Assembly: GCF_023699475.1 (NCBI RefSeq)
Contig: NZ_JALXFV010000005.1
Span: 293,483-339,729, forward strand
From: Halomarina rubra
GTDB lineage: Archaea > Halobacteriota > Halobacteria > Halobacteriales > Haloarculaceae
Length of the DNA stretch: 46,247 nucleotides
Direction: 5' to 3'
Shown here: positions 1-46,247 of the stretch, piece by piece
How positions within the stretch are numbered: the first letter of the stretch is position 1
Layout of the letters: each line of letters starts with the position of its first letter
Position numbers and translations under genes: made by a program
Notes under the pieces: model-generated
Databases searched by the model: none
Seen by the model: the letters and a program-made list of their open reading frames with translations, nothing else
What the model was told of the DNA's origin: nothing

Positions 1-281
1 CCCCCCCCCGCCGACGGGTCGTCGGCGAACAGCACCACCGGCAGCGTGTGCCGATGCTCGCGGGCCGCGCGAACGATGGCCGTCCCGGTGGCCCCGTCGA
101 ACGCGCCGGTGACGACGACCGCTCCGACGGCGGCGGCGTCGAGTTCGGCGCGGCAGCCTTCGACGGTGGCGACCGGGGTGACCGGGACGTCGTCCAGTTC
201 GGCCGTCAACGTCGAGACGACCGTCTCTGCGCCGGCGCTCGTCGGGTCCGGGGTGGCGTAGAGGACGCTGGATTCGGTCAC
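1..281 (-). CDS. Receiver-like N-terminal domain of a haloarchaeal signalling protein (partial)
   Basis: The reading frame stays open from a GTG at 279-281 to the left edge, giving the first 93 residues of a longer protein. The start VTESSVLYATPDP and the later stretch TLPVVLFADDPS resemble the first strand and the fourth strand/switch region of receiver domains that precede PAS or histidine-kinase modules in haloarchaea. The usual phospho-accepting Asp at the end of strand 3 is not obvious: the sequence there is VVVTGAFDGATG, so this may be a pseudo-receiver. Everything downstream lies outside the window, so the output domain is unknown. The assignment rests on local pattern only and is tentative. 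Confidence 0.5.
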   Translation of the reverse strand, partial: MTESSVLYATPDPTSAGAETVVSTLTAELDDVPVTPVATVEGCRAELDAAAVGAVVVTGAFDGATGTAIVRAAREHRHTLPVVLFADDPSAGG

Positions 282-424
282 GGCTGGCTCGGTACGGATA
301 CCTGCCCCCACGAGACACCACCACAAAAATCCGGCGGGGATGCGGTCCGCACACTCGGCGACACGGTCGGCCGCGGACGACGCGGCGGACAGCCACGGTT
401 TCCTGTACGCGAGATTATCTCCGT

Positions 425-901
425 GTGAGCCATACACACACCGTGGCTTCTCAGTCAGTCACGACACCGCGGTCGGTCCCGAGCGGTCGAGACCTGGCGA
501 GTCGCGGCGTCGCCGCCATCCTGTTCGCCATCGTCGCCGTCGCCCTCGGGCGCGGGGTAGCCGGGGCGCTGCTGGGCGTCCCCGACGGATTCGACCCGCT
601 GTCGTGGCCCTCGCTCGTCGGCGTCGCGACGCTGGCCGGCGTCTGTGGGTCGGTCGCGTTCACCGTCCTCGCCCGGACGACCGCGCGTCCCGAACGCTGG
701 TTCGTCCGCGTCGCGGTCGCCGTGCTGGTACTGTCGTTCGTCCCGCTGGCGGTCGTCGGACCGACGATACCGGGAGCGACGACGGAACTGCTCGCCGTGC
801 TCGGCGCGATGCACGTCGCCGTCGCGGTGGGCGTGACGGTGCCACTGGTTCGCACACCTGCCCCGTCCACTGAAGTCGAGACCGCGAGTAGCGGGGACTG
901 A
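425..901 (+). CDS. DUF6069-type four-helix membrane protein
   Basis: A 158-residue protein with a GTG start (MSHTHT...). A polar N-terminus of about 25 residues is followed by four hydrophobic segments at roughly residues 28-48, 60-82, 92-112 and 120-142, and a short polar tail. The arrangement and the third-helix region PLAVVGPTIPGA resemble the small DUF6069 membrane proteins common in haloarchaea; no biochemical role is known. Its stop overlaps the next start by one base (TGATG), so the two genes are probably cotranscribed and translationally coupled. Confidence that it is a real gene is high; confidence in the family name is moderate. Confidence 0.7.
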   Translation: MSHTHTVASQSVTTPRSVPSGRDLASRGVAAILFAIVAVALGRGVAGALLGVPDGFDPLSWPSLVGVATLAGVCGSVAFTVLARTTARPERWFVRVAVAVLVLSFVPLAVVGPTIPGATTELLAVLGAMHVAVAVGVTVPLVRTPAPSTEVETASSGD

Positions 902-1302
902 TGGAGTCATCCGAACACGCCGCTATCGGCGCTGTCGTCAGTGCCGTCGGCGTCCTGTCGCTTCGTGATTGCTCGCTCGAGACGCGGCTCGCACTGTTCG
1001 GCTACGGACTACTGGTGAGCGTGTTCATCGACCTCGACCACTTCGCCTGGGCACGGCTCCAGGAGGGCGACTGGTCGCACCTCACCCGCGCCGTGACGAA
1101 CCCGAAGTGGGCGTTCGTCGAGCAGGACGACGTGTTCGAGGGCGTCGAAATCGACTTCCAGCGACTGCTCTCGCACGTCGTCATCGGCGGCGTGACGACA
1201 CTCGCGTTCTGGCTGTTCTCGCCGGCAATCGCCGTCTACAACGCCGTGGTCGTCTACGCCCACGTCCTCGCGGACCTGCTGCGAGAGTCGAGGCTGGCCT
1301 GA
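901..1302 (+). CDS. Small haloarchaeal membrane protein, YdjM-like
   Basis: A 133-residue protein coupled to the upstream membrane gene by a one-base overlap. Hydrophobic stretches lie near residues 8-22, 28-45 and 92-128. The FIDLDHFAW segment (about residues 42-50) and HVVIGG near residue 91 recall the Asp/His pattern of the YdjM/LexA-regulated membrane hydrolase-like family (DUF457), in which membrane-proximal Asp and His residues are conserved. That link is inferred from motifs only. It converges on the large exoprotein gene with a 32-base gap. Confidence 0.6.
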   Translation: MESSEHAAIGAVVSAVGVLSLRDCSLETRLALFGYGLLVSVFIDLDHFAWARLQEGDWSHLTRAVTNPKWAFVEQDDVFEGVEIDFQRLLSHVVIGGVTTLAFWLFSPAIAVYNAVVVYAHVLADLLRESRLA

Positions 1303-1334
1303 GCGAGCAGCGAAGAAAGTGGCAGTGAGTCGGC

Positions 1335-4115
1335 TCAGTACGTCGTCGAGGTGACGGTCGTCCCCGAGTCGTCGGTGACGGTGACGGTGTCGCCGCCGTT
1401 GTTCCAGACGGGACCGCTGGCCGACCAGTAGAGGTCGGTCGCGGTGTCGCTGCCGCTCCCGGTGTGGAGCGTCACCTGCGCGCCCTCGGGGAGCGAGAAC
1501 GACGGGAACGTGTAGGTCTTACCGACCGCGTCGGCGACCTGCCAGTTCGTCAGGTCGAGCGCGGCGGTGCCGACGTTCTCGAAGACGACGTACTCGTCGT
1601 TCATGTTGTCGCGGTCGTTGCCCTGGGCGTCCTCGTGGATCTGGGCGATGGCGAGTTCGCCGGTTCCGGAGTCGCCGCCACTGTCGCCACCGTCGGGGTA
1701 GGTGTACTCGTCGACGACTGCGCCGCTCGCGTCTGAAAGCGTCGCCGTGTCGCCACCGTTGTTCCACAGCGGCGACCCGTTGCCCCAGTAGAGGTCGGTC
1801 GCGGTGTCGCTGCCGCTGCCGGTGTGGACCGTCACGGTCGCACCCGCATCGAGCGTGAACGTCGGGAACGTGTAGACGTGGTCCGCGGCGTCCGAGAGCG
1901 TCCACCCCGTGAGGTCGGCGCTCGCTGTCCCGGTGTTGTCGAGGACGACGTACTCGTCGTTCAGGTTGCTCCCGTCGTTGCCGGCGGCGTCGTAGTTGAC
2001 CGTCGCGACGGTGACGCCGTCGCCCGACCCACCCGTGTCACCGCCGCCGTCGTTCGTGTCGCTGTACGCCGAGAACAGCGAGAACGAGGTGTCGAACGCC
2101 GTCGTGACCGGCACCGACGAGTCACCGTTCACGTTGCTGGAGGCGTCGGTGACGCTGTCGGCGTTGAGTCGGAGGTCGGAGCCGAGCGCACTGGCGACGG
2201 CGTTGAGGTTGTCCCGCGGTCCGGAGAACACCTCACCGCTACCGAGCAGGACGACCGCACCGCCCGCGTCGCGGAACGCCGCGAGCGCGTCGAGTTCGGC
2301 CTGCGTGAACGCCTCGGGCGGGGTCGTCACGAGGACTGCCCGCGCCCCCGAGAGGTCCGTGGTGTCGAGGTCGTTGACCTGTTCGAAGCCCAGACCGACG
2401 CCTTCGAGGTAGCGCTTGTAGTAGGCGGCGTCCTCGACCGAGAGCGCGTAGTCCGCGCCGAACTGCCCGTGGCCGCCGTCGACGTAGACGTCGCCCGTCC
2501 GGTCGGTCAGCGAGTCGAGGAGGTTCGTCAGGAAGACGAAGTTCTCGTAGCCGCTGGTGTCGACGGCGTAGCCCTCCCCGGACTCGTAGGACTCGTCGAC
2601 GAACGGCGACCCGACCATCGCCACGCTCGCGGCGGTGTCGAGGGCCGCCAGCGGCAGGTCGCCGCTGTAGGACTGCCCGCCGCTGTAGACGGTCTGACTC
2701 GCGGTCGACTCGGCGCTGACCGGGACGCGCGAGGTGTCGACAGCGCCCGAATCGGTCCGGACGGTCGCGGGCGCGGGGAAGAACAGGTCGTCGACGGTGC
2801 GGTTGCGAATCTCGCTGGACGCCGAGGGGTCGGACGCCGACCAGAGTCCGAGGTCCGCGTCGCGGGCGGCCTGTTCTTCGGCGCGGAACTCGTCGTGCCG
2901 GGAGAGGCCGGAGTCGTAGACGCGGGTGTAGCCGTCGGTGACGATCTCGCGGTTGTACAGCGTGTCGCGCGACCCGGAGCCGTCGCCGTCGTAGTAGAGA
3001 TAGGCGAGGACGCGACCGTAGGTGTCCCGCGTCGGCTCTTCGGGGTCGAACACGACGTCGACCGTCGTGTTCGAGAGGCGCGCCTTCGCGTAGTCGGTCG
3101 CCTGCTGACCGTAGTCGGCGAGCGTCGTCAGGTCCTCGATACCCTCCCACTCCTGGGTGCGCTCGTACTGCTGGTTGGCGGACTTCTCGGGCGTGTCGAT
3201 GCCGAGCAGTCGGACCGACTCGACGGTGCCGTCGATCTCGACCTTCGCGGTGTCGCCGTCGAGCACCTCCGTGACGGGCGCGGCGTACGTCTTCGACTTG
3301 TCGAGTTCGAGGCCCGGTCGGTCCGCGAAGTAGTCGAACGACGTGTCGAAGTTCGTCGTCGTCGGCTGGTAGGTCGCCCCGGCGTTGTTCGTCGCGTCCG
3401 TCACCTGGTCGTCGTTGAACCGGAAGCCAGCGCCGACGGCGTCGGCGACGGCGTTGGCGTTGGCCGTCTCGTCGTAGTCGGAGTAGTCGGCCTGGTCGTG
3501 GAGGAAGAGGACGCCACCGCCGGCGACGAAACTCGACAGCGCGTCGAGTTCGCTCCCCGTGAACGCCGTACTCGGCGAGGTGACGACCGCGGCGTCGGCG
3601 TCCGACAGGTTACCGACGAGGTCCGAGGTCCCCTTCACGAGGTAGCCGTTGGACTCCGCGTAGTCCTCGAACTTCGCGACCTGCGAGAGGTCGTAGTACT
3701 GACCGTGACCCGAGTCCCAGTACACCGTCCCCGACCCGCCCAGCAGGTCGTCCCAGACGTTGAGCAGGAACTCCTCGTTGCCGGACTGCCAGTCGGTGCC
3801 GCCCGCGACGAGCGGACACCCGATGCCGACGACCCCGCCGTCGACCGCGACCAGCGGTATGTCCGTCGAACTCGGGTACGAGACGGCGTCCCCGTTGCCG
3901 TCCGCGTCCGTGTTCGTCGCCGTCGACTCCGCCCACACCGCGACGGTGTCGTCTGTCAGCGTGCCCCCCGAGGCGTCGAGCAGGCTCGCCGTCGAGTCGA
4001 ACACCAGCGGCGGAACGGTCGTCGCCGCCTCGACGCGCCCCACCGCGTCGGTCCCCACGAGTTTGCTCCCGAGTGCTGTCCCCGCGACCGTCGAAAGGAA
4101 CGTGCGTCGTTGCAC
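1335..4115 (-). CDS. Tat-exported thermonuclease with two ThuA/DUF4350-like modules and two lamin-tail domains
   Basis: A 926-residue protein starting at GTG 4115 with a twin-arginine signal (MQRRTFLSTVAG, residues 1-30). Order of parts: a ThuA/DUF4350-like module (about 53-270), a staphylococcal-nuclease domain (about 276-428), a second copy of the first module (about 465-690), a Gly/Asp-rich linker, then lamin-tail domains at about 700-805 and 820-926. Nuclease residues equivalent to S. aureus Arg35, Glu43 and Arg87 are present as R302, E310 and R368, with DGDT at 286-289, so it should be a Ca-dependent secreted DNase/RNase. The two modules share the HGQ, FT-ELDAL and VTDA-N patterns, so the nuclease sits between duplicated halves. 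A TATA-like CATTATGT at 4139-4146 is 28 bases upstream, consistent with a leaderless GTG start. No C-terminal anchor is seen, so it is probably released or wall-associated. Confidence 0.85.
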   Translation of the reverse strand: MQRRTFLSTVAGTALGSKLVGTDAVGRVEAATTVPPLVFDSTASLLDASGGTLTDDTVAVWAESTATNTDADGNGDAVSYPSSTDIPLVAVDGGVVGIGCPLVAGGTDWQSGNEEFLLNVWDDLLGGSGTVYWDSGHGQYYDLSQVAKFEDYAESNGYLVKGTSDLVGNLSDADAAVVTSPSTAFTGSELDALSSFVAGGGVLFLHDQADYSDYDETANANAVADAVGAGFRFNDDQVTDATNNAGATYQPTTTNFDTSFDYFADRPGLELDKSKTYAAPVTEVLDGDTAKVEIDGTVESVRLLGIDTPEKSANQQYERTQEWEGIEDLTTLADYGQQATDYAKARLSNTTVDVVFDPEEPTRDTYGRVLAYLYYDGDGSGSRDTLYNREIVTDGYTRVYDSGLSRHDEFRAEEQAARDADLGLWSASDPSASSEIRNRTVDDLFFPAPATVRTDSGAVDTSRVPVSAESTASQTVYSGGQSYSGDLPLAALDTAASVAMVGSPFVDESYESGEGYAVDTSGYENFVFLTNLLDSLTDRTGDVYVDGGHGQFGADYALSVEDAAYYKRYLEGVGLGFEQVNDLDTTDLSGARAVLVTTPPEAFTQAELDALAAFRDAGGAVVLLGSGEVFSGPRDNLNAVASALGSDLRLNADSVTDASSNVNGDSSVPVTTAFDTSFSLFSAYSDTNDGGGDTGGSGDGVTVATVNYDAAGNDGSNLNDEYVVLDNTGTASADLTGWTLSDAADHVYTFPTFTLDAGATVTVHTGSGSDTATDLYWGNGSPLWNNGGDTATLSDASGAVVDEYTYPDGGDSGGDSGTGELAIAQIHEDAQGNDRDNMNDEYVVFENVGTAALDLTNWQVADAVGKTYTFPSFSLPEGAQVTLHTGSGSDTATDLYWSASGPVWNNGGDTVTVTDDSGTTVTSTTY
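1345..2018 (-). repeat. Tandem lamin-tail domain repeat, 360-base period
   Basis: The two lamin-tail domains of the exoprotein are encoded by direct repeats exactly 360 bases apart. The stretch 1425-1457 is identical to 1785-1817, and 1581-1603 matches 1941-1963 almost exactly, so the duplication is recent or kept similar by conversion. The repeated protein core is HTGSGSDTATDLYW. Confidence 0.85.
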
Positions 4116-4328
4116 ACCACACCACCAGCGTGTTTGTTACATAATGCTTCGTATTTCTTCTATAGAACTGTCGGAGATAATCAAAGTTGCACAGGACTGC
4201 ATTGAGAACCGGTGGCGAGCGTCGTTCCGGACCGTCGCCGAGGGGTCGCGACGGAGCAGTGGCTCTCGAACCGAGAACGAGTGGTCGGGAAGTGGTGGGT
4301 CACCGACCCGTCTGTCGGGCGACCCGCG
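4116..4328. other. Intergenic region between ftsY 3' end and the exoprotein promoter
   Basis: The left third (about 4131-4195) is AT-rich compared with its surroundings and carries the likely exoprotein promoter on the minus strand. The rest (4200-4328) is GC-rich and holds no supportable gene. No hairpin with a T tract follows ftsY. Confidence 0.5.
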
Positions 4329-5627
4329 CTACTCGCCCAGCAACCGGGCGACGATGCGCTCGGGGTCGAACCGTTCGAGGTCCTCGTACCCCTGGCCCGT
4401 TCCGAGGAACAGGATGGGCTTGCCCGTCACGTGGGCGATGGAGATGGCCGCGCCACCCTGCGAGTCGGCGTCGGCCTTCGTGAGGATGGCCCCGTCGATG
4501 GCCGCTGCCTCGTTGAACTGGCGGGCGCGCTGGGTCGCGTCCTGTCCGGCGACGGCCTCGTCGACGAACACCGTCATGTCCGGGTCGACGACGCGGTCGA
4601 TCTTCTCCAACTGGCTCATCAGGTCGTTCGAGGTGTGGAGTCGCCCGGCGGTGTCGCCGAGGACGACGTCCACGTCGTTCGCTTTCGCGTACTCGACGGC
4701 GTCGTAGATGACCGCCGCCGGGTCCCCACCCTGCTGGTGGGTGATGATCTTCCGGTCGAGCGCCTCGGCGTGTTCGCGCAGTTGCTCGTTCGCCCCCGCG
4801 CGGTAGGTGTCGCCGTTGGCGAGCACCGAGGAGACGCCACGCTGTTCGAACCACTCCGACAGTTTGGCGATGCTCGTCGTCTTCCCGACGCCGTTGACGC
4901 CGGTGAAGATGATGACCATCGGCTTGTCGGCCTGCTCGACGCGCCGTTCGAAGTCGAACTGGCCGACGCTGATGACGTCGACGAGCGCCTCGCGCAACGC
5001 GGACTCGACGACCTGCCCGGTCGACTGGACCTGGGCGCGGGTCGTCCCCTCGACCTCCTCGCGGATGGTCTCGAGAATCTGCTGGGCGACGCTCATCTCC
5101 ACGTCCGAAGAGAGCAGCGCCAGCTCCAGCTGTTCGAGCGGTTCGTCGAGGTGTTCGGGCCGGATGATGACGCCACCCGTCGCGAACGCCTTCGCACGCT
5201 GACCGAAGCCGGCCTTGAAGTCGTCGCGCTCCTCCTCGGTCGACCGGGAGGTCTCACCCGGCCGCGCCGGGGCCGACTCCGACGTCTCGCTGACGGACTG
5301 GTCGGTGTCGGCGTGTGCGTCGACCGTCGCTGCGGTGTCGACCGACTCCTCACCGACGGGTTCGGAGTCGGACTCGGGGCTGGGGTCCGCCTCGGTGACG
5401 GCCTCCGTCCCCGAGGTCGCACCGCCGGGTTCGGACGGCGCGTCCGGCTCCGGCGACGTGTCTGCCTCGGCAGGGGCGTCGGCGTCGGCTGCCGCGTCCG
5501 CCTCGGCGTCGGCTGCCGCGTCCGCCTCGGCGTCGGCTGCCTGCGCTTCCTCCTCGGCCGCCTCCTCGGCGGCTTCCTCGGCGTCCTTGCGGAACCGGCC
5601 GAGCTTCTCCTTCAGTCCGTCGAACAT
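4329..5627 (-). CDS. ftsY: Signal recognition particle receptor FtsY
   Basis: A 432-residue SRP-family GTPase that docks SRP-ribosome complexes to the membrane. Residues 1-135 form a very acidic Ala/Glu/Asp linker with tandem repeats, the NG domain starts near 140. GTPase motifs: P-loop GVNGVGKTT at 243-251, DTYRAGA at 273-279, DTAGR at 325-329 and TKAD at 383-386, all intact. The acidic N-terminal domain replaces the membrane-binding region and is typical of haloarchaeal FtsY. It is the last gene of the L39e-to-FtsY cluster, three bases after pfdA. Confidence 0.97.
   Translation of the reverse strand: MFDGLKEKLGRFRKDAEEAAEEAAEEEAQAADAEADAAADAEADAAADADAPAEADTSPEPDAPSEPGGATSGTEAVTEADPSPESDSEPVGEESVDTAATVDAHADTDQSVSETSESAPARPGETSRSTEEERDDFKAGFGQRAKAFATGGVIIRPEHLDEPLEQLELALLSSDVEMSVAQQILETIREEVEGTTRAQVQSTGQVVESALREALVDVISVGQFDFERRVEQADKPMVIIFTGVNGVGKTTSIAKLSEWFEQRGVSSVLANGDTYRAGANEQLREHAEALDRKIITHQQGGDPAAVIYDAVEYAKANDVDVVLGDTAGRLHTSNDLMSQLEKIDRVVDPDMTVFVDEAVAGQDATQRARQFNEAAAIDGAILTKADADSQGGAAISIAHVTGKPILFLGTGQGYEDLERFDPERIVARLLGE
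5482..5540 (-). repeat. 24-base tandem repeat in the FtsY linker
   Basis: A 24-base unit starting GCGTCGGCTGCC on the plus strand occurs at 5482-5505 and 5506-5529, with a partial third copy at 5530-5540. It encodes repeated acidic-alanine octads (AEADAAAD) in the disordered FtsY linker, so copy number can change without breaking the frame. Confidence 0.9.
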
Positions 5628-5630
5628 CGC

Positions 5631-6098
5631 TTACTCGTCGTCGCCGTCGTCTTGCTGCTGCATCTGCTGCTGGAGCTGTTGCATCTGCTGTTGTTGCATC
5701 TGCTGGGCCTGCTGTTCGAGCTGGTCGCTCTCGGCTTCGAGTTCGGCGATATCCTCCTGGACGCCCGCGATACGCTCGTCGAGCAGGTCCTTCCGGCGGT
5801 TGAGGCTCTCGACGGCCCCGTTCTGGTCGCGCTCGGCGGCGTAGCCACCGCCCAGTTCGACGACGATCTCGTCGATGTCGGCGACCTCGGCGCGGACGTA
5901 CGCGCCGCCGCCCAGCGGCACCTGCACGGTGTCGCCGGAGTCGAGACGCTCGACGGCCTCGATGGCCTCGTCGGCCTCGCCCTTCTCGGTCTCGAACTCC
6001 GAGATCTCCTCTTCGAGGGACTCGATCTCCTGCTCGATAGCCTGCATCTGCTGCTGAAGCTCCTGCATCTGACCGCCGCCGCCACCACCCAGACTCAT
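5631..6098 (-). CDS. pfdA: Prefoldin subunit alpha
   Basis: A 155-residue subunit of the hexameric prefoldin chaperone. Start chosen at ATG 6096-6098 (MSLGGGGGG), which overlaps the LX stop by ATGA; a longer frame upstream is the shadow of LX. Layout: a Gly-rich start, N-terminal coiled coil (about 10-45), central beta hairpins (SGDTVQVPLGGGAYV and the following strand, about 53-85), and a C-terminal coiled coil (about 95-130). The tail is extraordinarily rich in Gln and Met (about residues 127-148) before an acidic end. This low-complexity tail extends the tentacle that contacts unfolded clients; whether it functions there is unknown. Confidence 0.95.
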   Translation of the reverse strand: MSLGGGGGGQMQELQQQMQAIEQEIESLEEEISEFETEKGEADEAIEAVERLDSGDTVQVPLGGGAYVRAEVADIDEIVVELGGGYAAERDQNGAVESLNRRKDLLDERIAGVQEDIAELEAESDQLEQQAQQMQQQQMQQLQQQMQQQDDGDDE

Positions 6099-6268
6099 GC
6101 TTCGATCTCGCTGATCTCGACCTGGGTGCGCTTCAGGCCGTGTTTCGAACCGAAGTCGGCGAGCGTGTGCTCGCGGGCGACCGACTCGTTGACCGCGTCG
6201 ATGGTCTTGGAGAACTCCTCCCATCCGTCGCGGCCCTGGAACCGGCCGCTCACAGTAAACTGACTCAT
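6095..6268 (-). CDS. rpl18a: 50S ribosomal protein LX (L18a/L20a)
   Basis: A 57-residue archaeal large-subunit protein, MSQFTVSGRFQGRDGWEEF... The sequence shows the single-domain LX fold: a short beta strand ending in GRFQ, a conserved W, and the C-terminal GSKHGLKRTQVEI strand. Length matches the archaeal family, which is half of eukaryotic L18a. The start at 6266-6268 is the only sensible one. Its stop overlaps the pfdA start by four bases (ATGA). It lies 67 bases downstream of eif6, the only notable gap in the cluster. Confidence 0.95.
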   Translation of the reverse strand: MSQFTVSGRFQGRDGWEEFSKTIDAVNESVAREHTLADFGSKHGLKRTQVEISEIEA

Positions 6269-6308
6269 ACGCCACGATGCGGTGGCGAGCGGGAAGAAAG
6301 TTCCTGTT

Positions 6309-6326
6309 CCGGGGTCAGTACCCCGG
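6309..6326. other. Intra-operon hairpin between eif6 and LX
   Basis: An inverted repeat with a 7-base-pair GC stem (CCGGGGT / ACCCCGG) and a 4-base loop lies in the only gap of the translation cluster. It could attenuate readthrough or mark an RNA processing point; there is no T tract beyond it. Confidence 0.55.
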
Positions 6327-6335
6327 GAGGCTCGC

Positions 6336-7001
6336 TCAGTCGATGAAGCCGAGCGCGTCCTCGATGCGCCCGAGTTCCGGCCCGGTCGTCTCCTGACCGC
6401 AGACGTAGCCGGTCGTGTTCGCGACGAGTCCCGACCCGACCAGCGGCGCACCGTAGTTGATGGTGCCGATGTCGGCGGGGACGTCGAGGTGGTCTTCGAG
6501 GTAGTCGAGTTCGCCGTCGGTCGCCTTCGGGTGACAGAGCACGCCGTCGTTCGTCGCGACGGCGGCCGTCCCGTCGGTCCGGACGGTGGCGATCTCGCCA
6601 CGCTCGACGGGGACGTCGAGCGCGTCCTTGACGGCCATCACGGCCTCTCGCGAGAGGTCGGGGTGGACGTACGCGCCGTAGTCGTTCGCGAGCACGACGT
6701 TGCCCGCGGCGTTGATGCGCCCCGGGAACGTCTCGACGGGGACGTCCGTGGCGTCCTCGATGCGCTCGCGTTCGTAGTCCTCGATGCGGCCGCTGACGAG
6801 CAGGGCGTTCTCGTTGCCGACGGCGAGTGCGCCGACGGTCGAGGAGCCACCGATGGTCGTCTCGACGGGTGTGACGTCGAGTTCCTCGGCGAACGACGCG
6901 ACGAGGTCGTCGTCGGCGTCCGGTCTCACCAGTAGGCAGTCGTCGGTCGCACACGCGAAGACGCCGACGTACGAGGACCCGAAGAGTGCCGCGCGAAGCA
7001 C
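6336..7001 (-). CDS. eif6: Translation initiation factor IF-6 (ribosome anti-association factor)
   Basis: A 221-residue protein with a GTG start (reads [15 protein letters not shown]). eIF6 binds the 50S subunit, prevents premature joining with 30S, and acts late in large-subunit maturation. The sequence shows the fivefold pseudosymmetric repeats: the recurring GS..VG, GN-NALLV and [10 protein letters not shown] strands are spaced about 45 residues apart, and the length is standard. The start lies two bases after the L31e stop, so it is cotranscribed with it. NMD3, which acts in the same late 60S pathway in eukaryotes, is encoded elsewhere in this window at 30649. Confidence 0.97.
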
Positions 7002-7003
7002 GC

Positions 7004-7279
7004 CTACGCCGTCTCGACTTCGACGACGCGCTCGCCGTCCTCTTCGAAGCGGGCCGCACGAACGCGCAGTTTGCTCGGCGGGTTCTTCCGACCGCGTTTC
7101 CAGACGGCCTCGTTGACCGAGCTGTCGAGGCGGACCTCGCCCGTCTCGACGGCGAACTGCTTGGCGAGGTGCTCACGGACGAGCGTCATCGCCTTGTCGG
7201 CGCGCTTGTGTTTCGGTTCGGCCTTGACGTCACGGAGCGGGACGGTGACGACGCGCTCCTCGAAGTCGTTGGCGCTCAT
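7004..7279 (-). CDS. rpl31e: 50S ribosomal protein L31e
   Basis: A 91-residue large-subunit protein near the peptide exit tunnel. The sequence contains the family blocks [21 protein letters not shown], with residues 20-35 conserved, then [21 protein letters not shown]. The start ATG at 7277-7279 overlaps the L39e stop as ATGA, which means tight translational coupling. Length is normal for haloarchaea, including the acidic end. Confidence 0.97.
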
Positions 7280-7428
7280 TCGTCCGTGTCACTCCGCCGC
7301 CAGTTGCGGCGCTTCGGGTTTCGCATCGTGTCGCGGTCGGTCTTCATGATGACCCACGCCGGCACGCGACTGTTCTGGCGCTCCAGCTTGGCCAAGCGCT
7401 TCTTCTTGGCCTTGGACTTCTTGCTCAT
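7276..7428 (-). CDS. rpl39e: 50S ribosomal protein L39e
   Basis: A 50-residue basic protein, first gene of the cluster and one of the few basic proteins in the window. It begins [19 protein letters not shown] and contains the invariant [10 protein letters not shown] and NPKRRNWRR blocks that line the peptide exit tunnel in the 50S subunit. The stop overlaps the L31e start by four bases. A TATA box 29 bases upstream of the ATG suggests a leaderless operon transcript. Confidence 0.97.
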
Positions 7429-7452
7429 ACTGGCAGGGAGTTCCGCCGGCGA

Positions 7453-7460
7453 GCATAAAT
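7453..7460 (-). promoter_or_regulatory. TATA box of the L39e-FtsY operon
   Basis: ATTTATGC on the minus strand, centred about 29 bases before the L39e ATG. The spacing predicts transcription starting at or next to the start codon. Confidence 0.7.
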
Positions 7461-7515
7461 GGTTGTTCCTTTGTCCGGCAGACCGTGACGGTCTCGCGTA
7501 CGGTGGTTCGGGACC

Positions 7516-8715
7516 TCACAACGCCGCCAGACAGTCGTCCACCGCGTCGCGGAGCGCCCGCTCACGTGGGTCGTCCCAGAGGTGTGTCCCCATCCGGTTG
7601 GGCGCGTAGGCGAAGCCGAGGGCACGTGCGGGGTCGGCGAACGCGAACGACCCGCCCGCTCCCGGCGCGCCGAACGCCGCTGGACTCCCGAACGCGAACC
7701 CCTCGGTAGGCTTCCAGAACCCCGCGGTGTAGGCGGTGTCGGTCTTCAGGACCACGTCGCGAGCGCCACCGGACGGTGGCCGGGCGGGCCGCCGGAGTTC
7801 GGCCACCGTCTCCTCGTCCAGTCCGACCGATGCGGGGTCGCTCGCCAGCAGGCCGTAGAGGCGGGCGACGTCCCGAACCCGTCCGACGCCGGTCCCCGCG
7901 GGAACCTCCAGCGAGCGGTACGCGGGGTCGTTCAACTCCGCCGGCGAGGACATCGCGAACGGACTGAGCGCCCGACTCGACAGCGACCGTGGGTTCGCCA
8001 GCGCGAGCAGCAGACGAGGCGGGAACGTGTCGACGCTCGTCAGGAGGTCGGTGAGACCGAACCCCTCGATGGCGGCGACACGCTCTTCGGCCACGTCGTC
8101 GGGGAGCCCGACGTAGAACTCGACGTCGAGCGGCGCGGCGAGTTCCTCGGCGAAGTACCGACCGAGCGTCCGTCCCTCGGGGTCCGTCCGCTGGAGCAGT
8201 TCGCTCTCGTACCAGCCGAGCGACCAGGCGTGGTAGCCGTGACGCTCGCCCGGCGGCCAGTCCGGGCGTTTCCCGGCGAGGAGCGTCGTCAGGTTCTCCC
8301 GGTCGGCGATGCGCTCGGGCGTCAGCGTCTCGTCGATGGCGGCGACGCCGGCCCGGTGGGCGAGCAGTTGACGGACGGTAACCTCTCGCTTCCCGGCGAC
8401 GCCGAACGACGGCCAGTGGTCGGCCACCCGGTCGTCGTAGTCGAACAGCCCCTGCGCGTGGGCGTGGGCCATCGTCGTCGCGGCGACGCCCTTGGTCGTC
8501 GAGAAGACGAGCACGAGCGTGTCCGCGGCCCACGGCTCGGTTCGGTCGGCGTCCCGGTAGCCGCCCCAGAGGTCGACGACGCACTCGCCACGGTGGTAGA
8601 CGGCGCAGGCCGCGCCGAGTTCGCCGCGTCGGGCGACGTTCTCGCGGAACGCGGCGAGGACCGGTTCGAACCCGTCGGCGACGGTGCCACGGATGGGGGC
8701 TGTCCGGGTGACCAT
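7516..8715 (-). CDS. Serine hydrolase of the beta-lactamase/family VIII esterase fold
   Basis: A 399-residue cytosolic protein without a signal peptide. The catalytic SxxK motif is STTK (S72 and K75), and the second motif is Tyr-based, YHAW at 161-164, as in EstB-like family VIII esterases rather than the YxN of beta-lactamases. A Gly-rich block GAGGSFAFAD near residue 360 fits the third motif position. Expected activity is hydrolysis of short-chain esters; beta-lactam cleavage is not implied. It lies alone between the L39e promoter and the ZIP gene. Confidence 0.88.
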   Translation of the reverse strand: MVTRTAPIRGTVADGFEPVLAAFRENVARRGELGAACAVYHRGECVVDLWGGYRDADRTEPWAADTLVLVFSTTKGVAATTMAHAHAQGLFDYDDRVADHWPSFGVAGKREVTVRQLLAHRAGVAAIDETLTPERIADRENLTTLLAGKRPDWPPGERHGYHAWSLGWYESELLQRTDPEGRTLGRYFAEELAAPLDVEFYVGLPDDVAEERVAAIEGFGLTDLLTSVDTFPPRLLLALANPRSLSSRALSPFAMSSPAELNDPAYRSLEVPAGTGVGRVRDVARLYGLLASDPASVGLDEETVAELRRPARPPSGGARDVVLKTDTAYTAGFWKPTEGFAFGSPAAFGAPGAGGSFAFADPARALGFAYAPNRMGTHLWDDPRERALRDAVDDCLAAL

Positions 8716-8782
8716 GCGCGGTAGTTCGTCGCGGTCGACATATCGTTACGGGAGTGGTGCCCCACGCCCACCGCCACATCGC

Positions 8783-9631
8783 TCACACCAGCGTCAACGG
8801 CACCATCAACAACACGCCCGCCGTCACGCCCGCGGCGAGTTCGGGGTAGCCCCGCGAGGGCAACCCCTCGCCGACGTCCAGCGCCTCGGGGATGAACTCC
8901 GAGAGCACGAGGTAGATCATCGCGCCCGCCGCGAACCCGAAGCCGACCGGGAGGAACTCCCGGGCGATACGGACGAAGTAGAACGCGACGACCGCACCGA
9001 TGGGCTGTGGGAGACTGGAGAAGACGGCCCACCACACCATCCGCCAGCGCGAGACGCCCATCGCCTGGAGCGGGATGGAGATAGCCAGCCCTTCGGGGAC
9101 GTTGTGGATGGAGATGGCGACGGTCATGAACACCGCGAGCAACGGGACGGTGACGCCCACCACCGGTATCCCGCCGTTCCCCAGTCCCAGTTCGGCGAAC
9201 GAGACGCCGATGGCGACGCCCTCGGGGAACGAGTGGACCGTCAACACGCCGAGGATGAGCAGCAGTTTGCGGTAGTCGGCCTCCTCGTACTGTTTGGGGT
9301 CGACCTCGGCCCCCTCGATGACGTCGTGGGCGAGGACGACCAGCAGGACGCCGGCGAGCAGGCCGACGACGAGCGGGAGCCACGTCCGGGCGGTCGGCGA
9401 CAGACCGAGGTCGACGGGGAGCGTCCACGGTTCGGCCGCCGCCAACCCCTCGCCGACGAGACCGAACAGCGAGGCGGCGACCATGATTCCCGACGCCAAC
9501 CCCCACAGCACGACGTTCCACCGGTCGGACACCGAGTCGACGACGAAAAAGGGGAGCGCCCCGACACCCGTCGCCAGCGCGGTGACCAACCCGGCGAGGA
9601 AGACGAACGCGAGATAGGCCAGTTCGACCAC
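8783..9631 (-). CDS. ZIP family divalent metal transporter
   Basis: A 282-residue, roughly eight-helix membrane protein with a GTG start. The two metal-binding helices carry HSFPEG (H133, E137) and HNVPEG (H176, E180), the hallmark of ZIP transporters that import Zn or related cations. A short acidic loop with one His (AHDVIEGAEVDPKQYEEADY, part of 101-120) lies between helices 3 and 4. It resembles the ZupT/GufA branch. A TATA-like box 28 bases upstream predicts a leaderless GTG start. Confidence 0.93.
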   Translation of the reverse strand: MVELAYLAFVFLAGLVTALATGVGALPFFVVDSVSDRWNVVLWGLASGIMVAASLFGLVGEGLAAAEPWTLPVDLGLSPTARTWLPLVVGLLAGVLLVVLAHDVIEGAEVDPKQYEEADYRKLLLILGVLTVHSFPEGVAIGVSFAELGLGNGGIPVVGVTVPLLAVFMTVAISIHNVPEGLAISIPLQAMGVSRWRMVWWAVFSSLPQPIGAVVAFYFVRIAREFLPVGFGFAAGAMIYLVLSEFIPEALDVGEGLPSRGYPELAAGVTAGVLLMVPLTLV

Positions 9632-9653
9632 GGACGCGGTAGGCGTCGAGCGA

Positions 9654-9662
9654 CCATAAACG
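9654..9662 (-). promoter_or_regulatory. TATA box of the ZIP gene
   Basis: CGTTTATGG on the minus strand about 27-28 bases before the GTG start. A second AT-rich stretch (ACTTATCGCG) sits at about 9674-9683. Confidence 0.6.
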
Positions 9663-9727
9663 TATCAGAAACGCGATAAGTTTTGGCGGGCCTAAACCAC
9701 GGGCGGTGGCGAATCGGTCCACTGCTC

Positions 9728-10285
9728 TCAGAGCGAGAACGTGGCGACCGACTCGTACCGCGCCCCTTCGTTCGTGAGCGTGCTCTCGGTGAGCTGGACC
9801 GCGTCGACGTGCAGCGCCGTGGTTCCGGTGTCTGTTCCGGCGACCGCTCGCTGGACGCGCTCTTTCTCGGCGGCGTGGTCCATCCGCGCGAGCGTCACGT
9901 GCGGGGTGAACGCGTGGTCGTCGGGGTCGAACCCCAGGTCGGTCGTCGCACGCTCGACGGCGGTCGCGAGTCGCGTGAGCTCCGCCGCGCCGTCCTCGAC
10001 ACCCAGCCAGACGACCGCGATGTAGTCTCCCCCGGGGAACGTCCCGTAGCCCCCGAGCGTGCAGTCGAACGGGTCGACGCCGCTCGACGCGACGGCCCCG
10101 TCGAGCGCGGTGACGAGCGTGTCGAGTTCGGCGTCCTCGTCGGGCACGTCGCCGAGGAACTGGAGCGTGACGTGGGCCTGGGCGGGGTCGGTGAGTCGAA
10201 GTCCGTCGAGTCCCCGAAACGGCTCCTGGGCGCGTCGAATCGCCTCGCTCGCCGCCGAACAGTCGACGCTGACGAACGCGCGCAT
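9728..10285 (-). CDS. thpR: RNA 2',3'-cyclic phosphodiesterase
   Basis: A 185-residue 2H phosphoesterase. The two catalytic HxTx motifs are both HVTL, at H38 and H129, with the expected spacing of about 90 residues. Members hydrolyse 2',3'-cyclic phosphate ends of RNA to 2'-phosphate and were first described as 2'-5' RNA ligases. The start MRAFVSVD is the standard family N-terminus. It is divergent from the TPR gene across only 58 bases. Confidence 0.95.
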   Translation of the reverse strand: MRAFVSVDCSAASEAIRRAQEPFRGLDGLRLTDPAQAHVTLQFLGDVPDEDAELDTLVTALDGAVASSGVDPFDCTLGGYGTFPGGDYIAVVWLGVEDGAAELTRLATAVERATTDLGFDPDDHAFTPHVTLARMDHAAEKERVQRAVAGTDTGTTALHVDAVQLTESTLTNEGARYESVATFSL

Positions 10286-10311
10286 GAGTAACCCGGAGGT
10301 TCGGGTGCGTA

Positions 10312-10321
10312 GCCCTTAACC
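10312..10321. promoter_or_regulatory. Shared bidirectional TATA element between thpR and the TPR gene
   Basis: GCCCTTAACC contains the only AT-rich core in the 58-base gap. The palindromic TTAA at 10316-10319 is about 27 bases before the TPR ATG and about 32 bases before the thpR ATG, so one element could serve both directions. Confidence 0.55.
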
Positions 10322-10343
10322 CTGCCAGTCGCCAAACCCGGCC

Positions 10344-11108
10344 ATGACCGACGGTTCGGACCGCGACGACCGCGACGCGGGAGACGGCGAGCGCCGCCCC
10401 CACCGGTTCTCCGAAGGGCAGGGGTTCGAGGACCCCTACGAGGGGTTCGACCTCGACCCGCCGGAACTCGACGTCGACCTCTCGAAGGTCGACCCGGTGG
10501 ACTCCCGGGCGCTGACGGACATGCTCGACGAACGGCAGGTACCCAGCGACGCCGTCGACGCCGACCAACTGGTCGACGTCGGCCTGGAGTACATCCAGAT
10601 CAACCGCTACGAGCAGGCGACCGAGACGCTCGAACGCGCCGCTCGCCTCACCGACGACGACGGCACCGCCCAGGAGGCGTGGGTGAACAAGGGCGCGGCC
10701 CACGCCGAACTGGAGGAGTACGACGAGGCCATCGGCGCGTACCGCGAGGCGCTGCACATCGACGACGACTCCGAGCACGCCGCCACCGCCGAGACGAACC
10801 TCGCGTACGCGCTGTGGGAGGCCGGACGCACCGAACAGGCGCTCGAACACGCCGAACGCGCCGTCGAGGTCGACCCCCGATTCGGCCAGGCGTGGTACAA
10901 CCGCGGGTTCTTCCTCGCCGAACGCGGCCTCAACCAGGACGCGGTGAACTGCCTGGACAACGCCATCCGCCTCGGCTTCAACAACCCCGAAGTGCTCGAG
11001 GAGAAGGCCGCCGCCCTCGAACAGTTGGGCGAGGAGGAGGAAGCCGAGCGCATCGCCGAGGAAGCAGAAGAGATACGGAAGCGCGCCGAACAGCGACTGG
11101 TAGAGTAG
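10344..11108 (+). CDS. Tetratricopeptide-repeat protein
   Basis: A 254-residue soluble, highly acidic protein. After a charged N-terminus of about 85 residues come four to five TPR units from about residue 88: QEAWVNKGAAHAELEEYDEA, then a unit with LAYALWEAGRTEQALEHAERAVEVDP, then one starting AWYNRGFFLAERG. The end is a charged coiled coil (EKAAALEQLGEEEEAERIAEEA, part). TPR arrays mediate protein-protein contacts; the partner is unknown. It is directly followed by DUF424 with no gap, a pairing that suggests joint function in RNA or translation. Confidence 0.88.
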   Translation: MTDGSDRDDRDAGDGERRPHRFSEGQGFEDPYEGFDLDPPELDVDLSKVDPVDSRALTDMLDERQVPSDAVDADQLVDVGLEYIQINRYEQATETLERAARLTDDDGTAQEAWVNKGAAHAELEEYDEAIGAYREALHIDDDSEHAATAETNLAYALWEAGRTEQALEHAERAVEVDPRFGQAWYNRGFFLAERGLNQDAVNCLDNAIRLGFNNPEVLEEKAAALEQLGEEEEAERIAEEAEEIRKRAEQRLVE

Positions 11109-11405
11109 ATGCTGCTGACAGAACGCGAAACCAACGAAGGGTTGCTCGTCTCGGTGTGTGACCGCGACGTGCTCGGCGAGACGTTCGAGGCCGGGGAGTT
11201 CTCGCTCACCGTCGAGGAGGAGTTCTACGCCGAGGACGCCGCCGAGGCCGACGAGGAGGCCGTCGCCGGCGCGCTCGCGCGTGCTGCCGTCGCCAACATC
11301 GTCGGACGCGAAGCCGTCGAGGTCGCCGTCGAACACGGGTTCGTCGACGAGTCGACCGTCCTCGACCTCGGCGAGACCCGCCACGCACAGCTCCTGCGGC
11401 TGTAA
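11109..11405 (+). CDS. DUF424 domain protein
   Basis: A 98-residue archaeal protein. It has the family's VCDRDVLGETFEAGEFSL strand-turn region (residues 15-33) and the C-terminal ANIVGREAV and LRL strand pattern. The ATG follows the TPR stop immediately, so the two are cotranscribed. DUF424 proteins are found across archaea and are often near translation genes; the function is not established. Confidence 0.88.
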   Translation: MLLTERETNEGLLVSVCDRDVLGETFEAGEFSLTVEEEFYAEDAAEADEEAVAGALARAAVANIVGREAVEVAVEHGFVDESTVLDLGETRHAQLLRL

Positions 11406-11600
11406 CGGGCCGACCGTCCTCCCGTCCCCTCACACGCCGGGTAGCTGCGCGGCTCGTGCGTCGTGACGCTCCCCACTCGTTCCCATCGTCCGTTCACGGC
11501 TCGTCTCACTCGCCGTTCGCCGGTAGTTCTCGCTCACTCCGTTCGCTCCGAACCACGCTAACCGAAGGTGTGTTACCCCACGAGCACCGACGGATAGCCA
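11406..11600. other. Intergenic region upstream of sufS
   Basis: Contains imperfect short repeats (CTCACTCGCCGTTCGCC and CTCACTCCGTTCGCTCC, near 11507-11550) typical of haloarchaeal intergenic DNA. No gene is supportable, and the promoter of sufS is not clear. Confidence 0.4.
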
Positions 11601-12878
11601 ATGAGTACACAGGACACGACCCCGCTCGACGTCGAGCGTATCCGCGACGAGTTCCCCATCCTCTCGCGCCGTGTCGGCGGTGACGTGACGACGCCCGGCG
11701 AGGGACCGGGCGACGAGACGCCGCTGGTCTACCTGGACAACGCCGCGACGAGCCAGACACCCGACCGCGTCGTCGACACCATCGCCGACTACTACCGCTC
11801 GTACAACGCGAACGTCCACCGGGGTATCCACAGCCTGAGTCAGGAGGCCAGCGTCGCCTACGAGGAGGCCCACGACCGGGTCGCGGAGTTCGTCGGCGCG
11901 AACGGGCGCGAGGAGATCGTCTTCACGCCGGGTACCACCGAGGGGATGAACCTCGTGGCCTACGCGTGGGGCCTCGCAGAACTCGGTCCCGGCGACGAGG
12001 TGGTGCTCACGGAGATGGAACACCACGCCTCGCTGGTGACGTGGCAACAGCTCTGTAAGCGCACCGGCGCGGAGGTCAAGTACATCCCCGTCGACGAACA
12101 GGGCTACCTCGACATGGACGCTGCCGCCGAGATGGTCACCGACGACACGAAGATGGTCAGCGTCGTCCACGTCTCGAACACGCTCGGGACGGTCAACCCC
12201 ATCGCCGACCTCGCGGACCTCGCCCACGACCACGACGCCTACGTGTTCGTCGACGCCGCCCAGTCGGTCCCGAACCGACCCGTCGACGTCGACGACCTGG
12301 GGGCGGACTTCCTCGCGTTCTCGGGCCACAAGATGTGCGGGCCTACGGGCATCGGCGCGCTGTACGGCCGCGAGCACATCCTGGAGGAGATGCAGCCGTA
12401 CCTCTACGGCGGCGACATGATCCGCAAGGTCACCTACGAGGACTCGACGTGGGAGGACCTCCCTTGGAAGTTCGAGGCCGGCACGCCGAACATCGCCGGT
12501 GGCATCGCGCTCGCCGAAGCGTGTGACTACCTCGACGAGGTCGGCCTCGAACGCATCGAGACCCACGAACGAATGCTCACGGCGTACGCCTACGACCGCC
12601 TGACCGAGTTCGACGACGTCGAGGTGTACGGCCCGCCGGGCGACGACCGCGGGGGACTGGTCGCGTTCAACCTCGACGGCGTCCACGCTCACGACCTCTC
12701 CTCGATAGTCAACGACCACGGCGTCGCCATCCGCGCCGGCGACCACTGCACCCAGCCGCTCCACCAGAAGATGGGCGTCCCCGCCTCCGTCCGGGCGTCG
12801 TTCTACCTCTACAACACCCGCGAGGAGGTCGACGTGCTCGTCGACGCCGTCGACGACGCCCGACGGCTGTTCGCGTAG
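11601..12878 (+). CDS. sufS: Cysteine desulfurase SufS
   Basis: A 425-residue PLP enzyme that converts cysteine to alanine and passes persulfide sulfur to Fe-S assembly. PLP is bound by K244 in SGHKMCGPTG. The catalytic Cys is C383 in RAGDHCTQPLH, the group II arrangement. The fold-type I landmarks LDNAATSQ (45-52), NVHRGIHSLSQEAS and FVDAAQS are present. The N-terminus has a short extra loop (about 24-40) compared with bacterial SufS. Its likely acceptor, SufU, is encoded 2.3 kb downstream and not next to it. Confidence 0.96.
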   Translation: MSTQDTTPLDVERIRDEFPILSRRVGGDVTTPGEGPGDETPLVYLDNAATSQTPDRVVDTIADYYRSYNANVHRGIHSLSQEASVAYEEAHDRVAEFVGANGREEIVFTPGTTEGMNLVAYAWGLAELGPGDEVVLTEMEHHASLVTWQQLCKRTGAEVKYIPVDEQGYLDMDAAAEMVTDDTKMVSVVHVSNTLGTVNPIADLADLAHDHDAYVFVDAAQSVPNRPVDVDDLGADFLAFSGHKMCGPTGIGALYGREHILEEMQPYLYGGDMIRKVTYEDSTWEDLPWKFEAGTPNIAGGIALAEACDYLDEVGLERIETHERMLTAYAYDRLTEFDDVEVYGPPGDDRGGLVAFNLDGVHAHDLSSIVNDHGVAIRAGDHCTQPLHQKMGVPASVRASFYLYNTREEVDVLVDAVDDARRLFA

Positions 12879-12879
12879 T

Positions 12880-12896
12880 CGCCCCGAACCGGGGCG
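12880..12896 (+). terminator. Hairpin directly after sufS
   Basis: A 7-base-pair GC stem (CGCCCCG / CGGGGCG) with a 3-base loop begins two bases after the stop codon. It has no T tract, so termination is suggested only by its position. Confidence 0.5.
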
Positions 12897-13141
12897 TCCC
12901 CCACCAGACGTAGCTTCACCCGTCCACACTCCGACCCCGGAGAGCGCACGACGACTTCTGGACGACACCCTGGTCGTCGATGCCACGGCTCGCCGCCTCG
13001 TGTGCGTCACGCTCACAAATCGAACGCTCATGAACGTATTTACTCGATAAGTAGTAAATCTTAAACTCGGCTCTCGGCTACCGCTGTTGTGACCGTTGTA
13101 CTACGCGCCAACCGAACAGCAGTAGCACAGGTTCGACGATG

Positions 13142-13453
13142 ATGTGGCAGGACGTGGTGTTCCTCGCGGGGAGCGTCTTCTCGCTGGTCGTGTTGGTTCC
13201 GACGCTCCGCGACTCGATGGCCAGCGTCCCGCTCGGGACAACCCTCCCCTCCGCGACCATCGGCCTCGTCTACGGGACGACGTTCTTCACGCTCGGTATG
13301 GAGCTCTCGGCCGCCGGGTCGCTCCTGACGGGCGTCATGTGGAGCCTCATCGCCTACCTCCGTTCGCCACACCGTTTCAACGACGACCACTCCGGGGCCG
13401 CCGGCCGAACACACGCCGCCGGGTCGGACGCACACGCCGCCAGCGCCGACTGA
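13142..13453 (+). CDS. Small membrane protein, three to four helices
   Basis: A 103-residue protein; two ATG codons occur in tandem (13139 and 13142) and the second is as good as the first. Hydrophobic segments lie at about 5-24, 38-56 and 58-75, followed by a polar His/Ala/Asp tail of about 25 residues. The two-helix spacing VFLAGSVFSLVVL...TIGLVYGTTFFTLGMEL is reminiscent of small haloarchaeal SemiSWEET-like proteins, but no family residue decides it. I do not recognise its function. It sits between sufS and the beta-propeller gene. Confidence 0.7.
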   Translation: MWQDVVFLAGSVFSLVVLVPTLRDSMASVPLGTTLPSATIGLVYGTTFFTLGMELSAAGSLLTGVMWSLIAYLRSPHRFNDDHSGAAGRTHAAGSDAHAASAD

Positions 13454-13478
13454 CCGCGCGACCGACTCGCTGCCGAAC

Positions 13479-15050
13479 TCACTCCTCCGAGCGCTCACCC
13501 CCGAGCAGTCGCCACGTCGCCAGCGCACCGCCCGCGAGCGCCGTGAACGCGCCGAACCCGGGGCCGCTCCCGCCGGTCGTCCCGTCGGTCGCGGTCGTCG
13601 CCGTCGTGTTCGAGGTGGCCGCCGCCGTGGACGGTCGCGGCGTGTCGGTCCCCGCCTGCGTCGAGACGGAGGTGCTCGTCGCGGGCGTCTCCTCGGTCGT
13701 CGGGGCGGTCGTCGTCACCGAAGCGTCGACGGCGACCGGCGTCCGCGTCGCCGCCGGCGACGTGTCGGCGTCGGCGGGCGGGTCCGTGAACGTGTACAGC
13801 CCCGCGTTCTGTGGGGGTTCGCCGCGCTCCTCGGCGACGCCGAGGTTCGGAGCGACGAACCCGCCCGCGACCGGGACCGCGTCGAAGAAGTTCGCCTCGG
13901 ACGGGTCGGCCCACCCCGCGAGCAACCCGGGACTGGCGGGGTCGGCGACGTCGTACGCCCGGACGCCGTCGAGATACCACGAGGTGTACAGGCGGTCGCC
14001 GCGGAACGCGCAGTTGTGGGCCGTGGTGAGCGTCTTCCCGCTCTCGGCGTCCGGAGCCGAGGGCGCGAGGATGGCTCGTCGGCGGGCGGTGTCGAGGGTC
14101 GGGACCGCCTCCTCGCCCTCGACGAGACCGGATTCGAGGTCAGAGACGTCCCACAGCGTCACGCCGCCCATCCCCTCGACGCCCTCGCCGAACGCCTCGT
14201 GACTGACGGCGAGCAGGCCGTCGTCGTTCAACGCGGCGTTGTGGGCGTTGCCGGGCGGGTTCAACAGGGCTCGACGAGTCTCCGACCGCGGGAGGTTGCG
14301 GAGTTCCTCCAGCGGCCGGCCACCGATACGCGCGATGGTCGACGGGGTGGCGGGGTCGCTCACGTCGAGCACCCACGTCCCGGTCTCCCAGTAGGAGGCG
14401 TACAGTCGCTCGCCGTCGACCGTCAGGTCGTGGCAGTTCCGGAGGTTCGAGTCCAACATCGACAGGCGGTCGGCGGCGTCGACGGGCGACCAGTCGGTCA
14501 CCTTCTTCGCCTCGCCGCCGTCGTCCATCTCGACGACGACGACCGGTTCGTCGTGGCGGCCGCTGCCGGTGAGGTACGCCGTCGTCCCGTCGAGAGCGAC
14601 GTTGTGGACGCCGTGGTCGGCCTCGTAGAACGAGACGAGTTCGGGGTCGTCAGGCGTGGAGACGTCGAACAGCGCCGCCCCCTGGAGGTCGGTCTGACTG
14701 GGACCGGCCGGCCCGGCGACGAGCACGTTCGACCCCGAGCACTCGACGTCCCAGATACCCGACAGCGGACCGTCCTCGTGGTCCGCACGGATGGAGCGGC
14801 GCTCCGCGAGCAGTTCCGGCGACGCGAGGTCCGAGACGTCCGCGACGGCGAACCCGTCGCCGGTCGCGACGAACACCGTCTCGCCGTCGTCGGCGACGGC
14901 GGTGTCCTGGGTTCCCGGAATCGCGAGCGTGCCGGTCGGACCGAACGCGTCGCCCTGCGAGCGGGCCGCCACGCGGCCGGAGACTGCGCCACCGGCGGTG
15001 CCGACGGCGGCCAGCGACCCGACAGCGGTCAAGAGCGCTCTGCGACGCAT
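13479..15050 (-). CDS. LVIVD-repeat beta-propeller protein with PGF-CTERM-type anchor
   Basis: A 523-residue exported protein. An Arg-rich signal (MRRRALLTAVGSLAAVG) resembles a Tat or Sec signal. Residues about 40-415 form a beta propeller with repeated YDVSDPATP-like and LYTSWYLDG-like strands, matching LVIVD repeats. A Thr/Ala-rich, probably glycosylated stalk follows (about 420-490). The C-terminus GPGFGAFTALAGGALATWRLL plus basic residues is a PGF-CTERM signal, which archaeosortase A would cleave and replace with a lipid anchor. The ligand is unknown. It interrupts the sufS-sufU neighbourhood and is transcribed away from sufU. Confidence 0.88.
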   Translation of the reverse strand: MRRRALLTAVGSLAAVGTAGGAVSGRVAARSQGDAFGPTGTLAIPGTQDTAVADDGETVFVATGDGFAVADVSDLASPELLAERRSIRADHEDGPLSGIWDVECSGSNVLVAGPAGPSQTDLQGAALFDVSTPDDPELVSFYEADHGVHNVALDGTTAYLTGSGRHDEPVVVVEMDDGGEAKKVTDWSPVDAADRLSMLDSNLRNCHDLTVDGERLYASYWETGTWVLDVSDPATPSTIARIGGRPLEELRNLPRSETRRALLNPPGNAHNAALNDDGLLAVSHEAFGEGVEGMGGVTLWDVSDLESGLVEGEEAVPTLDTARRRAILAPSAPDAESGKTLTTAHNCAFRGDRLYTSWYLDGVRAYDVADPASPGLLAGWADPSEANFFDAVPVAGGFVAPNLGVAEERGEPPQNAGLYTFTDPPADADTSPAATRTPVAVDASVTTTAPTTEETPATSTSVSTQAGTDTPRPSTAAATSNTTATTATDGTTGGSGPGFGAFTALAGGALATWRLLGGERSEE

Positions 15051-15226
15051 TCACCGCACCTCGGCCGGGTGGTCGTGGTCGTGCGGTCGGTCGAACGAAC
15101 GTGGAGGAGCCATCATTCCTTCGTACAGTCACTACTGATAACTAATAACTCCACCCGTGAGTGAAAGGTGGCTCTGAGCGACCGCCCGGAACCGTTTTCC
15201 CCCGGACTCTCGTAACGTCGCCAACG

Positions 15227-15646
15227 ATGGGACTCGGCTCGGACATGTATCGGCAGCAGATACTGGACCACTACAAGAACCCGCGGAACTACGGCGAACT
15301 CGAGGACGCGACGTTCTCCCACGTCGGCGAGAACCCGACGTGTGGGGACACCATCAAGGTGGACGTGCGCCTCGCCGACGACGGCGAGACCATCGAACGG
15401 GTCGCGTTCTCCGGTGACGGCTGTGCCATCTCGCAGGCCAGCGCGAGCCTCCTCACCCAGGAGTTACCGGGGCTGACGCTCTCTGAACTCGACGCGATGG
15501 ACCGCGACGATATCGTCGACATGCTGGGCGTCGACATCTCGCCGATGCGCATCAAGTGTGCCGTCCTCGCCGAGAAGGTCGCTCAGGACGGCGCGAAGAT
15601 ACACACCGGCGAACTCGAGATCGACCGGACGAAGACCGAGGAGTAG
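15227..15646 (+). CDS. sufU: Fe-S cluster assembly protein SufU
   Basis: A 139-residue IscU/SufU-type protein. The start at 15227 (MGLGSDMYRQQILDHYKNP) matches the family; the frame extends upstream without similarity. Conserved ligands are C39 and D41 (NPTCGD), C66 (GDGCAIS) and C111 (RIKCAVL), as in zinc-bound SufU that accepts persulfide sulfur from SufS. It is convergent with radA. Separation from sufS by two unrelated genes is unusual. Confidence 0.94.
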   Translation: MGLGSDMYRQQILDHYKNPRNYGELEDATFSHVGENPTCGDTIKVDVRLADDGETIERVAFSGDGCAISQASASLLTQELPGLTLSELDAMDRDDIVDMLGVDISPMRIKCAVLAEKVAQDGAKIHTGELEIDRTKTEE

Positions 15647-15708
15647 TCGGGCAGTTCTCTCGCGGTGGTTCTCGGACCGGGAGCGACGGCTACGGGAGAG
15701 ACGACGAC

Positions 15709-15727
15709 CCGAGTGGTCGACACTCGG
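15709..15727. terminator. Hairpin between convergent sufU and radA
   Basis: A 7-base-pair stem (CCGAGTG / CACTCGG) around a 5-base loop lies between two gene ends, so it could end transcription from either side. There is no T-rich tract. Confidence 0.4.
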
Positions 15728-15793
15728 CGACGAGCACGAAACAGGAAACGGGCGGGGACGAACCCGCGAGCATGAAGCGGGTCGTTCGGCGCG

Positions 15794-16828
15794 CTATTCG
15801 GGCTTCAGACCCTCGCCGGTGACGCGCATGACGGCCTCGCCGTCGGGGAGGTTCGGCGCGTCGACGAGTTTGACGATGCGTTTGTTGCCCTTCGACTTCC
15901 GGAGGTACATCCGGAACGTCGACTTGTGGCCCAGGATGTTCCCACCGATGGGCTTCGTGGGGTCGCCGAAGAACGCGTCGGGGTTCGACTGGACCTGGTT
16001 CGTGACGACGACCGCGGCGTTGTAGAGGTTGCCGACGCGGTCGAGGTCGTGGAGGTGTTTGTTGAGCTTCTGCTGACGGTTCGCGAGTTCGCCACGACCG
16101 ACGTACTCCGCACGGAAGTGAGCGGTCAGCGAGTCGACACAGAGCAGTCGGACGGGGAACTCGCTGTCCTCGTACTCGCTGGCGATCTCCTGGGCTTTCT
16201 CGGCCAGGAGGATCTGGTGGTTGGAGTTGAACGCCTTCGCGACGTGAATCTTGTCGAGGAACGACTGGAGCAGTTCGTCGCGTGCCTCTTCGTCGTCGAT
16301 GGAGCCTTCGATTTCGCGCTGGTCCATCGCGGCCTGGAGCACGTCGTCTTCGAGACCGAACAGCATCTCCTCGATACGCTCGGGACGGAACGTGTCCTCG
16401 GAGTCGATGAAGATGACGCTGCCGCCGAGCCCACCCTGTTCGGGCGGGAGCTGGACGTTCACCGAGAGCTGGTGGGTGATCTGGGACTTGCCGGCCCCGA
16501 ACTCGCCGTACACCTCGGTGATGGACTGGGTCTCGACGCCCCCGCCGAGCATCTCGTCGACCTCCGGGATGAGCCACTCGAGCTTGCCGATGCGTTCGCG
16601 GCGCTGGAGCACCTGCGAACCGGTCTCGAACCCGCCGATGTCGGCGGCTTCACGGGCGGCCTGGATGATGTCGTGAGCGGTCGACTCGCCCACGTCGGCG
16701 GTGTTCGACAGTTCGGCGGGGGAGGCGACGGCGATGCCCTGATAGGACTCGTAGCCGTTCTCCTTGAGCTTCTCTGCGGTCGCCGGACCCACGCCGGGGA
16801 GGTTCTCGAGGTCTGCTGGTCCTGCCAT
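15794..16828 (-). CDS. radA: DNA repair and recombination protein RadA
   Basis: A 344-residue archaeal RecA/Rad51 recombinase that forms filaments on single-stranded DNA and drives strand exchange. N-terminal helix-hairpin-helix domain (about 1-60, with [12 protein letters not shown]), then the ATPase core: Walker A GEFGAGKS at 108-115, Walker [16 protein letters not shown], and loop L2 near [14 protein letters not shown]. No intein is present, unlike in some haloarchaeal RadA genes. A TATA box 27 bases upstream predicts a leaderless mRNA. Confidence 0.98.
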
Positions 16829-16850
16829 GGACGTGGCTTGCGCTCCTCCG

Positions 16851-16859
16851 GGTATAAAC
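16851..16859 (-). promoter_or_regulatory. TATA box of radA
   Basis: GTTTATACC on the minus strand, centred about 27 bases before the radA ATG; the spacing implies a leaderless transcript. Confidence 0.7.
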
Positions 16860-17051
16860 CCTCGTTAACAGCACACTGAAAGTGAAACCGCCAGACTGCG
16901 CGTGTGTGATTTCCCACGTCTCCGAGAGTGTATCAGGGAAGCGAGTGCAGTCGACTCCTTGGAGACCGACTCGGACGAGGAAGTCGAGCGAGTGAAAGTG
17001 AACGGTCGATGCCGAGCGATGAGCGAACGGGAGGAGTCGGACCGCGGAGTC
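16860..17051. other. Intergenic region between radA promoter and the small membrane gene
   Basis: About 190 bases without a supportable gene. A similar pentamer pair occurs twice (CTGAAAGTGAAAC near 16877 and GTGAAAGTGAACG near 16993). Confidence 0.35.
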
Positions 17052-17486
17052 TCAGGGCATGTCGAGGGCGGCCCCGGTGAGGGCGAGGATGCCGAACACG
17101 CCCGCGACCGTCAGCACGCTCTCGGAGACACCGACGGTGGCCGGACCGAGTGACTCGACGACGACCAGCACGACGCCGACGAGCGTCTGGAGCGGTCTGC
17201 CGGCCATCCGCCGCGGAGCCAGGCGGGCGGTGAGCGCGAGGCCACCGAGGACGTCTCGGAGGCGCGTCAGTCCACCCGAGGGGTCGGGCGACTCGGCGGA
17301 CTCGAACTGGTCGAACGTCGGCAGGGGGACGCGTTCGACCCGTCCGGTGTGGACGCGCGCGCCGGTCTCGTCGCCGACCGCGAGCAGGGTGACGCGGTCG
17401 GCGTCGCTGCCGACGACGCGGTAGACGCCCGCGGGGAGCGTCTCGGCGTCGGCGGGAACGCGGACGTGGTCGTAGGGGGCGACCAT
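17052..17486 (-). CDS. Small membrane protein of the HtpX-PspAB module
   Basis: A 144-residue protein. The first 60 residues look like a small beta-rich cytosolic domain (APYDHVRVPADAETLPAGVYRVVG, part), followed by a linker and two membrane helices at about 98-116 and 122-141. Its ATG follows the PspAB stop with no gap, so it is almost certainly part of that operon. I do not recognise the family. Position suggests a membrane partner or anchor for PspAB/HtpX. Paralogues elsewhere cannot be checked. Confidence 0.75.
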   Translation of the reverse strand: MVAPYDHVRVPADAETLPAGVYRVVGSDADRVTLLAVGDETGARVHTGRVERVPLPTFDQFESAESPDPSGGLTRLRDVLGGLALTARLAPRRMAGRPLQTLVGVVLVVVESLGPATVGVSESVLTVAGVFGILALTGAALDMP

Positions 17487-18122
17487 CTACCCCCACGGGC
17501 GGCCGTCACCCTCGGGCCACAGCGGGTACCAGTACTCCTTCTCCGCTTCGACCGTGAGTTCGCCGTCGAGCACGCTCTCCAGTTTGAACTCGACGGCGCT
17601 GTCGCGCTCGTGGCCCCCGGAGGGCGCGAACGGGTAGAACGCGCCGCGGCGGAACGAGTACACCCAGTAGACGACCTGCCCCTCGCTGGCGGGGCCAGCA
17701 CCCGGTCCCGTCGTCGCCTTCTCGAAGCTGAACAGCGCGGCGAGCAGTCGCGAGCCGAACCCCTGCTCGACGAACGTGTCCGCCGCGAAGTGGATACTCG
17801 TCACGAGGTCCTCGAAGTCGTCGTCTTCGAGCACGACCCACTGGTAGCCGTGACTGTCGCCGACGAAGCGTGCCCGTGTCCCCGTCTCTATCTCGCCGGC
17901 TTCGAGGATGGCCTCCACCTCCTCCATCGTCTCGGCGAACGCCGTCGAGTCGACGTTCGAGAAACAGAGCGCCGCCTCGCCGGTCGGGTCGTACCGGAGG
18001 TCGGCCTGCATCGTCATGTGCGCCGTACTCATCCCGAACAGGTCCTCCGGCGACGCCGCTCGGGTGGCGTCGGTCTCGGCGCTGATACCCAGCGCCGAGC
18101 GGAGGGAGTCGAAGATGCCCAT
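17487..18122 (-). CDS. pspAB: PspA-associated protein PspAB
   Basis: A 211-residue soluble protein. The start MGIFDSLRSALGI, the early segment SPEDLFGMSTAHMTMQADL and the conserved ending with EKEYWYPLWPEGD match the PspAB family, which accompanies PspA and HtpX in actinobacteria and archaea and is thought to act in the envelope-stress response. It lies 86 bases downstream of htpX and directly before the small membrane gene. No PspA itself is in the window. Function is by association, with no catalytic motif visible. Confidence 0.85.
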   Translation of the reverse strand: MGIFDSLRSALGISAETDATRAASPEDLFGMSTAHMTMQADLRYDPTGEAALCFSNVDSTAFAETMEEVEAILEAGEIETGTRARFVGDSHGYQWVVLEDDDFEDLVTSIHFAADTFVEQGFGSRLLAALFSFEKATTGPGAGPASEGQVVYWVYSFRRGAFYPFAPSGGHERDSAVEFKLESVLDGELTVEAEKEYWYPLWPEGDGRPWG

Positions 18123-18208
18123 ACGCCGGCTACGCTCGCCGGTGTCTTAGAGCCACACGACTCGCGCGTCGGCGAAACGGACGAGAGGAGACGGGGTCGG
18201 TGGACCGT

Positions 18209-19069
18209 TCAGGCGAGTTCCTGTTCGAGCGCACGGAGGCGCTCGACGCGCTTCTCGGTGCTCGGGTGGGTGCTGAAGATGCGCCCGATGAATCCGCTCC
18301 TGATGGGGATGATGAAGAACGCATTCATCTCCGCCTGCTCGCGCATGTCGTCCTGTGGGACGCGGTCCATCTGACCCGATATCTTCAGCAGGGCCGAGGC
18401 GAGCGCAGCGGGGTTGCCGGTGATGACCGCCCCGCCGCGGTCGGCGGAGTACTCGCGGTAGCGACTGAGCGCCCGGATGAGGACGAACGACACCACCCAG
18501 ACGACCAGCGAGGCGACGATGGCGACGATGACGCCGCCGTTCTCGCGCCGACCGCCGCCGAACCACCAGCCGAAGCGGACGACGAGGAACGCGAGCGTCG
18601 AGAGGAACGACGCGATGGTCATCACCATCACGTCGCGGTTCTTGATGTGGGCGAGTTCGTGGGCGAGCACGCCCTCCAACTCCTCCTCGGTCAGCGTGTT
18701 CATGATGCCCGTCGTCACCGCGACGGCCGAGTTGCTCGGCGAACGTCCCGTCGCGAACGCGTTCGGGACGCGCGAGTCGGCGACGGCGACCTTCGGTTTC
18801 GGGACGTCGGCCTGCTGGCTCAGCCGCGAGAGCATCGCGTGCAGTTCGGGGTACTCCTCTTCGGAGACTTCGCTGGCACCCATCGAGTACAGCGCCAGCT
18901 TGTCGCTGAAGAAGAACTGCCCGAGCGAGAACAGCCCCATGAACACGACCATGATGGCCAGTCCCGCGTACTGGAACAGTATCGCCGCGAAGACGATGTA
19001 GAGGGCGAAGAGCAGGAACATGGTGAGCACCATCCGCCCACGCAGTCCCCAGTCGGGTTTCCACTCCAT
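18209..19069 (-). CDS. htpX: HtpX family membrane zinc metalloprotease
   Basis: A 286-residue M48B protease that degrades misfolded membrane proteins. Start chosen at ATG 19067-19069 (MEWKPDWGLR); a GTG two codons earlier is less likely. Two N-terminal membrane helices (about 12-50) precede the zinc motif HELAH at 137-141; two more helices (about 147-165 and 178-200) precede the third ligand in YREYSADRGG. The C-terminal STHPSTEKRVERL is the family signature. Forms an operon-like unit with PspAB and a small membrane protein. Confidence 0.95.
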   Translation of the reverse strand: MEWKPDWGLRGRMVLTMFLLFALYIVFAAILFQYAGLAIMVVFMGLFSLGQFFFSDKLALYSMGASEVSEEEYPELHAMLSRLSQQADVPKPKVAVADSRVPNAFATGRSPSNSAVAVTTGIMNTLTEEELEGVLAHELAHIKNRDVMVMTIASFLSTLAFLVVRFGWWFGGGRRENGGVIVAIVASLVVWVVSFVLIRALSRYREYSADRGGAVITGNPAALASALLKISGQMDRVPQDDMREQAEMNAFFIIPIRSGFIGRIFSTHPSTEKRVERLRALEQELA

Positions 19070-19090
19070 ACACACGTATTGGAGACCGGA

Positions 19091-19100
19091 GAGTTAAACG
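19091..19100 (-). promoter_or_regulatory. TATA-like box of htpX
   Basis: CGTTTAACTC on the minus strand, about 27 bases before the chosen ATG. Confidence 0.5.
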
Positions 19101-19150
19101 TCACCGTCGGCGACCGGTGGTCAGATACCGAGGCGTCGTCGTCGGCTGGG

Positions 19151-20449
19151 TCAGTCGTCGGCGGCCTGCTCGACCGCCCGGCGCTGGTCGTCGTGGAGGA
19201 GACACGCGGCCGCCCACCCCGCGTCGGTCTCCTGGAGGTCGGGGTGGGTCCGTTCACAGGGCGTCACGAACGCCTCGTCGAGCCGTTCGCGGGCGCAGTC
19301 GTGGTTGCCGTCGACCTCGGCCGCCAGCGCCTCGGCGAGAACCCGCTCGGCGTCGGCGTCGGTCAGTTCGGCGGGGACGCCGAACTCCTCGCGGACGCCG
19401 GCCGCGAGCGTCTCGTCGTCGGGCGCGTCGGCCCCGTCGGTCTCGGTGTGGGCCGTCCGGACCGTCTCGAGGTCGAGCGGCTCCCGGTGGAGTCGTTGCC
19501 GGAGGTCCTGGACGGCCCGCCACTCGCGCTGGTCGAAGTCGTAGTCCGACGGCGGGATGACCTCCGGACAGCGCGTGTGGAACCGACACCCTTCGGGGGG
19601 GTTCGCCGGGCTGGGTACGTCCCCCGAGAGCGTCACGGACTCGCCGCGACGGCGAGGGTCGGGCCGCGGGATGGACCCCAGCAGCGCCCGGGTGTAGGGG
19701 TGCTGAGGGTCGGTGAACAGCTGTTCGGTCGGCGCTATCTCGACTATCTCGCCGAGGTACATGACGGCGACGCGGTCGCACACCTCCCGGACGACGCCGA
19801 GGTTGTGGCTGATGAACAGCATCGCGAGGTCGAACTCGCGCTGGACGTCGTTCATCAGCTCCAGGATGTCCGCCTGGATGGAGACGTCGAGGGCGCTGAC
19901 GGGTTCGTCGGCGACGAGCAGGTCGGGGTTCACGACCAGCGCGCGAGCCAGCGCGATGCGCTGTTTCTGCCCGCCGGAGAACTCGTGGGGGTAGCGGTCG
20001 ACGTCCTCGGGCGAGAGACCGACCCGCCCGAGCAGGTCCTTCACGACGTTCCGGCGGCGCTGTCGGTCGGTGATGCCGTGGATGCGCAACGGTTCGGCGA
20101 CCGACTCCCCGACGGTCATCCGCGGGTCGAAGCTCGCGGTGGGGTCCTGGAAGATCATCTGGGCGCGGCGACGGAACCGCTTCAGGTCGCGTTTCCCGTA
20201 GTCGGTGATGTCCTCGCCGTCGAACGACACCTCGCCGGCGGTCGGCTCCTCCAGACGCAGCAGGGAGGTGGCGACCGTCGACTTCCCACAGCCTGACTCG
20301 CCGACGATACCGAGGGTCTCGCCGGGACTGACCGCGAAGTCGACGCCGTCGACCGCCCGGACCCGACCGGTCTCGCGCTTCAGTACGCCCGAGGTTATCG
20401 GGTAGTGTTTCTGGAGCCCCTCGACGACCAGCAGCGGGCGGTCGCTCAT
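19151..20449 (-). CDS. Peptide-type ABC transporter ATPase, DppF/OppF class (second copy)
   Basis: A 432-residue ATPase paralogous to the one at 27506. Walker A is GESGCGKS (about 51-58), the signature EFSGGQKQR, and Walker [13 protein letters not shown]; all intact. The oligo_HPY tail ([13 protein letters not shown]) is followed by about 130 acidic residues containing a late CERTHPDL and an AAACLLHDD end that may bind metal. It overlaps the upstream ATPase stop by ATGA, so the two are coupled. No permease or binding protein accompanies this pair, so it may power the divergent importer or be a remnant. Confidence 0.92.
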
Positions 20450-21708
20450 CGGTCGCCCTCCGACCGCGACCGGCCGTTCGCTCGGGTCTCGGCGGACGTC
20501 GGCGGGTCACCACCGTCGACGCGGGTGGTCCCGTCGGCGGTCGCCCCCTCGCGGGCCGCAGCGAACCCGGTCTGGACCGTCGTCTCGTCGTACCCCTCGC
20601 CGTAGTAGACACACGAGACGCGCTGGTCGCTCCCGTCGACGGCGTGCAGCGGGGGTTGGTCGCCTGCGACGCAGTCGTCGACCGCGTGAGGACACCGGTC
20701 GGCGAACCGACAGCCCTCGGGCGGGTCGGTGACGCTCGGGAGCGACCCGCCGATGGAGAGCATCCGGTCGCCACGACCCGGGAGACACTCCAGCAGCGCC
20801 CGGGTGTAGGGGTGCGCTGGCGTCTCGAACACGTCGAAGACGTCCCCGCGTTCCATCACCTTCCCGGCGTACATGACGACGACGCGGTCGGCGATCTCCG
20901 CCACGACGCCGAGGTCGTGGGTGATGAACAGGATGGCCATGTCGAGGTCCCGCTGTATCTCCTTGAGCAGGTCGAGAATCTGGGCCTGGATGGTGACGTC
21001 GAGTGCGGTGGTCGGCTCGTCGGCGATGAGCAGGTCGGGGTCCGAAGCGAGCGCCATCGCGATGATGACCCGCTGTTTCATCCCCCCGGAGAACTCGTGG
21101 GGGTGGTCGTCGAACCGGTCGGCGGCGTCCGGGATTCCGACCCGGTCGAGGAGGTCGATGGCACGGTCGCGGGCGTCGGTCTTCGAGACGTCCTCGTGGA
21201 GTTGGATGGCCTCGACGATCTGCCAGCCCACGGTGTAGACGGGGTCGAGTGCGCTCTGGGGGTTCTGGAACACGTGGGCGATGTCCCCGCCACGGATGTG
21301 TCGGAGTGCCGCCGGTGGGGCCCGGACCACGTCGACGTAGCCCCGAGCTATCTCGTCGCCGTCTCGCTCCTCGACGACGACGAACTGGTCGTCGTCGCCG
21401 GCCGCGAGGTCGGCGGGAGAGTCGTCCGCGACGTCGAAGACGGCCGTGGGGAAGGCGTCGGCGAGTTCCCGGACCGTCTCCAGGTCCCGGAAGGCGATGG
21501 CCCCCTCGGGGATGGCACCGGGAGGCATCTGGATGATCTTGGTGATGGACTCGCTGGTGACGGTCTTGCCGGAGCCGGACTCCCCGACGATGCAGACCGT
21601 CTCGCCGCGGCGGACGTCGAAGTCGATACCGTCGACGGCGTGGACGACTCCGTCGCTCGTCCGAAACTGCGTGTGGAGGTCCTGAATCGCGAGCAGTCGG
21701 TCGTCCAT
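20446..21708 (-). CDS. Peptide-type ABC transporter ATPase, DppD/OppD class (second copy)
   Basis: A 420-residue ATPase highly similar to the one at 26326. Walker A GESGSGKT (42-49), signature EFSGGMKQR (Gln of the usual SGGQ replaced by Met) and Walker [13 protein letters not shown]. An insert of about 75 residues (about 63-138, with [14 protein letters not shown]) separates Walker A from the Q-loop FQNPQSAL; the same insert is in the other copy. The Cys-containing oligo_HPY tail (EGCRFADRCPHAVDDC) is complete. First gene of the leftward pair, with a TATA-like box about 32 bases upstream. Confidence 0.92.
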   Translation of the reverse strand: MDDRLLAIQDLHTQFRTSDGVVHAVDGIDFDVRRGETVCIVGESGSGKTVTSESITKIIQMPPGAIPEGAIAFRDLETVRELADAFPTAVFDVADDSPADLAAGDDDQFVVVEERDGDEIARGYVDVVRAPPAALRHIRGGDIAHVFQNPQSALDPVYTVGWQIVEAIQLHEDVSKTDARDRAIDLLDRVGIPDAADRFDDHPHEFSGGMKQRVIIAMALASDPDLLIADEPTTALDVTIQAQILDLLKEIQRDLDMAILFITHDLGVVAEIADRVVVMYAGKVMERGDVFDVFETPAHPYTRALLECLPGRGDRMLSIGGSLPSVTDPPEGCRFADRCPHAVDDCVAGDQPPLHAVDGSDQRVSCVYYGEGYDETTVQTGFAAAREGATADGTTRVDGGDPPTSAETRANGRSRSEGDR

Positions 21709-21735
21709 GTGGATACGTGTCGGCTCTCGTGGAGG

Positions 21736-21743
21736 AGTATAAG
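21736..21743 (-). promoter_or_regulatory. TATA box of the leftward ATPase pair
   Basis: CTTATACT on the minus strand, about 32 bases before the ATG, predicting a leader of only a few bases. Confidence 0.6.
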
Positions 21744-21935
21744 GGTTGGTGTGACGACGACGCTCGCTTCAGCTATCAACGGAGAACCCGTCGCCGGGGG
21801 GAGGACGGGAAGTTGAAGAGAACGATGAGCAATCGGCGTTGGTTGAATATCCTCAAACGTATAAACGCGTCGGTGAGTGAAATCGAAATTTTAGCCCCGT
21901 TGAGCGTCCTAACGCCAACCACCACATCGTAAGAC

Positions 21936-21943
21936 TAATAAAA
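21936..21943 (+). promoter_or_regulatory. TATA box of the binding-protein gene
   Basis: TAATAAAA, centred 26-27 bases before the ATG at 21966; predicts a leaderless transcript. Confidence 0.65.
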
Positions 21944-21965
21944 TGCTATACCTTTCCGAGGTAAT

Positions 21966-23879
21966 ATGTCACGTAATATCGAACGGCGTGATGACAACCG
22001 GCACAAGAAGATTGACCGGCGCGCCTGGCTCAAGGGGATCGGCGTCGCTGGTGCCGCTGCACTGGCAGGTTGTAGCTCCGGGGGGGACGGTGAGGACACT
22101 CCGGGCGGCAACGACACCCAGACCGACAGCACCGACACCAGCGACCCGCTGGGGACGACTCAGGGCACGAGCACCGACGACGGCAGCGAACTGCCAGAGG
22201 TCGGCGGCACGTACACCACGGCCATCGGCAACTCGCTCGGGACGCTCAACCCGCTGTACAACACCGAGAGCACGGCGGGCGGCGTCATCGGCTACGCCCT
22301 CGACGGGAGTTACGGCTTCAAGCCCGGCAGCGAGTACTTCCCGCGCATCTTCGACCTCAGCTCCGAGGACAACAAGACCTGGACGGCGACCATCCCCGAG
22401 GGGCTGACGTTCAGCGACCCCTACGGTGAGGTCACCGCCGAGGACTTCGTCTACCAGATCAACGAGGTCCAGAAGAGCGAGTGGGCAGGGACCGCCGACG
22501 CCGCGAGCTGGACCGAGGAGATGACCATCGAGGAGAAGAGCAAGTACGAGTTCACCATCGAACTGCCGCAGGTGAACCCGCTCTACCCCGCGTCGTACGA
22601 CCCGTACATCTACCCCGTCCCGAAGGCCCTGATGGAGCCGTACGTCGAGGAGGAGGACGTCGAAGGGTTCCAGCAGGACGAAGAGCTGCTCAACCTCTCG
22701 TTCACCGGGAACCTGGGCGCGTACAAGCTCGAGGAGTGGGACAAGAACGCCAAGATCACGTTCACCCGCAACGAGGACTACTACCTGCGTAACGTCGACG
22801 GCATCGACAGGCGCTTCAGCAACGCGCCGTACTTCGAGAACCTCGAAGTTCGCGTCGTCCCCGAACAGTCCTCGCGGCTCGGTGCGCTGAAGAACGGCGA
22901 GATCGACACCGCCGGACTGCCGAAGAACCGCGTCAACGAGTTCAAGAACAACGACGGGACGTACGTCAACGTCGTCCCGCAGCCGTACAACCGTGTCATG
23001 GCGTACAACCACCGTGACAACGGCTGGACCACCGGGCCCGGGAACCTCTTCCGCAACAAGAAGTTCCGCCAGGGTATCGGCTGTGCCATCGACAAACAGG
23101 CCATCGCCGACGGCATCTACAACGGCTACGCGAAGCCCCACTACACGTGGCAGCCGGAGTGGTCGAAGTGGTACCCCGACAACGCCGACATCAAGCAGTT
23201 CGGCTCCGGCGACCTCTACGGCAAGGAGGCGACCCAGAGCCGCATCGAGGAGGCCATCTCGGACACCGACTACAGCTACGACGGCGACCAGCTCGTCAAC
23301 CCCGACGGCAACCAGGTCGAACTGTCGCTGTACTACACGACGACCTCCAGCACGAACAAGTCCATCGCGCAGTTCGTCAAGCAGGAGTTCGCCAAGAACG
23401 CCGGTATCAACGTCAAGCTCGAGCAGATTCAGGGTACGACGTTCCGTGACAAGTACTGGGTCCAGGAGACCCCGGAGAACCCCGACGAGTACGAGTGGAG
23501 CAACGGCGGCTACAACGCCGGCCCCTACGAGGTCACCAGCTCCGAGTCGTGGGACATGTCCATCGTCTACGGGCTCAACACCTACCCGCTGAACCCGACG
23601 ACCGCGGACGTGTTCTTCATGAAGGACTCGTACTACAACCCGTACGGCTACCAGCCCGAGTGGAACGCGAAGGAGCTGTTCAACCAGGCGTCGACCGCAG
23701 AGACCGAGGAGGACGTCCAGGAGGCGCTCACCGAGATCTTCGTCAACGTCGCCGACTCCCAGCCGATGGGGATGCTCGTCTTCGCCGACGACACCATCGG
23801 CTACCGGACGGGCATCGAAGGCCCCGAGGAGAACTTCTTCAACGGTTGGAACTTCTCGACCTGGTACCGCAACGAGTAG
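21966..23879 (+). CDS. Peptide-type ABC transporter substrate-binding lipoprotein (SBP_bac_5)
   Basis: A 637-residue extracytoplasmic binding protein. The N-terminus carries a Tat signal (DRRAWLKGIG, RR at 18-19) and a lipobox LAGC with C36 as the lipidated residue, followed by a Gly/Asp/Thr-rich tether to about residue 75. The family 5 fold follows: GTLNPLYNTEST, an EDFVYQINEV block near 160, the GALKNGEIDTAG block near 300, and GIGCAIDKQAIADG near 370. The ligand cannot be read from the sequence; it may be peptides, gamma-glutamyl peptides or sugars. It is followed after 75 bases by the permeases, probably with an extra internal promoter. Confidence 0.95.
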   Translation: MSRNIERRDDNRHKKIDRRAWLKGIGVAGAAALAGCSSGGDGEDTPGGNDTQTDSTDTSDPLGTTQGTSTDDGSELPEVGGTYTTAIGNSLGTLNPLYNTESTAGGVIGYALDGSYGFKPGSEYFPRIFDLSSEDNKTWTATIPEGLTFSDPYGEVTAEDFVYQINEVQKSEWAGTADAASWTEEMTIEEKSKYEFTIELPQVNPLYPASYDPYIYPVPKALMEPYVEEEDVEGFQQDEELLNLSFTGNLGAYKLEEWDKNAKITFTRNEDYYLRNVDGIDRRFSNAPYFENLEVRVVPEQSSRLGALKNGEIDTAGLPKNRVNEFKNNDGTYVNVVPQPYNRVMAYNHRDNGWTTGPGNLFRNKKFRQGIGCAIDKQAIADGIYNGYAKPHYTWQPEWSKWYPDNADIKQFGSGDLYGKEATQSRIEEAISDTDYSYDGDQLVNPDGNQVELSLYYTTTSSTNKSIAQFVKQEFAKNAGINVKLEQIQGTTFRDKYWVQETPENPDEYEWSNGGYNAGPYEVTSSESWDMSIVYGLNTYPLNPTTADVFFMKDSYYNPYGYQPEWNAKELFNQASTAETEEDVQEALTEIFVNVADSQPMGMLVFADDTIGYRTGIEGPEENFFNGWNFSTWYRNE

Positions 23880-23927
23880 ACCACCAGGTCGTCGCTCGGT
23901 TCGCGGGGCACAGTCCAACACATTAAC

Positions 23928-23935
23928 CTTTATTC
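23928..23935 (+). promoter_or_regulatory. Possible internal promoter before the permease genes
   Basis: CTTTATTC lies about 24 bases before the ATG at 23955. It would allow the permease and ATPase genes to be expressed separately from the abundant binding protein. Confidence 0.5.
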
Positions 23936-23954
23936 GATAAACAACAACACACAC

Positions 23955-24929
23955 ATGGGATTGGGATGGTACATCACCCGCCGGGTCGCCTGGACCTTCG
24001 TCGTGACGCTCATCATCGTGAGCGTCACGTTCATCCTGCTTTCGGCAGCGCCGAATCCGGAAGTGGCGAAGGCAGCTACACAGGCCGCGCTCCAAGGTGA
24101 CAATCCGGCGGAAGCCGAAGAACGTATCCGAATGATTCGCGGACTCGACAAGCCGTTCACCGAGCGGTACCTCGAGTACGTCACCGGCGTCTACACACTC
24201 AACTGGGGTTGGTCGACGATGAACAACGAACCGGTCACGAAGTCCGTGTTCGAGGCGCTGTACTACACCGCGCAGTACTCCATACCCTGGACGCTGCTGA
24301 CGATCACGTTAGGTCCCATCGCGGGGCTGTACTCCGCGGCGAGCCAGTACAGTTGGAAGGACCACGTAGCGACCGGTATCACGTTCTTCGGGTACGCGAT
24401 TCCGAACTTCTTCTTCGGGATCGTCCTCCTGTTGATCTTCGGGGTCCAACTCGGGTGGGTGCCGGTGTTGTACAACACCGACGTCCCCGTCTTCAGCCTC
24501 GCGAACGCGAAACAGCTGTTCTTGCCGATATTCGTCCTCGTGACGGGCTCTATCGGCGGCATCATGCGTGTCTCGCGTAACGAGTCCTCCGAGTACATGA
24601 ACGCCGACTTCGTGAAGACGGCGAAGGCGAAGGGCGTCTCTCGGTACCGTATCTACGCACGACACGTCCTCCGACCGACGATGGTGCCGCTGTCGACGAC
24701 GATGGTCGGGCAGCTGCTGGCGCTGTTCGTCGGCTCCTCGCTGCTCGTCGAGATCGTCTTCGGGATTCCGGGCATCGGGCGGCTGAGTTACGCCGCCATC
24801 ATCGCACAGGACACCAGCGTCGTCCTCGGGTTCACGCTGTTCTTCACCTTCCTGGCGACGATCAGCAACCTCCTTCAGGACATCGTGTACACCGTGCTCG
24901 ACCCACGCATCAGCTTCGACGATCGATAA
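23955..24929 (+). CDS. Peptide-type ABC transporter permease, DppB class
   Basis: A 324-residue inner-membrane subunit. It begins with the usual cytoplasmic start and first helix (ITRRVAWTFVVTLIIVSVTF), a large extracytoplasmic loop after it with RGLDKPFTERYLEYVTGV, then five more helices. The EAA coupling loop is NADFVKTAKAKGVSRYRIYARHVLRPT (about 216-242, quoted in part), which contacts the ATPases. The C-terminal helix ends at the QDIVYTVLDPRI signature. The stop overlaps the next start by one base. Confidence 0.95.
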   Translation: MGLGWYITRRVAWTFVVTLIIVSVTFILLSAAPNPEVAKAATQAALQGDNPAEAEERIRMIRGLDKPFTERYLEYVTGVYTLNWGWSTMNNEPVTKSVFEALYYTAQYSIPWTLLTITLGPIAGLYSAASQYSWKDHVATGITFFGYAIPNFFFGIVLLLIFGVQLGWVPVLYNTDVPVFSLANAKQLFLPIFVLVTGSIGGIMRVSRNESSEYMNADFVKTAKAKGVSRYRIYARHVLRPTMVPLSTTMVGQLLALFVGSSLLVEIVFGIPGIGRLSYAAIIAQDTSVVLGFTLFFTFLATISNLLQDIVYTVLDPRISFDDR

Positions 24930-26326
24930 TGGCAACGAAAAACACATCCGAACGGTTCGACACCGTCGACTGGGACGAGATCGCGGCCAACGCCCCCGAC
25001 GGCAACGGGACGAGTACGCGCGCGTACCTCGCGGCGCTGGGACTGCTGGCGGTGCTGTTCGTCTACGACCTCGTCGTCGCGAGCGGCGAGGCGACGTTCG
25101 CCGCGGTCGGCGTGAGCTACGACGTCCCCCTGTTCCACTGGGTGCTCGCGTTCAGTCTGCTCAGCTTCGCGTTCTTGGGGCTGTTACCGCTGGTTCGGAA
25201 CCGCGGTCACGCCTCGGCGAACTTCGCCGGCATCGTCGTCGCGACCGGCGCGATGCTGGCGGTGATCATCTACGACGGCATCTACCTCGCGAACGCCGTG
25301 CCGACGTTCTCGGCCATCGGCTGGAACTACGACGTGACGGGGCTCGACTACCTGTTCGGGTTCTCACTGCTCGTCTTCGCGTTCTACGCGGCGTTGCCGC
25401 TGTACCAGAACCCGCGGATGACGAGCTACTACTGGAGCGAGTTCAGGAAGAACCGACCGGCGATGGTGAGCCTCGTGTTCCTCGCGTTCATCTTCGGGGT
25501 CGGTATCGTCGGCCCGCTGTTCATCAACTACCCGGAGGCGGAGTTCTTCCGGAAGTACCAGCCGCCGGTGTTCGCGACCGTCAGCATGAACTTCGTGCTA
25601 GAGTGCGTCGGCCAGCAGGCCAACGGCGTCTGTCACGGGACGTGGGACTACCCTCTCGGGACGACCAACCAGGGCCGTGACATCCTCACGATGATCATCT
25701 ACGGGATGCAGATCAGCGCGAAGATCGCGTTCGTCACGACGCTCATCGCCATCGGCGTCGGGACGGCCGTCGGGACCATCAGCGCGTACGCGGGTGGGCT
25801 CGTCGACGAGGTGCTCATGCGCTACGTCGACATCATGCAGTCGTTCCCGACGCTCATCCTCTACCTGCTCATCCTCTACATCTTCGGGGCGGACCTCACG
25901 CTGTTCATCCTGCTGCTCGGGTTCTTCTCGTGGAGCGGGACCGCACGCTACGTGCGGTCGAACGCGCTCGCGAAGTCCCAGGAGGAGTACATCAAGGCCG
26001 TCCAGCTCAGCGGGGCGAGCCTCTACCGCATCATCCGGCGACACATCATCCCGAACACCGCGAGCAGTATCGTCACCGACCTCACGCTGCTGATCCCCGC
26101 GTTCTTGCTGGCCGAGGCGCAACTGGCGTTCCTCGGTCTGGGGGACTCGGAGATCGCCTCGTGGGGCGTGCTCATCTCCGTGGGTCGAAACGACCTCTCG
26201 TTCGCCCCGTGGATCACGCTCGCGCCGGGAATCGTCCTGTTCTTCACCATCCTCGCGTTCGCGTTCATCGGGGACGCCGCGCTCGACGCGCTCGACCCCG
26301 AGGCGCAGGCGGAGGCTGAATCATAA
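24929..26326 (+). CDS. Peptide-type ABC transporter permease, DppC class, with N-terminal extension
   Basis: A 465-residue subunit, well above the roughly 300 residues of usual DppC. Residues about 170-465 are the standard permease, with the EAA loop EYIKAVQLSGASLYRIIRRH near 352-371 and the ending DALDPEAQ. Residues 34-160 hold four extra membrane helices arranged as two related hairpins: VGVSYDVPLFHWVLAFSLL and IGWNYDVTGLDYLFGFSLL each followed by FAFxxxLPL. This duplicated unit has no known role; it may contact the binding protein or a partner. Flanked by one-base overlaps on both sides. Confidence 0.93.
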   Translation: MATKNTSERFDTVDWDEIAANAPDGNGTSTRAYLAALGLLAVLFVYDLVVASGEATFAAVGVSYDVPLFHWVLAFSLLSFAFLGLLPLVRNRGHASANFAGIVVATGAMLAVIIYDGIYLANAVPTFSAIGWNYDVTGLDYLFGFSLLVFAFYAALPLYQNPRMTSYYWSEFRKNRPAMVSLVFLAFIFGVGIVGPLFINYPEAEFFRKYQPPVFATVSMNFVLECVGQQANGVCHGTWDYPLGTTNQGRDILTMIIYGMQISAKIAFVTTLIAIGVGTAVGTISAYAGGLVDEVLMRYVDIMQSFPTLILYLLILYIFGADLTLFILLLGFFSWSGTARYVRSNALAKSQEEYIKAVQLSGASLYRIIRRHIIPNTASSIVTDLTLLIPAFLLAEAQLAFLGLGDSEIASWGVLISVGRNDLSFAPWITLAPGIVLFFTILAFAFIGDAALDALDPEAQAEAES

Positions 26327-27513
26327 TGACCGACACACCACTCCTCGCCGTCGAGGACCTCACCACGACGTTCAAGACCGACGCGGGACTGCTCACCGCC
26401 GTCGGCGGCATCGACTTCGACATCTACGAAGGGGAGACGGTCTGCATCGTCGGGGAGTCCGGCTCCGGCAAGACCGTCGCCAGCGAGTCCATCACGAGAC
26501 TCGTCCCCTCGCCACCCGGCGAGGTGACCGGCAGCGTCGAGTTCCGGGACCTGGAGACGGTCCGGGAGCTCGCCGACGCCTTCCCCAAAGCCGTCTTCGA
26601 GGTCGCCGAGGACGGGGCGGCCGAAGACCGAGGACGTCCCGTCGACGACGGGCAGTTCGTCGTCGTCGAGCAGCGCCGGAACGGCGAGATAACGCGGGGC
26701 TACGTCGACCTCGCGCGGACGCCCGACAAGGCGCTCCGGCGGGTTCGTGGCGGAGACATCGCCCACGTGTTCCAGAACCCACAGGACGCGCTCAACCACT
26801 GCTACACCGTGGGCTGGCAGATCGTCGAAGCCGTCCAGATGCACGAGGACGTCTCGAAGGGCGAGGCGCGACAGCGCGCCATCGAACTGCTCAACGACGT
26901 CGGGATTCCCAACGCGGCGGCCCGACTCGACGACTACCCCCACGAGTTCTCCGGCGGGCAGAAACAGCGCGTGATGATCGCGATGGCGCTGGTGACGAAC
27001 CCCGACCTGCTCATCGCCGACGAGCCGACCACCGCACTCGACGTGACCGTCCAGGCCCAGATACTCAAACTCCTCAGCGAACTGCAGGAGGAGTACGGGA
27101 TGGGCATCCTGTTCATCACCCACGACCTCGGGGTGGTCGCCGAGGTGGCCGACCGCGTCGTCGTCATGTACGCCGGGAAGGTGATGGAGCGTGGAACCGT
27201 CTACGAGATCTTCGAGCAGCCGTCACACCCGTACACCCGGGCGTTGCTGGAGTGTCTCCCCGGTGGCGGACGGGCGGCGGCGGGTATCGGCGGGTCGTTG
27301 CCCGACCCGACCGACCCGACCGAGGGCTGTCGGTTCGCCGAGCGGTGTGAGTACGCCGTCGACGACTGCTTCGTCGGTGGACAGCCCGAGGAGGCGACGC
27401 TGACCGACGATCACTCGGTCTCGTGTGTCTACTACCACGAGGGGCGCGACGCGTCGGTGATCACCGGCGACGACACCACCCCTGCGGCCAGTGGAGGGAC
27501 CGCCGATGACTGA
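26326..27513 (+). CDS. Peptide-type ABC transporter ATPase, DppD/OppD class
   Basis: A 395-residue ATPase. Walker A GESGSGKT (about 43-50), signature EFSGGQKQR, Walker [13 protein letters not shown], and the oligo_HPY tail [16 protein letters not shown]. The same 75-residue acidic insert ([14 protein letters not shown]...) precedes the Q-loop FQNPQDAL as in the divergent copy at 20446. The start overlaps the permease stop by one base and its own end overlaps the next gene by eight bases, so the four genes are tightly coupled. Confidence 0.95.
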
Positions 27514-28849
27514 GCGACCGCTGCTGTCGGTGCGGAACCTCAAGAAGCACTACCCCATCACGCAGGGAATCCTCTCGCGACAGGTCGGGGCGGCACGCGC
27601 CGTCGACGGCATCAGCTTCGACATCGCGGAGGGCGAGACCCTCGGACTCGTCGGCGAGTCAGGCTGTGGGAAGTCGACGGCTGCGACGTCCATCATCCGA
27701 CTCGAAGAGCCGACCAGCGGCGAGGTCATCTTCAACGGTCGGGACTCCGCGGCCGTGAGCGCCGACGCGACGAACGACGTGACGAAGTTCGACGACGCCC
27801 AGTTGAAGGCGTTCCGCCGGGACGCCCAGATGATCTTCCAGGACCCCTCCTCGAGCCTCGACCCGCGGATGACCGTCGGGAGTTCGGTCGCCGAACTGCT
27901 CGAGGTCCACGGGATGTCCGACAAGCAGCGACGTCGCGACATCGTCCAGAACCTCCTGGAGGACGTCGGCCTCTCGGCGAGCGACTACGACCGCTACCCC
28001 CACGAGTTCTCCGGCGGGCAGAAACAGCGCATCGCACTCGCGCGAGCGCTCGTGCTCAACCCGGACCTCATCGTGGCCGACGAACCCGTCAGCGCCCTCG
28101 ACGTCTCGATTCGCGCCGAGATCCTCTCGCTCATCAACGACCTGCAGGAGAAGTACGGGCTGTCGATGCTGTTCATCAGTCACGACATGTCCGTCGTGCA
28201 GGACGTCTGTGACCGCGTCGCCGTCATGTACCTCGGCGAGATCGTCGAGATCGGTGACACCGAGGAGATATTCACGAACCCACAGCACCCCTACACGGAG
28301 GCGTTGCTGTCGGCCGTCCCGCGACCCGACCCGCGGCGGAAACGGCAGGACATCGAACTCAAGGGCATCGTCCCGAGTCCGACGAACCCGCCCTCGGGCT
28401 GTCGGTTCCACACGCGCTGTCACCGCGTCATCCAGCCCGACGAGTGGGACCTCGAACAGTCCGAGTGGCGCTCGCTGTTGAACTTCCGCGACGGCGTCGT
28501 CGAGGAGTCCCTCGACGTGGAGACGACTCGCGAGATGCTGCGGACCGGCCCGGCGGACGAGGACGTCGACGTCGCCGACGCGAGACTCCGCGCCGAACTC
28601 CGCGAGGAGTACGACCTGCCCGAGACGCTCTCGGACCAGCAGGCCGAACGGACGCTCTCCGAGTCGCTCGACCACCTCGTCGAGGGCGAGTACGGCGAAG
28701 CGCAGGAACTGCTCGCCGAGGCGTTCGTCACGCCGTGTGAGCAGGAAGAGCCAGCGTACGCCGACCACGGCGGCGGGCACCGCTCGAAGTGTCTGCTCAC
28801 GAACGACCAGGCGTCGCTCCAGAGCGCGCCGAGCCTGAAGAACGACTGA
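27506..28849 (+). CDS. Peptide-type ABC transporter ATPase, DppF/OppF class
   Basis: A 447-residue ATPase, last gene of the importer operon. Start ATG 27506 ([19 protein letters not shown]); an upstream in-frame start is inside the previous gene. Walker A GESGCGKS, signature EFSGGQKQR and Walker [13 protein letters not shown]. The oligo_HPY tail [13 protein letters not shown] is followed by a long acidic extension ending FVTPCEQEEPAY and SKCLLTNDQ, matching the extension of the divergent copy at 19151. The extension's Cys pair may be a redox or metal site. Confidence 0.95.
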   Translation: MTERPLLSVRNLKKHYPITQGILSRQVGAARAVDGISFDIAEGETLGLVGESGCGKSTAATSIIRLEEPTSGEVIFNGRDSAAVSADATNDVTKFDDAQLKAFRRDAQMIFQDPSSSLDPRMTVGSSVAELLEVHGMSDKQRRRDIVQNLLEDVGLSASDYDRYPHEFSGGQKQRIALARALVLNPDLIVADEPVSALDVSIRAEILSLINDLQEKYGLSMLFISHDMSVVQDVCDRVAVMYLGEIVEIGDTEEIFTNPQHPYTEALLSAVPRPDPRRKRQDIELKGIVPSPTNPPSGCRFHTRCHRVIQPDEWDLEQSEWRSLLNFRDGVVEESLDVETTREMLRTGPADEDVDVADARLRAELREEYDLPETLSDQQAERTLSESLDHLVEGEYGEAQELLAEAFVTPCEQEEPAYADHGGGHRSKCLLTNDQASLQSAPSLKND

Positions 28850-28851
28850 CC

Positions 28852-28870
28852 GCCGGCGACCCTCGCCGGC
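28852..28870. terminator. Hairpin between convergent transporter operon and ggt
   Basis: An 8-base-pair stem (GCCGGCGA / TCGCCGGC) with a 3-base loop starts three bases after the ATPase stop. Position between two converging genes suggests a bidirectional terminator. Confidence 0.6.
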
Positions 28871-28917
28871 CGATTCCTTCGCGAGACCACCCTCGGAGCG
28901 GCGCGCCTGTGCGTCGC

Positions 28918-30534
28918 TCAGAACCCCGTGGCGTTGCCGTCCTTCCGGGGCTCCGTCGCCGCCGAGAGGACGCCGTCGGCGTTGCGTGCGAACTGTGCGC
29001 CCCCGAACATCACGGGCGGGAGCACCTGCACGTCGTGGCCCCGACGAACCAGCCCGTTCTGTATCTCGCCGGGGACGCGCGTCTCGACGGCCAGTCGCCC
29101 GGATTCGCGGTATCGCCAGCGCGGCGCGTCGAGCGCCTCCTGTGGCGTCATCCCCTCGTCGACGAGGTTGGTGACGAGTTGGAGGTGGCCCTGTGGCTGC
29201 ATGAACCCGCCCATGACGCCGAACGCCGCCCAGTCGTCGTCGTCGAACTTCAGGAGGCCGGGGATGAGCGTGTGGAACGGCCGCTTCTCCGGTTCCAGTC
29301 GGTTCGGGTGGTCGTCGTCCAGCGAGAACGACGCGCCGCGGTTCTGGAGCGCGATGCCGGTGTCGCCGGCGACGAGACCGGAGCCGAAGCCGGCGAACCG
29401 GGAGTTGATGTACGAGACGACGTTGCCCGCGTCGTCGGCGACACAGAGCAGGACGGTGTCGGCGTCCTCGGCGTGGGAGTCGGGGACGCCGAACGAGACG
29501 TCGCTGGACTCCTCGCCGACGTCCGCGGCGCGCTTCTCGGCCCACGCTTTCGAGGCGAGGGGTGGAATCTCCTCGTACTCGGGGTCGGTGATGTAACGGT
29601 GGCCGTCGTGGAACGCGCGTTTCGTCGCCTCGGCGAAGCGGTGGTAGCGCTCGACGCCCTCCGCACCAGCGGCGTCGAGTTCGCTCGCGATGTTGAGCGC
29701 TTCGAGCGCGATGAGGCCCTGGTTGTTCGGCGGGAGTTCGAACACCTCGACGTCGTCGTACGTCGTCGAGACGGGGTCGACGAACTCCGGTTCGAACGCT
29801 CGGAGGTCGTCCATCGTCATGAACCCGCCCTGTTCCTGAATCTCCTCGACGATGGCCTCGCCGACGTGGCCCTCGTAGACGACGTCCGCGCCCTCCTCGG
29901 CGATGGCGCGCATCGACTCGCCGAGCCGTTCGAGGCGCATCACCTCGCCCGCTTCGGGAGCGCGTTCGCCGTCGACGAGGTAGGCGTCGCGCGCGTGGTC
30001 CGATTCGAAGAGGTCCTCCGCGCTCGTCCAGTGGCTCGCGATGACCTCGCTGACCGGGTAGCCCTCCGTCGCGTAGCGGATGGCCGGTTCGAGCGCGTCG
30101 GCCAGCGAGCGGCGACCGAACCGCTCGACGGTCGCCTCCCACCCGCGGGCAGTGCCCGGCACGGTGACGGCTTGCGGACCGGTGAACGGCATCTCGGCCT
30201 CGGCGGGTGTGGTGTCCTCGTCCTCGCTCGCGACGGCCTCGCGGACCTTCTGACGGGTCGCGCCCGCGGGCGCACCGCCACACGAGCGCATCCCGCCGAC
30301 CTCGCCGTCGGCGGTTCGGTACAGCGCGAACACGTCCCCGCCGAGCCCCGTCGAGGTGGGTTCCGTGACGTTGAGCGCGGCGGCGGTGGCGACCGCCGCG
30401 TCGAACGCGTTGCCACCCTCCTCCAGCACGCGGACGCCCGCCTGGGCGGCCAGCGGTTGGCTCGTCGCGACGACACCGTTGGTCGCGTACACCGTCGAGC
30501 GACGCGACCCGAACGAATCGACATCCCTGTCCAT
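28918..30534 (-). CDS. ggt: Gamma-glutamyltransferase family protein
   Basis: A 538-residue Ntn-hydrolase without signal peptide, so probably cytoplasmic. Start at ATG 30532-30534; upstream frame lacks similarity. The large-subunit landmarks ATNGVVATSQPLAAQAG and EEGGNAFDAAVATA are at the N-terminus; the self-cleavage and nucleophile Thr is T360 in DADTVLLCVADD, followed by GNVVSYINS. It should hydrolyse or transfer gamma-glutamyl groups from gamma-glutamylcysteine or peptides; related acylases have the same fold. It converges on the peptide importer operon, which hints at shared substrates. Confidence 0.9.
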   Translation of the reverse strand: MDRDVDSFGSRRSTVYATNGVVATSQPLAAQAGVRVLEEGGNAFDAAVATAAALNVTEPTSTGLGGDVFALYRTADGEVGGMRSCGGAPAGATRQKVREAVASEDEDTTPAEAEMPFTGPQAVTVPGTARGWEATVERFGRRSLADALEPAIRYATEGYPVSEVIASHWTSAEDLFESDHARDAYLVDGERAPEAGEVMRLERLGESMRAIAEEGADVVYEGHVGEAIVEEIQEQGGFMTMDDLRAFEPEFVDPVSTTYDDVEVFELPPNNQGLIALEALNIASELDAAGAEGVERYHRFAEATKRAFHDGHRYITDPEYEEIPPLASKAWAEKRAADVGEESSDVSFGVPDSHAEDADTVLLCVADDAGNVVSYINSRFAGFGSGLVAGDTGIALQNRGASFSLDDDHPNRLEPEKRPFHTLIPGLLKFDDDDWAAFGVMGGFMQPQGHLQLVTNLVDEGMTPQEALDAPRWRYRESGRLAVETRVPGEIQNGLVRRGHDVQVLPPVMFGGAQFARNADGVLSAATEPRKDGNATGF

Positions 30535-30616
30535 ACCCGTGACACGCACACACCCACCAAGGCTCCGGTGGTTCCGGAACCGCACCGTCGCCTCGACGCC
30601 CACCGTCGTGACGCGG

Positions 30617-30625
30617 GAGTTAACC
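30617..30625 (+). promoter_or_regulatory. TATA-like box of nmd3
   Basis: GGAGTTAAC region with TTAA at 30620-30623, 27-28 bases before the ATG; predicts a leaderless transcript. Confidence 0.5.
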
Positions 30626-30648
30626 GTCCGAACCCGTTATCCTCGCCA

Positions 30649-31764
30649 ATGAGTTCACGCACGTCGGGCGAGTTCTGCCCGCGCTGTGGCGACCCCGTCG
30701 AGGAGACTGCCCCCCGCCCCGGTGACCCCGCCGGCCGCGACGCGAACCTCTGTGACAAGTGCTACTTCGAGGACTTCGAACTCGTCGACGTCGACGACGA
30801 ACTGCGCGTCCGCATCTGCGCTCGCTGTGGTGGCGTCTACCGAGGCAACCGCTGGGTCGACGTCGGCGCGGAGGACTACACCGACGTCGCCGTCGAAGAG
30901 ACCCGCGAGGCGCTGGGGGTCCACGTCGACGCCGAGGAGGTGTCCTGGCTGGTCGACCCCGAACAGGTCGACCAGAACACCATCATGATGCACTGTCACT
31001 TCTCGGGGCTGGTCCGCGGGACCGTCCAGGAGGAGGACGTCGACGTCCGGGTCCGCTTCTCCCGCGAGACCTGCACGCGCTGTTCGCGCATCGCCGGCGA
31101 CTACTACGCCTCGGTCGTCCAGGTTCGGGCCGCCGAGCGAAACCCGACCGACGAGGAGGTGAAACAGTCCATCCGGATGGCCGAGGAGTACATCGAGAAG
31201 CGCGAGGAGAAAGGCGACCGCAACGCGTTCATCTCGAAGATCGACGAGGGGAAGGAGGGCGTCGACATCAAGATTTCGACGAGTCAGATGGGCCGAGCCA
31301 TCGCCGAGCGCGTCCGGCGGCGGTTCGGTGGCTCCATCACCGACTCCCGTACGCTCGTCACCGAGGACGAGGACGGCAACGAGGTGTACCGCGTCACGTT
31401 CGCCATCCGACTGCCGCCGTACCCGGCGGGCACCATCGTCGAACCCGACGGCGAGGACCCCGTGCTCGTCCGCTCGGCCCACGGCAACCTCAAGGGCGAC
31501 TACCTGACGACGGGCGAGCGCTACGAGGCCTCCAGCGAGGAGGGCGTCACCCCCGAGGCCCGCCGCCTCGGGCACGTCTCGGACGGCGTCGAGACGACGC
31601 TCGTCGCCGTCGAGGACGACCACGCGGTGCAGGTGCTCGACCCCGACACGTTCGAGACGAAGACCGTCGCCCGGCCATCCTACCTCGACCCCGACGCCGA
31701 CACCGTCACCGTGTTCAAGAGTCGCGCCGGCCTGCACGTCCTCCCCGAGGACGCGGTGCAGTAG
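30649..31764 (+). CDS. nmd3: NMD3-like 60S ribosome biogenesis protein
   Basis: A 371-residue archaeal relative of the eukaryotic 60S export adaptor, thought to act in late large-subunit assembly. Four zinc-binding Cys pairs: CPRC (about 10-13), CDKC (about 35-38), CARC (about 56-59) and CTRC (about 142-145). Middle domain with FISKIDEGKEGVDIKISTSQMG; the C-terminal part has OB/SH3-like strands ending FKSRAGLHVLPED. The start ATG 30649 was chosen for its CxxC-proximal position and promoter spacing. Long upstream frame is shadow. Archaeal NMD3 lacks the export signals, as here. Confidence 0.93.
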   Translation: MSSRTSGEFCPRCGDPVEETAPRPGDPAGRDANLCDKCYFEDFELVDVDDELRVRICARCGGVYRGNRWVDVGAEDYTDVAVEETREALGVHVDAEEVSWLVDPEQVDQNTIMMHCHFSGLVRGTVQEEDVDVRVRFSRETCTRCSRIAGDYYASVVQVRAAERNPTDEEVKQSIRMAEEYIEKREEKGDRNAFISKIDEGKEGVDIKISTSQMGRAIAERVRRRFGGSITDSRTLVTEDEDGNEVYRVTFAIRLPPYPAGTIVEPDGEDPVLVRSAHGNLKGDYLTTGERYEASSEEGVTPEARRLGHVSDGVETTLVAVEDDHAVQVLDPDTFETKTVARPSYLDPDADTVTVFKSRAGLHVLPEDAVQ

Positions 31765-31838
31765 CTCGGTCGTCGTACCACCCGAGAACTGCTCGCGGCG
31801 CTCCCCCGGCCGCAGCCGTGACGACACCTCCTGTGCGA

Positions 31839-31934
31839 CTACTGCTCGCGTTCGGGGTCTTCGGCCCGTTCGCGGCCCCGAATCGTCGCGAGCTGTTCTT
31901 CGACCGCCTCGTCGAGCATCAGGAACGGGTCCAT
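31839..31934 (-). CDS. Short acidic hypothetical protein
   Basis: A 31-residue frame starting ATG 31932-31934 (MDPFLMLDEAVEEQLATIRG) and ending in an acidic stretch. It looks like a single amphipathic helix. I cannot assign a family. It lies head to head with the small membrane peptide at 32015 and downstream of nmd3. Codon use is normal for haloarchaea, but the length makes it uncertain. Confidence 0.4.
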   Translation of the reverse strand: MDPFLMLDEAVEEQLATIRGRERAEDPEREQ

Positions 31935-32014
31935 GCGCGTGTCAATGACTGACGTGCACAAAACTCTTGCGTCGCCGTCGAAACCGGTTTGGGTCTCGGC
32001 GCGTTGATGCCGGT

Positions 32015-32098
32015 ATGGAACGCCAGCGCCTGTTCGCCCTCCTGATGGCACTGCTGATGCTCTCGTCGACCGTCATCGGCTTCATCAGCCTCCTGTAA
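32015..32098 (+). CDS. Single-helix membrane peptide
   Basis: A 27-residue frame MERQRLFALLMALLMLSSTV... with a basic N-terminus and one hydrophobic helix reaching the C-terminus. It resembles very short hydrophobic proteins annotated next to helicase genes in haloarchaea, but I rely on memory for that. It converges on the helicase gene with a 9-base gap. Confidence 0.45.
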   Translation: MERQRLFALLMALLMLSSTVIGFISLL

Positions 32099-32107
32099 CC
32101 CGACTGC

Positions 32108-33838
32108 CTACTGCCAGACGTCCCCGAGCGGGTGGTCGTCGAGCGACCGCTTGCGCGAGCGACTGCGTCGACTCTGGGTCTGTCCGTCTCCGTCTCCGTC
32201 ACCCACTGCGGCCGCGGGGTCGAACGTCGGCAGGTCGGGCGTGCTCATCAGGTCGACCTGCTCGGCGAACCACGGCGGCATGTCGCTGCGCGCGCGTTCG
32301 AACAGGTCGAGCAGCGACGAGTCAGCGAGGTACGTCGCGCCCGCGTCGTCGGGGGCGCGAACGACCCGGCCACACGCCTGGATGACCGTGCGAAGCGCGG
32401 CGCGGTAGTACCACGCCCACTGGCCGTCTTCGAGACGCTGGGCGACCCGCGAGTCCCGCGTGTTGGGGTACGGCGCTTTACACAGCACCTGCCAGCGCGC
32501 GAGGTCGTACTTCAGGTCGAGGGCCTCCTCCATCTTCACCGAGACGAACAGGTCCGCGCCGTCCGAGCGCTTCCAGGAGTCGAGCGCGGCGTCCCGGCCC
32601 TCGGCGTCGTGGGTCCGGACGCGCTCGCCGACGCCGAACTCGTTGAGCAGGCCCACCAGTTGCTCGGCGATGGCGTAGGAGTGGGCGTGGACCAGCCCCT
32701 TCTCGTCGGGGTGGCGCTGCATGAGGCGGACGACCAGACGCGCTATCTTCGGCAGCGTCTCCTCGCGGTGTTCGTAGGTCATCTTCCCCTGAGTCGTGTC
32801 GAACAGCGGGCGGTTCTCGACGGGGAACGTGTGTTCGACGTCGACGAGCGCGACCCGCGAGGGGTCGAGTCCCGACGAGCGGCAGAACGCCTCCTTGTTG
32901 AGGATGGTCGCGGAGAGCAGCGCGAACTTGCTCCCGCGGTCCCAGACGGTGTGTTTCAGGTAGCGCTCGGGGTCCATCGGTTTGACGACCACCTTCGACC
33001 CCGCGCCGTCGTGCTGGTCGACGACCCACGTCGTCGCGCTGTCTGGGTCGCGGGCGTCCTGGACGAACCACTGCAGTTCCCGGACGAGTTCGGCGATGCG
33101 GTCGCGCTCGGCGACCTCCTCCTCGGAGAGTTCGACCTGGCTCCGCAGTTCGGTCTGCCGGCGCTTACAGACCGTGACGAGGCCGTCGGCGTACTTCGCG
33201 GCGTCCTCGCTGTCCTCGACTTCGGGAGCGGGTTTCTTCCCCCACATCGGCACCGTCGCCGGCCCCAACTCGATGGTCGCGTACATCTCGGCCCACTCCG
33301 CGAGGCCGTGAGCCTCGTCGATGACCACGACGTCGCGCTGGCCGAACACCTCCGACCCGGCCATCTGCATGAAGTACGCGAGCGTCATCGCCGCGATGTC
33401 CCGGTTGGAGGCGATGTCCCGGTCCGAGAAGTACGGACAGCGGTGTTTGACCGGGCAGTCGAACCCGCGTTCCCGGGCGCAGGGAGCCTGGTCGACGGCC
33501 GTCGTCGTCTCGCCGGGCAGGATACACGAGTAGTTGCCCTTCCCGCGGACGACCGAGAGGTCGTCGAGCAGGTCGTCGCCCGCCACGTCGTCGAGCTGGG
33601 AGACCTGCGGGGTGGTGTAGTACGAGCCGACCGGTTTGGCGGGGTCGTCCTCGCCCGCGCGTCTAGCACACCCCGCGATGGCCCGCGCGAGCAGTGACTT
33701 CCCGCTCCCGGTCGGCGCGCGCACCAGCACCACGTCGTTGCCCGCCTCGAACGCCGCGCGGATGTCCGCGAGCGCCTGTTCCTGCGTGCCGCGGAACGAG
33801 GGCGCGGGGAACTCCTCGACGATGCGGGACGGTTTCAC
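32108..33838 (-). CDS. XPD/DinG-type Fe-S DNA helicase
   Basis: A 576-residue superfamily 2 helicase. Walker A APTGSGKS at about 41-48 and DEAH at about 174-177. Between them lie four cysteines C105, C120, C128 and C134 (SCILPGE ... APCARERGFDCPVKHRCPYF), the pattern of the 4Fe-4S domain of XPD and DinG. The C-terminal motif VI region reads QACGRVVRAPDDAG. I chose the GTG at 33836-33838 (reads VKPSRIVEEFPAP) because the relatives start there and because a TATA box lies 27 bases upstream; an ATG at 33880 would add 14 residues and lie above the TATA box. Role: unwinding 5' to 3' in repair or replication. Confidence 0.9.
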   Translation of the reverse strand: MKPSRIVEEFPAPSFRGTQEQALADIRAAFEAGNDVVLVRAPTGSGKSLLARAIAGCARRAGEDDPAKPVGSYYTTPQVSQLDDVAGDDLLDDLSVVRGKGNYSCILPGETTTAVDQAPCARERGFDCPVKHRCPYFSDRDIASNRDIAAMTLAYFMQMAGSEVFGQRDVVVIDEAHGLAEWAEMYATIELGPATVPMWGKKPAPEVEDSEDAAKYADGLVTVCKRRQTELRSQVELSEEEVAERDRIAELVRELQWFVQDARDPDSATTWVVDQHDGAGSKVVVKPMDPERYLKHTVWDRGSKFALLSATILNKEAFCRSSGLDPSRVALVDVEHTFPVENRPLFDTTQGKMTYEHREETLPKIARLVVRLMQRHPDEKGLVHAHSYAIAEQLVGLLNEFGVGERVRTHDAEGRDAALDSWKRSDGADLFVSVKMEEALDLKYDLARWQVLCKAPYPNTRDSRVAQRLEDGQWAWYYRAALRTVIQACGRVVRAPDDAGATYLADSSLLDLFERARSDMPPWFAEQVDLMSTPDLPTFDPAAAVGDGDGDGQTQSRRSRSRKRSLDDHPLGDVWQ

Positions 33839-33860
33839 TGTCGGTTCCTGCGACGCGACG

Positions 33861-33870
33861 GGAATAACCT
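33861..33870 (-). promoter_or_regulatory. TATA box of the helicase gene
   Basis: AGGTTATTCC on the minus strand, about 27 bases before the GTG at 33838. It lies inside the alternative longer reading frame, supporting the shorter start. Confidence 0.5.
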
Positions 33871-33911
33871 CACCGGTCACGGCACGGTCCGCGCCGCCGA
33901 CCGGTGGCGAC

Positions 33912-34124
33912 TCAGTCCCCGGACAGCGCCTCGACGTCGCTCGCGGTCACGTCTCGGTCCTCGGGGAGACGGTCGATACAGTCGAAACAGAGGAAGTACT
34001 CCGACCCGTCGGCGAGTTCGAGCGCCAACCCCTCGCTGGGGCCGGGGTCGAACGTCCAGAGGTTGGCGATGCCGCCGGCGACCCGCACGCGCCGCCCACA
34101 GCCGTCGCACGTCTGTTTTCCCAT
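33912..34124 (-). CDS. Small zinc-finger protein (DUF7561 type)
   Basis: A 70-residue protein starting MGKQTCDGCGRRVRVAGG. Two CxxC knuckles, C6-x2-C9 (TCDGCG) and C46-x2-C49 (FLCFDC), should bind one zinc. The middle GIANLWTFDPGPSEG is characteristic of a haloarchaeal family I recall as DUF7561; function unknown. A TATA-like CTGATTAGC at 34145-34153 is 26 bases upstream, fitting a leaderless start. Confidence 0.8.
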   Translation of the reverse strand: MGKQTCDGCGRRVRVAGGIANLWTFDPGPSEGLALELADGSEYFLCFDCIDRLPEDRDVTASDVEALSGD

Positions 34125-34144
34125 ACCGACGACAGGCGGCGGGC

Positions 34145-34153
34145 GCTAATCAG
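34145..34153 (-). promoter_or_regulatory. TATA-like box of the small zinc-finger gene
   Basis: CTGATTAGC on the minus strand, about 26 bases before the ATG. Confidence 0.5.
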
Positions 34154-34160
34154 TGGTCGG

Positions 34161-34504
34161 TCAAGTGAGCGTTTGAGCCTACGGCATCTGTTTATGAGTA
34201 CCCCGCAAACGGTTAGTCGCCGGTCGAGGCCCGGACCCGACCCCCCGGACCACGGCCGTCCCGGTCCCCCGACCCCGTCCCCGCCCGACGCCCGCCGTGC
34301 CCCCCTCGCGACGGGCGTCCCCTCCGGCGGCCCCTCGCCGCCACCCCTCCAGTCCCCCCTCACAGGTGGGCCCCCTCCTCTCGACGACCGACCGCCGAGC
34401 AGTCGCCGGGGCTCGGTCACCGACCACAGACCACTGTCGCCCCCAGGTCGTCGCGCCAGTACGGCCGTCCACCGGACGCCACCGACCGTCAAACGCGCGT
34501 TTGA
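34161..34504. other. C-rich non-coding segment bracketed by TCAA-N8-TTGA elements
   Basis: The 421-base gap 34125-34545 is the longest without a gene. TCAAGTGAGCGTTTGA (34161-34176) and the perfect palindrome TCAAACGCGCGTTTGA (34489-34504) share the right half GCGTTTGA plus the flanking GCCT. Between them lies strongly C-biased DNA whose minus strand has five closely spaced runs of three or more G (about 34258-34285), enough for a G-quadruplex. A TATA-like TGTTTATGA at 34188-34196 could start a transcript near 34218 leading into the Beta_propel gene. No convincing protein is encoded in any frame. Confidence 0.55.
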
Positions 34505-34545
34505 GCCTTCACAACGAGTAGGGTGGTCGACGGTGAGTGAGGAGT

Positions 34546-36468
34546 ATGCGTTCCCGAACGACCGCCCTGCTCGCCGTCGTGCTCGTGGTCTCGACGGTGG
34601 GCGTCGCCGCCTTCGTCGGGCCCGAACTGCTCCCCGACGACGCGACCGACGACGACGAACCGCTCTCGATGGTCACCTCCGACTCCGCCGAGTCCTACGC
34701 CGCCTACCTCGCCGACAGCGCCGAGCACGGCGGCTACTACGGTGGGCGGGCCGACGTAGCGTTCCAAGCTAGCACCGGCGACGCCGCCGAGACCGGCGGG
34801 GCCGCCGGGACCGCCGTCGCGGCCGCCACCGAGAGCGCGGCGAGCGCCGACGGCGCGGCCAGCGGCGGCGCGCCCGAGCACTCCTCGACGAACGTCCAGA
34901 TCGAGGGCATCGACGAGGCGGACGTCATCAAGACCGACGGCAAGCATATCTACTACGCCGGGACGCGCGCCGACGCGACGCAGGTCATCGCGGCGCTACC
35001 AGCCGACTCGCCGGCCCACGTCGCCAGCGTCCCCGAGGGTGGGCAGCTGTTCCTGGTCAACGACACGCTCGTCGTCCTCGGTCACGACCACGTGACGGGC
35101 TACGACGTGAGCGACCCCGAGAACCCCGTCGAACGGTGGGACCGCACCCTGGAGGCGGGCATCCGCACCTCCCGGTTGAGCGACGGGACGCTCTACCTCG
35201 TGCTCTCGACGGCCCCGCAGGCGTGTCCCGTCGAACCCGTCGAGGGGGCCGACGTGGCCTGTACCGACGTCTACCACCCGAGCGAACCGATGCCGGTCTC
35301 GGCGACCTACACCGTCGCGACGCTCGACCCCCACGACGGGTCGCTGGGCGACCGCGTCTCGTTCGTCGGCACCTACGACTCCGTCGTCTCGATGTCCGAG
35401 AACGCGCTGTACGTCACCTACACCGAGCGGACGAACCCCCGCGAGGCGATGCTCTCGTACCTGCTGAGCGACGGCCGCTCCGAACTCCCCGACAGCGTCG
35501 TCGAGCGACTGGAGGAGGTCCAGAGCTACGACCTCTCGTCGCAGGCGGAGGCTGCCGAGGTGCAGGCCACCCTGAACGGCTGGTTCCGCTCGCTCCCGGA
35601 CGACGAACGCCGTGACCGTCAGGAAGCCGTCTACGAGGGGTACGAACGGTACCTCGACGACCGCAAACGCTCGCTGACGACCACCCACCTCGTCCGCGTC
35701 TCGACCGACGACCTCGCCGTCGAGGCGACCGGGTCGGTCCCCGGCGAACCGCTCGACCAGTTCTCCATCGACGAACACGACGGCCACCTCCGCATCGCCA
35801 CGACGGTCGGCGGGTGGAGCGCCGAGTCCGAGAACGACCTCTACGTCCTCGACAGCGAGTCCCTCGACGTGACCGGCGAGACCACCGGGATGGGCGAGAA
35901 CGAGCGCATCTACAGCGTCCGGTTCGACGGCGACCGCGGCTACATCGTCACGTTCCGGCGCATCGACCCGTACCACGTGCTCGACCTCTCCGACCCACAG
36001 AACCCGACCGTCGAGGGCGAGTTGAAACTGCCCGGCGTCTCGACGTACCTCCACCCACTGGGTGAGGACCGCGTCCTCGGCGTCGGCGAGGAGGACGGCC
36101 AGGTGAAACTCGTCGTCTTCGACTCCAGCGACCCGACGAACCCGACCATCGCCCACGGGACGGTCCTCGACGCCCGCTGGTCGGAGGCGGCCCACGACCA
36201 CCACGCCTTCCTGCTCGACGCCCGCAACGAGGTGTTCTTCCTGCCGACGGAGCACGGCGGGCAGGTGTTCGACTACTCGCTCGACCGCGTGGCCGAGGTC
36301 GACGTCGACCGGCCGCGCCGGGCGGTGTACATCGGCGAGCACCTCTACGTCGCCGGCCAGTCCGAACTCGTCGTCGTCGACCAGGGCAACTGGACCGAGG
36401 TGGCCCGCCTCGACCTGCCGAACGACGGCTACCGCTACGAAGCGGTGCCGACGAACGACGGCCGCTGA
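34546..36468 (+). CDS. Exported Beta_propel domain protein
   Basis: A 640-residue protein with an N-terminal signal or anchor helix (MRSRTTALLAVVLVVSTVGVAAF, part of 1-24) and then an acidic, Ala/Gly-rich tether. The core starts with STNVQIEGIDEADVIKTDG, the defining opening of the Beta_propel family (PF09826), and continues with blades such as TYLHPLGEDRVLGVG and LVVFDSSDPTNP. Start: ATG 34546 with GAGGAG four bases upstream; a GTG three codons earlier is the alternative. No TATA box sits at leaderless distance, so this mRNA probably has a real leader. Function unknown; relatives are extracellular. Confidence 0.9.
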   Translation: MRSRTTALLAVVLVVSTVGVAAFVGPELLPDDATDDDEPLSMVTSDSAESYAAYLADSAEHGGYYGGRADVAFQASTGDAAETGGAAGTAVAAATESAASADGAASGGAPEHSSTNVQIEGIDEADVIKTDGKHIYYAGTRADATQVIAALPADSPAHVASVPEGGQLFLVNDTLVVLGHDHVTGYDVSDPENPVERWDRTLEAGIRTSRLSDGTLYLVLSTAPQACPVEPVEGADVACTDVYHPSEPMPVSATYTVATLDPHDGSLGDRVSFVGTYDSVVSMSENALYVTYTERTNPREAMLSYLLSDGRSELPDSVVERLEEVQSYDLSSQAEAAEVQATLNGWFRSLPDDERRDRQEAVYEGYERYLDDRKRSLTTTHLVRVSTDDLAVEATGSVPGEPLDQFSIDEHDGHLRIATTVGGWSAESENDLYVLDSESLDVTGETTGMGENERIYSVRFDGDRGYIVTFRRIDPYHVLDLSDPQNPTVEGELKLPGVSTYLHPLGEDRVLGVGEEDGQVKLVVFDSSDPTNPTIAHGTVLDARWSEAAHDHHAFLLDARNEVFFLPTEHGGQVFDYSLDRVAEVDVDRPRRAVYIGEHLYVAGQSELVVVDQGNWTEVARLDLPNDGYRYEAVPTNDGR

Positions 36469-36546
36469 CCCAGTTCGGCGCGACTGTCAACGGTCCGGAC
36501 TGGTCGATATCTTCGGACGACCGTCGTTAATTTCACAGAACTGAGG

Positions 36547-36555
36547 TTATAAATA
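36547..36555 (+). promoter_or_regulatory. TATA box of the M14 peptidase gene
   Basis: TTATAAATA is the clearest TATA box in the window. Transcription would start near 36577, giving a leader of about 40 bases before ATG 36617. Confidence 0.75.
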
Positions 36556-36616
36556 GGTTGATTGCAGAGACGTGAGAACAGCGGTCGTCTCCACGGACAG
36601 TGGTGACAGACAACAC

Positions 36617-38077
36617 ATGAGACGACGACAGTTCCTCACGACGACCGGTCTCGCGGTGGCGGCCTGTGGGTTGCCCACCGTCGCGGCACAGGACGACGAG
36701 ATTCCGAACCCGAACGCGTATCTCACGAACAGACAGCTCTACCAGCAGCTCCGACTGTTGAACCGCAGCGACCTCGTCGACCTCCGGCGCATCGGGCGGT
36801 CGGCCGGGCTGGGCGACCCCCTCTGGGAGGTGACGGTCGGGGAGGGCGAGACGAACGTCCACCTCATCACCCAGATCCACGGCGACGAACCCGCGGGCAC
36901 CGACGCCATCGTGAAGCTGCTGGGCCAGATGGTCGCCGAACCGGACCGCTACGAAGACGTGCTGGCGAACCTCACCATCACCGTCGTCCCGCGGGTCAAC
37001 CCCGATGGCGCGATGTTCGGTTGGGACGCAGACGAGGACGGCGACGAGGACCGCATCACCCGCCGCCAGAACACCCAGCCGTGGGACGACCGTGACTCCC
37101 GGTACGAGCCGTACTACCACTACGCCGAGAGCGGCACCGACGACCTACCCGCGCCCGACCCGCCCTCTGGCTACGACATGAACCGCGACTTCAACATCCG
37201 GACCGACCTCGGAGGCGGCCCGGGCGAGGGCGACGGAAGCGAGAACGGGAAGGGGAAGGGCAACGGGATGGGGAAGGGCCAGACCAACGGCAACGCGCCC
37301 GCAGAGTACCTTCCCGAGGAGTGGTGGACCGGCTACGAGGACGACGGCGAGACGCGCTACCGACTCGACATGCCCTACGAGGGGTACACCTTGCAGGCGA
37401 GTGGGCTGCGACTGGCCCCCGAGGTCCGAGCGGTCACCGAGTCGTTCCTGCGTGCGGACCCCGACTACGCCATCACCCACCACCACCAGGGCATCCCGTC
37501 GGTGCCCGACACCGACCCGCTCGAACCCTCCATCATGAGCGTCATGGCGGCGTTCGGCCCCGACTACCTCGAACAGGCTCCGTTCTACGACGGCGAGAGC
37601 CCCGTCGAGGACAACGTCAACCCGTTCATCGACCAGGCGACCAGCGACCGGTCGCTGCGGCTCAACCGACTTGTCGCCGACCGACTCGCCGAAGAGACGG
37701 GGCCGTGGGACGAGTTCGACACCGTCACGCGCTACGGCTACACGACGCTGTGGGGGTCGTACCTCGACTCGCTGTGCCCACAGACGAACGCCGCGGGGAT
37801 GCTGTACGAGATTTCGGGACAGTCCGACGCCGTCGGCTCGCGCGCCTACGGGCTGAAGGTCGAGGCGTCGCGCGTCGGCTTCGAGGAGACGTTCCTCGAA
37901 CTGGCGACCGACCCCGAACTGTCGTCGGTCGACGCCGGGAGCTACTTCGACCTCCCGCTGGCCGGCGACGACTACCCCGTCGACGACCCCGAAGGGACCG
38001 GCCGGGCGGCCGCTCGCGGTCGTTTCCGGTCGCGGGCGACCGCCCCGGTCCGCGACGACTACGCCAGACAGGTCTGA
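36617..38077 (+). CDS. Tat-exported M14 family zinc carboxypeptidase
   Basis: A 486-residue protein with a Tat signal (MRRRQFLTTTGLAVAACGLP). Zinc and catalytic residues of the M14 fold are visible: HGDE (H88 and E91), NR at 189-190 in GYDMNRDFN, the third ligand among H288-H290 (THHHQG), and the catalytic Glu E398 in LYEISGQ. It should remove C-terminal residues from peptides outside the cell. A Gly/Asn/Lys-rich insert of about 28 residues (199-227), basic in an otherwise acidic protein, interrupts the domain after the substrate-binding Arg. The product could feed peptide importers. Confidence 0.88.
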   Translation: MRRRQFLTTTGLAVAACGLPTVAAQDDEIPNPNAYLTNRQLYQQLRLLNRSDLVDLRRIGRSAGLGDPLWEVTVGEGETNVHLITQIHGDEPAGTDAIVKLLGQMVAEPDRYEDVLANLTITVVPRVNPDGAMFGWDADEDGDEDRITRRQNTQPWDDRDSRYEPYYHYAESGTDDLPAPDPPSGYDMNRDFNIRTDLGGGPGEGDGSENGKGKGNGMGKGQTNGNAPAEYLPEEWWTGYEDDGETRYRLDMPYEGYTLQASGLRLAPEVRAVTESFLRADPDYAITHHHQGIPSVPDTDPLEPSIMSVMAAFGPDYLEQAPFYDGESPVEDNVNPFIDQATSDRSLRLNRLVADRLAEETGPWDEFDTVTRYGYTTLWGSYLDSLCPQTNAAGMLYEISGQSDAVGSRAYGLKVEASRVGFEETFLELATDPELSSVDAGSYFDLPLAGDDYPVDDPEGTGRAAARGRFRSRATAPVRDDYARQV

Positions 38078-38161
38078 GCCGACGGGCGTTCGGAGGGGAC
38101 CGCCCCGCTCGCCGACCGCCGGGAGGCCCAGCGTTAAGCGGCTTCCGCGCGTAGCTCTCCC

Positions 38162-39100
38162 ATGCGAGTTCTCGTCACCGGTGCGACCGGGTTCGTCGGG
38201 AGCCGACTCGTCCCGGCGCTGGTCGAGGCCGGCCACGACGTCGTCGCGCTGGTGCGCACGCCCGGCGAGTACGACGCCCCGACGGGCGTCACGGTGAAAC
38301 AGGGCGACCTGCTGGAGGTCGGGAGCTTCGAACACGCGCTCGCCGACGTGGAGGCGGCGTACTACCTGGTCCACTCGATGCAGGCCGGCGCGGAGTTCGA
38401 AGAGCGCGACCGACTGGCCGCCCGTCACTTCACCGACGCGGCCGACGAGGCGGGCCTCTCACGGGTCGTCTACCTCAGCGGTCTGGGCGACGACCGCGAC
38501 CGTCTCTCGAAACACCTGAAGTCACGCCGGGAGGTCGAACGTATCCTCGCGGACGGCGAGGCCGACGTGACCGTCCTCCGGGCGGCCATCATCGTCGGCG
38601 ACGGCTCGGCGAGCTTCGACATCGTCCGGCAGTTAGCCGAGCGCCTACCGGTGATGGTGACCCCGCGGTGGGTCGACACCGACTGTCAGCCCATCGCCAT
38701 CGACGACGTGGTGGCGTACCTCGTCGGCGTCCTCGACGCGCCCGCGACGGCGGGCAACACCTACCAGATCGGCGGCCCGGAGGTGCTGACCTACCGCGAA
38801 CTCATCGAACGCACGGCCGAGGTGGCGACGGGCCGCCGGCCGCTGGTCGTACCGGTGCCGGTGCTCACCCCCCGGCTGTCGTCGTACTGGCTGGCGCTGA
38901 CGACCGACGCGGAGATGAGCGTCGCCGGCCCGCTGGTCGACGGGATGCACAACCCCGTCGTCGTCGACGACACGCGCATCCGGACGGTCGTCGACGTCGA
39001 CCCGACGTCGTTCGACGAGGCGGTTCGACGCGCGCTCGGGGCGACGCCGGACGACGACGACCACCGAACCGCACCCGCAGAGCCGCGGGGCACTCACTGA
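38162..39100 (+). CDS. NAD(P)-binding atypical SDR protein
   Basis: A 312-residue Rossmann-fold protein. The N-terminal glycine motif is VTGATGFVGSRL (about 4-15). The active site lacks the standard YxxxK; instead HLKSRREVERIL occupies that place, as in NmrA/NDUFA9-like atypical SDRs. Strand YYLVHSMQAG and the TPRWVDTDCQPIAIDDV block are typical of this subgroup. It may act in quinone/lipid metabolism or as a redox sensor. The next gene starts directly after its stop, so the two probably work together at the membrane. Confidence 0.88.
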   Translation: MRVLVTGATGFVGSRLVPALVEAGHDVVALVRTPGEYDAPTGVTVKQGDLLEVGSFEHALADVEAAYYLVHSMQAGAEFEERDRLAARHFTDAADEAGLSRVVYLSGLGDDRDRLSKHLKSRREVERILADGEADVTVLRAAIIVGDGSASFDIVRQLAERLPVMVTPRWVDTDCQPIAIDDVVAYLVGVLDAPATAGNTYQIGGPEVLTYRELIERTAEVATGRRPLVVPVPVLTPRLSSYWLALTTDAEMSVAGPLVDGMHNPVVVDDTRIRTVVDVDPTSFDEAVRRALGATPDDDDHRTAPAEPRGTH

Positions 39101-39847
39101 ATGGCGAAGGTCGAGTTCGGCGAGACGTGGGTGTACGAGTCCATCGTCTCGGCGCTCCCCGGCGTCGACGTCTCGAAGCCCCTCGCCATCGCCATCCAGC
39201 TCGTCGCCTTCCAGGTCGGCGTCACGCTCGTCTGGTGGGTCTACGAGTTCCCGACGGAGACGCTGCTGGCGGGGACGGCCGCCGTCGTCGTCGCAACGCT
39301 CGGGAGCATCGAGATGCTGCGTATCTCGCGGCTCGTCCGGGCCGAGCGCCTGCCCGACTCCTACGGGCGACTGCTGTTCGGCTCCAGCATCGAGGTCGTG
39401 TTGGCGGTGCTGGCGTTCGTCGCGCTCGTCACCTACCTGTTCACGACGGGGACGAGCGACGCCCCCTCGCTGCTCGAACGACTGTTCGGTGAGGAGCCAC
39501 CCGTCGTCGCCGTCTACCTGACGCTGCTCGTGCTCTGGGACGTCTGTTACCGCATCGGGACGGCGTGGTGGGCCGCCGTCGTCGCGCTGTGGCGCTCGGT
39601 GCGGTTCCGCTTCGACGAACCGACCGCGCGGGCGCTCCGACGGGCGGACCTGGAGGTCGTCGCGTTCTCGACGGCGCAGTTGATACTCGTCCCGTTCGTC
39701 CGGGACCAGCCGGTCATCGTCGCCGTCATCGTCGGCCACGTCGTCGCCGTCTGGGTGGTCGCGGGGCTGTCGGTGGCGCTGGTGACCGCGAGGGCAGAGA
39801 CCGCCGACGGGGCGACGGCCGACGCGAACGCTGCCGCTCGGGAGTGA
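39101..39847 (+). CDS. Haloarchaeal membrane protein, unknown function
   Basis: A 248-residue protein with about five or six membrane helices (near 28-47, 54-70, 96-113, 132-150, 195-212 and 215-232). A charged cytoplasmic loop (SVRFRFDEPTARALRRADLE, about 166-185) separates helices four and five. I do not recognise the family. The ATG is adjacent to the stop of the NAD(P)-binding gene, so a shared transcript is likely. Confidence 0.75.
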   Translation: MAKVEFGETWVYESIVSALPGVDVSKPLAIAIQLVAFQVGVTLVWWVYEFPTETLLAGTAAVVVATLGSIEMLRISRLVRAERLPDSYGRLLFGSSIEVVLAVLAFVALVTYLFTTGTSDAPSLLERLFGEEPPVVAVYLTLLVLWDVCYRIGTAWWAAVVALWRSVRFRFDEPTARALRRADLEVVAFSTAQLILVPFVRDQPVIVAVIVGHVVAVWVVAGLSVALVTARAETADGATADANAAARE

Positions 39848-39870
39848 GTTAACGAGAGAAGCGATTCCGG

Positions 39871-40044
39871 CTACTGTGACTTCATCTGCTTGAACTGGTC
39901 GAGCAGGGCCTCGGCGGACTCACCGGAGTCGTACTCCAGTTTGCCACGGTACTCGACGCGCTCGTCGTCGAAGTCCGTGTCGACGGCGGCCGCTTTCGCC
40001 TCACGGCGCTCGTGCTCGTCTTCGTCATAGGCTCCCATTGACAT
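39871..40044 (-). CDS. DUF5786 family protein
   Basis: A 57-residue protein, MSMGAYDEDEHERREAKA... ending LLDQFKQMKSQ. The early GAYDEDEHERR and central EYRGKLEYDSGESAEALLDQF blocks match the haloarchaeal DUF5786 family as I recall it. Very acidic with a helical end. Function unknown. It has its own promoter with an inverted repeat. Confidence 0.85.
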   Translation of the reverse strand: MSMGAYDEDEHERREAKAAAVDTDFDDERVEYRGKLEYDSGESAEALLDQFKQMKSQ

Positions 40045-40064
40045 GGTATACCTACCCTAGCGAA

Positions 40065-40079
40065 CTATTGATTATCAAT
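40065..40079 (-). promoter_or_regulatory. Promoter and inverted repeat of the DUF5786 gene
   Basis: ATTGA-TTA-TCAAT at 40067-40079 is an inverted repeat that overlaps the AT-rich promoter core 25-30 bases before the ATG. A repressor bound there would block TBP. Confidence 0.55.
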
Positions 40080-40112
40080 GTAACGGATAATTTCGACAGA
40101 TACCCCGAAGTG

Positions 40113-40153
40113 TTAATTTCGACTGCACGATGTCGGTGGTCGGTGTACCGACC
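40113..40153 (+). promoter_or_regulatory. Promoter and palindrome upstream of the DUF5784 gene
   Basis: TTAATTT at 40113-40119 would direct transcription from about 40142. The inverted repeat GGTCGGT-GT-ACCGACC at 40138-40153 falls on that start, so it is either an operator or a 5' leader hairpin. The leader to the GTG at 40211 would be about 70 bases. Confidence 0.5.
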
Positions 40154-40210
40154 TGTCCACCGCGAGCGCGGTCGTAACTGCTATCCGCCCACCGAGTCGA
40201 CTCCGAGGTA

Positions 40211-41260
40211 GTGGCAGGCCCCTTGCGATTCCGGCGGTCGAACGAGGCGTGGTCCGAGCGACGGGTCCGGCGGGCGCTGCTCCGACCGCTCGACGACCGG
40301 TTCGGGGCGACGCTCGGCGAGACCCGTGCGCCCGCACCCGACCGGTTCTCGAGCGTTCGCATCGACATGGACAACGGCGACTTCGCGCTGTTCGCGTGGT
40401 ACAACGAGGACGGCGAGCGACCCGCCGCCTACTGGCTGGGCAACACCGAGACCCCCGAGACGCTGTGGCGCACCGACAAGGTCGGCTGGGACGACGCCCC
40501 CTACGGCGTCGCCCGGTGGGCCCAGCGCGAACTGCTCGCCGACCTCACCGACCAGGACCCGTGGCTCGCCGCCCACGAGCACCTCGCGTGGTACTTCCTC
40601 CCCGTCTTCTTCTCGAAGGACGGCCGCGAGAGCACCCGTTCGTTCTTCAGAGACTACGCCGCGGGCTTCCCCGACGGCGACCGCGAGCGCGTCCTGAGCT
40701 TCTACGAGTCGCTGTTCGCGTCGGGCGACCTCGACCCGTTTCGGGAGGTGATGGCGGGGAAACTCGGCACCAGCCCACAGGTCGACGTCGTCCGGATGGG
40801 CGCGGCGATGGCGGAGTTCCACGCCGCGAAACTGCTCGCGGAGTCGGGCAACGAGTTCGTCCCCGAGATCGACCTCGACAGCGGCCACGCGCTCGACTTC
40901 GTCGTCGGCGAGGGCGTCCGCGACACCCCCAGACGGAGCCTCCCCCGTCGCGGCGACACGCTCGTCGAGGTCACCCGCCCGCGACCGCCCTCTCACCGGG
41001 TCGCGGACACCCCCATCGCCGCGCTGAAGGCGACGGCGAGCGCGAAGACCGACGACCAGCTCGACGCCCACCCGAACGCACTGTTGTGTATCGACTGCTC
41101 GTCGTTCCAGGACGACCAGTGGAACGCCATCCGCGCGGAGAAACCCCCGGTCGCCCACACCCCCGCCATCGTCTACCGGATGCGCCCAAACGGCTCGGTC
41201 GAAGCCTACCGCCACGGCGACTCTCCCGTCGACCTGAGCGGTGCAGTCCGCTGGGTCTGA
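40211..41260 (+). CDS. DUF5784 family protein
   Basis: A 349-residue soluble protein with a GTG start (reads MAGPLRFRRSNEAW). The N-terminal block PLRFRRS..W, the RIDMDNGDFALFAW strand and the YWLGNTETPETLWRTDK region match a haloarchaeal family I recall as DUF5784. The C-terminal half includes a CIDCSS pair and several basic patches. No catalytic motif is visible. It stands alone with its own promoter region. Confidence 0.85.
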   Translation: MAGPLRFRRSNEAWSERRVRRALLRPLDDRFGATLGETRAPAPDRFSSVRIDMDNGDFALFAWYNEDGERPAAYWLGNTETPETLWRTDKVGWDDAPYGVARWAQRELLADLTDQDPWLAAHEHLAWYFLPVFFSKDGRESTRSFFRDYAAGFPDGDRERVLSFYESLFASGDLDPFREVMAGKLGTSPQVDVVRMGAAMAEFHAAKLLAESGNEFVPEIDLDSGHALDFVVGEGVRDTPRRSLPRRGDTLVEVTRPRPPSHRVADTPIAALKATASAKTDDQLDAHPNALLCIDCSSFQDDQWNAIRAEKPPVAHTPAIVYRMRPNGSVEAYRHGDSPVDLSGAVRWV

Positions 41261-41287
41261 ACCCGTCTCGTGCTCGTCGCTCGCGGC

Positions 41288-41506
41288 TCAGAGGTTGAGT
41301 TCGACGACGGTCACCGTCGCGCAGTCCGGACAGCGCAGGTGGTACCGGAGGTGACCCGAGTGGGGTGCGCGGTCGACGCGTGTCCCCCACTCGCCGCGCA
41401 ACAACCCGTCGGCGAACCCGCAGTCACAGGCCACCACCGTCCGCTCCAGTCGGTCGCTCAGTACCCGTCCGCCGCGCTCGTGAGAGTCGGCTAACCCGTG
41501 CGACAT
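41288..41506 (-). CDS. Small zinc-binding protein
   Basis: A 72-residue protein starting MSHGLADSHERGG at ATG 41504-41506. It has CDCG near residues 28-31 and CPDC near 60-63 with a His-rich strand (HSGHLRYHLRC) between, so it likely binds one zinc as a rubredoxin-like knuckle. Function unknown; frame extension upstream is not supported. Confidence 0.7.
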   Translation of the reverse strand: MSHGLADSHERGGRVLSDRLERTVVACDCGFADGLLRGEWGTRVDRAPHSGHLRYHLRCPDCATVTVVELNL

Positions 41507-41701
41507 ACTGTCCCTTGCTAACACAGCACAATAACTCCGTCGCCTGTCCACCGACAGAATGAGCGTCTACCGGTGAGGAGTGTCGTTCTCGCCGACACCC
41601 GACGAAGCGGTCGCTGGGCGGGCGGGCGTCACCGCAGAAACGAGACCCCGACGACTGGGACCGGAGGGGCCTCGGATGCCGTCAGGTCGTCGTCGGCCCG
41701 T
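41507..41701. other. Gap between the small zinc protein and DUF5789 gene
   Basis: Nothing supportable: no conserved frame, strong hairpin or repeat. The AT content rises slightly near 41518-41535, which fits the promoter of the minus-strand zinc protein. Confidence 0.4.
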
Positions 41702-42016
41702 TCAGAAGCTCACCGGGTCGGGACCGTTCTCGCCCATCGCCGTCGGGTCGCGGTCGGAGTAGAACTTCCGTCCGATAGCCTTGCTCGACACCGTCCCGTA
41801 CAGCGCGAGGCGGGCGGACTCGGCGTCCTCGAACGTCGTCGTGCCGAGCGGGGCGAGCGCCTCTTCGACCGTCTCCGACCCGTTCGGCAGGTCGAGCACC
41901 ATGTCGCCGTGCTCCTCGATGAGGTCCTGCGCGGTCGCAGGGTAGCTGTGTGCGTCGAACCGGTCGGTCGCGTCTGTGAACGGACCCATACAGCCACCCA
42001 CCACGAGGTCCTTCAT
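41702..42016 (-). CDS. DUF5789 family protein
   Basis: A 104-residue acidic protein. The core HSYPATAQDLIEEHGDMVLDLPNG, with ETVEEALAPLG and a late GRKFYSDRDP, matches haloarchaeal DUF5789 proteins. These appear as small helical proteins of unknown function. The first ATG (42016) gives nine extra residues before MGPFTDA; AT-rich sequence 25-30 bases upstream supports it. The internal ATG at residue 10 is the alternative. Confidence 0.8.
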   Translation of the reverse strand: MKDLVVGGCMGPFTDATDRFDAHSYPATAQDLIEEHGDMVLDLPNGSETVEEALAPLGTTTFEDAESARLALYGTVSSKAIGRKFYSDRDPTAMGENGPDPVSF

Positions 42017-42145
42017 AAACGTTCACTATAATTCATAATCGATTGTATTAGGACGTTGAAGGGGCACGCTGAAGTACCCCCTTCGGTGACCCCCGCGACG
42101 CTCCCGGGCCACGGTGCTCTCCAGCCAGGCACTCCCCGACCTCTC

Positions 42146-42188
42146 GTCGCTCCGCCGAGTCGGTGGCGTGAAGGCGTCGCTCCGCCGA
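42146..42188 (+). repeat. Short direct repeat upstream of the PHP gene
   Basis: GTCGCTCCGCCGA occurs at 42146-42158 and 42176-42188, a 30-base period, ending eight bases before the PHP start codon. Confidence 0.6.
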
Positions 42189-42196
42189 CTCCGTGC

Positions 42197-42976
42197 ATGG
42201 TCGTCGCCGACCTCCACACCCACACCACGAACTCCGACGGGACGTTCACGCTCGACAGCCTCCTCGCGGCCGCGAGGGAGTACGACGTCCGCGTCGTCGC
42301 CGTCACGGACCACGACCGGACCCACCCGGACCTGAACACGCCCGTCACCCACGTCGACGGCGTCACCGTCGTCCACGGCATCGAGTTGCGCGTCGACGCG
42401 GGCGACCAGGAGGTCGACCTGCTCGGCTACGGCGTCACCGACACCGACGCGCTCGACGCCGAGACCGACCGCATCCAGACCGACCGCGTCGAACGCGCCC
42501 GGAAGATCGTCGCGAACGTCGAGGCGGAGACGGGCGCGAAACTGGACGTGACGTTCGAACCCGGCGTCGGTCGCCCACACATCGCCCGCGCCATCGCCGA
42601 GAGCGACGCCGCCTACGACTACGAGGCCGCCTTCGACGACCTCATCGGCAACGACGGCCCCTGCTACGTCGCCCGTGCGGTCCCCTCGTTCGAACACGGC
42701 GTCGAGTTGCTCGCCGACGCCTGCGGTCTCGTCAGCCTCGCCCACCCGCTTCGCTACGGCGACCCCGAGGCCGCACTCGACCTGTGTGCCGACCTCGACG
42801 CCGTGGAGTACCACTACGACTACGGCCGGGAGGTCGACCTGCGACCGGTCGAACGGACCGTCGAGCGCCACGACCTCGTCGTCACCGGCGGGAGCGACGC
42901 TCACGACGAGGTGCTCGGCCGAGCGGGACTCGACCACGACGAGTACCGTGCGTTCCGACAACACGTCTCGTTGTAG
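42197..42976 (+). CDS. PHP domain metal-dependent phosphoesterase
   Basis: A 259-residue protein starting MVVADLHTHTTNSDG. Metal ligands of the PHP fold: HTHT (about 7-10), the later DHD in AVTDHDRTHPD, H in AHPLRYG and GSDAHDE near the C-terminus. The family includes 3',5'-nucleotide bisphosphatases such as YciV/RnaseAM; a role in RNA turnover is possible. Frame extends 47 codons upstream but without similarity. Confidence 0.9.
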   Translation: MVVADLHTHTTNSDGTFTLDSLLAAAREYDVRVVAVTDHDRTHPDLNTPVTHVDGVTVVHGIELRVDAGDQEVDLLGYGVTDTDALDAETDRIQTDRVERARKIVANVEAETGAKLDVTFEPGVGRPHIARAIAESDAAYDYEAAFDDLIGNDGPCYVARAVPSFEHGVELLADACGLVSLAHPLRYGDPEAALDLCADLDAVEYHYDYGREVDLRPVERTVERHDLVVTGGSDAHDEVLGRAGLDHDEYRAFRQHVSL

Positions 42977-43054
42977 GCGCGTATACGTCCTTCGACAGCG
43001 GCGACCGTTCCCGCGCCCGCAACCCTTCAGTAGCACCCGCCCGTAGCCGTGGGT

Positions 43055-43219
43055 ATGCAGTGCCACTACTGCGACGACCCCGCGGACATCGCCGTCGAGC
43101 GCGGTGGTGTCAAAGTCGGCCTCTGTGGCCCTCACTTCCGCGCCCGGATGGACGAACTGAAAGACGACGCGTGGCTCGCCGACCTCAAGGACGAACTCGA
43201 GACCGAGCGGTTCGACTAG
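43055..43219 (+). CDS. DUF6757 family zinc-binding protein
   Basis: A 54-residue protein, MQCHYCDDPADIAVERGG. A CxxC pair at 3-6 and CGPHF at about 25-29 form a small treble-clef-like zinc site, followed by an acidic helix (MDELKDDAWLADLKDELE, part). It matches a haloarchaeal family I recall as DUF6757. Short but well supported by coding pattern and start context. Confidence 0.82.
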   Translation: MQCHYCDDPADIAVERGGVKVGLCGPHFRARMDELKDDAWLADLKDELETERFD

Positions 43220-43236
43220 CGACCTTTTATGCACGC

Positions 43237-43261
43237 GCCGGGGTGGCGGAGCCACCCCGGC
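43237..43261 (+). terminator. Very strong GC hairpin downstream of DUF6757
   Basis: Perfect 11-base-pair stem (GCCGGGGTGGC / GCCACCCCGGC) with a 3-base loop, 18 bases after the stop. A TATA-like CTTTTATGC just before it and AT-rich TGTAAAAGC just after it suggest it may be more than a terminator, perhaps a small RNA element. Confidence 0.65.
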
Positions 43262-43417
43262 AGTGTAAAAGCTCGATCAAAAGGATTCCTCCCTCGCTTC
43301 GGCGCTCCGCGCCTCCGTTCGGTCGTCACCCCGCTCGCTCGTTTCACTCGCTCGCGGTACGACGGACTGGCCCGACCACGCCGCACAGCACCGCTACCGC
43401 GCCGCAGAACGGTGCGC

Positions 43418-44392
<975 letters not shown>

Positions 44393-44457
44393 TCACGCCT
44401 CCCGGTGAGCACCACCGCCGCCGGTGGACTTTCGCCCGCCGACCACGTAGCTCGTGT

Positions 44458-44826
44458 ATGAGCGACCGTCGTCACACTCCGCAGCTCGTCTACGACGACG
44501 ACTGCGGGTTCTGCACGTGGTGTGCCCGCTGGGCGGTCCGGGTCGCACCCGTCGAGGCCGTCGGCTTCTCCGACCTCACCGCCGACCAGCGGGCGATGCT
44601 TCCCGACGACTGGGAGACGTGTGCCCACCTCGTCGTCGGCCGCACGGTGTACTCCTGTGGCGAGGCCATCGAGCAGACGCTCGCCCGGTCGAACGTCCCC
44701 ACGAGCGTCGCCGTCGGGATGCTCAGGAGTCTGCCGGGCTACGAACGGGTCCGCGAGGGTGGCTACCGGTGGGCCGCCGACCGACGCGGGGAGTGGGGGA
44801 GACTGGCGAGCGCCGACTCGCCGTAG
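44458..44826 (+). CDS. DCC family thiol-disulfide oxidoreductase (DUF393)
   Basis: A 122-residue protein with the defining VYDDDCGFCTWC near the start (C16, C19, C22), a thioredoxin-fold CxxC site. The rest follows the DUF393 pattern with a buried EAIEQTL helix near 70-77. Haloarchaeal DCC proteins are small cytosolic redox proteins of unclear substrate. It is convergent with the APH-fold gene, with no gap. Confidence 0.9.
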   Translation: MSDRRHTPQLVYDDDCGFCTWCARWAVRVAPVEAVGFSDLTADQRAMLPDDWETCAHLVVGRTVYSCGEAIEQTLARSNVPTSVAVGMLRSLPGYERVREGGYRWAADRRGEWGRLASADSP

Positions 44827-45765
44827 TCAGGCGCGCTCGCGGAGGGCACCGAGGGTGGCGTGAGCGCGCTCGGCGAAGTGCTCGGCCAGCCGCGCCGTCT
44901 CGTCGGCGTCGTGGTCGTCCTGCAGGTACAGCGACCGGAAGTACGAGACGACGTTCAGCAGCCAGAACGTCGGGGCACGCTCCTCGAACCCGTCGGCCAG
45001 CGGCCGTACCGACTCGTAACCCTCGCGGAACGCCGCGAATCGGTCGTCGAACCCGTCCGGACCGCCGAACACCGGCATCGCGACGCGCCAGACGTCGAAC
45101 GCCGGCGGCGCGACCAGCGCGTGCTCGAAGTCGACGACACCGCGCACCCGTCCGTCGCGGACGCCGACGTGGTCCGGCAGCCAGTTCCCGTGACAGAGGA
45201 CGGGCGCAGCGGGCGTCGCGAACAGTTTGGGATGGTCGCGGGCGAACACCGTCGCTTCGCGGGCGACGGTCGCCGCCGCCTCGTGCCCGTTCTCGGCCAG
45301 GTACCGGCGTTTCCGGTCGAGGTACGCGGTCGCGACGGTGGGCCACGCTCCCCCGTCGCCGACCACGAGACCGTCACCCTCGTCGGTCGCCGCGGGGAAG
45401 CCGTGGGCGTCGAAGCGTCCCGCCGTCCCCTCGTGGAGTCGCGCCAGGCCCGCCCCGGCGACACGTGCCCACCGTTCGTCGTCGCGAACCGGGTCGGGGA
45501 GGCCGTCACACCACCGCGCGACGAAGTGGTCCTCGCCGGAGCCAAGGATTTCGGGTGCCGGAACGCTGGTGTGCTCGGCGACGAACCGCATCACCGCGGC
45601 CTCGGTCGACGGGTCGCCCTCCCCGTCGGTCGCGCGCTTGCAGACCGCGCGCTGGCCGTCGACGGTCACCTCGTTGGTGACGTGTGGCGGGACGCGGTGG
45701 AGTTCCCGGCCGACGGTGAACTGGTCGGTGTGCTGTGCGAGCATCTCGGAGACGTCTCGTGTCAT
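44827..45765 (-). CDS. APH-fold phosphotransferase family protein
   Basis: A 312-residue aminoglycoside-phosphotransferase/choline-kinase fold protein. Lys (about K43 in AVCKRA) and Glu (E55) that bind the nucleotide are present, and the late VVDFEHA (212-214 DFE) is the metal-binding motif. The catalytic loop, normally HGDxxxxN, reads HGNWLPDH at 192-199: the catalytic Asp is Asn and the Asn is His. Activity as a kinase is therefore doubtful, or a different residue serves. Substrate unknown; not evidence for antibiotic resistance. Confidence 0.85.
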   Translation of the reverse strand: MTRDVSEMLAQHTDQFTVGRELHRVPPHVTNEVTVDGQRAVCKRATDGEGDPSTEAAVMRFVAEHTSVPAPEILGSGEDHFVARWCDGLPDPVRDDERWARVAGAGLARLHEGTAGRFDAHGFPAATDEGDGLVVGDGGAWPTVATAYLDRKRRYLAENGHEAAATVAREATVFARDHPKLFATPAAPVLCHGNWLPDHVGVRDGRVRGVVDFEHALVAPPAFDVWRVAMPVFGGPDGFDDRFAAFREGYESVRPLADGFEERAPTFWLLNVVSYFRSLYLQDDHDADETARLAEHFAERAHATLGALRERA

Positions 45766-45989
45766 GGTTGGTCCCCGTCACGAGGGGTGACGGTCGAGGG
45801 CGACCGGCGCGGCCGCTCCGACCGACGGAAGACGGTCGAATCGACGGACATCGTGGACTTAACCGGTTCGAAGTCGCACCGCGGTAGAGTCGAACACTCC
45901 CCGGGAGCTACTGTCGAACGAGGGTGCCGTTTCGAGTGGAATCGCTCGGCGAGCGTGGATACTTCAGCGACGGAGCCCACGGCACGGGT
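45766..45989. other. Divergent intergenic region, APH-fold gene and DUF2892 gene
   Basis: 224 bases with no gene I can support. ACTTAACC at about 45856-45863 and GGATACTT at about 45957-45964 are possible TATA elements; the latter is about 30 bases before the DUF2892 ATG. Confidence 0.4.
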
Positions 45990-46205
45990 ATGGACCTCGA
46001 CCGAAACGTCGGTGGTATCGACCGAATCGGCCGAACAGTGCTCGCGGCGCTGTTCGCCGTCCTCACGCTCGGCGCGTTCCGGCGTGGTCGGCGCGGCCTC
46101 GCTGCGCTGACCCTGCTCGCCAGCGCGGGACTGGCGTTCAACGCCGTCACCTGCTTCTGCGGGCTGAACGCCGCGCTGGGGCTTGACACGACGGACGAGG
46201 AGTGA
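45990..46205 (+). CDS. DUF2892 family inner-membrane protein
   Basis: A 71-residue protein, MDLDRNVGGIDRIGRTVLAA..., the standard opening of DUF2892 (YgaP-like membrane) proteins. Two hydrophobic helices (about 17-32 and 37-62) are separated by a basic turn (FRRGRRG), and the second contains CFCG, the Cys pair found in many members. Relatives are often fused to rhodanese domains; here it stands alone. Function unknown. Confidence 0.88.
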   Translation: MDLDRNVGGIDRIGRTVLAALFAVLTLGAFRRGRRGLAALTLLASAGLAFNAVTCFCGLNAALGLDTTDEE

Positions 46206-46247
46206 ACGAACGATAGTGGTACTGGAGCGTCCGTGCGAGTGGAACGA

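Follow-up and report, generated by a model that had tools for sequence, protein, structure and literature searches.

What role do two short palindromic elements of the same form play upstream of a gene for an exported beta-propeller protein in the haloarchaeon Halomarina rubra? They were noticed in a window of 46,247 nt (the whole stretch of DNA that was analyzed), at a site flanked on one side by a minus-strand DUF7561 gene (70 aa, 34124-33912) and on the other by the plus-strand propeller gene (ATG at 34546). A preliminary description of this DNA had considered a long leader transcript, a regulator looping the DNA between both elements, or an RNA-based switch. We have approached the question by comparing the elements, their surroundings and the genes behind them among related genomes.

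A Palindrome Shared Across the Family

The two 16-base elements are present as first described, 328 nt apart and with GCGTTTGAGCCT common to both. Element 1 (34161-34176, plus strand) is an imperfect palindrome, TCAAGTGAGCGTTTGA, predicted to be the operator of a distal promoter (P1), and has counterparts at the same place in two species of the same genus (G004 and G006). Element 2 (34489-34504, plus strand) is a perfect palindrome, TCAAACGCGCGTTTGA, and the predicted operator of a proximal promoter (P2). They are the sole sites in the 46-kb window with at least 11 of 14 matches to TCAAACGNNCGTTTGA, and the reversed window, used as control, contained zero sites at the same threshold. Genome-wide (4.07 Mb), TCAAACGNNCGTTTGA occurs three times vs. 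none for the backward control. There are also three copies of GCGTTTGAGCCT, the third of which was set aside because it lies within a coding frame.

Searched for elsewhere and upstream of homologues, the palindrome turned out to be a family-wide feature. TCAAAC-N4-GTTTGA (in its relaxed form, TCAAA-N6-TTTGA) is found in 95 of the 146 genomes of the host's haloarchaeal family, and the same pattern read backward is rare. Matches are sparser in the other families of the order, and perfect sites are few or absent in the genera g3 and g7. For promoter comparison, 143 distinct palindrome sites were fetched. Counted from the first palindrome base, long frames starting with ATG peak at 57-61 nt (94, vs. 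about one per position elsewhere), and a TATA-like stretch lies between palindrome and start codon; when the 94 promoters are aligned, the most AT-rich bin of this interval falls at +28 to +33, which is the expected TATA place of a leaderless transcript. With a motif enriched over its backward control and a fixed distance to the target starts, the arrangement resembles a leaderless promoter with its upstream activating site. As far as these comparisons can be read, elements 1 and 2 are real, conserved and regulatory.

Two Predicted Promoters Upstream of the Propeller Gene

A first scan for propeller relatives gave mainly distant bacteria, which were left out of the footprinting. Among 30 propeller orthologue loci, 21 (from many genera) have a site 57-58 nt before the ATG, as element 2 does here, while a second site further upstream is found only in the three species of the host genus. 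The propeller gene had been described as having a strong ribosome binding site and as being devoid of a leaderless promoter. The former was not confirmed, since there is just a GGTGA 9 nt before the ATG and a Shine-Dalgarno-like 5-mer appears in only 2 of the 21 orthologues. The latter is doubtful, as element 2 stands at exactly the distance of a leaderless promoter, although it is true that the TATA-like sequence of P2 in this species, GAGTAG, is weak; most other genera have stronger TATA-like sequences at this position (ACGAGTAGGGTG here, 34514-34525, plus strand). The most economical reading would be that element 2 marks a leaderless propeller promoter, with the AT-rich bin at the TATA position, an unconserved Shine-Dalgarno sequence and a weak TATA in our own species. 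The target gene, encoding an exported beta-propeller protein (PF09826; 34546-36468, plus strand), is then probably transcribed from P2 as a leaderless mRNA. Two observations had been set beforehand as counting together against the preliminary description: a start less than 40 nt from the ATG, which is predicted here and probable, and an absence of conservation of the elements, which is clearly not what we see.

Element 1, again in the most economical reading, would belong to a second promoter with a better TATA box than P2 and a start at about 34218, kept in the two congeners. Its predicted TATA box, TTTATGAG (34191-34198, plus strand), is located about 30 nt past the first base of element 1, which matches the place of the AT-rich bin in the 94 aligned promoters. 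Both congeners have the propeller and retain two elements (TCAAACACGCGTTTGA and TCAAACCGCCGTTTGA in G004, TAAAGCGGTCGTTTGA and TCAAACCCCCATTTGA in G006), with counterparts of the TATA box 3' of element 1 (TTTATCAG and TTTATCAC) and TAGTTGCC near the expected P1 start. A transcription start near 34218, as initially suggested, is plausible for element 1 given this conserved TATA box. The proximal TATA is degenerate in all three species having element 1, so that in them a larger share of propeller expression may come from the distal promoter. Element 1 was also considered as an operator of the divergent DUF7561 gene and rejected, being 52 nt off here and distant in G006, with the TATA conserved on the plus side.

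The region predicted to be transcribed from P1 (34218-34488, plus strand) is 52% C and its strand skew ranks 3 of 4598 windows, so the C bias noticed between the elements is real. The sequence between the elements has diverged among the three species, yet it is C-rich in all of them. The stretch from 34218 to element 2 contains no T-run terminator, and because of this transcripts from the distal promoter probably continue into the propeller gene as a leader. That such a leader of ca. 330 nt represents the main mode of expression is unsupported, since the spacing of element 2 is kept in 21 orthologues, of which just three have element 1. On the minus strand, the G-quadruplex potential claimed earlier does exist in our species as a cluster of overlapping motifs (34260-34305), but the motif was not found in either of the congeners that keep both elements, and it was discarded as a conserved feature.

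Target Genes of the Palindrome

A total of 113 proteins are encoded at the right distance from a palindrome, 59 of them with a lipobox-like motif and 89 with a hydrophobic N-terminus (raw counts obtained by simple pattern rules). The biggest target group is SIMPL/DUF541, with 26 members in one cluster, and further groups comprise Beta_propel, DUF4349, VWA and PQQ-type proteins. From the predicted features of its members, the target set looks like a surface-protein regulon.

Regulon members in the own genome (G000) were listed through pattern searches. One site (C15:335292, locus L089) is followed after 60 nt by the start codon (ATG) of a gene for an exported, repeat-rich protein (MKKLYKTSVALMALLLVSSAGLAG...), which is probably another member. 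In genus g7 (L120 and L134), a palindrome precedes by 58 nt a GTG-started frame for the cytochrome/quinol oxidase subunit I (COX1), which stands out as unusual in a set of surface proteins and may have its true start elsewhere. In a single case (L101, G024 C2:234194), the gene of an IclR-type regulator starts 58 nt past a perfect palindrome, which may tie a second regulator to the circuit proposed below.

A Candidate Membrane Regulator

One of the target groups consists of HTH_20 proteins with an HVO_1552-type C-terminus (Pfam PF24267, HVO_1552_C). With a threshold of at least 10 of 14 matches, a site was found 56-61 nt before the ATG of the regulator in all 30 loci and before none of 279 other starts (hypergeometric P ~2e-42, which exaggerates the strength of the association because related genomes are not independent). 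Since the query used to collect these 30 loci by similarity was itself an autoregulated copy, the sample leans toward that type. The own copy (G000 C15:437167), with 46.9 bits for HTH_20 and 29 for HVO_1552_C (cut-off 27 for both), has TCAAAACTCCGTTTGA 59 nt upstream, and the sites of the own regulator are imperfect palindromes. A second own paralogue is located at C1:163236-163487 (minus strand, L299); no palindrome was found upstream of it. Its control may differ, or it may recognize a different operator.

Nearly all copies of the regulator show two hydropathy peaks, corresponding to predicted membrane helices, and both are helical in the structure model, one after the DNA-binding domain and the other C-terminal, with a variable linker in between that is modeled at low confidence. 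The DNA-binding domain is modeled as a winged helix; among solved structures, it is matched best by ArsR-type regulators of Pyrococcus. The candidate belongs to the HVO_1552-type regulators, a family for which we know of no operator. Its consistent association with the palindrome suggests that it binds this operator, presumably while inserted in the membrane. Transmembrane regulators are common in archaea (PMC10269533).

A Putative C-Rich Small-RNA Locus

Several palindrome sites have no gene at the right distance and show instead a C-rich sequence with GCTTCGGCCCTCC shortly past the expected start. A pattern search for this putative small-RNA locus returned 26 genomes of 10 genera, with two control hits. 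The search pattern contained part of the core, so that the conservation of that part is partly due to selection, while the copies found first through the palindrome alone show the core independently. The locus of the own genome is at C12:271549. A regulator paralogue is directly upstream in 17 of the 26 loci, and in the loci examined the gene of a YfcE-like phosphoesterase is convergent to it. CRISPR-like haloarchaeal repeats, CTTCAACCTCACAAGGGTTCGTCTGAAAC and a variant, are located between the small-RNA locus and the phosphoesterase gene (L087, 2610-2770, in G001; L085, 1671-1700, in G005).

Promoter and 13-nt core are conserved in the 10 genera and the reading frame is not. A leaderless peptide was discarded as the product, given that the frame changes, one copy stops after two codons and it is the nucleotides that are conserved. 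No consensus fold was predicted for the candidate RNA. A core maintained as nucleotides rather than as a frame, and lacking a consensus fold, would suit a pairing seed, if these RNAs are indeed produced.

A Proposed Circuit and Its Alternatives

Putting these pieces together, we propose that both elements are operators of a haloarchaeal factor. The ArsR-like winged-helix protein of the HTH_20/HVO_1552 type, with its two predicted membrane helices, is the most likely one, and we give the model as a whole a probability of about 0.82. A dimer of the regulator, bound to the palindrome immediately on the upstream side of BRE/TATA (~58 to 43 bp ahead of the transcription start), would bring TFB/TBP to a promoter that is weak by itself. 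Element 2 would give rise to the leaderless beta-propeller mRNA and element 1 to a further transcript starting near 34218, which is C-rich and would most likely be a long readthrough leader. The same operator would serve the regulator's own gene, numerous genes for exported proteins and lipoproteins, and the candidate C-rich small RNA encoded elsewhere; from this shared control it follows that the circuit probably tunes the cell surface in response to a membrane signal. Comparison among genomes provides the motif enrichment, the fixed spacing, the target classes, the autoregulatory sites and the linkage of the small RNA to regulator paralogues, and we infer that this protein inserts in the membrane and binds the palindrome, that it activates rather than represses, that it responds to a membrane signal, that transcription starts at the predicted positions and that the RNAs exist.

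ArsR-type regulators are often repressors, and the palindrome could be a repressor site at which the membrane factor, or another ArsR-like protein, silences the promoters until a signal releases it. Autoregulation, common among repressors, would agree with the site found before all 30 regulator genes. We consider this rather unlikely, as the site is not over BRE/TATA or the start but upstream of BRE/TATA, the position described for activators such as GvpE (PMC4390858), and the TATA boxes of several targets are weak. A real operator bound by a different transcription factor, with the membrane regulator as merely one of its targets, appears less likely still. Binding by the regulator is a prediction from genome comparison and there are further regulators among the targets, such as the IclR-type protein, but the site precedes every sampled regulator gene and none of the neighbors, and a regulator paralogue adjoins most of the small-RNA loci.

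The remaining alternatives concern the stretch between the elements. Perhaps the P1 transcript stops short of element 2 and is a regulatory RNA of its own instead of a leader, an unlikely option that deserves some weight because another locus of the genome, represented in 10 genera, is predicted to encode a C-rich small RNA behind the same promoter. Nevertheless, the P1 product lacks the conserved core GCTTCGGCCCTCC, for which reason it was rejected as a copy of that same RNA, and there is no T-run to terminate it. Looping between the two palindromes, as originally entertained, is very improbable: the three species with two elements have spacings of 328, 326, and 265 nt, each near whole helical turns, but a single element precedes the propeller in all other genera, and each element has a promoter position of its own. 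We give even less credit to a switch made of the C-rich leader or of its G-quadruplex complement. The strong C bias and the minus-strand motifs of our species speak for it, but the spacer has diverged between species, the congeners lack the G-quadruplex motif and Rfam gave no match in the window at gathering thresholds, which also led us to rule out a known RNA family or riboswitch there.

Comparison with Known Systems

Envelope-stress regulation is poorly described in archaea, where an operator has rarely been linked to its regulator purely through comparison. In the present case operator, candidate regulator, target class and candidate small RNA form one testable set, and the regulator family is represented in Haloferax volcanii, a genetically tractable species. 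If true, this would be a previously undescribed archaeal circuit for surface control. In the open-licence papers covered by our literature search the operator, HVO_1552 and the regulon are undescribed, an absence that is weak evidence.

The nearest working precedent of a membrane-bound factor with inverted-repeat boxes and surface targets is ArnR/ArnR1 of Sulfolobus acidocaldarius (PMC6396743), which has an N-terminal HTH and two C-terminal membrane helices (predicted in our case) and controls surface structures from inverted-repeat operators upstream of the core promoter. However, its operator is TCGAC-N5-GTCGA vs. TCAAA-N6-TTTGA here, its targets are pili or archaella instead of exported proteins and lipoproteins, and it contains HAMP and sensor domains (PMC6396743) where our candidate has a variable, low-confidence linker; the Pfam scan of the own regulator gave no match to HAMP. 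Because of these differences in operator and domains we do not class the regulator as ArnR. CsmR of Haloferax volcanii also uses a haloarchaeal semi-palindromic operator upstream of BRE/TATA, but the sequence is TATCA-N4-TGATA, which its authors compared with Lrp/AsnC motifs, and the targets are motility and cell-shape genes (PMC13286277). Similarly, the upstream activating sequence of GvpE consists of two half-sites 4 nt apart, beside BRE, and activates a haloarchaeal promoter, although the half-sites are 8 nt long and of other sequence, and GvpE is a soluble leucine-zipper-like activator of gas-vesicle genes only (PMC4390858).

At the level of the whole circuit, the arrangement is similar to one of bacteria. 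As in our proposal, a single membrane-linked path would govern the genes for surface proteins together with its own regulator and a small RNA (a candidate in our case), and this is the layout of the bacterial sigma-E response, a membrane-linked signal path with small RNAs. Here there is no sigma/anti-sigma pair, and a one-component archaeal winged-helix protein would take its place. We put forward, tentatively and at somewhat less than even odds, that haloarchaea possess a membrane-embedded ArsR-like activator which, through a single palindromic operator, controls both a surface-maintenance regulon and a C-rich small RNA acting in trans, as an independently built archaeal counterpart of the sigma-E/small-RNA envelope response.
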